Source of the DNA: Acetatifactor sp.
Lineage (GTDB): Bacteria > Bacillota > Clostridia > Lachnospirales > Lachnospiraceae
DNA: 48,241 bases
NCBI GenBank assembly: GCA_018385425.1
Contig: JAHBAA010000034.1
Span: forward strand, 1 to 48,241
Reading direction: 5' to 3'
Shown here piece by piece: positions 1 through 48,241 of the stretch. Made by a program: the position numbers and the translations under genes. The notes beneath the pieces are model-generated. The model made no database searches, was not told the origin of the DNA, and saw nothing but the letters and a program-made list of their open reading frames with translations. The number at the start of each line of letters is the position of its first letter. Position 1 is the first letter of the stretch.

Positions 1-351
1 GCTGTCCCGGCAAGACAGGTGGTTGCCGTATGCGGTGACGGTTCCTTCCAGATGTCTATGATGGAGCTTGCCACCATTGTGCAGCATCAGATCCCGGTGA
101 AGATCATTGTGTTAAAGAATAACTACCTGGGCATGGTGAGGGAGTATCAGCACTATACCTACAAGGACCACTACTCTGTGGTGGATCTGTCCGGAAGTCC
201 CGATCTGGAAAAGCTTTCCGCAGCCTATTGCATTCCGTTCCTTCGCATGACAAACATGGATCAGTGCGATGAAATGATCGATGCGTTCCTGGCTGACGAT
301 CAGACGATGCTGATGGAATGTCTGATCGATCCCATGGATCTGGTGAAGTAA
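1..351 (+). CDS. ilvB: Acetolactate synthase large subunit, 3' end (partial)
   Basis: This is the C-terminal 116 residues of a thiamine-diphosphate enzyme; the gene starts outside the window and the frame is open to base 1, so the GTG at 19 in the ORF track is not a start. The fragment shows the TPP-binding signature: GDG (bases 34-42), then 25 residues, then NN (118-123), followed by YLGMVREYQ, typical of acetohydroxyacid synthase catalytic subunits. The enzyme condenses pyruvate with pyruvate or 2-oxobutyrate, the first common step of valine, leucine and isoleucine synthesis. It is followed within about 20 bp by its regulatory subunit gene, so the two are probably co-transcribed. Assignment to AHAS rather than another TPP enzyme rests on the fragment plus the ilvN-ilvC context. 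Confidence 0.93.
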   Translation, partial: AVPARQVVAVCGDGSFQMSMMELATIVQHQIPVKIIVLKNNYLGMVREYQHYTYKDHYSVVDLSGSPDLEKLSAAYCIPFLRMTNMDQCDEMIDAFLADDQTMLMECLIDPMDLVK

Positions 352-371
352 GCAGAAAGGAAGAAAAAACC

Positions 372-875
372 ATGAAGATGAAGAAGAGAATCTATTCCGT
401 GCTGGTGGAAAACCGTTCCGGTGTCCTCTGTAAGGTAGCCGGCCTGTTCTCCAGGAGATGCTTTAATATTGACAGCCTGGCGGTGGGGGAGACGTTTGAT
501 GCGAATGTTTCCTGTATGACCATCGTGAGCAGCGGAGATGAGCGGACCATCGAACAGATCGAGAAGCAGCTGAACAAGAAGCTGGATGTCATCAAGGTAA
601 AGACCTTTGAGGAACAGCAGTGTATCACCAGAGAACTGATGCTGATCAAGATCCGATACAACAAGAATAATCGCAGGGAGATCATGGAACTGTGTGAGAT
701 CATGAAGGTGGATATCGTGGATATGTCCAAGCATTTTATGATGCTGCAGATCTGCGACACCCCCGAGCGGGTGAAGCTTTTGATCAATATGCTGCAGTCT
801 GTCAGCATAGTTGAGGTTGCCAGAACCGGAACGCTGGCACTGGCAAAATGCGCCGAGAATGATGAGGGCAAATAG
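372..875 (+). CDS. ilvN: Acetolactate synthase small (regulatory) subunit, divergent copy
   Basis: A 167-residue ACT-domain protein of the IlvN/IlvH family, which binds the IlvB catalytic subunit and confers valine feedback. The N-terminal ACT domain (about residues 4-80) has VENRSGVL and FNIDSL, so the Asn and Gly equivalent to valine-site residues N11, G14 and N29 of E. coli IlvH are present. The C-terminal half (about 85-160) ends in IVEVARTGTLALAK, as in the family. I chose ATG 372, preceded by AGAAAGGAAG, over the track start at 318, which would overlap ilvB. The stretch after the first helix (VGETFDANVSCMT) departs from the usual PxLSRxT form, so this copy is the more divergent of the two small subunits in the window. 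Confidence 0.92.
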   Translation: MKMKKRIYSVLVENRSGVLCKVAGLFSRRCFNIDSLAVGETFDANVSCMTIVSSGDERTIEQIEKQLNKKLDVIKVKTFEEQQCITRELMLIKIRYNKNNRREIMELCEIMKVDIVDMSKHFMMLQICDTPERVKLLINMLQSVSIVEVARTGTLALAKCAENDEGK

Positions 876-908
876 ACAATTTAATGTTTTACTCTGTTAA
901 AGTTGAGG

Positions 909-937
909 TTGACATTCCACGGAGAAATTGTTATATT
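909..937 (+). promoter_or_regulatory. Sigma-A promoter before the second ilvN
   Basis: TTGACA (909-914), a 17-bp spacer and TATATT (932-937) form a near-consensus vegetative promoter. It sits in the 152-bp gap between the two small-subunit genes, so the second copy and ilvC can be transcribed independently of ilvB. The roughly 85-nt leader contains a short GCTGC/GCAGC inverted repeat but no T-box or leader peptide that I can identify. Confidence 0.75.
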
Positions 938-1027
938 AATTTGTAAAGCAACTGTTCGGACGAGCCCAGTGTTAGACTGCTGCATCGTCTGCAGCGGTTC
1001 CATATAAAGTGATGAGGTGTGAGTTCT

Positions 1028-1552
1028 ATGCAGAAGAAAGTGTTTCAGCTTCTGGCTGACAATACGTCCGGAGTGTTGAGCCGTATTTCCGGTCTTTTCT
1101 CCAGACGTGGTTATAACATTGAGAGCATTACTGCCGGCTCTACGACCAACCCCAGACTTAGTCGTCTGACCATTGTGGCAAGCGGCGAGGATGAGGTGCT
1201 GGAGCAGATCGAGAAACAGGTTGCGAAGCTGGTCGATGTGGTAGAGATCAAGGAGTTGAAGCCGGAGGAGAGTGTGTACCGCGAATTGATCCTGGTGAAG
1301 GTCCGCGTGGGTGCCCAGGAAAGACCTGCAGCGATCTCCATTGCGGATATCTTCCGTGCCAAGATCATCGATGTGGCGGCTGAGAGCCTGATCTTTGAAC
1401 TGACCGGTAACCAGACGAAGATCGATGCATTTGTGAAGATGCTGGACGGTTATGAGATCCTGGAGGTGTCCAGAACGGGAATCGCCGGTCTCGGCAGAGG
1501 TACGGAGCATATCGCCTATACGGAGAGCAGCTCCATTCCCGATACCTATTAA
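1028..1552 (+). CDS. ilvN: Acetolactate synthase small (regulatory) subunit, canonical copy
   Basis: A second IlvN/IlvH-family protein of 174 residues, closer to the canonical family than the gene at 372. The ACT domain carries NTSGVLSR, GYNIESI and LSRLTIV, matching the E. coli IlvH pattern including the Asn and Gly valine-site residues. The C-terminal domain ends with ILEVSRTGIAGLGRG. ATG 1028 is preceded by GAGGTG at 8 bp spacing, which supports it over the GTG at 1019. The gene has its own strong promoter and lies just before ilvC. Either small subunit could pair with the single large subunit seen here, or one could serve another AHAS encoded elsewhere; the sequence cannot decide this. 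Confidence 0.94.
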   Translation: MQKKVFQLLADNTSGVLSRISGLFSRRGYNIESITAGSTTNPRLSRLTIVASGEDEVLEQIEKQVAKLVDVVEIKELKPEESVYRELILVKVRVGAQERPAAISIADIFRAKIIDVAAESLIFELTGNQTKIDAFVKMLDGYEILEVSRTGIAGLGRGTEHIAYTESSSIPDTY

Positions 1553-1604
1553 GTCGGTAACCGCTCTATTTTGTTAGCTCCAGGTTTATCCTGTCAGTTA
1601 TAAA

Positions 1605-2677
<1,073 letters not shown>

Positions 2678-2696
2678 GAAATAACTGTTTATTCAG

Positions 2697-2730
2697 AGGG
2701 AGAGGTAGTCATACTTCTCCCTTTTCTTTG
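2697..2730 (+). terminator. Rho-independent terminator after ilvC
   Basis: GGGAGAGGTA-GTCA-TACTTCTCCC forms a 10-bp stem with one G-U pair, followed by TTTTCTTTG. It closes the ilv transcription unit. Confidence 0.8.
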
Positions 2731-2759
2731 TTTTCTAAAGATATATCAATAACTTTTGT

Positions 2760-2788
2760 TTGAAGTATCGTCGCAACTGTGTTAAGAT
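2760..2788 (+). promoter_or_regulatory. Probable sigma-A promoter for leuCD
   Basis: TTGAAG (2760-2765), 17 bp, TAAGAT (2783-2788), located between the ilvC terminator and leuC. Four of six bases match consensus in each box. No T-box or leader peptide is visible in the short leader. Confidence 0.55.
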
Positions 2789-2824
2789 TGAGTCTAGAAT
2801 ATTTTGAAAGGCAAGGTGATGATA

Positions 2825-4093
2825 ATGGGAATGACAATGACACAGAAGATTCTTGCTGAGGCAGCCGGACTTGAAAAGGTGGAAGCCGGTCAGCTGATCG
2901 AGGCAAATCTGGATCTTGTTCTGGGCAATGATATCACAAGCCCCGTTGCCATTAAGGAGATGGAGAAATTCAATGCGAAGGGAGTGTTTGACAAGGATAA
3001 GATCGCACTCGTGCCTGACCATTTTGTACCCAACAAGGACATCAAGTCCGCTGAGCATTGCAAATGCGTGAGAGAGTTTGCACGCAGAAATGAGATTACC
3101 AATTACTTTGAAGTGGGAGAGATGGGTATCGAACACGCTCTGCTGCCCGAGAAAGGACTGACGGTTGCAGGTGATGTGATCATCGGTGCGGATTCCCATA
3201 CCTGTACCTACGGTGCGCTGGGAGCATTCTCTACCGGTGTGGGCAGTACCGATATGGCTGCCGGAATGGCTACCGGCAAGGCATGGTTCAAGGTGCCCGG
3301 TGCGATCCGGTTTGTACTGACCGGCAAGAAGGCTCCGCATATCAGCGGTAAGGATATCATTTTACATATTATCGGTATGATCGGTGTGGACGGTGCTCTG
3401 TACAAGTCTATGGAGTTTGTGGGGGACGGTATTGCAGACCTGACCATGGACGATCGCTTTACCATTGCGAATATGGCCATCGAAGCAGGCGGCAAGAACG
3501 GTATTTTCCCTGTGGATGACTTGGCAAAGGCTTATATGGCGGAGCATTCCACCAGAAGCTATAAGATCTTTGAGGCAGATGAGGATGCAGTTTACGATGC
3601 GGAATATGTCATCGATCTTTCCGCTCTTCGTCCTACCGTTGCCTTCCCGCATCTTCCCGAGAATACCCACACCATTGATGAGATCAAGGCTATGGATCCC
3701 ATCAAGATCGATCAGGTCGTGATCGGTTCCTGTACCAACGGCCGTCTGGACGATCTTCGGATCGCAGCGAAGATCCTGGAGGGCAAGCATGTGGCAAAGG
3801 GAATGCGCTGTATCGTGATTCCTGCCACACAGGCGATCTATCTGCAGGCAATGGAGGAGGGACTGTTGAAGATCTTCCTTCAGGCCGGTGCCATCGTCAG
3901 CACCCCTACCTGCGGTCCCTGTCTCGGCGGATACATGGGAATCCTGGCTGAGGGCGAGAGATGTGTTTCCACTACGAACCGTAACTTCGTCGGACGTATG
4001 GGTCACATTACATCCGAGATCTATCTTGCAAGCCCTGCTGTGGCAGCTGCAAGCGCTATTACCGGTATCATTTCCGGTCCCGAGGAGGTGTAA
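2825..4093 (+). CDS. leuC: 3-isopropylmalate dehydratase large subunit
   Basis: Aconitase-family catalytic subunit of 422 residues, isomerising 2-isopropylmalate to 3-isopropylmalate in leucine synthesis. The three iron-sulfur cysteines are visible as IGSCTNG (about residue 303) and [10 protein letters not shown] (363 and 366). The length fits the shorter, archaeal-type LeuC common in clostridia, rather than the roughly 465-residue enterobacterial form. The start is ambiguous among closely spaced ATG codons (2819, 2825, 2831, 2837); 2825 is favoured because AAGG lies about 8 bp upstream. The TTG at 2804 in the track is unlikely. leuD follows 2 bp after the stop. Confidence 0.96.
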
Positions 4094-4095
4094 AT

Positions 4096-4581
4096 ATGAA
4101 CGCAAAGGGTATTGTATTTAAATATGGAGACAACGTGGATACGGACGTTATCATCCCCGCAAGATATCTGAATTCATCCGATCCCGCAGAGCTCGCTGCA
4201 CATTGTATGGAAGATATCGACCGAGACTTTGTGAAGAAAGTGAAGAAGGGTGACATTATTGTTGCTGACAAGAACTTCGGCTGCGGTTCTTCCAGAGAGC
4301 ATGCACCTATCGCCATCAAGGCAGCCGGTGTCAGCTGCGTGATTGCGGAGACCTTTGCAAGAATTTTCTACCGCAACGCGATCAATATCGGACTTCCTAT
4401 TATTGAATGCCCTGAGGCCAGCAGGGGAATTGAGGCAGGAGATGAGGTGGAGATCAACTTTGATACCGGTGTGATCACAAATGTGACGAAGGGAACCTCT
4501 TTCCAGGGCCAGGCTTTCCCGGAGTTTATGCAGAAGATCATTGCTTCTGAGGGTTTGATCAATTATATTAACAATAAATAA
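4096..4581 (+). CDS. leuD: 3-isopropylmalate dehydratase small subunit
   Basis: A 161-residue swivel-domain subunit that completes the LeuCD isopropylmalate isomerase. Motifs include [15 protein letters not shown] near the N-terminus and [14 protein letters not shown] around residue 60, both characteristic of the short LeuD class. The gene starts 2 bp after leuC, implying translational coupling. leuA and leuB are not in the window. A hairpin follows. Confidence 0.97.
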
Positions 4582-4595
4582 GGCATAAACAAAAC

Positions 4596-4630
4596 GGACC
4601 TGCGGCTTTTGACCGCAGGTCCTGTGATTT
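4596..4630 (+). terminator. Hairpin terminator after leuD
   Basis: GGACCTGCGG-CTTTTGA-CCGCAGGTCC is a perfect 10-bp stem, followed by TGTGATTTT. The stem is strong but the T-tract is delayed, so termination may be partial and the MATE gene downstream may receive read-through. Confidence 0.65.
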
Positions 4631-4656
4631 TGGAACAGATCTAGGGGTGATAACAT

Positions 4657-6021
4657 TTGAAGAAAGACAAGAAGTATGAGATCGATATGTGTAATGGTCC
4701 GCTGCTTCCGAAAATATTGTTGTTCTACTTTCCGCTTATGATCTCCGGTATTCTTCAATTGATGTTCAATGCCGCGGATATTGCCGTGGTTGGGAGGTTT
4801 GCGGGCAATCAGGCTTTGGCTGCAGTCGGCTCTACCAGCTCCCTGACGAACCTTCTTGTGAACCTGTTCGTCGGATTATCTGTGGGCGCCAATGTACTGG
4901 TGGCCAGATATTATGGGGCAAATCAGGAGAAAGATCTGAGAGAAACGGTTCAGACTTCGGTTCTGACGGCTCTGATCGGTGGTATTGCGCTTGTCTTCAT
5001 CGGCTTTTTTGCCGCCGAACCGGCACTTGCCATGATGGGGACACCTGAGGATGTGATCGCTCATTCCACACTGTATATGAGGATCTATTTTGCGGGGATG
5101 CCGTTTCAGATGGCATACAATTTCGGCAGCGCGATCCTGCGTGCGATAGGGGATACCAGAAGACCGCTCTATTTTCTGTCTCTGGCAGGCATCATCAATG
5201 TGATCCTGAATCTTTTGTTCGTGATCGTCTTTTCCATGGGAGTGGCAGGAGTGGCGCTGGCGACAGTTCTGTCCCAGATGATCTCTGCGGTCCTGGTCCT
5301 TCACTGCCTGCTTCGATCCAAGGGGCCTTATCGATTGGAGCTGAGAGCGATTCGCCTGTGCGGGGATAAACTGTTGAAGATCGTGAAGATCGGTCTGCCG
5401 GCAGGTCTGCAGGGCACGCTGTTTTCTCTGTCCAATGTATTGATACAGGCTTCCATCAACGGATTTGGCTCCATCGTCATGGCCGGCAATACGGCCGGAA
5501 GCAATCTGGAAGGATTCGTTTATATTGCCATGAATTCCTTCTATCAGACGGCCATCAGCTTCTGCAGTCAGCAGTATGGCGCGATGAAGATCAGGAGAGT
5601 GGGAAAAACATTAGTTCAGTGTGAAGTGCTGGTGATCCTCGTGGGACTTTTGCTGGGAAACGGAGCATATTTCTTTGGCGGTACCCTTCTAAAACTGTAT
5701 AGTACCGACCCGGAGGTGATCTCTTATGGTCTGCTCCGTATGAGATATATCTGTGTCCCCTATTTTCTGTGCGGCATGATGGATGTCATGGTGGGTGCAC
5801 TGCGTGGAATCGGTTATTCCGTCCTGCCCATGCTGGTTTCTCTGTCCGGAGCCTGTCTGTTTCGGATCGTTTGGATCTCCACAGTGTTTCAGAGAGTCCA
5901 CACCCTTCCCTGTCTGTATAATTCCTATCCCATCAGCTGGGCTTTGACTTTTGCGGTACATTTGATCTGTTTCTGTATCATCTACCGAAAACTGCTGAAA
6001 ACAATGGATAAAAATACTTGA
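4657..6021 (+). CDS. MATE-family efflux transporter
   Basis: A 454-residue integral membrane protein with about 12 hydrophobic segments, of the MATE (NorM/DinF-like) family of cation-coupled drug or metabolite exporters. The N-terminus shows the family pattern: LLPKILLFYFPLMISGILQ, then FNAADIAVVGRFAG, then LFVGLSVGANVLVAR. The second half repeats this architecture from about residue 235. The start is TTG 4657, supported by AGGGGTGA 6 bp upstream; no ATG lies in a better position. Substrate cannot be predicted. It stands between leuD and ruvA without an obvious partner, and its stop codon overlaps the -35 box of the ruvAB promoter. Confidence 0.93.
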   Translation: MKKDKKYEIDMCNGPLLPKILLFYFPLMISGILQLMFNAADIAVVGRFAGNQALAAVGSTSSLTNLLVNLFVGLSVGANVLVARYYGANQEKDLRETVQTSVLTALIGGIALVFIGFFAAEPALAMMGTPEDVIAHSTLYMRIYFAGMPFQMAYNFGSAILRAIGDTRRPLYFLSLAGIINVILNLLFVIVFSMGVAGVALATVLSQMISAVLVLHCLLRSKGPYRLELRAIRLCGDKLLKIVKIGLPAGLQGTLFSLSNVLIQASINGFGSIVMAGNTAGSNLEGFVYIAMNSFYQTAISFCSQQYGAMKIRRVGKTLVQCEVLVILVGLLLGNGAYFFGGTLLKLYSTDPEVISYGLLRMRYICVPYFLCGMMDVMVGALRGIGYSVLPMLVSLSGACLFRIVWISTVFQRVHTLPCLYNSYPISWALTFAVHLICFCIIYRKLLKTMDKNT

Positions 6022-6046
6022 AACATATGTTCGATTATGCTATAAT
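6018..6046 (+). promoter_or_regulatory. ruvAB promoter with LexA-like (SOS) box in the spacer
   Basis: TTGAAA (6018-6023), 17 bp, TATAAT (6041-6046) is an excellent sigma-A promoter. The segment GAAACATATGTTCG (6020-6033) agrees with the Gram-positive LexA/DinR operator (CGAAC-N4-GTTYG-like) except in its first two bases. A repressor bound there would cover the region between -35 and -10. ruvAB is a known LexA target in Bacillus subtilis, so SOS control here is a well-supported inference. Confidence 0.75.
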
Positions 6047-6048
6047 GT

Positions 6049-6111
6049 ACGCGAGCAAAAAACCAAGCGACGCGGTCGGCGGCATTTGGTTTTTGCCGCG
6101 ATAACGAGCAG
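6049..6111 (+). repeat. Interspersed repeat, copy 1 (ruvAB leader)
   Basis: Copy 1 of a sequence repeated identically at 6171-6233. It contains AAAAACCAA (6058-6066) and TTGGTTTTT (6086-6094), which can pair as a terminator-like stem enclosing a small CGAC/GTCG hairpin. A competing CGCGG/CCGCG pairing is also possible. It begins about where ruvAB transcription should start. Confidence 0.85.
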
Positions 6112-6114
6112 ACG

Positions 6115-6150
6115 GCCTGCGGAAGCAGGCAAAAGAGCACCTTTAGGTGC
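6115..6150 (+). repeat. Two small hairpins between the leader repeats
   Basis: GCCTGC-GGAA-GCAGGC (6115-6130) and GCACCT-TT-AGGTGC (6137-6150) are perfect 6-bp hairpins in the 61-bp spacer between the repeat copies. They suggest that the whole ruvAB leader is a folded RNA or a multi-part mobile repeat. Confidence 0.6.
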
Positions 6151-6170
6151 GGGTATGCGAGTATAGGAAA

Positions 6171-6233
6171 ACGCGAGCAAAAAACCAAGCGACGCGGTCG
6201 GCGGCATTTGGTTTTTGCCGCGATAACGAGCAG
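6171..6233 (+). repeat. Interspersed repeat, copy 2 (ruvAB leader)
   Basis: Identical over 63 bp to 6049-6111, with a start-to-start distance of 122 bp. The pairing arms are at 6180-6188 and 6208-6216. It ends about 38 bp before the ruvA start codon. Confidence 0.85.
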
Positions 6234-6270
6234 GTTTTTTTCGGATGAACATGATGGGGATACAGCGAGT

Positions 6271-6882
6271 ATGATAGCATATGTTAAGGGAATCGTTGAG
6301 TCTGTTGCTGCGGACAATTGCGTGATTGATGTGAACGGAATCGGATACAATGTGAAGATATCGGCGGATACGGCATCCAGACTTCCGGGAGAGGGAGAAC
6401 TGATCAAGCTGCACACTTATACCTGTGTCAGAGAGGATGCCTTTCAATTGTATGGTTTTCTGACAAGGAATGAACTGGAATTGTTCCAACGATTGATTAC
6501 GGTGAACGGGATCGGACCGAAAGGGGGATTATCCATTTTGTCTGTGATGGACGCGGATGATCTTCGCTATGCAATTGTGTCAGGAGATGCTAAACAGATT
6601 GCTAAGGCACCCGGCATCGGTCCCAAGACTGCGCAGCGAGTGATCCTGGACCTGAAGGACAAGATCACCATCGATGATGGAATGATCGACAGAGAGATAG
6701 CCGATGTTTCGGCCGGTGGAAGTCCGGTACTGGATTCCTCGGCGAAGAAGGAAGCGGTGGAGGCTTTGGTTGCACTGGGCTATGGACAGGCGGAGAGTGC
6801 AAAGGCTGTCAATTCCATCGAGAATATTTCAGAGCTTGATTCCGGTCAGGTTCTGAAGGCTGCACTGAAGAAACTGTTTTAG
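6271..6882 (+). CDS. ruvA: Holliday junction branch migration protein RuvA
   Basis: A 203-residue protein that binds four-way junctions as a tetramer and loads the RuvB motor. The N-terminal OB domain begins [12 protein letters not shown] with DVNGIGY near residue 23. Two helix-hairpin-helix motifs follow: [14 protein letters not shown] around 77 and [14 protein letters not shown] around 112. The C-terminal RuvB-contact domain spans about 150-203. ATG 6271 is selected because translation from 6208 would include repeat sequence and RuvA proteins start at this methionine. The ribosome binding site is weak (GGGGA about 10 bp upstream). ruvB follows after 25 bp. Confidence 0.96.
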
Positions 6883-6907
6883 CCTGGTAGAAAGAGAGGT
6901 TCTCGCT

Positions 6908-7903
6908 GTGGCGGCAAAACGCATCATTGAGACGAACTTTACAGAGGAAGATGTGAAAATCGAAGGTTCCCTTCGTCCTCAGATCCTTGATGACTATATC
7001 GGTCAATCCAAGATCAAAGAAAATCTGAAGGTATATATTGAGGCTGCGAAACAGCGTGGAGACTCCCTGGACCATGTTCTTTTCTATGGACCTCCCGGTC
7101 TTGGCAAGACGACTCTCGCCGGGATCATTGCCAACGAGATGGGAGTTCATCTGAAGGTCACCAGCGGACCTGCCATCGAGAAGCCCGGTGAGATGGCTGC
7201 GATCCTGAACAATCTGGAGGAGGGCGACCTGTTGTTTGTGGATGAGATCCATCGCCTGAATCGCCAGGTGGAAGAGGTATTGTATCCGGCCATGGAGGAT
7301 TTCTGCATCGATATCATGATCGGAAAGGGCTCTGCTGCCCGGTCTGTTCGCTTGGATCTGCCCAGATTCACTCTTGTGGGAGCCACTACCCGGGCGGGAA
7401 TGCTGACAGCCCCCCTGAGAGACCGGTTCGGCATGATCCATCGCCTGGAGTTTTACTCCGTGGAGGAACTTCAGCTGATCATTATGCATTCTGCCAGAGT
7501 GCTGAACGTTGAGATCGATCCTGCCGGGGCCAGAGAGATGGCCAGAAGAAGCCGCGGTACGCCCAGACTTGCCAACCGGATCCTAAAGCGTGTCAGAGAT
7601 TTTGCACAGGTCAGATATGATGGTCTGATTACCGAAGAGGTGGCTAAAACTGCGCTGGATCTGATGGATGTGGACAAGCTGGGACTGGATCATATTGACC
7701 GCAATATCCTTTCTACCATGATCGACAAATTCGGCGGAGGTCCGGTCGGACTGGACACCCTGGCGGCTGCTATCGGAGAAGATGCCGGTACGATTGAAGA
7801 TGTCTACGAGCCCTACCTGATCAAGAATGGATTGATCAATCGTACCCCGAGAGGAAGGGTCGTGACGGAAGCTGCTTATCATCATATGGGTCTGAAGCTT
7901 TGA
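6908..7903 (+). CDS. ruvB: Holliday junction branch migration ATPase RuvB
   Basis: A 331-residue AAA+ motor that drives branch migration with RuvA. Walker A is GPPGLGKTT (about residues 60-68), Walker B is FVDEIHR, sensor 1 is GATTRAG, and the arginine-finger region contains PLRDRFG. The C-terminal winged helix ends with [14 protein letters not shown]. The start is GTG 6908, with AGAGAGG 8 bp upstream. No ruvC is seen; in Firmicutes the resolvase role is taken by RecU, which is encoded in this window at about 33.2 kb. Confidence 0.98.
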
Positions 7904-7952
7904 TGAAGCATTTTTCGGTATCATTTTGAGGCTTTTTCGTCGCTTTTTTTAC

Positions 7953-7981
7953 TTGCTTGTCGAGATAGAATGATATATAAT
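7953..7981 (+). promoter_or_regulatory. Probable promoter for zapA
   Basis: TTGCTT (7953-7958), 17 bp, TATAAT (7976-7981). The -10 is perfect and the -35 partial. It lies in the 128-bp gap between ruvB and zapA. That gap is T-rich but has no convincing terminator hairpin for ruvB. Confidence 0.55.
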
Positions 7982-8031
7982 ACACTTGGTAAGGGTATAT
8001 CAAGTATTGGCAGGTATGAAGGGGGAACATT

Positions 8032-8433
8032 ATGTCAACCAAAACAGATATCGAGGTTATTATTGGGGGTAAGGTATTTACATTGACCGGGTATGAGAGC
8101 GAAGAATATATGCAGAGAGTCGCCACCTACCTGAACAACAAATACATCGAATATAATAAGGTTGACAGCTTTAAGAAGCAGCCTGCTGAGACCCAGAGCA
8201 TACTGCTGCAGCTGAATATTGCGGACGATTTCTTTAAGGCAAAGAAACAGATCGCAATTCTGGAGGAGGAGCTTCAGGCGAAGGAGAAAGAACTCTACGA
8301 TCTGAAGCATGAGCTGATTTCCTCTCAGATTCGTTTGGAGGGTGCTGAGGAGCAGGTTCGTTCTCTTCAACAGGATCTGACTGAGAATATGAAGGAAATC
8401 GTACGTTTGGAAACAGAACTTGGCAACAAATAA
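8032..8433 (+). CDS. zapA: Cell division protein ZapA
   Basis: A 133-residue ZapA-family protein, which cross-links FtsZ filaments at the division ring. The N-terminal globular part contains DIEVIIGGKVFTLTGYESEEYMQRVATYLNNK, split here only for description, the classical ZapA head. It is followed by a long coiled coil from about residue 70 to 130, rich in Glu, Leu and Lys heptads. It is somewhat longer than the roughly 85-110 residues of many ZapA proteins, through the extended coil. ATG 8032 has AAGGGGG upstream. It has its own promoter and terminator. Confidence 0.9.
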   Translation: MSTKTDIEVIIGGKVFTLTGYESEEYMQRVATYLNNKYIEYNKVDSFKKQPAETQSILLQLNIADDFFKAKKQIAILEEELQAKEKELYDLKHELISSQIRLEGAEEQVRSLQQDLTENMKEIVRLETELGNK

Positions 8434-8438
8434 GGAAA

Positions 8439-8468
8439 GGCTGTCCGAAGAGGACAGTCTTCTTTTTC
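8439..8468 (+). terminator. Rho-independent terminator after zapA
   Basis: GGCTGTCC-GAAGA-GGACAGTC forms an 8-bp stem with one G-U pair, followed directly by TTCTTTTT. Confidence 0.8.
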
Positions 8469-8498
8469 TAGAGGGGAAAAACTGTTTGGTGAATTGAA

Positions 8499-10700
8499 AT
8501 GGGTAGAAAAAATCAGGTTGAGTTATTAGCTCCGGCGGGCAGCCCGGATGGGTTATATGGAGCACTTCACGCCGGTGCGGATGCTGTTTATCTTGCCGGG
8601 AACAGATTCGGCGCAAGAGCTTATGCGGAGAATTTCGATACAGACGAGCTGACAGCCGGGATCAGATACAGCCACCTGCTTGGAAAACGGGTTTACCTGA
8701 CCGTGAACACACTTCTGAAGGAAGCAGAGCTTCAGGAGCTCTATGCGTATCTGGAACCTTTTTATCAGGCGGGACTGGATGGCGTGATCGTTCAGGATCT
8801 GGGGGTGTTTGCATATATTCGGGATCATTTTCCGGGTCTTGAGCTGCATGTCAGCACACAGATGTCTCTGTGTACCTCATACGGTGCCGGTCTCATGAAG
8901 GAACTGGGGGCCTGCAGGATCGTGCCTGCCAGAGAAATTTCATTGGAGGATATACGTTCCATCAAGGAGCATGTGGACATAGAGATAGAGAGTTTTATTC
9001 ACGGAGCGATGTGTTACTGCTATTCCGGGCAGTGTCTGTTCAGCAGTATCTTAGGCGGCAGAAGCGGCAACCGGGGCAGATGTGCTCAGCCCTGCAGACT
9101 GCCCTATTCTGTGCAGACAAAGAACGGACGATCTAAGGGACATTTCTTAAGTCTGAAGGATCTGTGCACGATTTGGGATATTCCTGCCCTGATTCAGGCG
9201 GGAATTGACTCCTTTAAGATCGAGGGCCGCATGAAGCGGCCGGAATATGCCGCTGGCACGGTTTCCGCATATCGCAGGGCGATCGACAGGTATCTGGAGT
9301 TGGAGGAAGAGTATGGCTCCGTGGAAGCGACGACCAGATTTTGGGTGGATCCTGAGGAGGAAAAGCTTCTGTCCTCCCTCTATATTCGCAGTCAGGTACA
9401 GAATGGATATTATAAGAAGCACAACGGAGCGGAGATGGTAACTATCCAAAGTCCCGCCTATACGGAGACGGACGACACTGTTTTGAAAGAGCTTGCCGGA
9501 CGCTTTCTTCAGGATAAAAAGAGGCTTCCTGTCACAATGGAGGCTTATCTCTATGAAGGGGCTCCTGCGGTGCTGAATCTGTCCTGTGGGGAGATTGCGG
9601 TCACTGCTGTGGGCGAAGAGGTAGAAACAGCACAGAACAGACCACTGACAGAAGAAAATGTGACAAAGCATCTGACCAAATTGGGGGATACTTGTTTTGT
9701 GTCGGATTCCTTCAGACTGAATCTGTCGGACACGGCCTTTTTGCCGGTGGGCAGGCTGAATGAACTTCGTCGCCAAGGGATACAATCTCTGGAGGAGGCA
9801 TTGCTTTCTGCCGGAGGATACGGCAGTGCAGAGCGCTTTGGTGAAGCATCTTCAAAGAGTCCGATGCCGCCCCGAATTTCTTCGAGAAAATATGCCTTTT
9901 CCATTGGTCTGGAAACGCTTGCTCAGTTAGACAGCACCGTGCAGTTTTTGCTGGATCACCCGGCTCTCGACAGGGTAGCATTGTATGTCAACGGTGATCT
10001 TTTTTCCGAGAATGATTTTCTAAAACGGATACCCGTGGAGACAAACGCTGATATTTTTGCGGCATTACCGCCGGTACTTCGGGAGAACGAGGGGGCCTTT
10101 TTGCAGGAGATGCTTTCCCTGAAAAAGAACGATCCCCGAATCACAGGTTTTTTGGTTCGCACCGTAGATGAACTCGGCTTTTTGACAAAAGAACTTCCGG
10201 ATTGTCTGATCCATACCGATGCCAATCTCTATTGCTTTAATACGGAAGCGGCAAGGGTATTGAGATGCCTGGCAGATTGTGTGTGCCTGCCCTATGAACT
10301 GCGCTCCGGGGAACAAAGCAGCCTGATGGAAAACTATCCGCAAACCTATGAGAAGATCGTGTATGGCAGAATTCCCATGATGGTGACAGCCAACTGTGTG
10401 GTCCGTACCGCCGACAAGTGTTGTCATGAGAACGGCAGGATCATTTCTCTGAAGGACAGAATGGGGAAGAATTTTCCCGTTGTGACTAACTGCCGACATT
10501 GCTGTAATACGATTTATAATTCCGTCCCTCTCTATTTGCCAAGGGAACATTCCGCGAAGGATCATAGTTACACCAGGTCTGTCCGTTTCACTACGGAGAA
10601 GAAGCAGGAGGTGGAAGCAGTGCTTGGAGGATTCCTTCTCGGAGAGGAGTTCACCTTGGATGACTATACTACAGGTCATGAGAAAAGAGGCGTTGAATAA
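8499..10700 (+). CDS. U32 family peptidase / RlhA-like tRNA or rRNA hydroxylation protein
   Basis: A 733-residue protein of the peptidase U32 family. The N-terminal barrel starts VELLAPAGSPDGLYGALHAGADAVY, described here as the family opening motif. The hallmark region lies around residues 165-195: FIHGAMCYCYSGQC, GGRSGNRGRCAQPCR, followed by FKIEGRMKRPEYA near 245. The long C-terminal part and total size fit the group that includes E. coli RlhA (23S rRNA hydroxycytidine formation) rather than the shorter TrhP or UbiU/V proteins. The Cys residues are consistent with the iron-sulfur cluster known in these families. Its exact RNA target is not predictable. The ribosome binding site before ATG 8499 is weak. 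Confidence 0.85.
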   Translation: MGRKNQVELLAPAGSPDGLYGALHAGADAVYLAGNRFGARAYAENFDTDELTAGIRYSHLLGKRVYLTVNTLLKEAELQELYAYLEPFYQAGLDGVIVQDLGVFAYIRDHFPGLELHVSTQMSLCTSYGAGLMKELGACRIVPAREISLEDIRSIKEHVDIEIESFIHGAMCYCYSGQCLFSSILGGRSGNRGRCAQPCRLPYSVQTKNGRSKGHFLSLKDLCTIWDIPALIQAGIDSFKIEGRMKRPEYAAGTVSAYRRAIDRYLELEEEYGSVEATTRFWVDPEEEKLLSSLYIRSQVQNGYYKKHNGAEMVTIQSPAYTETDDTVLKELAGRFLQDKKRLPVTMEAYLYEGAPAVLNLSCGEIAVTAVGEEVETAQNRPLTEENVTKHLTKLGDTCFVSDSFRLNLSDTAFLPVGRLNELRRQGIQSLEEALLSAGGYGSAERFGEASSKSPMPPRISSRKYAFSIGLETLAQLDSTVQFLLDHPALDRVALYVNGDLFSENDFLKRIPVETNADIFAALPPVLRENEGAFLQEMLSLKKNDPRITGFLVRTVDELGFLTKELPDCLIHTDANLYCFNTEAARVLRCLADCVCLPYELRSGEQSSLMENYPQTYEKIVYGRIPMMVTANCVVRTADKCCHENGRIISLKDRMGKNFPVVTNCRHCCNTIYNSVPLYLPREHSAKDHSYTRSVRFTTEKKQEVEAVLGGFLLGEEFTLDDYTTGHEKRGVE

Positions 10701-10751
10701 CAGGCCGGCGACATTGACGATGCCGGAGAGAAACGTAAAGGAAAAAGTTCC

Positions 10752-12089
10752 ATGCAAGAGTATATTGTTGAATTGGCCGGATATGGTATTTTGTTTTGTG
10801 TAGCACTGTTCACTGTCAGCAGCCTGATCGGTGTGCTGTTTGATGAGGAGAATCATCCATGGCTGAATTTGTTTTGCAGTCTGTTGATCGCTGCCACGCA
10901 GGTGATACTGTTTTTGGATCTGGCCATTGTATATCAGTCAATTGAATATCTTTTTTTGCTGGCTTTTATGTTGATTTTGTTGTTTGTGCTGGTAGGAATG
11001 ACACCGCTTCTCTATGAGGATTGCAGCCGGATGCTTCTGAATCTCTGCGGCATGATGATTTCTCTGGGCATCGGCATGATCTCCAGATTGTCCACCGACA
11101 AATCCTTTAAGCAGTATATGATCATCCTGTGCTCCCTGATGCTCTCCTTTTTGATTCCGTTTTTTATTTTGAAATGGAGAGGATTTCGGAAACTGACATG
11201 GCTGTACTGTGCCGCCGGAATCCTGCTGCTTGCAGGGGTACTTTTTGCGGGAAAAGTGGTCAATGGATCGAAACTAAACTTCTCCTTTGCGGAGGGGGTG
11301 AGCATTCAGCCCTCGGAGTTTGTGAAGTTATTGTTTCTCTTTTTCCTGGCATCCTTTCTCTCAAGAAATTCCGGTTTCCGCAGTGTGGCTGTCAGTGCAG
11401 TGTTTGCGGGACTCCATGTGATCATTCTGGTTCTCTCCAAGGATCTGGGCAGTGCGTTGATCTTTTTCGCCGGGTATGTGTTCCTCGTGTTTGCCGCAAC
11501 AGGGAATCCGTTGTACCTGTTGGCAGGAGGGGCCGGAGGAACGGCTGCGGCCTATGTGGCCTTTCGACTGTTTCGGCATGTGCAGATTCGTTATTTTGCG
11601 TGGAGAGATCCCTGGAAATATATTGAGCGGGAGGGGTGGGCCATCACCCAGTCCATGTTTGCATTCGGAAGCGGAAGTTGGTTTGGCATGGGACTGGGAA
11701 AAGGCAATCCAAAGTCCATCCCCTTTGTGGAACAGGATTTTATCTTTACCTGTATCTGCGAGGAATTGGGTGTCTGTGTAGGGATCTGTCTGATCCTGAT
11801 GACACTGATGGTGTTTCTGATCGCCTGCAAAATGGCTTATCGCATGAAGGATAAGTATTTTCAGCTGTTGGCCTTTGGCATCGGCTGCATGTATATTTTT
11901 CAGGTCTTTTTGACGGTGGGAGGGGGAATTACGCTGATTCCTCTAACCGGAGTGACCCTGCCCTTTGTCAGCTATGGGGGAAGCTCCAGCACGGTAACGA
12001 TGTTTATGATTTTTGTACTGCAGGCAATCGAAATGCGATGTGCTGCTGAGAGGAGAACAGTTCATGAAGGAAACGAAAAAGAACGATAA
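10752..12089 (+). CDS. FtsW/RodA/SpoVE (SEDS) family peptidoglycan glycosyltransferase
   Basis: A 445-residue polytopic membrane protein with about ten transmembrane segments. Family motifs are QPSEFVKLLFLFFLASFLS (about residue 183), SKDLGSALIFF (about 230, including the essential Asp), and the C-terminal block FVSYGGSSS (about 405). SEDS proteins polymerise lipid II into glycan strands together with a class B PBP, and the gene overlaps such a PBP by 26 bp. The pair is therefore probably a dedicated SEDS-bPBP synthase. Whether it serves division (FtsW), elongation (RodA) or sporulation (SpoVE) cannot be told from sequence. ATG 10752 has AAAGGA 9 bp upstream. Confidence 0.93.
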   Translation: MQEYIVELAGYGILFCVALFTVSSLIGVLFDEENHPWLNLFCSLLIAATQVILFLDLAIVYQSIEYLFLLAFMLILLFVLVGMTPLLYEDCSRMLLNLCGMMISLGIGMISRLSTDKSFKQYMIILCSLMLSFLIPFFILKWRGFRKLTWLYCAAGILLLAGVLFAGKVVNGSKLNFSFAEGVSIQPSEFVKLLFLFFLASFLSRNSGFRSVAVSAVFAGLHVIILVLSKDLGSALIFFAGYVFLVFAATGNPLYLLAGGAGGTAAAYVAFRLFRHVQIRYFAWRDPWKYIEREGWAITQSMFAFGSGSWFGMGLGKGNPKSIPFVEQDFIFTCICEELGVCVGICLILMTLMVFLIACKMAYRMKDKYFQLLAFGIGCMYIFQVFLTVGGGITLIPLTGVTLPFVSYGGSSSTVTMFMIFVLQAIEMRCAAERRTVHEGNEKER

Positions 12090-13515
12090 AGCAAAGCGTT
12101 TTCCTATCGTCGTGATTGGAACCTTCTTCTGCGCTCTGTTTGTGTATATGATCCTATTTCTGATCCGGTTTGTCTTGGAAAATGAACAGGATATGGTGAA
12201 TCACAGCTACAACTCCAGACAGGATATCCTGCTGTCACAAAACTATCGGGGGACGATCTTCTCGGAGGACGGCCAGGTGCTTGCCAGGGCAGTCATCGAT
12301 GAGATCGGACATGAGACCAGGGAATATCCCTATGGGAAGCTGTTTGCCCACGCTGTCGGCTATTCCGTCAACGGCAGAATGGGTGTGGAGGCCTTTGCCA
12401 ACTATTATCTGATCAACACGAATATTTCCGTCAACAGCAAGGTTCAGAATGATCTGGCCGGGCTGAAAAATCCAGGGGACAGTGTCTATTCGACTTTGAA
12501 CACGAAGCTCCAGGAGGTTGCAGACAGAGAACTGAATGTTTATCGCGGTGCTGTGATCGTCACAGAGGTGAAGACGGGAAGAGTGCTGGCACTTGTATCA
12601 CACCCGAATTTTGATCCGAATACTGTGGAGGATCAGTGGGATTCTTTTTTGAACGATCAAACGGATGCGGTCCTTTTAAACCGTGCCACACAGGGATTAT
12701 ACCCTCCCGGATCTACGTTTAAGATCGTAACCTCGCTGGAATATATGCGCGAATTTCCGGATGATTATGAGAAGTTTTCCTTTGTCTGCAGCGGTGAATA
12801 CAAGCATGGCGACCGTAGGATCAGCTGTTATCACGGGACGAAGCATGGCACGGTCGACTTCCGGAAGGCTTTCGCAAAGTCCTGTAATTCCGCATATGCG
12901 AACATCGGGATGGCTCTGGACAGGGAGCACTTTCAGTCGACGCTCTCCGAACTGCTTTTCGGCAGGGAGCTGCCTTTTGACATGGTCTATTCCAAGAGCA
13001 GTGCACCGGTAAACGGACAGACCTCTGACAGTGAGATGATGCAGGTTGCAATCGGTCAGGGTATGACTCAGATCACACCCCTGCATCTTCATATGATCAC
13101 AAGTTCCATTGCCAACGGGGGCGTGCTGATGAAGCCTTACCTGGTGGATCGGGTGGAGTCTGTGGAAGGAAAAGTGGTGAAAAGCTATCAGCCCTCCGCG
13201 GAGGGAAGTCTTATGACCGTGGAGGAGTCTGCGGTTCTCACCGAACTGATGAAAGCGGTGGTGGAAGAGGGAACGGCCCGCAGACTGAAGGATCTGCCGG
13301 TGACTGTGGCGGGCAAAACAGGTTCTGCCGAGTTCGGTAATGTGAAGGGAGAGAGCCATGCCTGGTTTACCGGATTTGCTCCCGCTGAGGATCCGGAGAT
13401 TGCGGTGACGATTCTTGTCGAGGAGGCCGGAAGCGGCGGAGATTATGCGGTTCCCTGTGCAAAAGCGATTTTTGAAACTTATTTTTCCAAAGAAAAGGTT
13501 GCACAGGAGCCCTGA
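12064..13515 (+). CDS. Class B penicillin-binding protein (D,D-transpeptidase)
   Basis: A 483-residue protein with a single N-terminal membrane anchor (about residues 12-37) and a C-terminal transpeptidase domain that cross-links peptidoglycan outside the cell. The catalytic motifs are present: SxxK as STFK (Ser217), SxN as SCN (273-275) and KTG at about 418 (AGKTGSAEFG). The N-terminal part carries the RGTIFSEDGQVLA motif of the FtsI/PbpA pedestal. ATG 12064 with AGGAG upstream overlaps the SEDS gene end, so the two are translationally coupled. Its size is small and PbpA-like, without PASTA domains. Confidence 0.95.
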   Translation: MKETKKNDKAKRFPIVVIGTFFCALFVYMILFLIRFVLENEQDMVNHSYNSRQDILLSQNYRGTIFSEDGQVLARAVIDEIGHETREYPYGKLFAHAVGYSVNGRMGVEAFANYYLINTNISVNSKVQNDLAGLKNPGDSVYSTLNTKLQEVADRELNVYRGAVIVTEVKTGRVLALVSHPNFDPNTVEDQWDSFLNDQTDAVLLNRATQGLYPPGSTFKIVTSLEYMREFPDDYEKFSFVCSGEYKHGDRRISCYHGTKHGTVDFRKAFAKSCNSAYANIGMALDREHFQSTLSELLFGRELPFDMVYSKSSAPVNGQTSDSEMMQVAIGQGMTQITPLHLHMITSSIANGGVLMKPYLVDRVESVEGKVVKSYQPSAEGSLMTVEESAVLTELMKAVVEEGTARRLKDLPVTVAGKTGSAEFGNVKGESHAWFTGFAPAEDPEIAVTILVEEAGSGGDYAVPCAKAIFETYFSKEKVAQEP

Positions 13516-13527
13516 ATAGACTATACT
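13499..13527 (+). promoter_or_regulatory. Possible promoter for the NUDIX gene
   Basis: TTGCAC (13499-13504), 17 bp, TATACT (13522-13527), overlapping the end of the PBP gene. Only half of the -35 matches consensus, so this is a moderate call. Confidence 0.4.
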
Positions 13528-13569
13528 GAATGTAGTTGTGTACATGCACACCAGTCAGGAGGAATTGCA

Positions 13570-14022
13570 ATGATTGAAGCAACAAGCTGTGGTGGTGTGG
13601 TAATATTTCGTGGGAAGATCCTTCTCCTTTACAAGAATTATCGTAACAAGTATGAAGGATGGGTATTGCCGAAGGGCACTGTGGAGTCCGGCGAGGATTA
13701 TAAGCAGACCGCACTCCGTGAAGTGCTGGAGGAATCGGGAGCGAAGGCTACCATTATTAAGTACATTGATAAGAGTGAATACACCTTTACGGTTCCGGAG
13801 GATACTGTTTCCAAGGAGGTACATTGGTACCTGATGATGGCTGACAGCTATTACAGCAAGCCACAGAGGGAAGAATTTTTTGTGGACTCCGGTTTTTACA
13901 AGTATCATGAGGCTTATCATCTGCTGAAGTTTGCCAATGAGAAACAGATTCTTGAGAAGGCGTATGCCGAGTATTTAGAACTGAAAAAGAACAATCTTTG
14001 GGGGGCTCGGAAATATTACTAG
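13570..14022 (+). CDS. NUDIX hydrolase
   Basis: A 150-residue NUDIX protein that should cleave a nucleoside diphosphate linked to another moiety, using divalent metal. The NUDIX box is intact: GTVESGEDYKQTALREVLEE followed by SGA, fitting Gx5Ex7REUxEExGU. The start SCGGVVIFRGKILLLYKNY followed by GWVLPKG resembles Ap4A-hydrolase and MutT-like enzymes of Firmicutes. Substrate is unknown. ATG 13570 has AGGAGG 7 bp upstream. Neighbours give no clear pathway. Confidence 0.9.
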   Translation: MIEATSCGGVVIFRGKILLLYKNYRNKYEGWVLPKGTVESGEDYKQTALREVLEESGAKATIIKYIDKSEYTFTVPEDTVSKEVHWYLMMADSYYSKPQREEFFVDSGFYKYHEAYHLLKFANEKQILEKAYAEYLELKKNNLWGARKYY

Positions 14023-14082
14023 TGTTTCCGGCTCTTTTTGGATTATCTTGCGTATTTGTCAATTGAGAGGTGCGAATGGTCT

Positions 14083-14400
14083 ATGAGATATCGGCCCTGG
14101 TTGTATATTGGTGACAGTATTGACCCTATGAAAGTGATTGGAATCAGGAAGAAATTGGAGGAGAATCCATTCTTCGCAGGAGTCGTACTGATCGTACTGT
14201 CTGCCAACGATTATGATCAACTGGATATCATTGATGCGAGGGAACTTGCCCAACCCTTTTTCAGGAAGTCAGAGCTTTCTGTGGTCGGCATTGCCCGAGA
14301 CAGAGATGAGGCGCTGGAACTGGTCAGACAGATGGCGGCGGAGTGCCTTTCAGACAGAGGGGATTGCGCTTTGAAGGAGTATCTTTCATGGGAGGAATAA
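14083..14400 (+). CDS. Hypothetical protein (about 105 aa)
   Basis: I do not recognise this family. The 105-residue product begins MRYRPWLYIGDSIDP and has an alternating hydrophobic core (GVVLIVLSANDYDQLDII) and acidic, Glu- and Asp-rich helices. It looks like a small soluble alpha/beta protein with no signal peptide or membrane segment. ATG 14083 is preceded by GAGAGGTG at about 11 bp; the earlier TTG start at 14038 is less likely. It overlaps the DUF2953 gene by 13 bp, so it probably belongs to the same transcription unit as the ytfI/gerW pair. Confidence 0.7.
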   Translation: MRYRPWLYIGDSIDPMKVIGIRKKLEENPFFAGVVLIVLSANDYDQLDIIDARELAQPFFRKSELSVVGIARDRDEALELVRQMAAECLSDRGDCALKEYLSWEE

Positions 14401-15308
14401 TACTTGGCTTATTGCGAGGCATCGGAATCATTTTTCTGATTCTGATTGCAGCGATGTTTTTTTTGCTGCTGATCGTGCTGTTTGATCCGATAACGTATCG
14501 TGTCCGTGGGGAAAAGTCCCCTGAGGTGCTTTTTTGCCGGGTAAAGGTCAATTGGCTGTTCGGAATCATTCGGTTCCGATTGACTTTTGACGAGAAGCTG
14601 CAGACGAGACTGTATCTGCTTTGGTTTGATTTGCTAAAAAAGAAAAACGTTGGAGAGACAGTAAAAGCATCTGCACAGGGGAGCGTGAAGCGATCCGTTG
14701 TTTCTTCTGATGAAACCATGCCGGAACACGGTGCTGCACCGGAAGATGATGTTTCGGAAGACCAAACAGACAGAGCTTGGACCGAAGGGGACAGCGATAC
14801 TGATTCACCCTCCGGGGGCGATCCTGCCGCACAGCCCTCTGCAGAAGGAAAAAAGAAAAGTATTATTCAGAAGATCAGAGATCTTCCTGATACAATTCGC
14901 GGAATACGTGATAAAATCCGTGATATTCGGAACAATATTACTGAGTATAAGGAGATTCTGGAGGATCCCAACACCAGGCAGCTTTGGAAGAAGAGCAAGG
15001 GTTCTCTGTTTCGAATGTTAAGGGCGATTTGCCCGCGCAAATGCGAGGGAAGGATCCTGTATGGTACCGGTTCGCCTGACACCACAGGATATCTTTATGG
15101 GGTATACGGGCTGCTTTCTCCCAAACTGGGGAAGAAATTAGTGGTGGAACCCGATTTTCAGGAGACTGTTTTGGAGGGAGAGGTCCGGATTCGAGGCAGA
15201 GTCTTCCTGATCACACTTCTTGTTGCCGGCCTTTCTGTTCTCTTCAGGAAGGAACTGAGGATTTTATTGAAACAAATTAAACTGATACAAACAAAAACCA
15301 GGAGGTAA
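14388..15308 (+). CDS. DUF2953 domain protein (YtfI-like)
   Basis: A 306-residue membrane-associated protein with a strongly hydrophobic N-terminal segment (about residues 3-30), a central acidic, Ser/Asp-rich low-complexity region (about 100-150), a basic helix and a C-terminal hydrophobic segment (VFLITLLVAGLSVLF). The motif GTGSPDTTGYLYGVYG matches the DUF2953 pattern. In Bacillus subtilis a DUF2953 protein (YtfI) is encoded next to ytfJ/gerW, and the same pair occurs here with only 3 bp between the genes. ATG 14388 has AAGGAG 9 bp upstream. The function is unknown; a sporulation role is inferred from the pairing. Confidence 0.85.
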   Translation: MGGIILGLLRGIGIIFLILIAAMFFLLLIVLFDPITYRVRGEKSPEVLFCRVKVNWLFGIIRFRLTFDEKLQTRLYLLWFDLLKKKNVGETVKASAQGSVKRSVVSSDETMPEHGAAPEDDVSEDQTDRAWTEGDSDTDSPSGGDPAAQPSAEGKKKSIIQKIRDLPDTIRGIRDKIRDIRNNITEYKEILEDPNTRQLWKKSKGSLFRMLRAICPRKCEGRILYGTGSPDTTGYLYGVYGLLSPKLGKKLVVEPDFQETVLEGEVRIRGRVFLITLLVAGLSVLFRKELRILLKQIKLIQTKTRR

Positions 15309-15311
15309 GGT

Positions 15312-15731
15312 ATGGCTGATAACAATGGAAAAGAGAACTTTCAGGGCGTAGTGGAGGCATTGCTGAAAGGAATGGACACAGTATTGTCCACAAAGACAGT
15401 GGTAGGTGAGGCTACTCATATTGGGGATACCATCATATTGCCTCTTGTTGATGTTTCTTTCGGCGTAGGTGCCGGAGCCAGCAACAACGGCGAAAAGTCT
15501 TCCGCTTCCGGAGTAGGAGGTTTGGGAGGAAAGATGACGCCCAGTGCAGTCCTTGTGATTAAGGACGGAGAGACCAAGCTTGTAAACATCAAGAATCAGG
15601 ACGCTGTGACGAAGGTCATTGATCTGATTCCCGATCTGGTGAACAAGCTGTCAAAGAACGGCAAGAAGAATCAGGATCAGACGGTCAGCGATTCCGCTGC
15701 AATTGATGCTGCATTTCCGGAAGAGCAATAG
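15312..15731 (+). CDS. gerW: GerW (YtfJ) family sporulation protein
   Basis: A 139-residue soluble protein of the GerW/YtfJ family. It shows VEALLKGMDTVLSTKTVVGE near the N-terminus, then DTIILPLVDVSFGVGAGAS, a Gly-rich loop (GVGGLGGK) and an SAVLVIKDGETKLVNI strand, the typical family order. In B. subtilis YtfJ is a spore protein needed for normal germination. It follows the DUF2953 gene by 3 bp. Its presence supports a spore-forming ancestry for the organism, though the family also occurs in non-spore-formers. Confidence 0.93.
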   Translation: MADNNGKENFQGVVEALLKGMDTVLSTKTVVGEATHIGDTIILPLVDVSFGVGAGASNNGEKSSASGVGGLGGKMTPSAVLVIKDGETKLVNIKNQDAVTKVIDLIPDLVNKLSKNGKKNQDQTVSDSAAIDAAFPEEQ

Positions 15732-15741
15732 GCTGCAGAAA

Positions 15742-15770
15742 GAATAGACCACATATTTTTGGCATACAAT
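15742..15770 (+). promoter_or_regulatory. Sigma-E/sigma-K-like sporulation promoter
   Basis: GAATAGA (15742-15748), 14 bp, CATACAAT (15763-15770). The -10 matches the B. subtilis sigma-E consensus CATACAHT completely, and also fits sigma-K CATANNNTA; the -35 matches 5 of 7 bases of KMATATT. It precedes a 46-codon membrane ORF next to gerW. The assignment is by pattern only. Confidence 0.5.
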
Positions 15771-15826
15771 AGAGCGAGGAATCATTTGCCTGTAGAGTGT
15801 TATGCGAAGAATATGTGGTCTTTTTG
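15746..15826 (+). terminator. Long-stem hairpin after gerW, split by an internal promoter
   Basis: AGACCACATATT (15746-15757) pairs perfectly with AATATGTGGTCT (15810-15821), and the pairing extends inward with few mismatches. It is followed by TTTT and then CAATTTTTC. The loop is about 40 nt. It probably stops read-through from gerW. Transcripts begun at the internal promoter (start expected near 15777) would lack the left arm. Confidence 0.55.
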
Positions 15827-15942
15827 CAATTTTTCTTGCGTTGGGGATGCTGTTGAAAATAGCAATCGATTCGATGCTGATCACTTATATTGTGATATTG
15901 ATCCTTCTGTTTCTTGGGTGCCTGTGCTGTTATGAGAACTAG
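15802..15942 (+). CDS. Small membrane protein, 46 aa (putative)
   Basis: A short ORF missing from the ORF track: MRRICGLFAIFLALG, then a central IDS, then a second hydrophobic run ending LGCLCCYEN. Two hydrophobic segments separated by a short polar turn, with Cys at both ends, suggest a small double-spanning membrane peptide. Small Cys-containing membrane proteins of this type are common in clostridia, but I cannot name a family. The only in-frame start is ATG 15802, directly after an in-frame TAG. The ribosome binding site is weak (AGAG), which lowers confidence. The sporulation-type promoter upstream and gerW next door suggest mother-cell expression. Confidence 0.5.
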   Translation: MRRICGLFAIFLALGMLLKIAIDSMLITYIVILILLFLGCLCCYEN

Positions 15943-15946
15943 ATAT

Positions 15947-16001
15947 CCCTTTTCAAGACTTGACATACAAGCCATGTCGGGGCAATATGCTCAGAAAAGG
16001 G
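15947..16001. repeat. Inverted repeat in the gerW-rpmB convergent region
   Basis: CCCTTTTC (15947-15954) is complementary to GAAAAGGG (15994-16001), with a 39-nt loop containing GACAT/ATGTC. There is no T-run on the plus strand after it. Otherwise this part of the 328-bp region between gerW and rpmB holds only the small ORF, its promoter and the terminators listed. Confidence 0.35.
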
Positions 16002-16008
16002 AAAAAAT

Positions 16009-16040
16009 AAATCCCTCCCCGAAATCGAGGAGGGATTTTT
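16009..16040. terminator. Bidirectional terminator between the small ORF and rpmB
   Basis: AAATCCCTCC (16009-16018) pairs with GGAGGGATTT (16029-16038). On the plus strand it ends in TTTTT; on the minus strand the stem is followed by ATTTTTT. It lies 20 bp beyond the rpmB stop, so it is the rpmB terminator and can also stop plus-strand transcripts. Confidence 0.85.
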
Positions 16041-16059
16041 GGATGCATCATCAAATCAA

Positions 16060-16245
16060 TTAAGCACGCTCAACCTTACCAGACTTCAGACATCCGGTGC
16101 AGACATGCATTCTCTTAGAGCCGCCGTTAACCTTGCACTTTACGCTCTTTACATTAGAATTCCAAATTGCATTGCTTCTTCTATGAGAATGGCTTACGTT
16201 GTTACCAAAATGAACGCCCTTGCCACAAACATCACACTTAGCCAT
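16060..16245 (-). CDS. rpmB: 50S ribosomal protein L28
   Basis: A 61-residue basic protein of the large ribosomal subunit. MAKCDVCGKGVHFGNNVSHS opens the protein and CTGCLKSGKV closes it. The two CxxC pairs (residues 4 and 7; 49 and 52) mark the zinc-binding C+ form of L28. A strong AGGAGGTG lies 7 bp upstream of the start on the minus strand. The gene is divergent from the asp23-fakA-recG cluster, the same neighbourhood as rpmB-yloU-yloV-recG in Bacillus. Confidence 0.97.
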   Translation of the reverse strand: MAKCDVCGKGVHFGNNVSHSHRRSNAIWNSNVKSVKCKVNGGSKRMHVCTGCLKSGKVERA

Positions 16246-16287
16246 ATTGACACCTCCTCGACAAAAAGATAAGTTCGCAACATTGAT

Positions 16288-16316
16288 ATCTTAACAGATA
16301 ATGTCTATAAAATCAA
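16288..16316 (-). promoter_or_regulatory. rpmB promoter
   Basis: On the minus strand: TTGATT (16316-16311), 17 bp, TAAGAT (16293-16288). It lies about 45 bp upstream of the rpmB start. The rest of the 251-bp rpmB-asp23 gap has A/T runs and a TGGTAGAAT extended -10 on the plus strand (16374-16382) that could serve the asp23 operon. Confidence 0.65.
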
Positions 16317-16496
16317 GTAGAAAAAAATTTTTTTACTAATTTTGTAAATTCTGTTTCTTTTTTTTGCAAAAACTGGTAGAATGAATTGCGTATGTGTGCG
16401 GATTTGGAAGCCGTATCACCGGGTTGATTGTCCTATGTACGCTGAAGCAGTGAAGCTGCAGAAGGGACAAAACAAAACAGAAAGGAAGATTTCTAT

Positions 16497-16856
16497 ATGA
16501 AGGGCTCAACTTTGAATACTCACTTGGGGAATATTTATATTGACAATGAAGTGATTGCGCAGTATGCGGGCAGTGTTGCGGTAGAGTGCTTTGGTATTGT
16601 AGGAATGGCCGGAGTCAGCATGAAGGATGGTCTGGTGAAGCTTTTGAAGAAGGAAAGTCTGACCAGAGGCATCACAGTCACCTTAAGCCAGAATAAGCTT
16701 GTGTTGGATTTTCATGTAATCGTTGCATATGGCATCAGTATCCGCACGGTTGCGGACAACCTGATCGAGAACGTAAAGTACAAGGTAGAAGAGTTTACCG
16801 GAATCGAAATTGCCAAGATCAACATCTATGTAGATGGTGTCAGAGTGATTGATTAA
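16497..16856 (+). CDS. Asp23/Gls24 family protein (YloU-like)
   Basis: A 119-residue Asp23-family protein. It starts NTHLGNIYIDNEVIAQYAG, has CFGIVGMAG in the centre and ends IEIAKINIYVDGVRV, the usual family layout. Members are small cytosolic or membrane-associated proteins linked to cell-envelope homeostasis. In Firmicutes the gene regularly precedes fakA (yloU-yloV), as it does here with 18 bp between them, so a link with fatty-acid phosphorylation or the envelope is plausible. ATG 16497 has AAAGGAAG 8 bp upstream. Confidence 0.92.
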   Translation: MKGSTLNTHLGNIYIDNEVIAQYAGSVAVECFGIVGMAGVSMKDGLVKLLKKESLTRGITVTLSQNKLVLDFHVIVAYGISIRTVADNLIENVKYKVEEFTGIEIAKINIYVDGVRVID

Positions 16857-16874
16857 TGATAGGAGGACCTAATC

Positions 16875-18539
16875 GTGAGTTTACAGCAAATCGATGCTAA
16901 GATGCTTGCTAAAATGTTCTTAGCCGGTGCGAAGAATCTTGAGAATAAGAAAGAATGGATCAATGAGTTGAATGTGTTCCCGGTTCCTGACGGTGATACC
17001 GGTACGAATATGACGATGACTATCATGTCTGCGGCAAGAGAGGTTTCGGCGCTCGGTGAGGATCCCTCCATGGAGGCGATCTGTAAGGCGATCAGCAGTG
17101 GGTCCCTGCGGGGGGCGAGAGGAAATTCCGGTGTCATCCTGTCCCAGCTGTTCCGCGGCTTCACCAAGCGTATCAAGGAGGAAGAGAGCCTTACCGTTGC
17201 AATTCTTGCCGGTTCCTTTGAGAAGGCTGTAGAAACTGCGTACAAGGCAGTGATGAAACCTAAGGAGGGTACCATTCTAACCGTGGCTCGCGGTGCAGCA
17301 GAAAAGGCGTTAGAGCTTGCTGAGGCCGGAGAAGAGGATATGGAGAAGTTTCTCTCCGCAGTGATTGCTGAGGCAGAGCTTGTGTTGTCCAGGACTCCCG
17401 AACTGCTGCCTGTGTTGAAGCAGGCCGGTGTAGTGGATTCCGGCGGACAGGGACTGGTGGAGGTATTGCACGGTGCGTTCGATGCATATCTTGGCAAAGA
17501 ACTGGATCTGAATTTCACCGCACCTGCCGTGAATGTATCTGCCGGCACAGCCGGTGGTACTGTGGAGGAAGCAGAGATCAAGTTTGGATACTGTACCGAA
17601 TTTATTATTATGCTGAATAAGACCTTCACAACCAAGATGGAGATGGATTTCAAGGCTTTTTTGGAGTCTATCGGTGATTCTATTGTATGTGTTGCCGACG
17701 ATGATGTGGTCAAGGTGCATGTACATACAAATGATCCCGGACTTGCCATTCAGCGGGCATTAAAGTATGGTCCGCTGTCCAATATGAAGATCGACAACAT
17801 GCGTCTGGAGCATCAGGAGAAGCTCTTTAAGGAGGCAAACAAGGCTGACATCAGCCGGACTGCTTCTGTGGAGCCGCCCAAGGACTTCGGCTTCATCGCT
17901 GTGTCTGTTGGTGACGGCATCAATGAGATCTTCAAGAGCCTGGGCGTGGATTATATTATCGAGGGCGGACAGACGATGAATCCCAGCACGGCAGATATTT
18001 TGGATGCAGTGGCCAAGGTGAATGCGAAGACAGTGTTTGTCCTCCCGAACAATAAAAACATTATTCTGGCGGCAAATCAGGCTGCAGAGCTTACCACGGA
18101 GAAGGATCTGTTGGTGATTCCCACGAAGACGATCCCTCAGGGAATCACTGCAGTGATCAATTTTGTCCCTGATCTGTCAGCGGATGAGAACGAGGAGAAT
18201 ATGCTTCGGGAGATCGGCAATGTGAAGACCGGTCAGGTGACCTACGCGGTTCGCGATACTGTCATTGATGACAGGGAGATCCGAAAGGGTGACTTCATGG
18301 GAATCGGTGACAAGGGCATGCTGGCGGTTGGTGCATCCATGGAGGATGTGGCCAGGGAGACCGTTGCCAATATGGTGGATGAGGATTCCGAACTCATCAG
18401 TATTTATTACGGAAGCGATGTCTCTGAGGAGGATGCGGAGCATTTCCGTGGTCTGGTGGAAGAACAGTTCCCTTCCTGCGACGTGGAATTACAGTTCGGA
18501 GGTCAGCCGATCTACTACTATGTCATGTCGATCGAATAA
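16875..18539 (+). CDS. fakA: DAK2-domain fatty acid kinase subunit FakA (YloV)
   Basis: A 554-residue protein. The N-terminal DhaL/DAK2 kinase domain (about 1-200) has NVFPVPDGDTGTNM, the Asp-rich Mg-ATP site, and RGARGNSGVILSQ. The C-terminal part (about 230-554) is the FakA-specific extension with KVHVHTNDPG. FakA phosphorylates fatty acids presented by a DegV-type FakB protein, allowing exogenous fatty acids to enter phospholipid synthesis. A DegV protein is encoded just beyond recG. The start is GTG 16875, with AGGAGG 8 bp upstream. Confidence 0.95.
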   Translation: MSLQQIDAKMLAKMFLAGAKNLENKKEWINELNVFPVPDGDTGTNMTMTIMSAAREVSALGEDPSMEAICKAISSGSLRGARGNSGVILSQLFRGFTKRIKEEESLTVAILAGSFEKAVETAYKAVMKPKEGTILTVARGAAEKALELAEAGEEDMEKFLSAVIAEAELVLSRTPELLPVLKQAGVVDSGGQGLVEVLHGAFDAYLGKELDLNFTAPAVNVSAGTAGGTVEEAEIKFGYCTEFIIMLNKTFTTKMEMDFKAFLESIGDSIVCVADDDVVKVHVHTNDPGLAIQRALKYGPLSNMKIDNMRLEHQEKLFKEANKADISRTASVEPPKDFGFIAVSVGDGINEIFKSLGVDYIIEGGQTMNPSTADILDAVAKVNAKTVFVLPNNKNIILAANQAAELTTEKDLLVIPTKTIPQGITAVINFVPDLSADENEENMLREIGNVKTGQVTYAVRDTVIDDREIRKGDFMGIGDKGMLAVGASMEDVARETVANMVDEDSELISIYYGSDVSEEDAEHFRGLVEEQFPSCDVELQFGGQPIYYYVMSIE

Positions 18540-18564
18540 TCTGTATGGATGATAGTTTGCTTTG

Positions 18565-18594
18565 AAAAGAGGAGGTGATAAACCTTCTCTTTTT
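18565..18594 (+). terminator. Weak terminator hairpin between fakA and recG
   Basis: AAAAGAGGAGG-TGATAAA-CCTTCTCTTTT is an 11-bp stem with one G-U pair. The T-run is partly inside the stem, so termination is probably incomplete and recG may be read through. Confidence 0.5.
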
Positions 18595-18653
18595 GTAACC
18601 GGATATTCAGTTTGATCGTTGGAATTTGCATCTTGAACAGGAAGAGGTGGACT

Positions 18654-20711
18654 ATGAGGGATAACACGCCGCTGATACAATTAAAAGGAGTGGGCACGAA
18701 GACGAAGGGGTATTTTGACAAGCTTGAGATCCATACCGTTGGAGATCTGCTCACCACATACCCCAGAGATTATGACAGCTTTGAGCCTCCTGTGAAGATC
18801 GGAAATCTTTCCGGAGGAGAGGTTGCCTGCGTGTATGCGGCGGTGACCGGAACGGTTTCTGAGAAAAAAGTGCGCAATCTGTCCGTTCTGACGCTGACCG
18901 TATCTGACGGCACAGGGTTACTGACATTAACCTTCTTTAACATGCCATTTTTGAAGAAGGTATTGAAAAAGGGCGGGTATTATTGTTTCCGCGGAAAGGT
19001 TTCCGCCCATGGAACGAAAGCAAGCATGGAGCAGCCGGCATATTATTCTTATCAGGATTATATGGAGCTGACGAAGTCTCTGCTGCCGGTCTATTCTCTG
19101 ACCAAGGGACTGACCAACAAGACCTTTCGAAAGCTTGTGGAGCAGGCGATGATGACCTGTGTCTGGGAGGAGGAATTCTATCCGCCGGCTATTTTAGACA
19201 CGTATCATCTGCTCCCTGAGAAAGAGGCCATCAGGCGTATCCATTTTCCGGAGGACAGAGAATGTCTGGCAGAAGCCAGAAGAAGACTGGTCTTTGATGA
19301 ATTCTTCGGTTTTTTCTATTTCCTTCGCCAGAATAAGAAATTATGCGAAGGGCTGAAGAACGAATACTGCATGTTTGAAACTGCGGATACGGTGCGGTTT
19401 TTGGAACAGCTTCCCTTTCCGCTGACAAAGGCACAGAAGAAGGTTTGGCAGGATATTCGTAATGACCTGGGAAGTCCCTATTGTATGAATCGTCTGGTGC
19501 AGGGAGATGTGGGTTCCGGCAAGACGATCGTGGCGGTCTTGGCCCTGATGATGACTGCAGCCAATGGATACCAGGGTGCATTGATGGCACCCACCGAAGT
19601 GCTCGCTGTCCAACATTTCGAGACGATCCGGGGATATGTGGAGAAGTATCATGTGCCGTTTCGACCGGTTTTGCTGGTGGGATCCATGACTGCTGCCATG
19701 AAACGACAGGCTTATGAGCAGATTGCCTCCGGGGAGGCGAACCTGATCATTGGCACACATGCGTTGATTCAGGAGAGGGTGGTCTATCGGTCACTTGCGC
19801 TGGTGGTCACCGATGAACAGCACCGTTTTGGGGTGAAACAGCGGGAACAACTGTCGGAAAAGGGTGTTTCTCCGCATATTCTGGTGATGAGTGCCACACC
19901 GATCCCCAGAACTTTGGCCATCATTCTGTACGGAGATCTGCAGGTCTCCGTTATCGATGAACTGCCTGCCGATCGATTGCCGATTAAAAACTGTGTGGTA
20001 GGGACAAATTACAGAGCTACTGCATATAAGTTTCTTGCCGGTCAGGTGGCACAGGGCAGGCAGGTCTATGTGATCTGCCCTCAGGTAGAAGAAGGGGAAT
20101 TGGACAACCTGGAGAATGTGGTGGACTATACGGAAAAGCTTCGTGCAGCTCTTCCGGAGACTGTTGCGGTGTCTTATCTTCACGGGAAAATGCGCCCCGC
20201 AGATAAGAACCGGATCATGGAGCAGTTTGCGGACGGAAGTATTGATGTACTGGTATCCACCACTGTGATCGAGGTGGGGATCAATGTGCCCAATGCCACG
20301 GTGATGATGGTGGAGAACGCGGATCGTTTTGGACTGGCCCAGCTTCATCAGCTGAGAGGCCGGGTGGGAAGAGGAGAGCATCAAAGCTATTGTATTTTCG
20401 TCAGCTCTCAGGACAGGAAGGAGACCATGGAGCGATTGGAGATCCTGAACCGGTCCAATGACGGATTCTTTATCGCTGCGGAGGATCTGCGGCTGAGGGG
20501 TCCGGGGGATCTGTTTGGCATCAGACAAAGCGGAGAGTTTGCATTTCGCATGGGGGACATCTACGGTGATTCTGATGTCTTAAAGGAGGCGTGTGAGGCG
20601 GTAGATCGCCTGCTCGTTTCTGACCCGGATCTGGAGACAGAAGAAATGCAGCCGTTGAAGGAACATTTGCGGTATATCCGAGCAAACAATGTTGACTTTC
20701 GAAGCATATAA
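18654..20711 (+). CDS. recG: ATP-dependent DNA helicase RecG
   Basis: A 685-residue superfamily 2 helicase that regresses stalled forks and remodels branched DNA. An N-terminal wedge/OB domain (about 60-180) precedes the motor. Walker A is GDVGSGKT (about 285-292), motif II is DEQH (about 387), motif III is SATPIPRT, and the conserved QLRGRVGRG motif VI is near 570. The C-terminal TRG-like region is complete. ATG 18654 with AGAGGTGG upstream is chosen over 18612. It sits beside fakA as in Bacillus. Confidence 0.97.
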   Translation: MRDNTPLIQLKGVGTKTKGYFDKLEIHTVGDLLTTYPRDYDSFEPPVKIGNLSGGEVACVYAAVTGTVSEKKVRNLSVLTLTVSDGTGLLTLTFFNMPFLKKVLKKGGYYCFRGKVSAHGTKASMEQPAYYSYQDYMELTKSLLPVYSLTKGLTNKTFRKLVEQAMMTCVWEEEFYPPAILDTYHLLPEKEAIRRIHFPEDRECLAEARRRLVFDEFFGFFYFLRQNKKLCEGLKNEYCMFETADTVRFLEQLPFPLTKAQKKVWQDIRNDLGSPYCMNRLVQGDVGSGKTIVAVLALMMTAANGYQGALMAPTEVLAVQHFETIRGYVEKYHVPFRPVLLVGSMTAAMKRQAYEQIASGEANLIIGTHALIQERVVYRSLALVVTDEQHRFGVKQREQLSEKGVSPHILVMSATPIPRTLAIILYGDLQVSVIDELPADRLPIKNCVVGTNYRATAYKFLAGQVAQGRQVYVICPQVEEGELDNLENVVDYTEKLRAALPETVAVSYLHGKMRPADKNRIMEQFADGSIDVLVSTTVIEVGINVPNATVMMVENADRFGLAQLHQLRGRVGRGEHQSYCIFVSSQDRKETMERLEILNRSNDGFFIAAEDLRLRGPGDLFGIRQSGEFAFRMGDIYGDSDVLKEACEAVDRLLVSDPDLETEEMQPLKEHLRYIRANNVDFRSI

Positions 20712-20721
20712 TTGTAAAATA
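20693..20721 (+). promoter_or_regulatory. Sigma-A promoter for the DegV gene
   Basis: TTGACT (20693-20698), 17 bp, TAAAAT (20716-20721): five of six matches in each box. The -35 lies inside the last codons of recG. Confidence 0.7.
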
Positions 20722-20791
20722 ACTTTAATTGTTTGCGAAAATCAGACACACGACAAAGCGATAATCATACGACAGGATCAAGGAGTTTATC

Positions 20792-21667
20792 ATGGCAAAA
20801 GTAGCAATCGTCACAGACAGCAACAGTGGTATCACCCAGGCGGAGGCTAAGAATTTAGGCGTTTTTGTGCTTCCTATGCCGTTTATGATCAACGATGAAA
20901 CTTATTTTGAAGACGTGAATTTGAACCAGGAGGAGTTTTACAGAAGACTTCGGGACGGAGCGAATATCTGCACCAGTCAGCCTTCCCCGGAGTCGGTTGT
21001 CGATTTCTGGAAGAAATTGCTGGAGGAGTATGATGAGATCGTACATATTCCTATGAGCAGCGGCCTTTCCGGCTCCTGCCAGACGGCAATGATGCTTGCA
21101 GAGGACTTTGAAGGTAAGGTCTGTGTTGTCAATAATCAGCGCATTTCGGTGACGCAGCGTCAATCCTGCCTGGATGCATTGCTTCTCGTCGCTGAGGGTC
21201 ACAATGCTGCGCAGATCAAGGAGTTTTTGGAAGCGGATAAGTTCAACAGCAGTATCTATATTATGTTGGATACCTTGTATTATCTGAAAAAAGGAGGCCG
21301 CATTACACCGGCTGCCGCGGCGATCGGTACCATGCTTCGCCTAAAGCCTGTACTGCAGATCCAGGGGGAGAAGCTGGATGCCTTCGCCAAAGCCAGAACG
21401 ACTGCTCAGGGCAAATCTATCATGATCAATGCGATCCGAAATGATATTGAAAATCGTTTCGGCGGCTTCAAACATGGGGAGAGTATCTATCTGATGATCG
21501 CTCATTCCGATAATTTGGAAGGGGCTCTTGCCTTCAAAGAGGAGGTGCTTGCGGCATTTCCGGAGTATACCGGTCAGATCCAGGTGGATTGCCTGTCGTT
21601 GAGCGTATCCTGTCATATCGGCCCCGGCTCTCTGGCCATTGCCTGTGCCAAGAACATCCGGGGATAA
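20792..21667 (+). CDS. DegV family protein (FakB-type fatty-acid-binding protein)
   Basis: A 291-residue DegV-fold protein that binds a long-chain fatty acid in a cleft. It begins VAIVTDSNSGIT, has TSQPSPESV near residue 66, SSGLSGSCQTA around 90 and LKKGGRITPA around 168, all DegV signatures; the Ser and Thr residues in the first two motifs hold the fatty-acid carboxylate in characterised FakB proteins. It probably presents acyl substrates to the FakA kinase two genes upstream. ATG 20792 has AAGGAG at about 6 bp. Confidence 0.94.
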   Translation: MAKVAIVTDSNSGITQAEAKNLGVFVLPMPFMINDETYFEDVNLNQEEFYRRLRDGANICTSQPSPESVVDFWKKLLEEYDEIVHIPMSSGLSGSCQTAMMLAEDFEGKVCVVNNQRISVTQRQSCLDALLLVAEGHNAAQIKEFLEADKFNSSIYIMLDTLYYLKKGGRITPAAAAIGTMLRLKPVLQIQGEKLDAFAKARTTAQGKSIMINAIRNDIENRFGGFKHGESIYLMIAHSDNLEGALAFKEEVLAAFPEYTGQIQVDCLSLSVSCHIGPGSLAIACAKNIRG

Positions 21668-21698
21668 GATTCGTTTGTGTTTCTATATGAATGATTTG

Positions 21699-21727
21699 GG
21701 ACAGAGTGTTATGCCCTGTCCTTTTTT
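21699..21727 (+). terminator. Terminator after the DegV gene
   Basis: GGACAG (21699-21704) pairs with CTGTCC (21716-21721), followed directly by TTTTTT. Confidence 0.75.
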
Positions 21728-21730
21728 CAT

Positions 21731-21767
21731 AGATTTAGTAGGTTTTCTTTTACAAACCACTAAATCT
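21731..21767. repeat. Inverted repeat across the topoisomerase promoter
   Basis: AGATTTAGT-A-GGTTT (21731-21745) and AAACCACTAAATCT (21754-21767) are complementary over 14 bp with one bulged A, separated by 8 nt. The repeat spans the -35 box of the next promoter and is not followed by a T-run on either strand. It looks like an operator or a supercoiling-sensitive cruciform. Confidence 0.6.
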
Positions 21768-21777
21768 GTGGTATAAT
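21749..21777 (+). promoter_or_regulatory. Sigma-A promoter for the topoisomerase pair
   Basis: TTTACA (21749-21754), 17 bp, TATAAT (21772-21777). A leader of about 100 nt follows. The -35 and half of the spacer lie inside the 37-bp inverted repeat. Confidence 0.8.
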
Positions 21778-21885
21778 ATACAGGTGCTAAGTGAAAAGAT
21801 CGATTCGCAGATACGGATATTTGTTTCTGTTTTTCCGTTATCAAACAGGAATTCTGCGAGGCTGGATAAAAAGGAGCAGTGAGGA

Positions 21886-23814
21886 ATGGCAAACACCAGT
21901 AATTATGATGCATCCAGTATTACCGTGCTGGAGGGTCTCGAGGCCGTCAGAAAAAGACCCGGAATGTATATCGGAAGTGTATCCACCAAGGGATTGAACC
22001 ATTTGATCTATGAGATCGTGGACAATTCCGTGGACGAGCATCTGGCAGGGTTTTGTACCCGTATTGAAGTCACTCTTGAGGCAGACGGCTCCGCTACGAT
22101 TTCTGACAACGGACGGGGGATTCCGGTGGGAATGCATGAGAAAGGAATCAGCGCGGAGAGACTTGTGTTTACCACATTGCATGCCGGCGGTAAGTTTGAC
22201 AACAATGCCTACAAGACAAGCGGAGGTCTCCATGGCGTAGGTTCTTCTGTTGTGAATGCACTCTCGACCAGACTGACCGTCACGGTCAAGACCGGCGGCT
22301 TTATCTATGAGGATCAGTACGAGCGGGGAAATCCCGTGATGGAACTGGAGAACGGTCTTCTTCCCGTGAAAGGGAAGACAAAGGAGACCGGTACTACCAT
22401 TTCTTTCCTGCCGGATCCTACGATCTTTGAGAAGACTCACTTCAAGGAGGACGAGATCAAGAGCAGACTGCACGAGACTGCCTATCTGAACCCGGAGCTG
22501 ACCATTGTCTTTACGGATAAGCGCAAGGATCCCTGCGAGGTGATCACCTATCATGAGCCCGACGGAATTATCGGGTTTATCAAGGATATCAACAAGAATC
22601 AGGAGATCGTGACGGATGTGATCTGCTTTCGCGGGGAGAGCGAAGGGATCTCCGTGGAGGTCGCCTTTCAGTATGTGAATGAGTTCCACGAGAATGTTTT
22701 GGGCTTCTGCAACAATATTTATAATTCCGAGGGAGGCACCCATCTCACCGGATTTAAGACGATGTTTACCAATGTCATCAACAATTACGCCAGAGAACTG
22801 GGTATTCTGAAGGAAAAGGATGTGAATTTTACCGGAGCGGATGTGCGTAACGGTATGACGGCAGTGATCTCCATCAAGCATCCGGATCCCAGATTTGAAG
22901 GACAGACCAAGACCAAGCTGGACAATCAGGATGCGGCGAAGGTGGTCAGCAAGATCACCGGAGAGGAGATCGTCAGATTCTTTGACCGGAATCTGGAGGT
23001 GCTGAAAAATATCATCGGCTGTGCGGAGAAGGCCGCCAAGATCCGCAAGACCGAGGAGCGCGCCAAGACGAATATGCTGACGAAGCAGAAGTTTTCTTTT
23101 GACTCCAACGGGAAGCTTGCCAACTGCGAGTCCAAGGATGCCTCCAAGTGTGAGATCTTCATCGTGGAGGGAGATTCTGCAGGCGGCAGTGCCAAGACTG
23201 CAAGAAACCGTATGTTTCAAGCTATTCTTCCCATTCGCGGCAAGATCCTGAATGTGGAGAAGGCCAGCATTGATAAAGTTCTCGCCAACGCGGAGATCAA
23301 GACCATGATCAACGCCTTCGGCTGCGGTTTTTCTGAGGGCTACGGCAACGATTTTGATATCACCAAGCTTCGTTACGACAAGATCATCATTATGGCCGAT
23401 GCGGATGTGGACGGTGCCCACATTTCCAATCTGCTGCTCACGCTGTTTTACCGGTTTATGCCGGAACTGATCTTTGAGGGACATGTGTATATTGCCATGC
23501 CTCCCCTTTACAAGGCCATGCCAGCCAAAGGACAGGAGGAGTATTTGTATGACGATCATGCCCTGGAGCTTTATCGAAAGAGACATAAAGGTCCCTTTAC
23601 GCTGCAGCGCTACAAAGGTTTGGGAGAGATGGATGCGGAGCAGCTCTGGGAGACTACTCTGAATCCCGAGACCCGGTTCTTAAAGAAGGTGGAGATCGAG
23701 GATGCCAGAATGGCCTCGGAGATCACCGGTGTCCTGATGGGGACGGAGGTTCCGCCCAGAAAGGCCTATATCTATGACCATGCAACAGATGCAGAGCTGG
23801 ACTATAATGCATAG
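21886..23814 (+). CDS. Type IIA topoisomerase subunit B (ParE/GyrB family)
   Basis: A 642-residue ATPase subunit. The GHKL ATPase region has RKRPGMYIGS and EIVDNSVDEHLAG (about residues 25-60), DNGRGIPVGMH near 75 and GGLHGVGSSVVNALS near 115. The TOPRIM region has EGDSAGGSAK (about 428) and MADADVDGAH (about 505). The C-terminus contains QRYKGLGEMDAEQLWETTLNPETR, of which NPETR is more ParE-like than GyrB-like. It is not next to dnaA/recF, so it is probably topoisomerase IV or a second gyrase rather than the oriC gyrB. ATG 21886 has AAGGAG at 9 bp. Its partner follows after 39 bp. Confidence 0.93.
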   Translation: MANTSNYDASSITVLEGLEAVRKRPGMYIGSVSTKGLNHLIYEIVDNSVDEHLAGFCTRIEVTLEADGSATISDNGRGIPVGMHEKGISAERLVFTTLHAGGKFDNNAYKTSGGLHGVGSSVVNALSTRLTVTVKTGGFIYEDQYERGNPVMELENGLLPVKGKTKETGTTISFLPDPTIFEKTHFKEDEIKSRLHETAYLNPELTIVFTDKRKDPCEVITYHEPDGIIGFIKDINKNQEIVTDVICFRGESEGISVEVAFQYVNEFHENVLGFCNNIYNSEGGTHLTGFKTMFTNVINNYARELGILKEKDVNFTGADVRNGMTAVISIKHPDPRFEGQTKTKLDNQDAAKVVSKITGEEIVRFFDRNLEVLKNIIGCAEKAAKIRKTEERAKTNMLTKQKFSFDSNGKLANCESKDASKCEIFIVEGDSAGGSAKTARNRMFQAILPIRGKILNVEKASIDKVLANAEIKTMINAFGCGFSEGYGNDFDITKLRYDKIIIMADADVDGAHISNLLLTLFYRFMPELIFEGHVYIAMPPLYKAMPAKGQEEYLYDDHALELYRKRHKGPFTLQRYKGLGEMDAEQLWETTLNPETRFLKKVEIEDARMASEITGVLMGTEVPPRKAYIYDHATDAELDYNA

Positions 23815-23853
23815 CTGACCGATCGTGTAAAGAAGAATTGACGGAGAGAATAT

Positions 23854-26097
23854 ATGGAAGACAACAGCAGAATCATTAGAACCGAATATTCTGAGGAGAT
23901 GCAGAAATCCTTTATCAACTATGCCATGAGCGTGATCATCGCACGTGCGCTGCCGGATATTCGGGACGGCTTGAAGCCTGTTCAGCGCCGTACACTGTAT
24001 GATATGTATGAATTGGGTATCCGCTACGACAGGCCTTATCGAAAGTGTGCCCGAATCGTTGGGGATACGATGGGTAAATATCATCCTCACGGCGACAGCT
24101 CCATCTACGATGCCCTGGTTGTGATGAGCCAGGACTTTAAGAAGGGCTTGCCTGTCATCGACGGGCACGGCAACTTCGGTAATATTGAGGGAGACGGCGC
24201 CGCTGCCATGCGATATACGGAGGCCAGACTGCAGAAGGTTACGCAGGATGCTTTTCTGGCGGATCTGGATAAAGATGTTGTGGACTTTATGCCGAATTTT
24301 GATGAGACCGAGAAGGAACCCATGGTTCTTCCCGTGCGGATCTCCAACTTCTTGGTCAACGGTTCCGAAGGAATCGCGGTTGGTATGGCAACCAGCACAC
24401 CGCCCCACAATCTGGGAGAGGTGATCGATGCCACCAAGGCTTACATGTTGGACGAAAACATTTCCACCAGAGAACTGATGAGATATCTCAAGGGACCGGA
24501 TTTTCCTACCGGCGGTATCGTGACCAACAAGGACGAACTCCTTGAAATCTATGAGACCGGCGTGGGCAAGATCAAGATCCGCGGCAAGGTGGAGCTTGAG
24601 AAGGCGAAGGGAGGGAAGACCAATGTAGTCATTACCGAGATCCCCTATCCTATGATCGGTATGAATATCGCCAAGTTCCTCTCTGATGTGGCTGCCCTGG
24701 CAGAGACCAAGAAGACCAATGATATTGTGGACATTTCCAACCAGTCTTCCAAGGAGGGCATCCGGATCGTCATCGAGCTGAGAAAGGATGCGGATGCAGA
24801 GAACTTCGTCAATCTGCTCTATAAAAAGACCCGGCTGGAGGACACCTTCGGCGTGAATATGCTTGCCATCTGCAACGGCCGTCCTGAGATCATGGGACTG
24901 AAGGCGATCCTGAAGGCCAGCGTGGATTTCCAGTATGAGATCGCCACCAGAAAGTACACCAACCTTCTGGCCAGGGAGATGGAGCGCAAGGAGATTCAGG
25001 AAGGCCTGATCAAGGCCTGCAACGTGATCGACCTGATCATTGAGATCCTGCGGGGTTCCAAGGACCGGGCCATGGCGAAGGCCTGCCTGACCGAGGGAAA
25101 GATCGACGGCATCCGGTTCAAATCCAGAGAGTCCAAGATCATGGCTACCCAGCTGATGTTTACCGAAAAACAGGCGAATGCGATTCTGGAGATGCGGCTC
25201 TATAAACTGATCGGTCTGGAGATCGAGGCGCTGATCAACGAACACGAGGAGACGATGGCCAATATCTTCCGCTATGAGGATATTCTGGAGCGCAGGGAAT
25301 CCATGGCACAGGTGATCATCAATGATCTGGAGGCGCTGAAGCGGGAATACGGCAGAAAGCGCCGTACCGCAATTGAGAATGTGGAGGAGGCTGTCTATAA
25401 GGAGAAGGCCGTGGAAGAGATCGAAGTCATGTTCCTGATGGATCGCTTCGGCTATGCCAAGACCGTTGATATGCCCACTTATGAGAGAAACAGGGAGGCT
25501 GCCGATTCTGAGAACCGGTTTGTGTTCTCCTGCAAAAACACCGGAAAGGTCTGTCTGTTTACCGACACCGGTCAGCTTCACACGATCAAGGTCGCCGATC
25601 TGCCCTTCGGAAAATTCCGGGACAAGGGGGTACCCATCGACAACGTCAGCAATTTTGATTCACAGAAAGAGTCCATCGTCTTTCTCACCAGTCAGACGGA
25701 ACTGAATCTGCGGCAGGTCATTTTTGTGACCGCAGCCTCCATGATCAAGATCGTGGACGGCGGAGAGTTCGATGTTTCCAAGAGAACCGTGGCTGCCACG
25801 AAGCTTTCCGATGGAGATAAGGTGGTTGGCGTTGCAGCCGTCACTGACCAGAGAAATATTGTGCTTCAGACAGCAGGAGGATATTTCCTCCGATTCCCCA
25901 TCGAGGAGATCCCCGAGAAGAAAAAGGGTGCCATCGGCGTTCGCGGCATGAAGCTTGCGGAGGGGGATGTGGTGGAGGCGGTCTATTTTACCAAGAACGG
26001 TGTGGAGAATGTCATAGAGTACAAGGGCAAGAAGTTCGTTTTGAATAGTATTAAGCCATCCAAACGCGATACGAAGGGTACAAAGGTGCGCAAATAG
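23854..26097 (+). CDS. Type IIA topoisomerase subunit A (ParC/GyrA family)
   Basis: A 747-residue DNA breakage-reunion subunit. The N-terminal region has SFINYAMSVIIARALPDIRDG and the quinolone-region motif YHPHGDSSIYDALV, and the catalytic Tyr is in AAAMRYTEA (Tyr121). The C-terminal beta-pinwheel (about 500-747) has KNTGKVCLFTDTGQ and GGYFLRFPIEEIP repeats. I find no GyrA box (QRRGGKG-type), which gyrases need for DNA wrapping, so topoisomerase IV is favoured. The GyrA-like length and intermediate motifs leave room for doubt, so no gene symbol is given. Confidence 0.92.
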   Translation: MEDNSRIIRTEYSEEMQKSFINYAMSVIIARALPDIRDGLKPVQRRTLYDMYELGIRYDRPYRKCARIVGDTMGKYHPHGDSSIYDALVVMSQDFKKGLPVIDGHGNFGNIEGDGAAAMRYTEARLQKVTQDAFLADLDKDVVDFMPNFDETEKEPMVLPVRISNFLVNGSEGIAVGMATSTPPHNLGEVIDATKAYMLDENISTRELMRYLKGPDFPTGGIVTNKDELLEIYETGVGKIKIRGKVELEKAKGGKTNVVITEIPYPMIGMNIAKFLSDVAALAETKKTNDIVDISNQSSKEGIRIVIELRKDADAENFVNLLYKKTRLEDTFGVNMLAICNGRPEIMGLKAILKASVDFQYEIATRKYTNLLAREMERKEIQEGLIKACNVIDLIIEILRGSKDRAMAKACLTEGKIDGIRFKSRESKIMATQLMFTEKQANAILEMRLYKLIGLEIEALINEHEETMANIFRYEDILERRESMAQVIINDLEALKREYGRKRRTAIENVEEAVYKEKAVEEIEVMFLMDRFGYAKTVDMPTYERNREAADSENRFVFSCKNTGKVCLFTDTGQLHTIKVADLPFGKFRDKGVPIDNVSNFDSQKESIVFLTSQTELNLRQVIFVTAASMIKIVDGGEFDVSKRTVAATKLSDGDKVVGVAAVTDQRNIVLQTAGGYFLRFPIEEIPEKKKGAIGVRGMKLAEGDVVEAVYFTKNGVENVIEYKGKKFVLNSIKPSKRDTKGTKVRK

Positions 26098-26127
26098 TCC
26101 TTTGGGAAAGTGAGGTTTCGAGAGTAT

Positions 26128-26682
26128 ATGAGAGTGATTGCAGGCAGTGCAAGAAGTCTTCCGCTGAAGGCACCTGCGGGGTTGGATACCAGACCTACTA
26201 CAGACCGCATTAAGGAGACGCTGTTTAATATGCTGCAGCAGTTTGTCCCCGGGGCTGTGTTTGTGGATCTGTTTGCCGGAAGCGGTGCCATTGGCATCGA
26301 GGCGCTGAGCAGAGGAGCTGCCAAGGCATACTTTGCAGACAATTCTCCGAAGGCGATTCAGTGCATTTCTGAAAATCTTTTATTTACGAAACTGCAGGAA
26401 CATGCTATAGTAATCAAGCAGGATGCTGTAAGTGCGCTCAGCAATATCCATGAGGACCATGTGGATCTCATTTTTATGGATCCCCCTTATGATGCCGGAT
26501 TGGAAGAACTGATTCTTACCGCACTCCGCGGCCGAACGTATCTGACTGAGGAAACCCTGATCATTGTGGAGGCGAGTCTTCGGACCGATTTCTCCTATCT
26601 GGATCAATTGGGCTATGAGATCGTGAAGGACAAACAATACAAGACGAATCGGCATGTGTTCCTTCGAAAAAAACACGAGTAA
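26128..26682 (+). CDS. rsmD: 16S rRNA (guanine966-N2)-methyltransferase RsmD
   Basis: A 184-residue SAM-dependent methyltransferase acting on 16S rRNA G966. The N-terminus [16 protein letters not shown] followed by [14 protein letters not shown] is the RsmD signature. The SAM site is [19 protein letters not shown] (about 47-65) and the catalytic motif is DPPY (118-121). ATG 26128 is preferred, as the conserved protein starts there; GTG 26110 is the alternative. It precedes coaD, as in most Firmicutes. Confidence 0.95.
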
Positions 26683-26719
26683 GGAAACGGCCGCCTTCGC
26701 GGAAATGGAGCTGCTGAAA

Positions 26720-27202
26720 ATGAAGAGAGCAATTTATCCCGGAAGCTTTGACCCTGTTACATTTGGACATTTGGATGTGATCCGCAGGGCATCGGCGATG
26801 TTTGACGAACTGATTGTCAGTGTTTTGAATAATAAAGCCAAAACACCATTGTTTTCTGTGGAAGAACGTGTTAATATTCTTAAAGAGGCTACGAAGGATC
26901 TGCCCAACGTAACAGTTGAGAGCTTCAGCGGTTTGCTGATTCAGTATGCGGAAGAGAAGAATGTACATATCGCGGTGCGCGGGCTTCGCGCGATTACGGA
27001 CTTTGAATATGAACTGCAGATCGCGCAGACGAATCGTCTGCTGTCCAAAGGCAAGCTGGATACGATCTTTTTGACGACCAGTCTGGAGTATGCATATTTA
27101 AGTTCTTCCAGTGTGAAGGAGATCGCTGCTTTCGGCGGAGACATCAGCCAGTGCGTCCCTGATTTTGTAGCAGACCTGATTCATGAGAAACTGAAGGGTT
27201 AG
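26720..27202 (+). CDS. coaD: Phosphopantetheine adenylyltransferase
   Basis: A 160-residue nucleotidyltransferase that adenylates 4'-phosphopantetheine in the penultimate step of coenzyme A synthesis. It opens [20 protein letters not shown], with the TxGH nucleotide motif at 15-18, and has the family blocks [13 protein letters not shown] (about 90) and [13 protein letters not shown] (about 128). ATG 26720 gives the standard length, with GGAG 9 bp upstream; ATG 26705 is a possible five-residue extension. It starts 37 bp after rsmD. Confidence 0.97.
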
Positions 27203-27245
27203 TTGGTTACCCTTTCCCAAAATATAAAGTAAGGAGCAGAACGAC

Positions 27246-27836
27246 ATGGTAAGCAAGATTGAACAGACGATTGAAGAACTCGCAGAATATATTAGCCAGT
27301 GCAGAACGAAATTTTTCTCCAGCACTGAGATCGTTGTGAATCGTGAAGAGATCGAAGAATTTCTTCAGGATCTGAGAGCGAATACTCCCGAGGAGATCAA
27401 GAAGTATCAGCGTGTTCTCAGCAATAAGGAAGCGATCTTAAATGACGCCCGTGAGAAGGCACAGAAGCTGATCGACGAGGCTACTGCTCAGACCAATGAG
27501 CTGATCAGCGAGCATGAGATCATGCAGCAGGCTTATGCCCAGGCGCATGAGGTTGTCACAATGGCTACGAAGCAGGCGCAGGAGATTCTGGACAACGCTG
27601 TGAATCAGGCGAATACATTGAAGCAGGAGGCTTCCAAATATACAGAGGACAGACTGGCAGAGATGGAGAGTATCTTGGAGGGCTCGATCTCTCAGGCTGA
27701 TGCGAACTATCGCAGTCTGCTGACCACTCTGGTTCAGTATCGGGATGTGATCCATTCCAACCGTGAGGCGATGACCTCTGCGACAGTCTATGAAGAAAGT
27801 ACTGATACCGATGATATTTCTGTCGGTGAGGAGTAA
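27246..27836 (+). CDS. Coiled-coil protein (ATPase-subunit-like), function unknown
   Basis: A 196-residue acidic, Gln/Ala/Glu-rich protein that is mostly helical. Residues about 50-150 form a long coiled coil with AREKAQKLIDEATAQ, reminiscent of the F-type ATPase b subunit stalk, which is why such proteins are often labelled ATPase. No membrane segment is present, so it is not a real b subunit. The N-terminal 40 residues (IEELAEYISQCRTKFF) and the acidic tail look lineage-specific. Proteins of this kind next to coaD are common in clostridia and may scaffold division or wall synthesis, but this is inference. AAGGAG precedes ATG 27246. Confidence 0.8.
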   Translation: MVSKIEQTIEELAEYISQCRTKFFSSTEIVVNREEIEEFLQDLRANTPEEIKKYQRVLSNKEAILNDAREKAQKLIDEATAQTNELISEHEIMQQAYAQAHEVVTMATKQAQEILDNAVNQANTLKQEASKYTEDRLAEMESILEGSISQADANYRSLLTTLVQYRDVIHSNREAMTSATVYEESTDTDDISVGEE

Positions 27837-27889
27837 GTGCTTTGTTGCATTGTCGGCTGCTCTTACATAGTTTATTACGAGTTTGCAAT

Positions 27890-27925
27890 CAAACCGGTTT
27901 TCGAGAGGGAGCCGGTTTGTTCTTG
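27890..27925 (+). terminator. Terminator after the coiled-coil gene
   Basis: CAAACCGG (27890-27897) pairs with CCGGTTTG (27912-27919), followed by TTCTT. The T-tract is weak. Confidence 0.5.
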
Positions 27926-27957
27926 GTTAAGGAGAAGGCAAGAGGGGGTGAGAGAGC

Positions 27958-29262
27958 ATGAAAAAATATGTTGTCGCTGCAATCGGGTTTCTGCTGCTCT
28001 GGATGGTTTCGGTGAATACAAGCTGTGCGGCCGGGGCGCCGGTGAAGGGAGAGCAGCCTGTGATCGTGATCGATCCCGGTCACGGCGGGGAAAACCTTGG
28101 GACAGAGGCGAACGTAAGCTTCCCGGGAGGAATTCAGGAGAAGGAGATGGATCTGATCACTGCGAAGGCAATGTATGAGGAACTGCAGGCCTTTGACGGA
28201 GTGACAGTGTATCTTACCCGCGACAGTGATCAGGATCTGACCTTGAAGGAGCGAGCAGAATTTGCTGCCGGGGTGGATGCGGATTATCTGTTCAGTATTC
28301 ATTACAATGCATCGGAGGACCACGATCAGTTTGGCGCCGAGGTATGGGTCCCTCTCCATGCCCCGTTCAATGGATACGGCTATCAGTTCGGAAGCATATT
28401 GCTTCGTGATCTGGAAGAGATGGGGATCTTAAACTGCGGCGTGAAGACCAGACAAAACGATAAGGGCAAGGATTATTACGGCATTATCCGGGAGTCCTAT
28501 GCACGGGAGATTCCCGCTTTCATCATAGAGCATTGTCATGTGGATGAGAGGAGAGATACGTCCTACTGCGATTCCGTGGAGGACATGGAACTGTTGGGAA
28601 GAAAGGATGCCCACAGTGTAGCCAAATTCCTTGGGCTGAAAAGTGAAAAACTGGGCGTTGACTATAGCAGTCACGCATTAGCCGAGGTGGATAGCGGGAA
28701 CACGGTACCGATTACGATACAGGACACTACGCCGCCGTCTCTGTGCCTGTTGGAGATCCTTAAAACCGATGAGGAGGCCTGCACCATCAGTGCGCATCTG
28801 CTGGCACAGGATCAGGAGTCTCCTCTGTTGTATTATGCGTACTCTCTGGACGGCGGACTTACCTTCAGTGAGCGATATGCCTGGCCCGGGACGGATTGCC
28901 TGTCAGGAACCGCGGATGGGGTGTTGGAGGTGGAGCTTACCATTCCCTCCGGCATTCAGCCGCATGTGGTTTTCAGGGCGATCAACATGTACGGCCTTTG
29001 GACGGACAGCAATGACTATCTCTCCGAAGTTGTCTTTCAGGCTCCTGCTTCGTCAGAGCCTGATGAGGTGCGGGAAAGTGCTGTGGAAACCATGAAGGAG
29101 ATCAAGTATGATCTGCCGCAGACCAAGGAAGAGAACCTCCTCTCCCCCGGACATATGATGGGGATCGTGATCCTCTCAGTTGTGCTGATCGCTCTGTTAT
29201 TCGGAATTTCCTGTGTGATCACTGTCATGAAAAATCATCACAGGCAGGGGAGAAACAGATAG
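27958..29262 (+). CDS. Membrane-anchored N-acetylmuramoyl-L-alanine amidase
   Basis: A 434-residue Amidase_3 protein. A Sec signal peptide occupies about residues 1-25. The zinc amidase domain (about 35-225) has IDPGHGG (His42), EKEMDL, SIHYNAS and FIIEHCHVD, giving the metal ligands and catalytic Glu. A beta-rich region (about 255-380) resembles an Ig-like domain. A C-terminal transmembrane helix (MMGIVILSVVLIALLFG) with a basic tail follows, so the enzyme is held on the outer face of the membrane rather than released. It cleaves the amide between MurNAc and L-Ala. ATG 27958 has AGGGGGTG upstream. Its end overlaps the opposing ylbJ gene by 25 bp. Confidence 0.92.
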   Translation: MKKYVVAAIGFLLLWMVSVNTSCAAGAPVKGEQPVIVIDPGHGGENLGTEANVSFPGGIQEKEMDLITAKAMYEELQAFDGVTVYLTRDSDQDLTLKERAEFAAGVDADYLFSIHYNASEDHDQFGAEVWVPLHAPFNGYGYQFGSILLRDLEEMGILNCGVKTRQNDKGKDYYGIIRESYAREIPAFIIEHCHVDERRDTSYCDSVEDMELLGRKDAHSVAKFLGLKSEKLGVDYSSHALAEVDSGNTVPITIQDTTPPSLCLLEILKTDEEACTISAHLLAQDQESPLLYYAYSLDGGLTFSERYAWPGTDCLSGTADGVLEVELTIPSGIQPHVVFRAINMYGLWTDSNDYLSEVVFQAPASSEPDEVRESAVETMKEIKYDLPQTKEENLLSPGHMMGIVILSVVLIALLFGISCVITVMKNHHRQGRNR

Positions 29263-30113
29263 TAGACAGCAGTCAGAATGGTGAGGATCAGTTTATGCAG
29301 AAGATAGCTTTGCAGTGAGCAGGGGGTGTCCCTGATACAGCTGTAGGTCTGCAGCAGGCAGCATGCGCCTCCCGATACAACCATGATGAGACTGTAGGTG
29401 GGGCAAAGCATTCCCAATGTATGCAGGCCTCCGTTGATCTCGATCCATGGTGCCAGAAGCGGCAACAATCCTGGGGACAACAGCGAAGGAACCAGAAGAA
29501 ATAGCTGAAAAAAGATCATATATCCGCCCAGATTCAGGATGCCGGTGACAGCGCCGGTTACACTTTCCTCCAGTGCCTGCGGCAGAGACAGTTTCTTTGC
29601 GTCAGGTGCTGCGGCTTTTTTGGGGAGATGCCGATAGAGGGTCCTTCGCAGAATCGCACCGTAGAGAAGCGGTATGACATACATGCCGATGAGATAGGGC
29701 CAGGCCGGGCTGAGAGAAAGCAGGGGCAAAACATATCCGCAGAAATAGATGGGGCCGATCTGGTTGACGAAGGCTAACAGATAGTTTCCTTCTTCTCTTG
29801 TCAGCTGTCCGCTTTCCATCAGATCCGCCACTGTTCTGGCCCCCATGGGAAATCCGCACAGCATACCGATCAATATTGTGTACAGACAGGTGTCAGAGAC
29901 CTGAAAGATCGGATAGAGCACCGGGCGCAGCAGTCTTGCCAGCTTCCCGCAGGATCCAAAGCGTACCATCGTACCTGAGAGGATCATGAACGGAAGCAGG
30001 GTCGGAATCATCCGGTGAAACCAAAGAGAGAGGCCGGTTTCAGCCAGATGTAAGGCTTCCTCCGGATTGGTCAGAATACAAAAAAGAGTGACTGCAAAAA
30101 AAACTAAAACCAT
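29238..30113 (-). CDS. ylbJ: Sporulation integral membrane protein YlbJ-like
   Basis: A 291-residue membrane protein with about eight hydrophobic segments. GLSLWFHRMIPTLLPFMILSG near the N-terminus, then MLCGFPMGARTVADLMESG and NYLLAFVNQIGPIYF match the YlbJ/nucleoside-recognition (Gate) pattern. In B. subtilis ylbJ follows rsmD and coaD (ylbH-coaD-ylbI-ylbJ) and is sporulation-linked, and the same genes are neighbours here, though ylbJ is inverted. The ribosome binding site before the ATG at 30113 is weak. Confidence 0.87.
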   Translation of the reverse strand: MVLVFFAVTLFCILTNPEEALHLAETGLSLWFHRMIPTLLPFMILSGTMVRFGSCGKLARLLRPVLYPIFQVSDTCLYTILIGMLCGFPMGARTVADLMESGQLTREEGNYLLAFVNQIGPIYFCGYVLPLLSLSPAWPYLIGMYVIPLLYGAILRRTLYRHLPKKAAAPDAKKLSLPQALEESVTGAVTGILNLGGYMIFFQLFLLVPSLLSPGLLPLLAPWIEINGGLHTLGMLCPTYSLIMVVSGGACCLLQTYSCIRDTPCSLQSYLLHKLILTILTAVYYLFLPCL

Positions 30114-30169
30114 AGCAGTGAAATGCTTCCCGGGTAGTTATCACAATATATGAAAAGGAATGAAGCAAA

Positions 30170-30871
30170 ATGCGGCTGGATAAATTGTTGAGCGAATTGA
30201 AGATCGGTTCCAGAAGCCGGGTAAAGGAGGAGATCCGGAGGGGCAGCGTGACAGTGAACGGTCAGAAGGAAACGGATCCCGGCCGAAAGGTGGATGAAAA
30301 CAACGATGTGATCTGTGTTCTTGGCGAGAGAGTATCCTATCAGAGATTTTATTACTATATGCTGAATAAACCGGCCGGTGTGGTGTCTGCAACGTCCGAT
30401 CAAAGGGAACGTACCGTTTTGGATCTGGTCTCTGCCGGTGACAGACGGGATGACCTGTTTCCTGTGGGGCGATTGGACAAGGATACGGAAGGTCTGCTCC
30501 TTCTCACCAATGATGGGGAGCTTGCCCACCGACTGCTTGCACCGAGGCGCCATGTGGACAAGACTTATTATGTCAGAATAGCACATGAACTGTCCGAGGA
30601 AGAGGTTTCTCTTCTCGAGCACGGTGTCGATATCGGTGAGGAGAAGCTTACCTTGCCCGGCAAAGTGGAGCGGATTGCCGAATCGGAGATCCTTCTGACC
30701 ATCCATGAGGGCAGATTTCATCAGGTTAAGAGAATGCTTTCTGCTGTAGGCAATGAAGTGTTGTTCTTAAGGAGAATCACCTTCGGAGGGCTTGTTCTGG
30801 ATGAAAAACTGGCACCCGGCGCGTATCGTGAACTGACAGAGGCGGAGGTAGAGGTGTTGCATGAAGCATGA
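30170..30871 (+). CDS. Pseudouridine synthase, RsuA/RluB family
   Basis: A 233-residue enzyme that isomerises uridine in rRNA. An S4 RNA-binding domain (about 1-60: MRLDKLLSELKIGSRSRVKE) precedes the catalytic domain with the Asp in GRLDKDTEGLLLLTNDG (about 101-117). RFHQVKRMLSAVGNEV closes the active-site region. The compact size suggests a 16S U516-type RsuA enzyme, but RluB/RluE targets are not excluded. It overlaps the HAD gene by 11 bp, indicating an operon. AAGGAA lies about 11 bp before the ATG. Confidence 0.92.
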   Translation: MRLDKLLSELKIGSRSRVKEEIRRGSVTVNGQKETDPGRKVDENNDVICVLGERVSYQRFYYYMLNKPAGVVSATSDQRERTVLDLVSAGDRRDDLFPVGRLDKDTEGLLLLTNDGELAHRLLAPRRHVDKTYYVRIAHELSEEEVSLLEHGVDIGEEKLTLPGKVERIAESEILLTIHEGRFHQVKRMLSAVGNEVLFLRRITFGGLVLDEKLAPGAYRELTEAEVEVLHEA

Positions 30872-31517
30872 AATGCTGAAGAATAAGAAGGCGATCATTT
30901 TTGATCTGGACGGGACGCTGGTGGATTCCATGTGGATCTGGCGCTCCATTGATATTGCCTATCTGGGAAGATTCGGAATTGCACTGCCGGAGGATCTCCA
31001 GTCCAAAATCGAGGGGATGAGTTTTGATGAGACTGCCGTATATTTCAAGGAGACCTTTGGCATTGCCGACGATGTGGAGGAGATGAAGCGCACCTGGAAT
31101 GAGATGGCTGCGGACAAGTATTCCAATGAAGTGTTTCTGAAGGATGGTGTGAAAGAGCTTCTTGTCTGCTGTAAGCAGCAGGGGATCAGGTTGGGGATCG
31201 CATCCAGCAATTCCAGAGAATTGGTGGAGCGGATCCTGCAGGCCCATCATCTGGAAGGGGTCTTTGACTGTGTGTTGACCGGTACCGACAGCTATCGGGG
31301 AAAACCTGCGCCGGATATCTATCTGGCGGCGGCAGAACGTTTACAGACCCGGGCCGAAGACTGTCTGGTGTTCGAGGACATCACGGCGGGCATTCGGGCG
31401 GGAAAGAGCGCGGGCATGACGGTCTGTGCGGTGGAGGATGCGTATTCAAAGGATCAGCTGTCAGAGAAGAAACGCCTGGCGGATTACTGTATTGCATCCT
31501 ACCGGGAATTGTTTTAG
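30861..31517 (+). CDS. HAD-superfamily hydrolase (phosphatase or phosphomutase)
   Basis: A 218-residue haloacid-dehalogenase protein with a helical cap of the beta-phosphoglucomutase type. Motif I is FDLDGTLVDS (about residues 14-23) with the nucleophilic Asp, motif II is ASSNS (about 115), the motif III Lys is in GKPAPDIY, and motif IV is FEDITAGI. The substrate is probably a small sugar or nucleotide phosphate. It overlaps the pseudouridine synthase by 11 bp; ATG 30873 is an alternative start. Confidence 0.9.
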   Translation: MKHEMLKNKKAIIFDLDGTLVDSMWIWRSIDIAYLGRFGIALPEDLQSKIEGMSFDETAVYFKETFGIADDVEEMKRTWNEMAADKYSNEVFLKDGVKELLVCCKQQGIRLGIASSNSRELVERILQAHHLEGVFDCVLTGTDSYRGKPAPDIYLAAAERLQTRAEDCLVFEDITAGIRAGKSAGMTVCAVEDAYSKDQLSEKKRLADYCIASYRELF

Positions 31518-31529
31518 GAGGTTTTTGTG

Positions 31530-32111
31530 ATGTTGAGCAGAATGTTTTCCACGGAAAAGGCCAAGGGAACCCCATATTATCTCAAGACCCAGCGGTTCTA
31601 TGAACTGGCCAGAACCTGTATTTATTTCGGAATTTCCGCCTGCCTTTTTCTGGCCGGCTATCTTCAGACCGGGAATCGGGCAAACCTGTTGACCATCGTG
31701 GCCGTGTTGGGGTGTCTTCCGGCCAGCAAAAGTCTGGTGAGTGCCATCATGTTTTTCCGTTACAAAAGCTGTGACAGGGAAACCGTGGAAGAGATCCTTC
31801 CCCATACGAAGGATTTGGTTTCGGGCTTTGATTTTGTGTTTACCGCAAAGGAGGCGGTCTATGTGATCCCCCATCTGGCGGTTCGGGGCAAAAGCATCTG
31901 TGCCTATGCCGGGGAGGGTGAGTTTGCGGAGGCAGCCTTTCTGCAGCACCTGAAGGAGCATTTGGCACTGGACGGGGAAAAGGACGTGTCCGTGAAGGTA
32001 TTTCACAAGCTGTCAACCTATGTGAATCGCCTGGACCAGATGGGTACGACAGCGGAAGACAGGGAGCAGTCTGAGAGGATCCTGGCCACTATGAAGAGTA
32101 TTACGCTCTAG
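31530..32111 (+). CDS. Uncharacterised two-helix membrane protein
   Basis: I do not recognise a named family. The 193-residue product has a basic N-terminus, two hydrophobic segments (CIYFGISACLFLAGYL, about 33-48, and LLTIVAVLGCLPASKSLV, about 54-72) and a soluble C-terminal domain of about 115 residues with mixed alpha/beta character. ATG 31530 is used since AGGAGG (31516-31521) is 8 bp away; GTG 31527 is closer. It lies tightly between the HAD and RluA genes, so it is presumably in the same operon. Confidence 0.75.
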   Translation: MLSRMFSTEKAKGTPYYLKTQRFYELARTCIYFGISACLFLAGYLQTGNRANLLTIVAVLGCLPASKSLVSAIMFFRYKSCDRETVEEILPHTKDLVSGFDFVFTAKEAVYVIPHLAVRGKSICAYAGEGEFAEAAFLQHLKEHLALDGEKDVSVKVFHKLSTYVNRLDQMGTTAEDREQSERILATMKSITL

Positions 32112-32124
32112 GTTAGGAGGCTCC

Positions 32125-33153
32125 ATGCAGAAGGTTGAGATCAAAATGAATCAGGCGGGACAACGCCTGGACAAATTTTTACATAAGCTTCTCCCGGAGG
32201 CCGGCACAGGCTTCCTGTATAAAATGCTCCGCAAGAAGAATATCACCCTGAACGGCAGGAAGGCGGAGGGCTCCGAGATCCTTCAGGTGGGGGACCTTGT
32301 ATCCTTTTTCTTTTCCGAGGAGACCTTTCAGAAATTTGCAGGCAGTGCATCTGCCGGACAGTCTGCTGCGGAAAAAGCCAGCCTTGACGAATACCGCAGG
32401 GCATACGAGAGACTGAAGGGGATAAAGATCATCTATGAGGACCAACATATTCTGATCGTCGATAAGCCCGCCGGCATCCTTACCCAGAAGGCAAAGCCGG
32501 AGGATCTGTCCTTAAATGAATGGCTGATCGGGTACTTACTGCAGCAGTCCTCAGACTGGGAGAGGGAGCTTGCCACCTTTAAGCCCTCCGTGTGCAACCG
32601 CCTGGACCGGAATACAAGCGGTCTGGTTCTCTGCGGGAAATCGCTGCCCGGATCTCAGTCTCTGAGCAAATGGATCAAGGAAAGAAGCATCAGAAAATTT
32701 TATCGCACCATCTGCATCGGCAGGATCGAGAAACCGATGGAGTTAGACGGGGTGCTGCAGAAAAATCCATCCACCAACATGGTCACCATCGGGAAAGCTG
32801 CTTCGGATTCCCCGGAGGCTGACCGGATCCACACCCGTATCGTTCCGCTTGCGGACAATGGGAAGTTCACCTATCTGGAGGTGGAGCTGATTACCGGTAA
32901 GACCCATCAGATCCGTGCCCATCTTGCAAGTGTAGGGCATGCTTTGATCGGGGATACAAAATATGGCGTGGACAGGATCAATGCGGTCTTTCAAAAGAAA
33001 TATCACTTGCACTGTCAATTACTTCACGCTTACCGGGTGGAATTCCCCGCTGTGGAAGATCCCCGTCTGCAGGCTGTCAGCAAAGCAGTATATCAGGCTG
33101 CACTTCCGAAGGCTTTTGAACAGATCTGTGAGGAAATGGAATGGAACAAGTGA
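32125..33153 (+). CDS. Pseudouridine synthase, RluA family
   Basis: A 342-residue enzyme with an N-terminal S4-like domain (GQRLDKFLHKLLPEAG, about 11-26) and an RluA catalytic domain. The catalytic Asp lies in NRLDRNTSGLVL (about 157-168), where many relatives have HRLD rather than NRLD. GKTHQIRAHLASVGHALIGD near 262 is also typical. It modifies uridines in 23S rRNA or tRNA; the target cannot be chosen. TTAGGAGGC precedes ATG 32125. Confidence 0.93.
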   Translation: MQKVEIKMNQAGQRLDKFLHKLLPEAGTGFLYKMLRKKNITLNGRKAEGSEILQVGDLVSFFFSEETFQKFAGSASAGQSAAEKASLDEYRRAYERLKGIKIIYEDQHILIVDKPAGILTQKAKPEDLSLNEWLIGYLLQQSSDWERELATFKPSVCNRLDRNTSGLVLCGKSLPGSQSLSKWIKERSIRKFYRTICIGRIEKPMELDGVLQKNPSTNMVTIGKAASDSPEADRIHTRIVPLADNGKFTYLEVELITGKTHQIRAHLASVGHALIGDTKYGVDRINAVFQKKYHLHCQLLHAYRVEFPAVEDPRLQAVSKAVYQAALPKAFEQICEEMEWNK

Positions 33154-33181
33154 TTTAGATTCATGAGACGAGGGGGAGAAA

Positions 33182-33721
33182 ATGGCGACCTGGAATTCAA
33201 GAGGACTGAGAGGCTCCGTGCTGGAGGATATGATCAACCGGACCAATGAGAAATACGAAGAGGCAGGGCTGGCACTGATTCAGAAGGTACCCACCCCTAT
33301 CACACCGATCAACATCGATAAGGAGACAAGGCATATTACCCTGGCCTATTTTGAGCAGAAGAGTACGGTGGATTATATCGGAGCAGTACAGGGGATTCCG
33401 GTGTGCTTTGATGCCAAGGAGTGTGCGGCAGACACCTTTGCACTGGCCAACATCCATGAGCATCAGGTGGAGTTCATGCAGAAGTTTGAAAAACAGGGCG
33501 GTATTGCCTTCTTCCTGATCTATTACACCCACAAGGATCTGATGTATTACCTGCCGCTGGAAATGCTTTTATACTTCTGGAACAGAGCGAAGGAAGGCGG
33601 CAGAAAAAGCTTCCGCTATGAGGAACTGAATCCGGCCTACATTATCCCGAAAAAGGGAGGCGTGTTGGTGCCCTATCTGGAGGCCATGAAAAAGGATCTG
33701 GAGGACCGGGAGGAATCGTAG
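33182..33721 (+). CDS. recU: Holliday junction resolvase RecU
   Basis: A 179-residue nuclease of the RecU family, the Firmicutes counterpart of RuvC. NSRGLRGSVLEDMINRTNE opens the protein, AYFEQKSTVDYIG (about 58) carries the catalytic Asp, and FDAKEC (about 79) gives the DxK metal site. NIHEHQVEFMQKFEKQGGIAFFLI is also characteristic. RecU resolves junctions moved by RuvAB, both encoded here. It is usually linked to a penicillin-binding protein gene in Bacillus; no such link is seen here. AGACGAGGGGGAG lies just upstream of the start. Confidence 0.9.
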   Translation: MATWNSRGLRGSVLEDMINRTNEKYEEAGLALIQKVPTPITPINIDKETRHITLAYFEQKSTVDYIGAVQGIPVCFDAKECAADTFALANIHEHQVEFMQKFEKQGGIAFFLIYYTHKDLMYYLPLEMLLYFWNRAKEGGRKSFRYEELNPAYIIPKKGGVLVPYLEAMKKDLEDREES

Positions 33722-33759
33722 AGGGCAGGAGTACGTGTCTGCTGCTCTCTCAGAAAAAC

Positions 33760-33940
33760 TCCCTTCTCGGATTGTGTTCCTGCGCCTTTTAGACCAGTAT
33801 GTCTGGTTGCGGACACGCTTTCGCTTGGACCTCGACGTAGCGGTACGTAAGGCTGCAAAGTACGCAGCCTAAGTACCGACGTCTCGCTACAGTCTGCAAC
33901 AGACACACAGGTCTTGGCTGGAACACAATCCGAGAAGGGA
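33760..33940. repeat. Non-coding element with 21-bp perfect terminal inverted repeats
   Basis: The 348-bp gap between recU and hisZ holds a 181-bp block bounded by TCCCTTCTCGGATTGTGTTCC (33760-33780) and its exact reverse complement (33920-33940). Inside are nested pairings: ACCAG/CTGGT, GTAGCG/CGCTAC, CGGTAC/GTACCG, GGCTGC/GCAGCC and GTCTG/CAGAC. No convincing ORF is present. It looks like a MITE-type mobile repeat or a large structured RNA. On the minus strand the outer arm is followed by GTTTTT. Confidence 0.75.
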
Positions 33941-33967
33941 AAGGCATGCAAAGCAGAAAAACAATGC

Positions 33968-33997
33968 TTGACAAATCCCTGTCAATGTGGCTATACT
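33968..33997 (+). promoter_or_regulatory. Sigma-A promoter of the his operon
   Basis: TTGACA (33968-33973), 18 bp, TATACT (33992-33997), directly after the 181-bp element. The 12-bp palindrome ACTACATGTAGT (33995-34006) overlaps the -10 end and the probable start site. A second inverted repeat, CTACCAT-GATAAT-ATGGTAG, lies at 34015-34034. Either could be an operator. No histidine T-box (AGGGTGGNACCGCG-type) is present. Confidence 0.75.
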
Positions 33998-34069
33998 ACA
34001 TGTAGTTTAATTCTCTACCATGATAATATGGTAGCACGTTACTATGATAAAGTGAAACGAGTGAAAGAT

Positions 34070-35194
34070 ATGATGAAACAGTTATTGCATACCCCTGAAG
34101 GGGTCAGAGACATTTACGGAACGGAATATGCCAGAAAGGTGGAGGTGGAGAATCGGATCCATTCCGTGCTTTCTCTGTACGGCTACCAGGATATTCAGAC
34201 ACCTACCTTCGAGTTTTTCGATGTATTTTCCAAAGAGATCGGCACGACACCCAGCAGAGAGCTTTACAAGTTTTTCGACAAGGAGAACAATACTCTGGTG
34301 CTGCGGCCGGATTTTACGCCTTCCATTGCAAGGTGCGCCGCAAAATATTTCAGCGAGGAAAAGCTTCCTCTTCGACTCTGCTATGCCGGCAATACCTTTA
34401 CCAATCGTTCCGATCTGCAGGGCAAACTGAAGGAATCTACCCAGATGGGTGCAGAACTGATCGGAGACTGCTCCGTAGAAGCGGATGCGGAGATGATCAG
34501 CATGGTGGTTCAGGCGCTGCTGGACACCGGCCTGAAGCGCTTTCAGATCTCCATCGGCCAGGTGGAGTATTTCAAGGGACTTTGTGCTGAGGCGGGGCTG
34601 GATGAGGAGACTGAGATGCAGCTGAGAGCCTGCATCTCCGGCAAGAACTATTTCGCCGCCCAGGAGCTGCTTGTTGAGCGAAGGGTCCAGGAGCCCTATA
34701 TGACCAGACTGCTTAAGGTGGCGGATATGTGCGGAGATATGTGCTCTCTGACGGAGGCCAGGGCAATGGTGAACAACGATCGATCCATCACCGCCATCGA
34801 TCGTCTGGAGAAGCTTTATCAGGTGCTTTCCGCATATGGAGTGGCGGACTATGTGTCCTTTGATCTGGGGATGCTCAGCAAATACAACTATTATACAGGC
34901 GTGATCTTTAAGGCTTATACCTATGGTGTCGGGGATGCCGTTGTGAAGGGCGGCCGCTATGACAAGCTGCTGACGCAGTTTGGACGAGAGGCAGGTGCGG
35001 TGGGCTTCTGTGTCCTCACCGATCATATTTTGGAGGCACTTTCCAGACAGAAGGTAGAATTACCTGTTCCGGAGGCTCCGGAGGTGTTGCATTATACCGA
35101 GGAAACCTTCCAAGAGTGTCTGGCGCAGGCAAAAAGGATCCGAGGGGAAGGCAGACCGGTGGTTCTCACGGCTGCAACAGGAGGTAACAGATGA
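34070..35194 (+). CDS. hisZ: ATP phosphoribosyltransferase regulatory subunit
   Basis: A 374-residue HisRS-like paralogue without tRNA synthetase function, which activates short-form HisG. Class II synthetase-like motifs are seen: TPEGVRDIYG near the N-terminus, LRPDFTPSIARCAA (motif 2 region, about 80) and GGRYDKLLTQFG near the C-terminus. The HisRS anticodon-binding domain is missing, as expected for HisZ. The ribosome binding site is poor, so the start could be 34070 or 34073; the track start at 33914 would run through the promoter and is rejected. It overlaps hisG by 4 bp (ATGA). Confidence 0.92.
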   Translation: MMKQLLHTPEGVRDIYGTEYARKVEVENRIHSVLSLYGYQDIQTPTFEFFDVFSKEIGTTPSRELYKFFDKENNTLVLRPDFTPSIARCAAKYFSEEKLPLRLCYAGNTFTNRSDLQGKLKESTQMGAELIGDCSVEADAEMISMVVQALLDTGLKRFQISIGQVEYFKGLCAEAGLDEETEMQLRACISGKNYFAAQELLVERRVQEPYMTRLLKVADMCGDMCSLTEARAMVNNDRSITAIDRLEKLYQVLSAYGVADYVSFDLGMLSKYNYYTGVIFKAYTYGVGDAVVKGGRYDKLLTQFGREAGAVGFCVLTDHILEALSRQKVELPVPEAPEVLHYTEETFQECLAQAKRIRGEGRPVVLTAATGGNR

Positions 35195-35847
35195 GCGAAG
35201 ACAGATATTTGACGTTTGCCCTGGGCAAGGGGCGTCTTGCCAATAAGACACTGGAGCTTCTGGAATCCATCGGCATCACCTGTGAGGAGATGAAGGACAA
35301 GAATTCCAGAAAGCTGATATTTACCAATGAAGAGCTGAAGCTTCGGTTTTTCCTTGCAAAAGGACCGGATGTGCCCACCTACGTAGAGTACGGTGCTGCC
35401 GACATCGGCGTGGTTGGCAGGGATACCATTCTGGAGGAGAACAGAAATGTGTATGAGGTCTTGGACCTTGGCTTCGGAAAGTGCAGAATGTGTGTCTGCG
35501 GACCGGCCGCTGCAGGAGAGCTGCTGCAGCACCACGAGCGCATCCGTGTGGCCAGCAAGTATCCGCATATTGCCAAGGACTATTTCTTCAACAAAAAGCA
35601 TCAGACCGTAGATATTATCAAGCTCAACGGTTCTGTGGAATTAGGTCCTATCGTAGAGCTTTCCGACGTGATCGTGGATATCGTCGAGACCGGCTCTACC
35701 TTGCGCGAGAACGGACTGGAGGTGCTGGAGGAGGTTTGCCCCCTTTCCGCACGGATGATCGTGAATCCCGTGAGTATGCAGATGGAGCGGGAGAGAATTA
35801 TAAAACTTGTAAATCAGATCAGAGAGAAACTGGAGGAATCCAAATGA
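35191..35847 (+). CDS. hisG: ATP phosphoribosyltransferase, short form
   Basis: A 218-residue catalytic subunit of the first histidine-pathway enzyme, joining ATP and PRPP. LTFALGKGRLANKTLELL opens the protein, and DVIVDIVETGSTLRENGL (about 158-175) holds the PRPP-binding loop. The short length, without the C-terminal ACT-like domain, fits the HisZ-dependent class, and hisZ lies immediately upstream with an ATGA overlap. hisD overlaps its stop by 4 bp as well. Confidence 0.97.
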   Translation: MSEDRYLTFALGKGRLANKTLELLESIGITCEEMKDKNSRKLIFTNEELKLRFFLAKGPDVPTYVEYGAADIGVVGRDTILEENRNVYEVLDLGFGKCRMCVCGPAAAGELLQHHERIRVASKYPHIAKDYFFNKKHQTVDIIKLNGSVELGPIVELSDVIVDIVETGSTLRENGLEVLEEVCPLSARMIVNPVSMQMERERIIKLVNQIREKLEESK

Positions 35848-37136
35848 GAATCGTAAATTTATCCAAAGAGACAAAGCAGGGTATTCTGGATGACTTGCTG
35901 AAGAGAAGCCCCAACAACTATTCCCAGTATGAGGCTGCCGTAAATGATATCATTGAAAATGTGAAGGCGAGAAGAGATGCGGCGATCTTTGAATATACCG
36001 CCAGGTTTGACCGTTTTCCTCTGAATGCGGAGTGCATCAGAGTGACCAGAGAGGAGATCGACGAGGCTTATACGAAGCTGGATGCAGGTCTCATCGAGGT
36101 CATCAGAAAGTCTGCGGACAACATTCGTGCCTTCCACTCCAAGCAGCTGCGCAACAGCTGGTTTGACGCCAAGGAAGACGGAACGATCCTGGGGATGAAG
36201 ATCACTCCGATCGAGAGAGCCGGTGTGTATGTACCCGGCGGGAAGGCTGCCTATCCCTCCAGCGTTCTGATGAATGTGATTCCCGCCAGGGTTGCAGGGG
36301 TGAAGGAGATCATTATGACCACCCCTCCATCACCGGAAGGCAAGGTAAACCCGGGCACACTGGTTGCTGCGGATATTGCGGGCGTGGATACCATCTATAA
36401 GGTGGGCGGTGCACAGGCGATCGCCGCTATGGCCTTCGGCACGGAGTCCATTCCTAAGGTGGACAAGATCACCGGCCCCGGCAATATCTTCGTGGCATTG
36501 GCGAAAAAGGCAGTCTATGGATATGTCAGCATTGATTCCATCGCCGGTCCCAGTGAGATACTGGTGCTTGCGGATGAAAGTGCCAATCCCAGATATGTGG
36601 CGGCAGATCTGTTGTCTCAGGCAGAACACGACGAACTGGCCAGCGCCATCCTGATCACCACCTCTGAGGAATTGGCAAAACAGGTTTCCGAACAGGTTGA
36701 GATCTTTGTGGAGAGTCTGTCCAGAACCGAGATCATGCGAAAGTCTCTGGAAAACTACGGCTATATTCTTGTGGCGGAGACTATGCAGGATGCCATTGAT
36801 GCGGCCAACGAGATCGCTTCCGAACACTTGGAGATCCTCACTGTCAACCCCTTTGAGGTCATGACGAAGATCAAGAATGCAGGAGCCATTTTTATGGGTG
36901 AGTATGCGTCCGAGCCGCTGGGAGATTACTTTGCAGGCCCCAACCACATTCTTCCCACCAACGGAACCGCCAAGTTCTTCTCTCCCGTAAATGTGGATGA
37001 CTTCATTAAGAAGACCAGCATCATTTCCTACTCCAGAGAAGCACTTGAAAAGGTTCACAGAGATATCGAACTGTTTGCACAGAGCGAGGGCCTGACGGCA
37101 CACGCAAACAGCATCAAAGTACGTTTTGAGGATTAG
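35844..37136 (+). CDS. hisD: Histidinol dehydrogenase
   Basis: A 430-residue zinc enzyme that oxidises L-histidinol to histidine in two NAD-dependent steps. The GVYVPGGKAAYPSSVLMN region (about 132) and DKITGPGNIFVALAKK (about 209) are characteristic, and QAEHDELASAIL (about 258) carries metal and catalytic residues. The true start is ATG 35844, overlapping the hisG stop as ATGA. The long track ORF from 35481 reads hisG in another frame. Confidence 0.97.
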   Translation: MRIVNLSKETKQGILDDLLKRSPNNYSQYEAAVNDIIENVKARRDAAIFEYTARFDRFPLNAECIRVTREEIDEAYTKLDAGLIEVIRKSADNIRAFHSKQLRNSWFDAKEDGTILGMKITPIERAGVYVPGGKAAYPSSVLMNVIPARVAGVKEIIMTTPPSPEGKVNPGTLVAADIAGVDTIYKVGGAQAIAAMAFGTESIPKVDKITGPGNIFVALAKKAVYGYVSIDSIAGPSEILVLADESANPRYVAADLLSQAEHDELASAILITTSEELAKQVSEQVEIFVESLSRTEIMRKSLENYGYILVAETMQDAIDAANEIASEHLEILTVNPFEVMTKIKNAGAIFMGEYASEPLGDYFAGPNHILPTNGTAKFFSPVNVDDFIKKTSIISYSREALEKVHRDIELFAQSEGLTAHANSIKVRFED

Positions 37137-37164
37137 TTGTCCCGGAAAGAAAGGATTTGCATAT

Positions 37165-37752
37165 ATGAGCAGAACAGCAAGCGTTGAACGCAAGACATTT
37201 GAGACAGATATTGCCGTGAGCATCGATCTGGATGGGAAAGGAACCTCCGAGATCGATACCGGCATCGGTTTCTTCGACCATATGCTGCAGGGCTTCGCAA
37301 AGCATGGTTTCTTCGACCTGACCTGTAGGGTGAAGGGAGACCTGCAGGTGGACGGGCATCACACCGTGGAGGATGCCGGTATTGTGTTGGGGCAGGCCAT
37401 TGCACAGGCGGTGGGTGACAAGAAGGGAATCCGAAGATTCGGTTATTTTATCCTGCCCATGGACGATGCGTTGGCGCTCTGCGCTGTGGATCTGTGCGGC
37501 AGACCGTATCTGAATTTTGAATGCAGCTTCCCCGTGGAACGGGTGGGAGAGCTGGAGACGGAGCTGGTGCGGGAGTTTTTCTACGCATTGTCCTACAGTG
37601 CCGGGATGAATCTTCATATCAAGATGCTCTCCGGCATCAATGCACATCACATGATCGAGGCCATGTTTAAGGCCTTTGCGAAAGCACTGGATCAGGCTGT
37701 CTCCTTTGATCCCCGCATCAGTGATGTATTAAGTACGAAAGGAAGTTTGTAA
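37165..37752 (+). CDS. hisB: Imidazoleglycerol-phosphate dehydratase
   Basis: A 195-residue monofunctional IGPD. The manganese-binding motifs are [14 protein letters not shown] (about 34), [17 protein letters not shown] (about 62-78) and [13 protein letters not shown] (about 162). There is no HAD phosphatase domain as in E. coli HisB, so histidinol-phosphate phosphatase is encoded elsewhere. ATG 37165 has AAAGGA about 11 bp upstream. It abuts the following fusion gene by 1 bp. Confidence 0.97.
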
Positions 37753-39056
37753 TGAGCGATCAACAGGTTGTGAAAAAATTTGTCCCCTGTATCTATCTGC
37801 ATCAGGGTAAAGCCGTAGACGGATTGCGGCATGAGAGGATCGTCGAGGAGGATCCGCTGACGCTTGTACAGCGCTACAACGAGTGCGGTGCCGATGAACT
37901 GATCGTGTTTGACCTGTCCCGTGGGGATGCGGAGCATGAGGCTGCTCTGGATGTGTTGAAGGAGATCTGCGCTTTGGCAGAAATGGACGTCTTCGGCGCA
38001 GGGAATATCAAGCGCATGGAGGATGTGAAGAAGCTTCTCTATGCCGGCTGCAGCCGTGCGGTATTGAATTATGATCCGGAAGGAAATGTAGGGATCACGG
38101 AAGAAGTGTCCCTGAAATTCGGCAAGGAGAAGATCATGGCTTCCGTCACGGATCCCGGGTCAGTGGACGACAACCGGGAGCTGGCAGAGAAATATCTGAG
38201 CGGCCTGATCCTGATGGATGAAGCAAAAGCAGGGCAGTTGGGTTCTGTGCAGACCGCTCTTCCCTGGTATCTGAATCTGGAACAGTCTTCGGAGCTTCAG
38301 ATGATGGATACTTTGGCGGATACGGATCGCATTTGCGGCGTCACCGGTAATTTTGTGAATGACCATTACGCAAAGATCTATGAGTGGAAAAAGGTCCTTC
38401 TCTCAAGAGGAGTCAGTGTGCAGACGCTGGAGGCGGCTCTGAAATGGTCGGAGCTAAAGAAAAATTCCGACGGCATGGTGCCTGTGATCGTGCAGGACTA
38501 CAGAACCTCTGAGGTGCTGATGCTTGCCTATATGAATGAGGAGTCCTATGAGAAGACCCTGCTCACCGGCAAGATGACCTACTACAGCAGAAGCCGACAG
38601 GAGCTTTGGCTGAAGGGTGAGACAAGCGGACATTATCAATATGTGAAGAGCCTGACCGCCGATTGTGACAAGGATACGATCCTTGCGAAGGTTTCCCAGG
38701 TAGGGGCTGCCTGCCATACCGGTGCCAGGAGCTGTTTCTTCCGGGAGATCGCCCATAAGGAGTATGAACAGGTCGACAATCCTCTCTCCGTGTTTACAGA
38801 TGTGTTCAATGTGATAAAAGACCGTAAGCTCCATCCCAAGGAAGGATCCTACACCAATTATCTCTTTGATAAGGGAATTGACAAGATCCTAAAGAAGCTT
38901 GGCGAGGAGGCCACCGAGATCGTGATCGCGGCCAAGAATCCAAACCCCAACGAGATCAAGTATGAGATCAGCGATTTCCTGTATCATATGATGGTGCTGA
39001 TGGCAGAGAAAAACATATCCTGGGAGGATATTATGACGGAGCTGGCCAATCGCTGA
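37752..39056 (+). CDS. hisI: HisIE with an N-terminal degenerate HisF/HisA-like domain
   Basis: A 434-residue three-part protein. Residues about 236-335 are HisI (phosphoribosyl-AMP cyclohydrolase), with the zinc motif [16 protein letters not shown]. Residues about 345-434 are HisE (phosphoribosyl-ATP pyrophosphohydrolase), with [13 protein letters not shown] and [14 protein letters not shown]. Residues 1-235 resemble a HisF/HisA (beta/alpha)8 barrel: [29 protein letters not shown] and [19 protein letters not shown]. The catalytic Asp of HisF (CLDV) is replaced by Tyr (CIYL), and GGGI reads GAGNI, so the barrel is probably not catalytic. hisA, hisF, hisH and hisC are absent from the window. 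A strong terminator follows. Confidence 0.92.
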
Positions 39057-39071
39057 CGCTCCGTATTACAC

Positions 39072-39107
39072 AAAAAATCCTATCGATTTCGGTCGATAGG
39101 ATTTTTT
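39072..39107. terminator. Strong bidirectional terminator after the his operon
   Basis: AAAAAATCCTATCGA-TTTCGG-TCGATAGGATTTTTT: a perfect 15-bp stem with built-in A and T tracts, 16 bp beyond the hisIE stop codon. Confidence 0.92.
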
Positions 39108-39231
39108 AGGCACACTTCATTATCAATGATAACAAATTTCAAAAGAAAAGTCTAGTATTTTTTTTATCTTTCGGTATACTGGAGTATGTAACTTAAGAGA
39201 AATATACGAGAGAAGGGAGTGTGACAGACCT

Positions 39232-42200
39232 ATGACCGGAACAGACAGAGTATCGGAGCAGGCATATTTAAAGGATACGCTTCGTATTGTGGATGAGCAT
39301 CTGGAAAAGTACAACGCAGAGATCGCCAGAACCCAGGAGAGCATCGATGAAATGCTGGTGCACTATCATGACAATGATGTGGAGCTATGGACGATCCTGA
39401 ACAACACCATTACCATCAATGAACACATGAAGCGTTCCTATGCACATTGTCTGAAGGCGAAGAAAAAGCCCTATTTTGGCAGGATCATTTACAGGGACGA
39501 GGAGATGAACAAGGAGGTTTCTCTCTACATCGGCAGAGGGGATCTCTCCGTGGATCATACCCATCTTCAGGTGATCGACTGGCGCGCACCTGTGGCGACA
39601 GCCTATTATGAAAACGGTTTGGGAAAGTGCTGCTATATCGCTCCCGGCGGAAAGGAAATTCCCATTGATCTGTCTCTGAAGCGCACCTTTGAGATAGAGG
39701 AGGGAGTTCTGAAGGATTACTTTGATACGGAGGTAGTATCCAATGATGAGCTTCTGACCAAGTATCTCTCCAGAAATAAAGAGGCGGTTCTGGGAGAGAT
39801 CGTTGCCACGATCCAGAAGGAACAGAATGAGATCATTCGAAAAACACCTCTTCGAAACACGCTGGTACAAGGCGTAGCCGGCTCCGGCAAGACTACCGTG
39901 GCAATGCATCGTATCTCCTATATTCTCTATAATTATGCGGAGCGTTTTCGCCCGGAGGATTTCTACATCGTGGGAAGCAATCAGATTCTCCTGAATTATA
40001 TCACAGGAGTCTTGCCGGATCTGGATGTATCCGGGGTCCGTCAGATGACCATGGAGCAGTTGTTCCTTCGCCTGCTTTATGAGGATGCTCCGCTGGTGGA
40101 GGGGAAGCTCAAACCCTTCCGAAATGCTTCCGACAGCATTAAGGGTACTACAAAGTGGTTCCGGGATCTGGTGCGATTCATTCGCAGACTGGAGAATGAC
40201 TCTATCAGTCAAGAAGATGTTCTGCTGTATCCCAGACAGTTTGTGGAAGGTTTTGAGAACGGTGTGACCGGAATATACGATCGTCTGGAGGAGGATCGAA
40301 AAAACGGCAAAGCACCGGAGACCATCGTTCTGGTGGAAGGCAGTGCGGTGGAACGCTATGTGTCACAGAACCCGAATATCTCCATCCAGAGCAAGATCGA
40401 TATGCTGAATGAAAGGCTGAAGATCAAAGTGGAGGAAGAGTTCCTGACCAGAGGACTTCGCTACTCTGAGGCAGAGCGAAAAGCCATTGTGAAGGCCTAC
40501 CGCGGCTATTACGGGCCCCGGGAATGGAAACGATCGATTCTGGAGCTCTATGGACAATTCCTGGAGGAGCAAAGGGAACGGGGCGTTGTGGTGTCTGAAC
40601 AAGACGGAGCATACGATGTATACGATCTGGCGGCGCTGGCGCTGTTGTACAAGCTGGTAAAAGAGACCGAGGTGATCTCTGAGGCACACCATATCGTCAT
40701 CGATGAGGCGCAGGATTTCGGCATGATGGTCTATCGGGTGTTGGATGCCTGCATCAAGGATTGTACTTATACTGTGATGGGAGACGTATCCCAGAACATT
40801 CATTTCGGATACGGTCTTTCCGATTGGGAGGAACTCCGCAAGCTTCTGATCCGAACAAGCTTTGATTCCTTCTGTACGCTGCGCAAGAGCTATCGAAACA
40901 CCATTGAGATCTCAGAGTTTGCCACCAATATTCTGCGTCACGGTAGCTTCCCGATCTATCCGGTGGAACCCATCATCCGACATGGCAAACCGGTCCGACT
41001 GGAACGGACCAAGGATCTGGTGGTGCGTACGGCACAGACTTGTGTGGAGTGGCAGAAGCGTGATCTGAAGACGATCGCGGTCATCTGCCGTGACCGGGAG
41101 ACGGCATCGGATTTTGGTGCTGCACTGTCTGAGCTGATTCCGATTTTAGATACGGATCCGGAGAAGCTGACCTTTGGAAACGGTATCATGGTACTCCCGG
41201 TGGAATACACGAAGGGACTGGAGTTTGATGCATGTATCCTTCTGGATCCCTCGGTCAAAAACTATCCCAAGGACGACGGCCATGCAAAATTGTTGTATGT
41301 GGCAGCCACCAGAGCACTCCATGAACTCTGTGTGTTCTATTCGAACGATCTGACCGGACTGATCGCCGATCCTCTTCCAAAGGAGTCTGCGAACTTCACG
41401 CTTCCTCCGGAGCCGAAGGAGGAGACAAAAAGTACCGTGAGCCCCGCGACGATATCGGCAACGGAGAACAGGGCACAGGCTTTACGGCCGAAGGCGGTGG
41501 CACGTACCCCGGTACGGAAGGCGGCGGAACCAAAGAGTATCTTCCAGCCTAAGATCGTTGCTCCCGACAGTTATCAGGCCCCGGTGAAAAACACCGTTCG
41601 AAAGACACCCGGACAATTCGGAGATCTTCCGGATACCGCACTGATCAAGCCGATGGGACATGCCAGAAGGAATTTTGCGGTTCGATGGGTGACCAAGGAG
41701 CGGGAGGGGATCAACCTACAGAGTCAGGCGGGCAATACCTTCATCCTCCCCATTACAGATCAGATCTTTCGCATCGTTCATGGGGATGGGGTACAAAAAG
41801 TGCCGGAGTCCCATCCGCTGATCCGTGTGGGTAAGTCGTCCTCCGGTTTCTCCTGCAGAGAGAACAGCAGAACCTTCGAGCTTACCACGAAGAGTGCAAG
41901 GGTTGTAGTGGAGAAGCAGTCGGGAACCGTCAGCTTCTGCGACATGGCGGGCAATCTTCTGTTGGGAGAGCAGGGACCGGAACCTCATGTGAAGGACCGC
42001 ACACAGCACAGGTGGTATCTGAGCCTGACGAAAAAGGAGAGGCTCACCGCCATGCGGCCCGGATCGGAGCTGGCACCAATCTCTCTCAGGGGCTCCTCAA
42101 AGTATGTCTCCGACAGTTCAAACCGGGAGATCCTGCCCTTTTTGTTTTCTGACAGAGGGTATGCAATCGTTCCCGCAACCACGAAGGATGTGTTCTTCTG

Positions 42201-42312
42201 TGATATTCCGGCCTACGGTACCTATTTGTCGCTTTCCGATGATTCCTTTGATGTCTACGTCATCCTCGGAAAAGGGCTGCCCCAGGGATATACTTATCTG
42301 ACCGGCCTGTAG
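39232..42312 (+). CDS. helD: HelD-type superfamily 1 helicase with a GH31-N-like C-terminal extension
   Basis: A 1026-residue protein. Residues 1-~715 form a HelD/UvrD-like ATPase: a coiled N-terminus, VIDWRAPVATAYY (about 121), Walker A QGVAGSGKTT (about 213), Walker B VIDEAQDF (about 489) and VAATRALHEL (about 690). HelD proteins bind RNA polymerase and recycle stalled complexes. After a Pro/Lys/Ala-rich linker (about 720-810) comes a beta-rich domain to the end. It resembles the N-terminal beta-sandwich of GH31 glycosidases: SGTVSFCDMAGNLLL, ISLRGSS, ILPFLFSDRGYAI, and a final YTYLTGL that matches the segment before the GH31 catalytic barrel. The barrel itself is absent. ATG 39232 lies 12 bp after AAGGGAG. 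A typical HelD is about 700-780 residues. Confidence 0.85.
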   Translation: MTGTDRVSEQAYLKDTLRIVDEHLEKYNAEIARTQESIDEMLVHYHDNDVELWTILNNTITINEHMKRSYAHCLKAKKKPYFGRIIYRDEEMNKEVSLYIGRGDLSVDHTHLQVIDWRAPVATAYYENGLGKCCYIAPGGKEIPIDLSLKRTFEIEEGVLKDYFDTEVVSNDELLTKYLSRNKEAVLGEIVATIQKEQNEIIRKTPLRNTLVQGVAGSGKTTVAMHRISYILYNYAERFRPEDFYIVGSNQILLNYITGVLPDLDVSGVRQMTMEQLFLRLLYEDAPLVEGKLKPFRNASDSIKGTTKWFRDLVRFIRRLENDSISQEDVLLYPRQFVEGFENGVTGIYDRLEEDRKNGKAPETIVLVEGSAVERYVSQNPNISIQSKIDMLNERLKIKVEEEFLTRGLRYSEAERKAIVKAYRGYYGPREWKRSILELYGQFLEEQRERGVVVSEQDGAYDVYDLAALALLYKLVKETEVISEAHHIVIDEAQDFGMMVYRVLDACIKDCTYTVMGDVSQNIHFGYGLSDWEELRKLLIRTSFDSFCTLRKSYRNTIEISEFATNILRHGSFPIYPVEPIIRHGKPVRLERTKDLVVRTAQTCVEWQKRDLKTIAVICRDRETASDFGAALSELIPILDTDPEKLTFGNGIMVLPVEYTKGLEFDACILLDPSVKNYPKDDGHAKLLYVAATRALHELCVFYSNDLTGLIADPLPKESANFTLPPEPKEETKSTVSPATISATENRAQALRPKAVARTPVRKAAEPKSIFQPKIVAPDSYQAPVKNTVRKTPGQFGDLPDTALIKPMGHARRNFAVRWVTKEREGINLQSQAGNTFILPITDQIFRIVHGDGVQKVPESHPLIRVGKSSSGFSCRENSRTFELTTKSARVVVEKQSGTVSFCDMAGNLLLGEQGPEPHVKDRTQHRWYLSLTKKERLTAMRPGSELAPISLRGSSKYVSDSSNREILPFLFSDRGYAIVPATTKDVFFCDIPAYGTYLSLSDDSFDVYVILGKGLPQGYTYLTGL

Positions 42313-42638
42313 TAGATGTTTTCCTGCAGCCAGCTCTTCATGGATGCGGAGTAATCAGCCGAGAGAAGTTCAAAGATCTCATTTGAACCGATCTCGGCGA
42401 TTTTGATTTTGCCGGTGTCGAGGGTGATCACTGCAAGTACAGCGGCGATGGAGAGAATCGTTCGATACAGAAAGGTACTGTGAGTCGATGCCTGCACGGA
42501 TGCCTCCTCCTCAGAGGCTGTGCTTTTCATCCGGCACATCGCGTTCAGCTGATACCGGTCTCTTTGCTGGCTGGCACGCAGACTCTCGATCTGTCTTTCC
42601 CGTGTGCCGGCAGAAACAGTTTGTGTGATATTGGACAT
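42294..42638 (-). CDS. Hypothetical small membrane protein (114 aa)
   Basis: I do not recognise this family. The product starts MSNITQTVSAGTRERQIESL, has an Arg/Gln-rich, probably helical region (residues 14-40), one transmembrane segment (FLYRTILSIAAVLAVITL, about 55-72) and an extracytoplasmic tail of about 40 residues. The start at 42638 has AAAGG 8 bp upstream on the minus strand; the longer track ORF from 42758 would run across the promoter of the next gene. Its 3' end overlaps helD by 19 bp in convergent orientation. It is divergent from the radical-SAM gene. Confidence 0.7.
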   Translation of the reverse strand: MSNITQTVSAGTRERQIESLRASQQRDRYQLNAMCRMKSTASEEEASVQASTHSTFLYRTILSIAAVLAVITLDTGKIKIAEIGSNEIFELLSADYSASMKSWLQENIYYRPVR

Positions 42639-42689
42639 GTTCAAAACCTTTTTACGTAGGAAGGATGTACTACAGAATATGCTGTAAGG

Positions 42690-42718
42690 TTTACAACAAT
42701 GTTTCTTTTTGGTACAAT
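42690..42718 (+). promoter_or_regulatory. Sigma-A promoter of the radical-SAM/rng operon
   Basis: TTTACA (42690-42695), 17 bp, TACAAT (42713-42718). Five of six bases match in each box. It lies 40 bp before the radical-SAM gene start. Confidence 0.75.
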
Positions 42719-42758
42719 AAAGTATGACATCTATTTTTAAGCAGAGAAAGGTTTTCAA

Positions 42759-44660
42759 ATGGAGAGATTAGCATTATCAGATGATATTTTGATGAAAATT
42801 GAAAAGCCGGAGAGATACATCGGACATGAGGTAAATTCCGTTGTAAAGAACAAAGAGGACGTGAAGGTCCGTTTTGTTATGTGTTTTCCGGATGTGTATG
42901 AGATCGGTATGTCACACCTGGGGATCCAGATCCTGTATGATATGTTTAACTCCTGGGAGGATGTATGGTGTGAGAGAGTGTATTCCCCCTGGAGGGATCT
43001 GGATGCTGTTATGCGTGCGGAGAAGATTCCGCTGTTTGCGTTGGAATCCCAGGATCCGATCAGGGAATTCGATTTCCTGGGCATTACCATTCAGTATGAA
43101 ATGTGTTATACCAACATCCTGCAGATACTGGATCTTTCCGGGATCCCCATCAACGCCTCAGACCGCGGTGAGGATTGTCCGATTGTGATCGGCGGCGGCC
43201 CCTGCACCTATAATCCTGAGCCCATCGCTGATTTCTTTGACCTGTTCTATATCGGGGAGGGTGAGACCCAGTACCGAAGGCTGCTTGATCTTTATGAGGA
43301 ATGTAAAGAGCTTCGGCTCGGAAGAAAAGAATTTCTGCGAAGGGCCGCCCGGATTCCGGGAATCTATGCTCCGGGGTTTTATGAGGTGATCTATCACGAG
43401 GATGGAACGATCAAAAGCTTTACCCCTACGGAGGAAGGAATTCCTGCCACGATCCGAAAAGAGATCGAGATGGATGTGAGTGATACCTATTATCCGATGA
43501 AGCCGGTGGTGCCCTTTATCAAGGTGACTCAGGACAGAGTGGTTCTGGAGATACAGCGCGGCTGTATCCGGGGCTGCAGATTCTGTCAGGCTGGACAATT
43601 GTATCGGCCTGTTCGGGAACGCGACGTCGAAACCCTAAAGCAATGGGCGATCCAAATGCTGCAGAATACCGGTCACGAGGAGATTTCCCTGAGCTCTCTC
43701 AGCTCCAGTGATTACTCTAAGCTGCCGGAGTTGATCAATTTTCTGATGGAAGAGTGTAAGAGGAAGCATACGAATATTTCGCTGCCCTCTCTGCGCATCG
43801 ATGCCTTTTCACTGGATGTCATGAGTAAGGTCCAGGATGTGAAGAAGTCCAGCCTGACCTTTGCGCCAGAGGCTGGAAGCCAGAGACTCCGCAATGTCAT
43901 CAATAAGGGACTGACGGAGGAAGTGATCCTCCAGGGTGCTGCCTTGGCATTTGAGGGCGGTTGGACCAGAGTAAAGCTGTATTTTATGCTGGGATTGCCT
44001 ACGGAGACACCGGAGGATATCCGAGGAATCGCGGAGCTGGCAAACAAGATCGCAGCTACCTTTTTTGACACGGTTCCCAAGGAAAAACGTGTCAACGGTA
44101 AGGTACAGATCGTAGCCAGTACCTCCTTCTTCGTCCCGAAGCCGTTCACACCCTTCCAGTGGGCGAGCCAGTGTACCAAGGATGAATTTGTGGAAAAGGC
44201 TTATCAGACCAGAGCAGCCATTTCGGAACAGTTAAATCAGAAGAGCATCAAATACAATTGGCACGAAGCGGACGCAAGTGTACTGGAAGGTGTACTGGCC
44301 CGCGGTGACCGGAAGCTTTGCGAGGTCATCAGAAGAGTCTATGCGGAAGGCAGCTTCTTCGATGCCTGGAGCGAGTACTATGATAACGAACGTTGGCTGC
44401 GCGTGATGGAAGAATGTGGACTTTCCACAGAGTTCTATACCCACAGAGAACGTCCTCTGGATGAGATCCTCCCCTGGGATTTCATCGATTGCGGAGTCAC
44501 GAAGGAGTTTTTGAAGAGGGAATGGGAGAAGGCACAGAGAGAGGAGACCTCAGCCAACTGTAAACTGAAATGCCAGGGCTGCGGTGCCGCCAGATTTGGC
44601 GGAGGAATCTGTGTGGAGCATCAGATTCAGTCGGCCCCGCTGACAACAGGCGGCTGTTGA
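42759..44660 (+). CDS. B12-binding-domain radical SAM protein (TIGR03960 family)
   Basis: A 633-residue protein. The N-terminal half has a cobalamin-binding-like fold (VKVRFVMCFPDVYEIGMSHLG, then IVIGGGPCTYNPEP, about 145). The radical SAM core has GCIRGCRFC with CxxxCxxC at Cys269, 273 and 276, followed by SSSDY and FAPEAGSQRLRNVINKG. The C-terminus has a Cys-rich tail (CKLKCQGCGAARFGGG). TIGR03960 proteins are regularly encoded next to a TIGR03936/DUF2344 gene and rng, as here. Their substrate is not established; a link with ribosome or RNA modification is inferred from context. GAAAGG precedes ATG 42759. Confidence 0.93.
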   Translation: MERLALSDDILMKIEKPERYIGHEVNSVVKNKEDVKVRFVMCFPDVYEIGMSHLGIQILYDMFNSWEDVWCERVYSPWRDLDAVMRAEKIPLFALESQDPIREFDFLGITIQYEMCYTNILQILDLSGIPINASDRGEDCPIVIGGGPCTYNPEPIADFFDLFYIGEGETQYRRLLDLYEECKELRLGRKEFLRRAARIPGIYAPGFYEVIYHEDGTIKSFTPTEEGIPATIRKEIEMDVSDTYYPMKPVVPFIKVTQDRVVLEIQRGCIRGCRFCQAGQLYRPVRERDVETLKQWAIQMLQNTGHEEISLSSLSSSDYSKLPELINFLMEECKRKHTNISLPSLRIDAFSLDVMSKVQDVKKSSLTFAPEAGSQRLRNVINKGLTEEVILQGAALAFEGGWTRVKLYFMLGLPTETPEDIRGIAELANKIAATFFDTVPKEKRVNGKVQIVASTSFFVPKPFTPFQWASQCTKDEFVEKAYQTRAAISEQLNQKSIKYNWHEADASVLEGVLARGDRKLCEVIRRVYAEGSFFDAWSEYYDNERWLRVMEECGLSTEFYTHRERPLDEILPWDFIDCGVTKEFLKREWEKAQREETSANCKLKCQGCGAARFGGGICVEHQIQSAPLTTGGC

Positions 44661-44707
44661 TGGTTTCTTTACAAGAATGATATTTCGGTTTAGAATTGGA
44701 GATAGAC

Positions 44708-45415
44708 ATGAAGCTGCGTATTAAATTTAGAAAATTCGGTGCGGTTCGTTTTATCGGTCATTTGGATGTCATGAGGTTTTTCCAAAAAGCCATCAGACGT
44801 GCCGGGATCGATGTGCGTTACACGGAAGGATTCAGTCCGCATCAGGTAATGACCTTTGCCGCTCCCTTAGGCGTAGGCTTGGAGAGCAACGGCGAGTATA
44901 TGGATATTGAAGTCTTAAGTATGGAATCTACCGCACAGGTGAAGGAGGCCCTGAATCATGCCAGTGTACCGGGTATCGAGGTGATCGATGTGAAGATTCT
45001 GCCGGATCAGGCCGGAAATGCTATGGCCAGCGTGTACTCTGCGGAATACACAGTTCGTTTTCGGCAGGGAAGAAAACCTGCCGTTGATTTTGCACAGGCT
45101 GTCGGTGAGTTTCTGGCGAGAGAGGAAATCCTTATTTCGAAGGTTACCAAGAAGGGTACCAGAGAAGTCAATCTGAAACCCGGCATTCATTTGCTTGACT
45201 GGAATAGTCAAGAAGAAAAATTCCACATGATTCTGGATGCTTCCAGCGCAGGAAATATCAAGCCGATCCAGGTCATCGAGGCAATGATAGAGCCCTATGG
45301 CGAACGATTGGCGGAGAATGCGCTGCAGATCACCAGAGAGGAAGTCTATACCAATATCGGTACAGAGGAACGTCCGGTTGCCGTGCCGTTGGGGGAGATC
45401 GGAACAGATGAGTAG
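44708..45415 (+). CDS. TIGR03936 / DUF2344 radical-SAM-associated protein
   Basis: A 235-residue protein with LRIKFRKFGAVRFIGHLDVMRFFQKAIRRAGI opening, typical of DUF2344, then YTEGFSPHQVMTFAAPLGVG (about 39). It has no Fe-S cysteine motif of its own and is the constant partner of the upstream TIGR03960 radical SAM protein; in some bacteria the two are fused. ATG 44708 with GGAGATAG upstream is preferred to TTG 44696. It overlaps rng by 8 bp. Confidence 0.92.
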   Translation: MKLRIKFRKFGAVRFIGHLDVMRFFQKAIRRAGIDVRYTEGFSPHQVMTFAAPLGVGLESNGEYMDIEVLSMESTAQVKEALNHASVPGIEVIDVKILPDQAGNAMASVYSAEYTVRFRQGRKPAVDFAQAVGEFLAREEILISKVTKKGTREVNLKPGIHLLDWNSQEEKFHMILDASSAGNIKPIQVIEAMIEPYGERLAENALQITREEVYTNIGTEERPVAVPLGEIGTDE

Positions 45416-46703
45416 GAAGATAACACCCAACGATCAGGTGGTTTTGACGGAACAGGAGAAATCCCTGTGCCGGGATCCCTCCGGGAAGTTGATCGTGACT
45501 TCCATGAGAGGGAAGAATATGGCGCTTCTTCTGCAGGGCAATCGATTGACTTACGCCACTGTTTTGGAAGAGAGCCGAGTGGGCTCGATCTATCTGGCCC
45601 GGGTCAAAAATATAGTGAAGGAAATCTCGGCTTGTTTTGTGGAAATTGAAGACGGAGAGATCTGTTTCCTGCCTTTGCAGGATGCAGCAACCCCTTTTCT
45701 GATCAACCGCTGTTATGACGGGAAATTGAAGGAGGGCGACCTGCTCCCGGTGCAGCTGACCAGAGAGCCGCAGAAGACTAAGCAGGCCACTGTCACAGCA
45801 CATATTTCAATGTCTACGCCTTATTTTTGCCTTGCACTGGGGAGCAAACGGGTCGGTTACTCGTCGAAATTCACGAAAGAAGAGAAGACGGAACTCAGAA
45901 GGATTCTGGAGAGTAGCGGCGTCTCTTCGGAGGGAGAACTTTTGCAGGCGTCCTTTCAGCCGGATGCCCTGATGCAGCCGCAGGTTGGACTGATCGTTCG
46001 AACCCGGGCAAAGGATTATTGCGGGGACGGACTTCGCCTGATGGCTGAACTGCAGAGATTGACGGAGCAGTGGAACCAGTGTTTATGCAGGGCATTGCAC
46101 AGTGCCTGCGGCAGTCTCATTCTTCGGGCTGATCAGTCGGTCAGGGAATTGTTGGGGACAGAACTGGGCGCGAATGATTTCTGTGAGATCGTCACGGACG
46201 ACATCGCTTTTTATGAAAAACTCCGCGCGGAGTTTTCTGAACTTCCGGTTCGCCTTTATGAGGATACCTTTATCACGCTGGAAAAGCTTCTGGCATTACA
46301 GGTCAAATTGGATGAGGCTCTGAACAAGCGTATTTGGCTCAAATCGGGCGGATATCTCGTCCTGGAATATACAGAGGCTATGACGGTTATCGACGTGAAT
46401 TCGGGCAAATATGAAGCGAAGAAGGGCAATGCGGAACAGACAGCCGTGCTTGTCAATCGGCAGGCGGCAGAGGAGGTCGCCTTACTGCTTCGTCTGCTGA
46501 ATCTATCCGGCATCATTATTGTGGATTTTATCAATATGGAGCAGGAGGAAAACAACAGAGCACTCCTGAGGTATCTACGGGAGCTGGTACAAAGGGATCC
46601 AATCCCTGTCAAAGTCGTGGATATGACAAAACTGGGGCTGGTAGAAATGACACGAAAAAAGATTCGGAAGCCCCTCAGAGAGCAGCTGATGCGCAAAGAA
46701 TAA
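45408..46703 (+). CDS. rng: Ribonuclease E/G family endoribonuclease
   Basis: A 431-residue RNase G-like enzyme. An S1-like domain lies near the N-terminus (VGSIYLARVKNIVKEISACFVEI, about 45-68), with RNase H-like and DNase I-like parts after it. The catalytic magnesium-binding Asp residues are in VIDVNSG (about Asp329) and IIVDFINM (about Asp373), the same spacing as E. coli RNase E. The E. coli-type scaffold tail is missing. The start overlaps DUF2344 by 8 bp, with GGGGGAG about 10 bp upstream. Zinc-link Cys residues were not seen. In many clostridia rplU-rpmA follow rng; here a NUDIX gene does. Confidence 0.93.
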   Translation: MSRKITPNDQVVLTEQEKSLCRDPSGKLIVTSMRGKNMALLLQGNRLTYATVLEESRVGSIYLARVKNIVKEISACFVEIEDGEICFLPLQDAATPFLINRCYDGKLKEGDLLPVQLTREPQKTKQATVTAHISMSTPYFCLALGSKRVGYSSKFTKEEKTELRRILESSGVSSEGELLQASFQPDALMQPQVGLIVRTRAKDYCGDGLRLMAELQRLTEQWNQCLCRALHSACGSLILRADQSVRELLGTELGANDFCEIVTDDIAFYEKLRAEFSELPVRLYEDTFITLEKLLALQVKLDEALNKRIWLKSGGYLVLEYTEAMTVIDVNSGKYEAKKGNAEQTAVLVNRQAAEEVALLLRLLNLSGIIIVDFINMEQEENNRALLRYLRELVQRDPIPVKVVDMTKLGLVEMTRKKIRKPLREQLMRKE

Positions 46704-46730
46704 TCACTGGTGAAAGGAACCGATGCTTCT

Positions 46731-47282
46731 ATGGAATTAATTGGTTTTGAGAAAGTAAGAGACGGAAAATACTTAAAGAATTATGAATTGACCTATCTGA
46801 ACAAGAGCGGCAGAGAGAAGAAGTTTGAGATCGTCAGCCACAGAGATATGACAGATCCTTCACAGATCGGCACAAGATCCAGCGGAGTCTCCATCGCCGC
46901 TGTCTGCGGCGACAAGATGTTACTGCTCCGGGAATTCCGTATGGGTGTCAATCGGTTTGTCTACAACCTGTGTGCAGGCATGATCCAACCGGGAGAAACC
47001 GTGGAGGAGTGTGTGGCCCGGGAGCTGTATGAAGAGACCGGATTGCAGGTGAAACAGATCACCGCAGTGCTGCCGCCGGCCTATGCAGCAGTTGCCATGT
47101 CGGATGCAATGAATCAGCTTGTGTTCGCCGAAGTGGAGGGAGTGATCTCAGAGGATCACACGTCGGAGAATGAACTGATCGAGGCTGCATTCTATTCAAA
47201 GGATGAGGTGAAGCATTTGGTTGCCACCGAGCCCTTCAGCGCCAGAGCACAGGCGGTTGCCTATTACTTTGCCTGCATGTAG
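46731..47282 (+). CDS. NUDIX hydrolase (ADP-ribose pyrophosphatase-like)
   Basis: A 183-residue NUDIX protein. The NUDIX box GMIQPGETVEECVARELYEE followed by TGL is intact. The upstream LLLREFRMGVNRFVYNLCAG is the usual pattern of ADP-sugar pyrophosphatases, which cleave ADP-ribose to AMP and ribose 5-phosphate. Substrate specificity is inferred only from this resemblance. The ATG at 46731 with AAAGGA about 12 bp upstream is preferred over GTG 46710. It ends 1 bp before the convergent small gene on the minus strand. Confidence 0.9.
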   Translation: MELIGFEKVRDGKYLKNYELTYLNKSGREKKFEIVSHRDMTDPSQIGTRSSGVSIAAVCGDKMLLLREFRMGVNRFVYNLCAGMIQPGETVEECVARELYEETGLQVKQITAVLPPAYAAVAMSDAMNQLVFAEVEGVISEDHTSENELIEAAFYSKDEVKHLVATEPFSARAQAVAYYFACM

Positions 47283-47283
47283 A

Positions 47284-47547
47284 TCAGGGCGGTGGAATGC
47301 CCCAGATGCCCTCTGACTGATAATAGGACAGAACAAGAGGGCGGAGAATGTCACCGTCCAGCACCTGACAGTGAAATTCAGACACATTGACAAAACAGCT
47401 CTTCACCCAATAGGAATGGATCTTGTAGGAATTGGATTCGATTCGCACATAGAGAGGCTTAATATGGCCTTCTGTGTCGAAGGAGGCTATGACGGGTACG
47501 ACCTTCATGGATTTGTAATCATAGGATGTATAGGAAACGATCGGCAT
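47284..47547 (-). CDS. Small protein under a LexA-type box (87 aa, function unknown)
   Basis: I cannot name a characterised family. The 87-residue protein begins MPIVSYTSYDYKSMKVVPVIASFD, split across a possible second start at Met14. It then shows alternating polar/hydrophobic stretches (PLYVRIESNSYKIHSYWVKS) that suggest a compact beta fold, and ends LSYYQSEGIWGIPPP. There is no signal peptide, membrane segment or Cys cluster. AGGAGG lies 7 bp upstream of the start. The promoter directly upstream holds a near-perfect LexA operator, so expression should rise after DNA damage. The gene is monocistronic and convergent with the NUDIX gene. Confidence 0.8.
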   Translation of the reverse strand: MPIVSYTSYDYKSMKVVPVIASFDTEGHIKPLYVRIESNSYKIHSYWVKSCFVNVSEFHCQVLDGDILRPLVLSYYQSEGIWGIPPP

Positions 47548-47578
47548 GGTATAACCTCCTTTCTTATCTGTTGATTCT

Positions 47579-47607
47579 ATTATACAAACATATGTTCGAA
47601 AAGTAAA
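47579..47607 (-). promoter_or_regulatory. LexA-type operator in a sigma-A promoter (minus strand)
   Basis: On the minus strand: TTTACT (47607-47602), 17 bp, TATAAT (47584-47579). The spacer is largely CGAACATATGTTTG (47598-47585), which fits the Gram-positive LexA/DinR box CGAAC-RNRY-GTTY. It touches the -10 directly. It shares the core ACATATGTT with the ruvAB box at 6020-6033. Confidence 0.8.
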
Positions 47608-47676
47608 GAGCCAAGTTTTGGAAAATACAGGATAGTTGTTGATACAAGAAAAAATTTGCAGAGGGAGGAAAATGTT

Positions 47677-48039
47677 ATGACCTATGAAGAACTTGTTGTG
47701 AGAGTAAGAGAGCTGTATGAGAATGCTGACGCAAGGGAAGTCTTTGAGCACGTTGCGATCCAGATCAATCTGGAGGGAGAAGTGACCGGGGCCTTCTACA
47801 TAGAGGTTGCTAATCGTGAGGTCTGCGTGGAACCCTATACATATTACGATCGAGATATCCTTGTTACGCTGAATTCCGGTTTGCTGGAGGACATTTTGGA
47901 CGGACGGGTAAAATACAAAGACGCCGTTGAAGGCGGTTTGATCAGTATCAAAGGCGATCTGTATAAGTATGAGCTTATGAAGAAGATTAAGCTGCGCAGC
48001 CGCAGAAAGACACGTGCAAGCAAGAAAACGAATGGATAA
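47677..48039 (+). CDS. SCP2 sterol-binding-domain protein
   Basis: A 120-residue single-domain SCP2-like protein, a fold that binds lipids or other hydrophobic ligands. The core pattern is present: IQINLEGEVTGAFYIEV, then DILVTLNSGLLEDILDGRVKY, then GLISIKGDLYKYELMKK. The C-terminus is strongly basic (LRSRRKTRASKK), which may bind nucleic acid or membrane. GGGAGG lies 8 bp before ATG 47677. It is divergent from the LexA-box gene, and the shared 129-bp region could let LexA influence both. No clear plus-strand promoter was found. Confidence 0.85.
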   Translation: MTYEELVVRVRELYENADAREVFEHVAIQINLEGEVTGAFYIEVANREVCVEPYTYYDRDILVTLNSGLLEDILDGRVKYKDAVEGGLISIKGDLYKYELMKKIKLRSRRKTRASKKTNG

Positions 48040-48104
48040 GTCGGAAGTTTGACCGACACTGCAAACATTCGGAGAATATCGGATAAGGAGAGTAACTGAG
48101 GCTT

Positions 48105-48241
48105 ATGGACAATAAGGATCAGCTGGCACAGCTGGTGGAAAAATTCAAGCAGGAATTTCTCCCGGGAGATTTTCTTGGGGTGCTTGCCTTTGTCGTAATT
48201 TACGCTATCGAGCTGGCATATCTGAAAGCACACCCGCCCGG
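48105..48241 (+). CDS. Start of an unidentified gene (partial)
   Basis: Only the first 45 codons are in the window: MDNKDQLAQLVEKFKQEF, then FLGVLAFVVIYAIELAYLKA. The frame is open to the window end. AAGGAG lies about 14 bp upstream, with TGAGG closer. An in-frame TAA lies four codons upstream of the ATG. Too little is visible for a functional call. Confidence 0.55.
   Translation, partial: MDNKDQLAQLVEKFKQEFLPGDFLGVLAFVVIYAIELAYLKAHPP

Follow-up and report, generated by a model that had tools for sequence, protein, structure and literature searches.

The 46-codon open reading frame (ORF) that follows gerW in the window (the whole analyzed stretch, 48,241 nucleotides of contig JAHBAA010000034.1 from Acetatifactor sp.) probably is a sigma-E-controlled gene whose promoter lies within a hairpin. 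Through termination, start-codon occlusion or both, this hairpin would silence read-through RNA; we hold this reading with moderate confidence. The conservation of the ORF and of its promoter, their link with sporulation, the difference in folding between the two RNAs, and the excess and covariation of hairpins at the ORF, at spoIVA and at spoIIID have been computed here. In vivo, such silencing would keep a mother-cell product from being made in gerW-transcribing cells.

The hairpin of the gerW-ORF junction

The features of the locus are listed in Table 1. The product of gerW also matches NCBIfam TIGR02874 (E 1.4e-12), under the curated cut-off of that family. The left arm of the hairpin occurs only in RNA that reads through from the gerW side, and in this RNA the -10 element and the preceding G pair with the start-codon region. 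The terminator between the ORF and rpmB also ends in TTTTT on the + strand, and it is the clean intrinsic terminator of this neighborhood.

Table 1. Features of the gerW-rpmB region, in window coordinates
Feature	Position	Strand	Basis and remarks
gerW (ytfJ)	15312..15731	+	upstream of the ORF, co-directional; Pfam Spore_YtfJ PF09579, E 3.9e-24
-35 element GAATAGA of the predicted sigma-E-type promoter	15742..15748	+	overlaps the start of the left arm; family-wide PWM; position and type as in spoIVA promoters
Hairpin left arm AGACCACATATT	15746..15757	+	exact complement of 15810-15821; fold z -5.23
-10 element CATACAAT	15763..15770	+	EM motif over 194 loci; sits in the hairpin loop
Predicted transcription start (A)	15777	+	leaders with A here: 96% among the first 53, 80% among 194
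46-codon ORF; product a small membrane protein, two TM helices predicted	15802..15942	+	homologs, pN/pS, AlphaFold; ATG 15802, stop 15940-15942
Hairpin right arm AATATGTGGTCT	15810..15821	+	codons 3-7 of the 46-codon ORF; T-rich codons next
Intrinsic terminator that separates the ORF from rpmB	16009..16038	.	13-bp stem, loop of 4, T-tail; listed on the - strand
rpmB (L28)	16060-16245		convergent to the 46-codon ORF

The perfect 12-bp stem of the original prediction is an exact inverted repeat (15746-15757 with 15810-15821); it has 5 GC pairs and a loop of 52 nt, with UUUU and then GCAA downstream. When folded in silico, the read-through RNA (15732-15845) has a minimum free energy (MFE) of -41.0 kcal/mol, compared with -23.6 ± 3.3 for shuffled sequences (z -5.23), and none of 200 shuffles is as good. 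The RNA from the predicted start at 15777, which lacks the left arm, loses this fold (MFE -8.8, z +1.46), as had been anticipated. The start codon has an unpaired probability of 0.02 in read-through RNA versus 0.27-0.44 without the left arm, and a start codon that is hidden in the long RNA and freed in the short RNA, as seen here in silico, is the hallmark of the sigG and T4 gene e systems. The pairing between the promoter side and the ORF side in the window is the strongest among 160 loci; the stem is known from one genome of the species.

The role of this stem in termination is less straightforward than was originally proposed. A T-tract is present past the stem (TTTTGCAATTTTT), but it is short and interrupted, and its letters belong to codons for Leu, Phe and Ile in the first membrane segment. 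With a 52-nt loop as well, this copy is not a textbook terminator. In the window, start-codon occlusion is at least as plausible as termination, given the long loop and the interrupted U-tract. A less likely reading is that occlusion acts by itself and that termination has no part in this copy, as has been proposed for B. subtilis sigG and shown for T4 gene e; the 98% pairing of the start codon in the read-through RNA, the long loop and the weak U-tract agree with such a mode of action, and the evidence from other loci, given below, points both ways.

As a general terminator of gerW the hairpin was rejected, a terminator being found after gerW in only 2% of 43 gerW loci that lack the ORF (at -14 kcal).

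Start-spanning hairpins in relatives of the ORF

In the related genomes, gerW was located in 100 of 117, and 80 named loci were added; the relatives of the ORF were first found by their position after gerW. A hairpin was counted when the predicted start separates its two arms, with the left one upstream and the right one downstream and ending at a T-tract, and its energy is at or below -16 kcal/mol. Such hairpins are found at 19 of 178 ORF loci, versus 3.3 ± 1.9 when the left arms are swapped between loci, 3.4 ± 1.8 when the left arms are dinucleotide-shuffled and 5.0 ± 1.9 when the shuffling keeps the -10 element. All 19 are among the 152 loci with a co-directional gerW; none occurs at the 15 convergent loci, which are too few to tell. 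Whole-window folds with forced pairing give a weak contrast (17 observed at or below -16 versus 6-11) because inner structure adds noise, and duplexes of the arms only gave a cleaner one. When duplex energies are calculated without the T-tract rule, the mean z is small for the ORF (-0.39), compared with -2.39 for spoIVA and -1.72 for spoIIID.

In the strong cases both arms have changed with the pairing kept, as seen for the arms AAAAGGCCGCATA/TATGCGGCCTTTT of L217 and ATCAGGTTGCATA/TGTGCGGCCTGAT of L262. The right arms lie before the ATG in L113, L126 and L252, where the terminator has its textbook form, and at codons 4-8 in L001, L176, L193, L217 and L254. Mostly they end at codon 7-8, abutting T-rich codons, and more T residues follow the strong own stems than the swapped stems (3.67 versus 2.85, p 0.007). 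This preference, together with the canonical terminators of L113, L126, L252, spoIVA and spoIIID, argues against occlusion as the sole mode of action, whereas some relatives (L030), in which the region just before the ATG is paired and there is no T-tract, are in agreement with it.

About 90% of the relatives, including most of the same genus, have the ORF and the promoter but no strong start-spanning hairpin. Gating is not a general property of the ORF gene, and the insulation is therefore not essential. The absence of the hairpin from most relatives also fits a different explanation, according to which the ORF and its sigma-E promoter are real but the hairpin is incidental here, or a mere 3'-end structure of gerW, and gates nothing; in agreement with this, termination does not seem to be generally needed at gerW loci without the ORF, which rarely terminate. 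We consider an incidental hairpin rather unlikely, as the stem of the window beats all shuffles, and as several genera, and two further sigma-E genes, show the excess and the covariation again.

The same architecture at spoIVA and spoIIID

These two genes have T-tract-ended, start-spanning stems of at most -16 kcal/mol at 25 of 36 (spoIVA, 4.2 expected) and 11 of 26 loci (spoIIID, 3.8 expected). For spoIIIAA there is no terminator version (1 of 30 versus 0.2 expected), and its pairing without T-tracts beats all shuffles at 9 of 30 loci. In these three sets the starts and start codons were assigned by motif, and single cases may be wrong. The architecture at spoIVA was noticed while this gene was serving as a promoter control.

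In the spoIVA leaders (L263-L302), a C-rich block between the -35 and -10 elements, just before the -10, pairs with the Shine-Dalgarno (SD) sequence, which is followed by a T-rich run and then the ATG, as in CCCCCTTG-CATATACTA...CAAGGGGG-TATTTTTATG. The spoIVA of the window genome itself (G000:C57:13280-13790) has GCCTCC/GGAGGT followed by TTTTT. The arms differ by genus while the pairing stays (L292, GAAAACCTCCTG/CAGGAGGTTTTT; L293, AAACCCGCGTTTT/AAAACGCGGGTTT), and in most Lachnospiraceae genera the spoIVA leader is predicted to form a start-spanning terminator or an anti-SD hairpin. The spoIIID leaders (L332-L361) have the promoter-in-hairpin arrangement as well, for example AAACCTCTGCATA...TATGCAGAGGTTTTTG in L344, which is a textbook terminator, and here too the arms differ while the pairing stays (L336, AACCCCTCAGAA/TTCTGAGGGGTT; L344, AAACCTCTGCATA/TATGCAGAGGTTT). 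The terminator form is thus canonical in spoIVA, in spoIIID and at several ORF loci. Outside Lachnospirales, the T-tract version is found at none of 30 spoIVA loci at -12 kcal, and the anti-SD pairing of spoIVA without T-tracts there is the remaining point in favor of occlusion only. By eye, this pairing without a T-tract was seen in L428, L432, L437, L439 and L441, where the partner of the distant SD is a C-rich block close to the putative -10 (for example AACCTTTTCCCC / GGGGAGGGAAAAGGT in L439).

Two further observations concern the integrity of these genes. In G132, G136, G138, G142 and G159, spoIIID is divided into an N-terminal fragment of about residues 1-42 and a C-terminal one of about residues 34-79. 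Three of these genomes carry both fragments on a single contig: G136 (L453, G136:C12:135700-148700; separated by about 12 kb), G159 (L452, G159:C158:6700-10900; about 3.5 kb) and G132. An ORF that by eye resembles a large serine recombinase lies beside the junction in L452 and L453, and the split may reflect a skin-like intervening element. The spoIIID search gave no match at all in the window genome. A break near residue 400 divides spoIVA in three genomes from other families of the class (G622:C1, G556:C2, G521:C10); the two pieces share a contig and a strand and are separated by roughly 5-40 kb, which looks like a skin-type interruption.

A mother-cell-type promoter

Expectation maximization (EM) on 194 distinct upstream regions gives the motif K(-21).A(-19)W(-18) followed by GCATATAATA, in which the positions are counted relative to the C of CATA. 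The distance from GCATATAATA to the ATG is usually 35-45 nt (median 39), and an A is preferred 14 nt past the C of CATA, at the expected start. Within 140 nt upstream, CATANNNTA occurs in 128 of the 194 regions, compared with 10.6 in shuffles. The sigma-E-type promoter of the original prediction, GAATAGA-N14-CATACAAT, is conserved family-wide with the appropriate -35/-10 spacing, and its start is predicted at 15777. In Lachnospiraceae the promoter of spoIVA, which is a sigma-E gene, reads KMATAA-N14-GCATATAyT, with a spacing equal to that of the ORF promoter.

The consensus sequences of sigma-E and sigma-K have the -10 in common, and the -10 CATANNNTA also fits sigma-K. It is nevertheless improbable that the promoter is used by sigma-K, or by both mother-cell sigma factors, instead of sigma-E: the AC of the sigma-K -35 is found at -19/-18 in 15 of 160 loci and at -20/-19 in 4 (about 6 expected), and K.AW.A at N14 agrees with spoIVA. 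The promoter sequences point to sigma-E use with a start at 15777.

Conservation of the 46-codon ORF among spore formers

A short ORF with the consensus MKKIIGLIAFFIAIGMLLMLITHNRLVGLIIIALLLFVGYNCFCGD recurs immediately 3' of gerW in the relatives; gerW is just upstream on the same strand at 184 of 214 ORF loci and convergent downstream at 19. With one genome per genus, homologs are found in 163 of 250 Lachnospiraceae and SpoIVA in 166. Both are present in 159 genera, only the ORF in 4, only SpoIVA in 7 and neither in 80 (Fisher p 1.5e-51, without phylogenetic correction), and this near-restriction to spore formers is as expected for a member of the sigma-E regulon. The profile alignments include the window protein, so that its own score is not independent.

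The two-span membrane ORF of the original prediction is real: the frame is conserved in the 163 genera, as is the promoter in the relatives, and pN/pS is 0.26 in the ORF frame versus 0.89 and 2.29 in the shifted frames. M1, G6, G15, M16 and G39 are invariant, and AlphaFold predicts two helices, 3-21 and 25-45 (mean pLDDT 79). The short length of the ORF and its divergence in this species (22-43% identity to relatives) could suggest a chance frame in hydrophobic, T-rich DNA, but this reading, to which we give practically no credence, is refuted by the conservation of the frame, with its invariant residues and a pN/pS that behaves oppositely in the other frames. The ORF is a real, conserved gene of spore formers that was previously unnamed.

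No Pfam or NCBIfam family scores above its curated cut-off for the window protein or its relatives. Distant homologs occur in other families of Lachnospirales, away from gerW in the stretches examined; outside the order, none was found elsewhere in the class at the sensitivity used (3 matches in 196, all of the same order). One such distant homolog (L320:1405-1485, family f5, ORF-oriented), which has no gerW in its flank, has TGCCCCCTTCATACAATAAAACATGAGGGGGCATTTTT just before the start and the -10 inside a textbook terminator hairpin. In loci L050-L109, mostly of Butyrivibrio, gerW is kept and the downstream ORF is absent, which suggests a role of gerW outside spore formation there.

Discussion

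In the proposed mechanism, the ORF would be a mother-cell sporulation gene under sigma-E that encodes a two-helix membrane microprotein. Read-through RNA from gerW would contain both arms, so that it would end where the ORF begins, have its start codon hidden, or both; RNA begun at 15777 would lack the left arm and be freely transcribed and translated. In Bacillus, GerW is forespore-specific and under sigma-F (PMC4366231), and the barrier may therefore lie between the compartments rather than against vegetative RNA. The likely benefit would be that the forespore does not make a membrane protein of the mother cell, or that this protein is not made ahead of sigma-E, and not only that vegetative read-through is blocked. 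The insulation of the ORF, as originally proposed, is partly supported in that the promoter-in-hairpin recurs with covarying arms, but most close relatives lack the hairpin, and the vegetative target has been modified to one that may concern forespore and mother cell.

In B. subtilis, a large hairpin is proposed to block the translation of spoIIG read-through RNA at sigG, and transcripts begun at the promoter of sigG itself are unable to form it (PMC5942855). The ORF resembles sigG in being a sporulation gene with its own predicted promoter and a hairpin only in RNA that comes from upstream; unlike sigG, which belongs to the forespore, has a sigma-F/sigma-G promoter and carries a hairpin described as translational, it is an unrelated gene with a mother-cell-type promoter, and many of its hairpins end at T-tracts. 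In phage T4, the late promoter of gene e, and also of soc, 49 and I-TevI, lies in the 5' strand of a hairpin, so that early long RNAs are translationally silenced and late short RNAs are not (PMC3014915). The ORF shares a promoter, here a predicted one, within the 5' side of the hairpin and, in silico, a long RNA with a hidden start codon; the T4 system, in contrast, serves the timing of phage lysis by occlusion only, without a terminator. As in an ordinary intrinsic terminator with a downstream promoter, a stem and a T-tract lie between two genes, but here the predicted promoter and start of the ORF are between the arms, so only read-through RNA can form the stem. A non-exhaustive search of the literature gave no direct match for promoters nested in terminators; what appears to be new is the coupling to T-tracts and terminators, the involvement of mother-cell promoters, and the fact that the design recurs at mother-cell genes.

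We are evenly divided over a wider reading, in which many sigma-E mother-cell genes of Lachnospiraceae (spoIVA, spoIIID and the ORF) would have their promoters nested in start-spanning terminator or anti-SD hairpins, as a widespread design that is maintained convergently, is refractory to read-through RNA and allows expression only in the right compartment and at the right time, and in which the microprotein would be a new sporulation protein that is nearly universal in the family. Sporulation genes must stay silent in the wrong compartment even though genes in bacteria lie close together and read-through is frequent, and a promoter that removes one arm of a terminator would be a protein-free way for a gene to answer only to its own sigma factor. 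Since the design recurs at spoIVA and spoIIID, the idea can be examined in laboratory spore formers, and it offers a sequence signature for mother-cell promoters; an unnamed conserved microprotein also joins the known sporulation genes of a family that is prominent in the gut.
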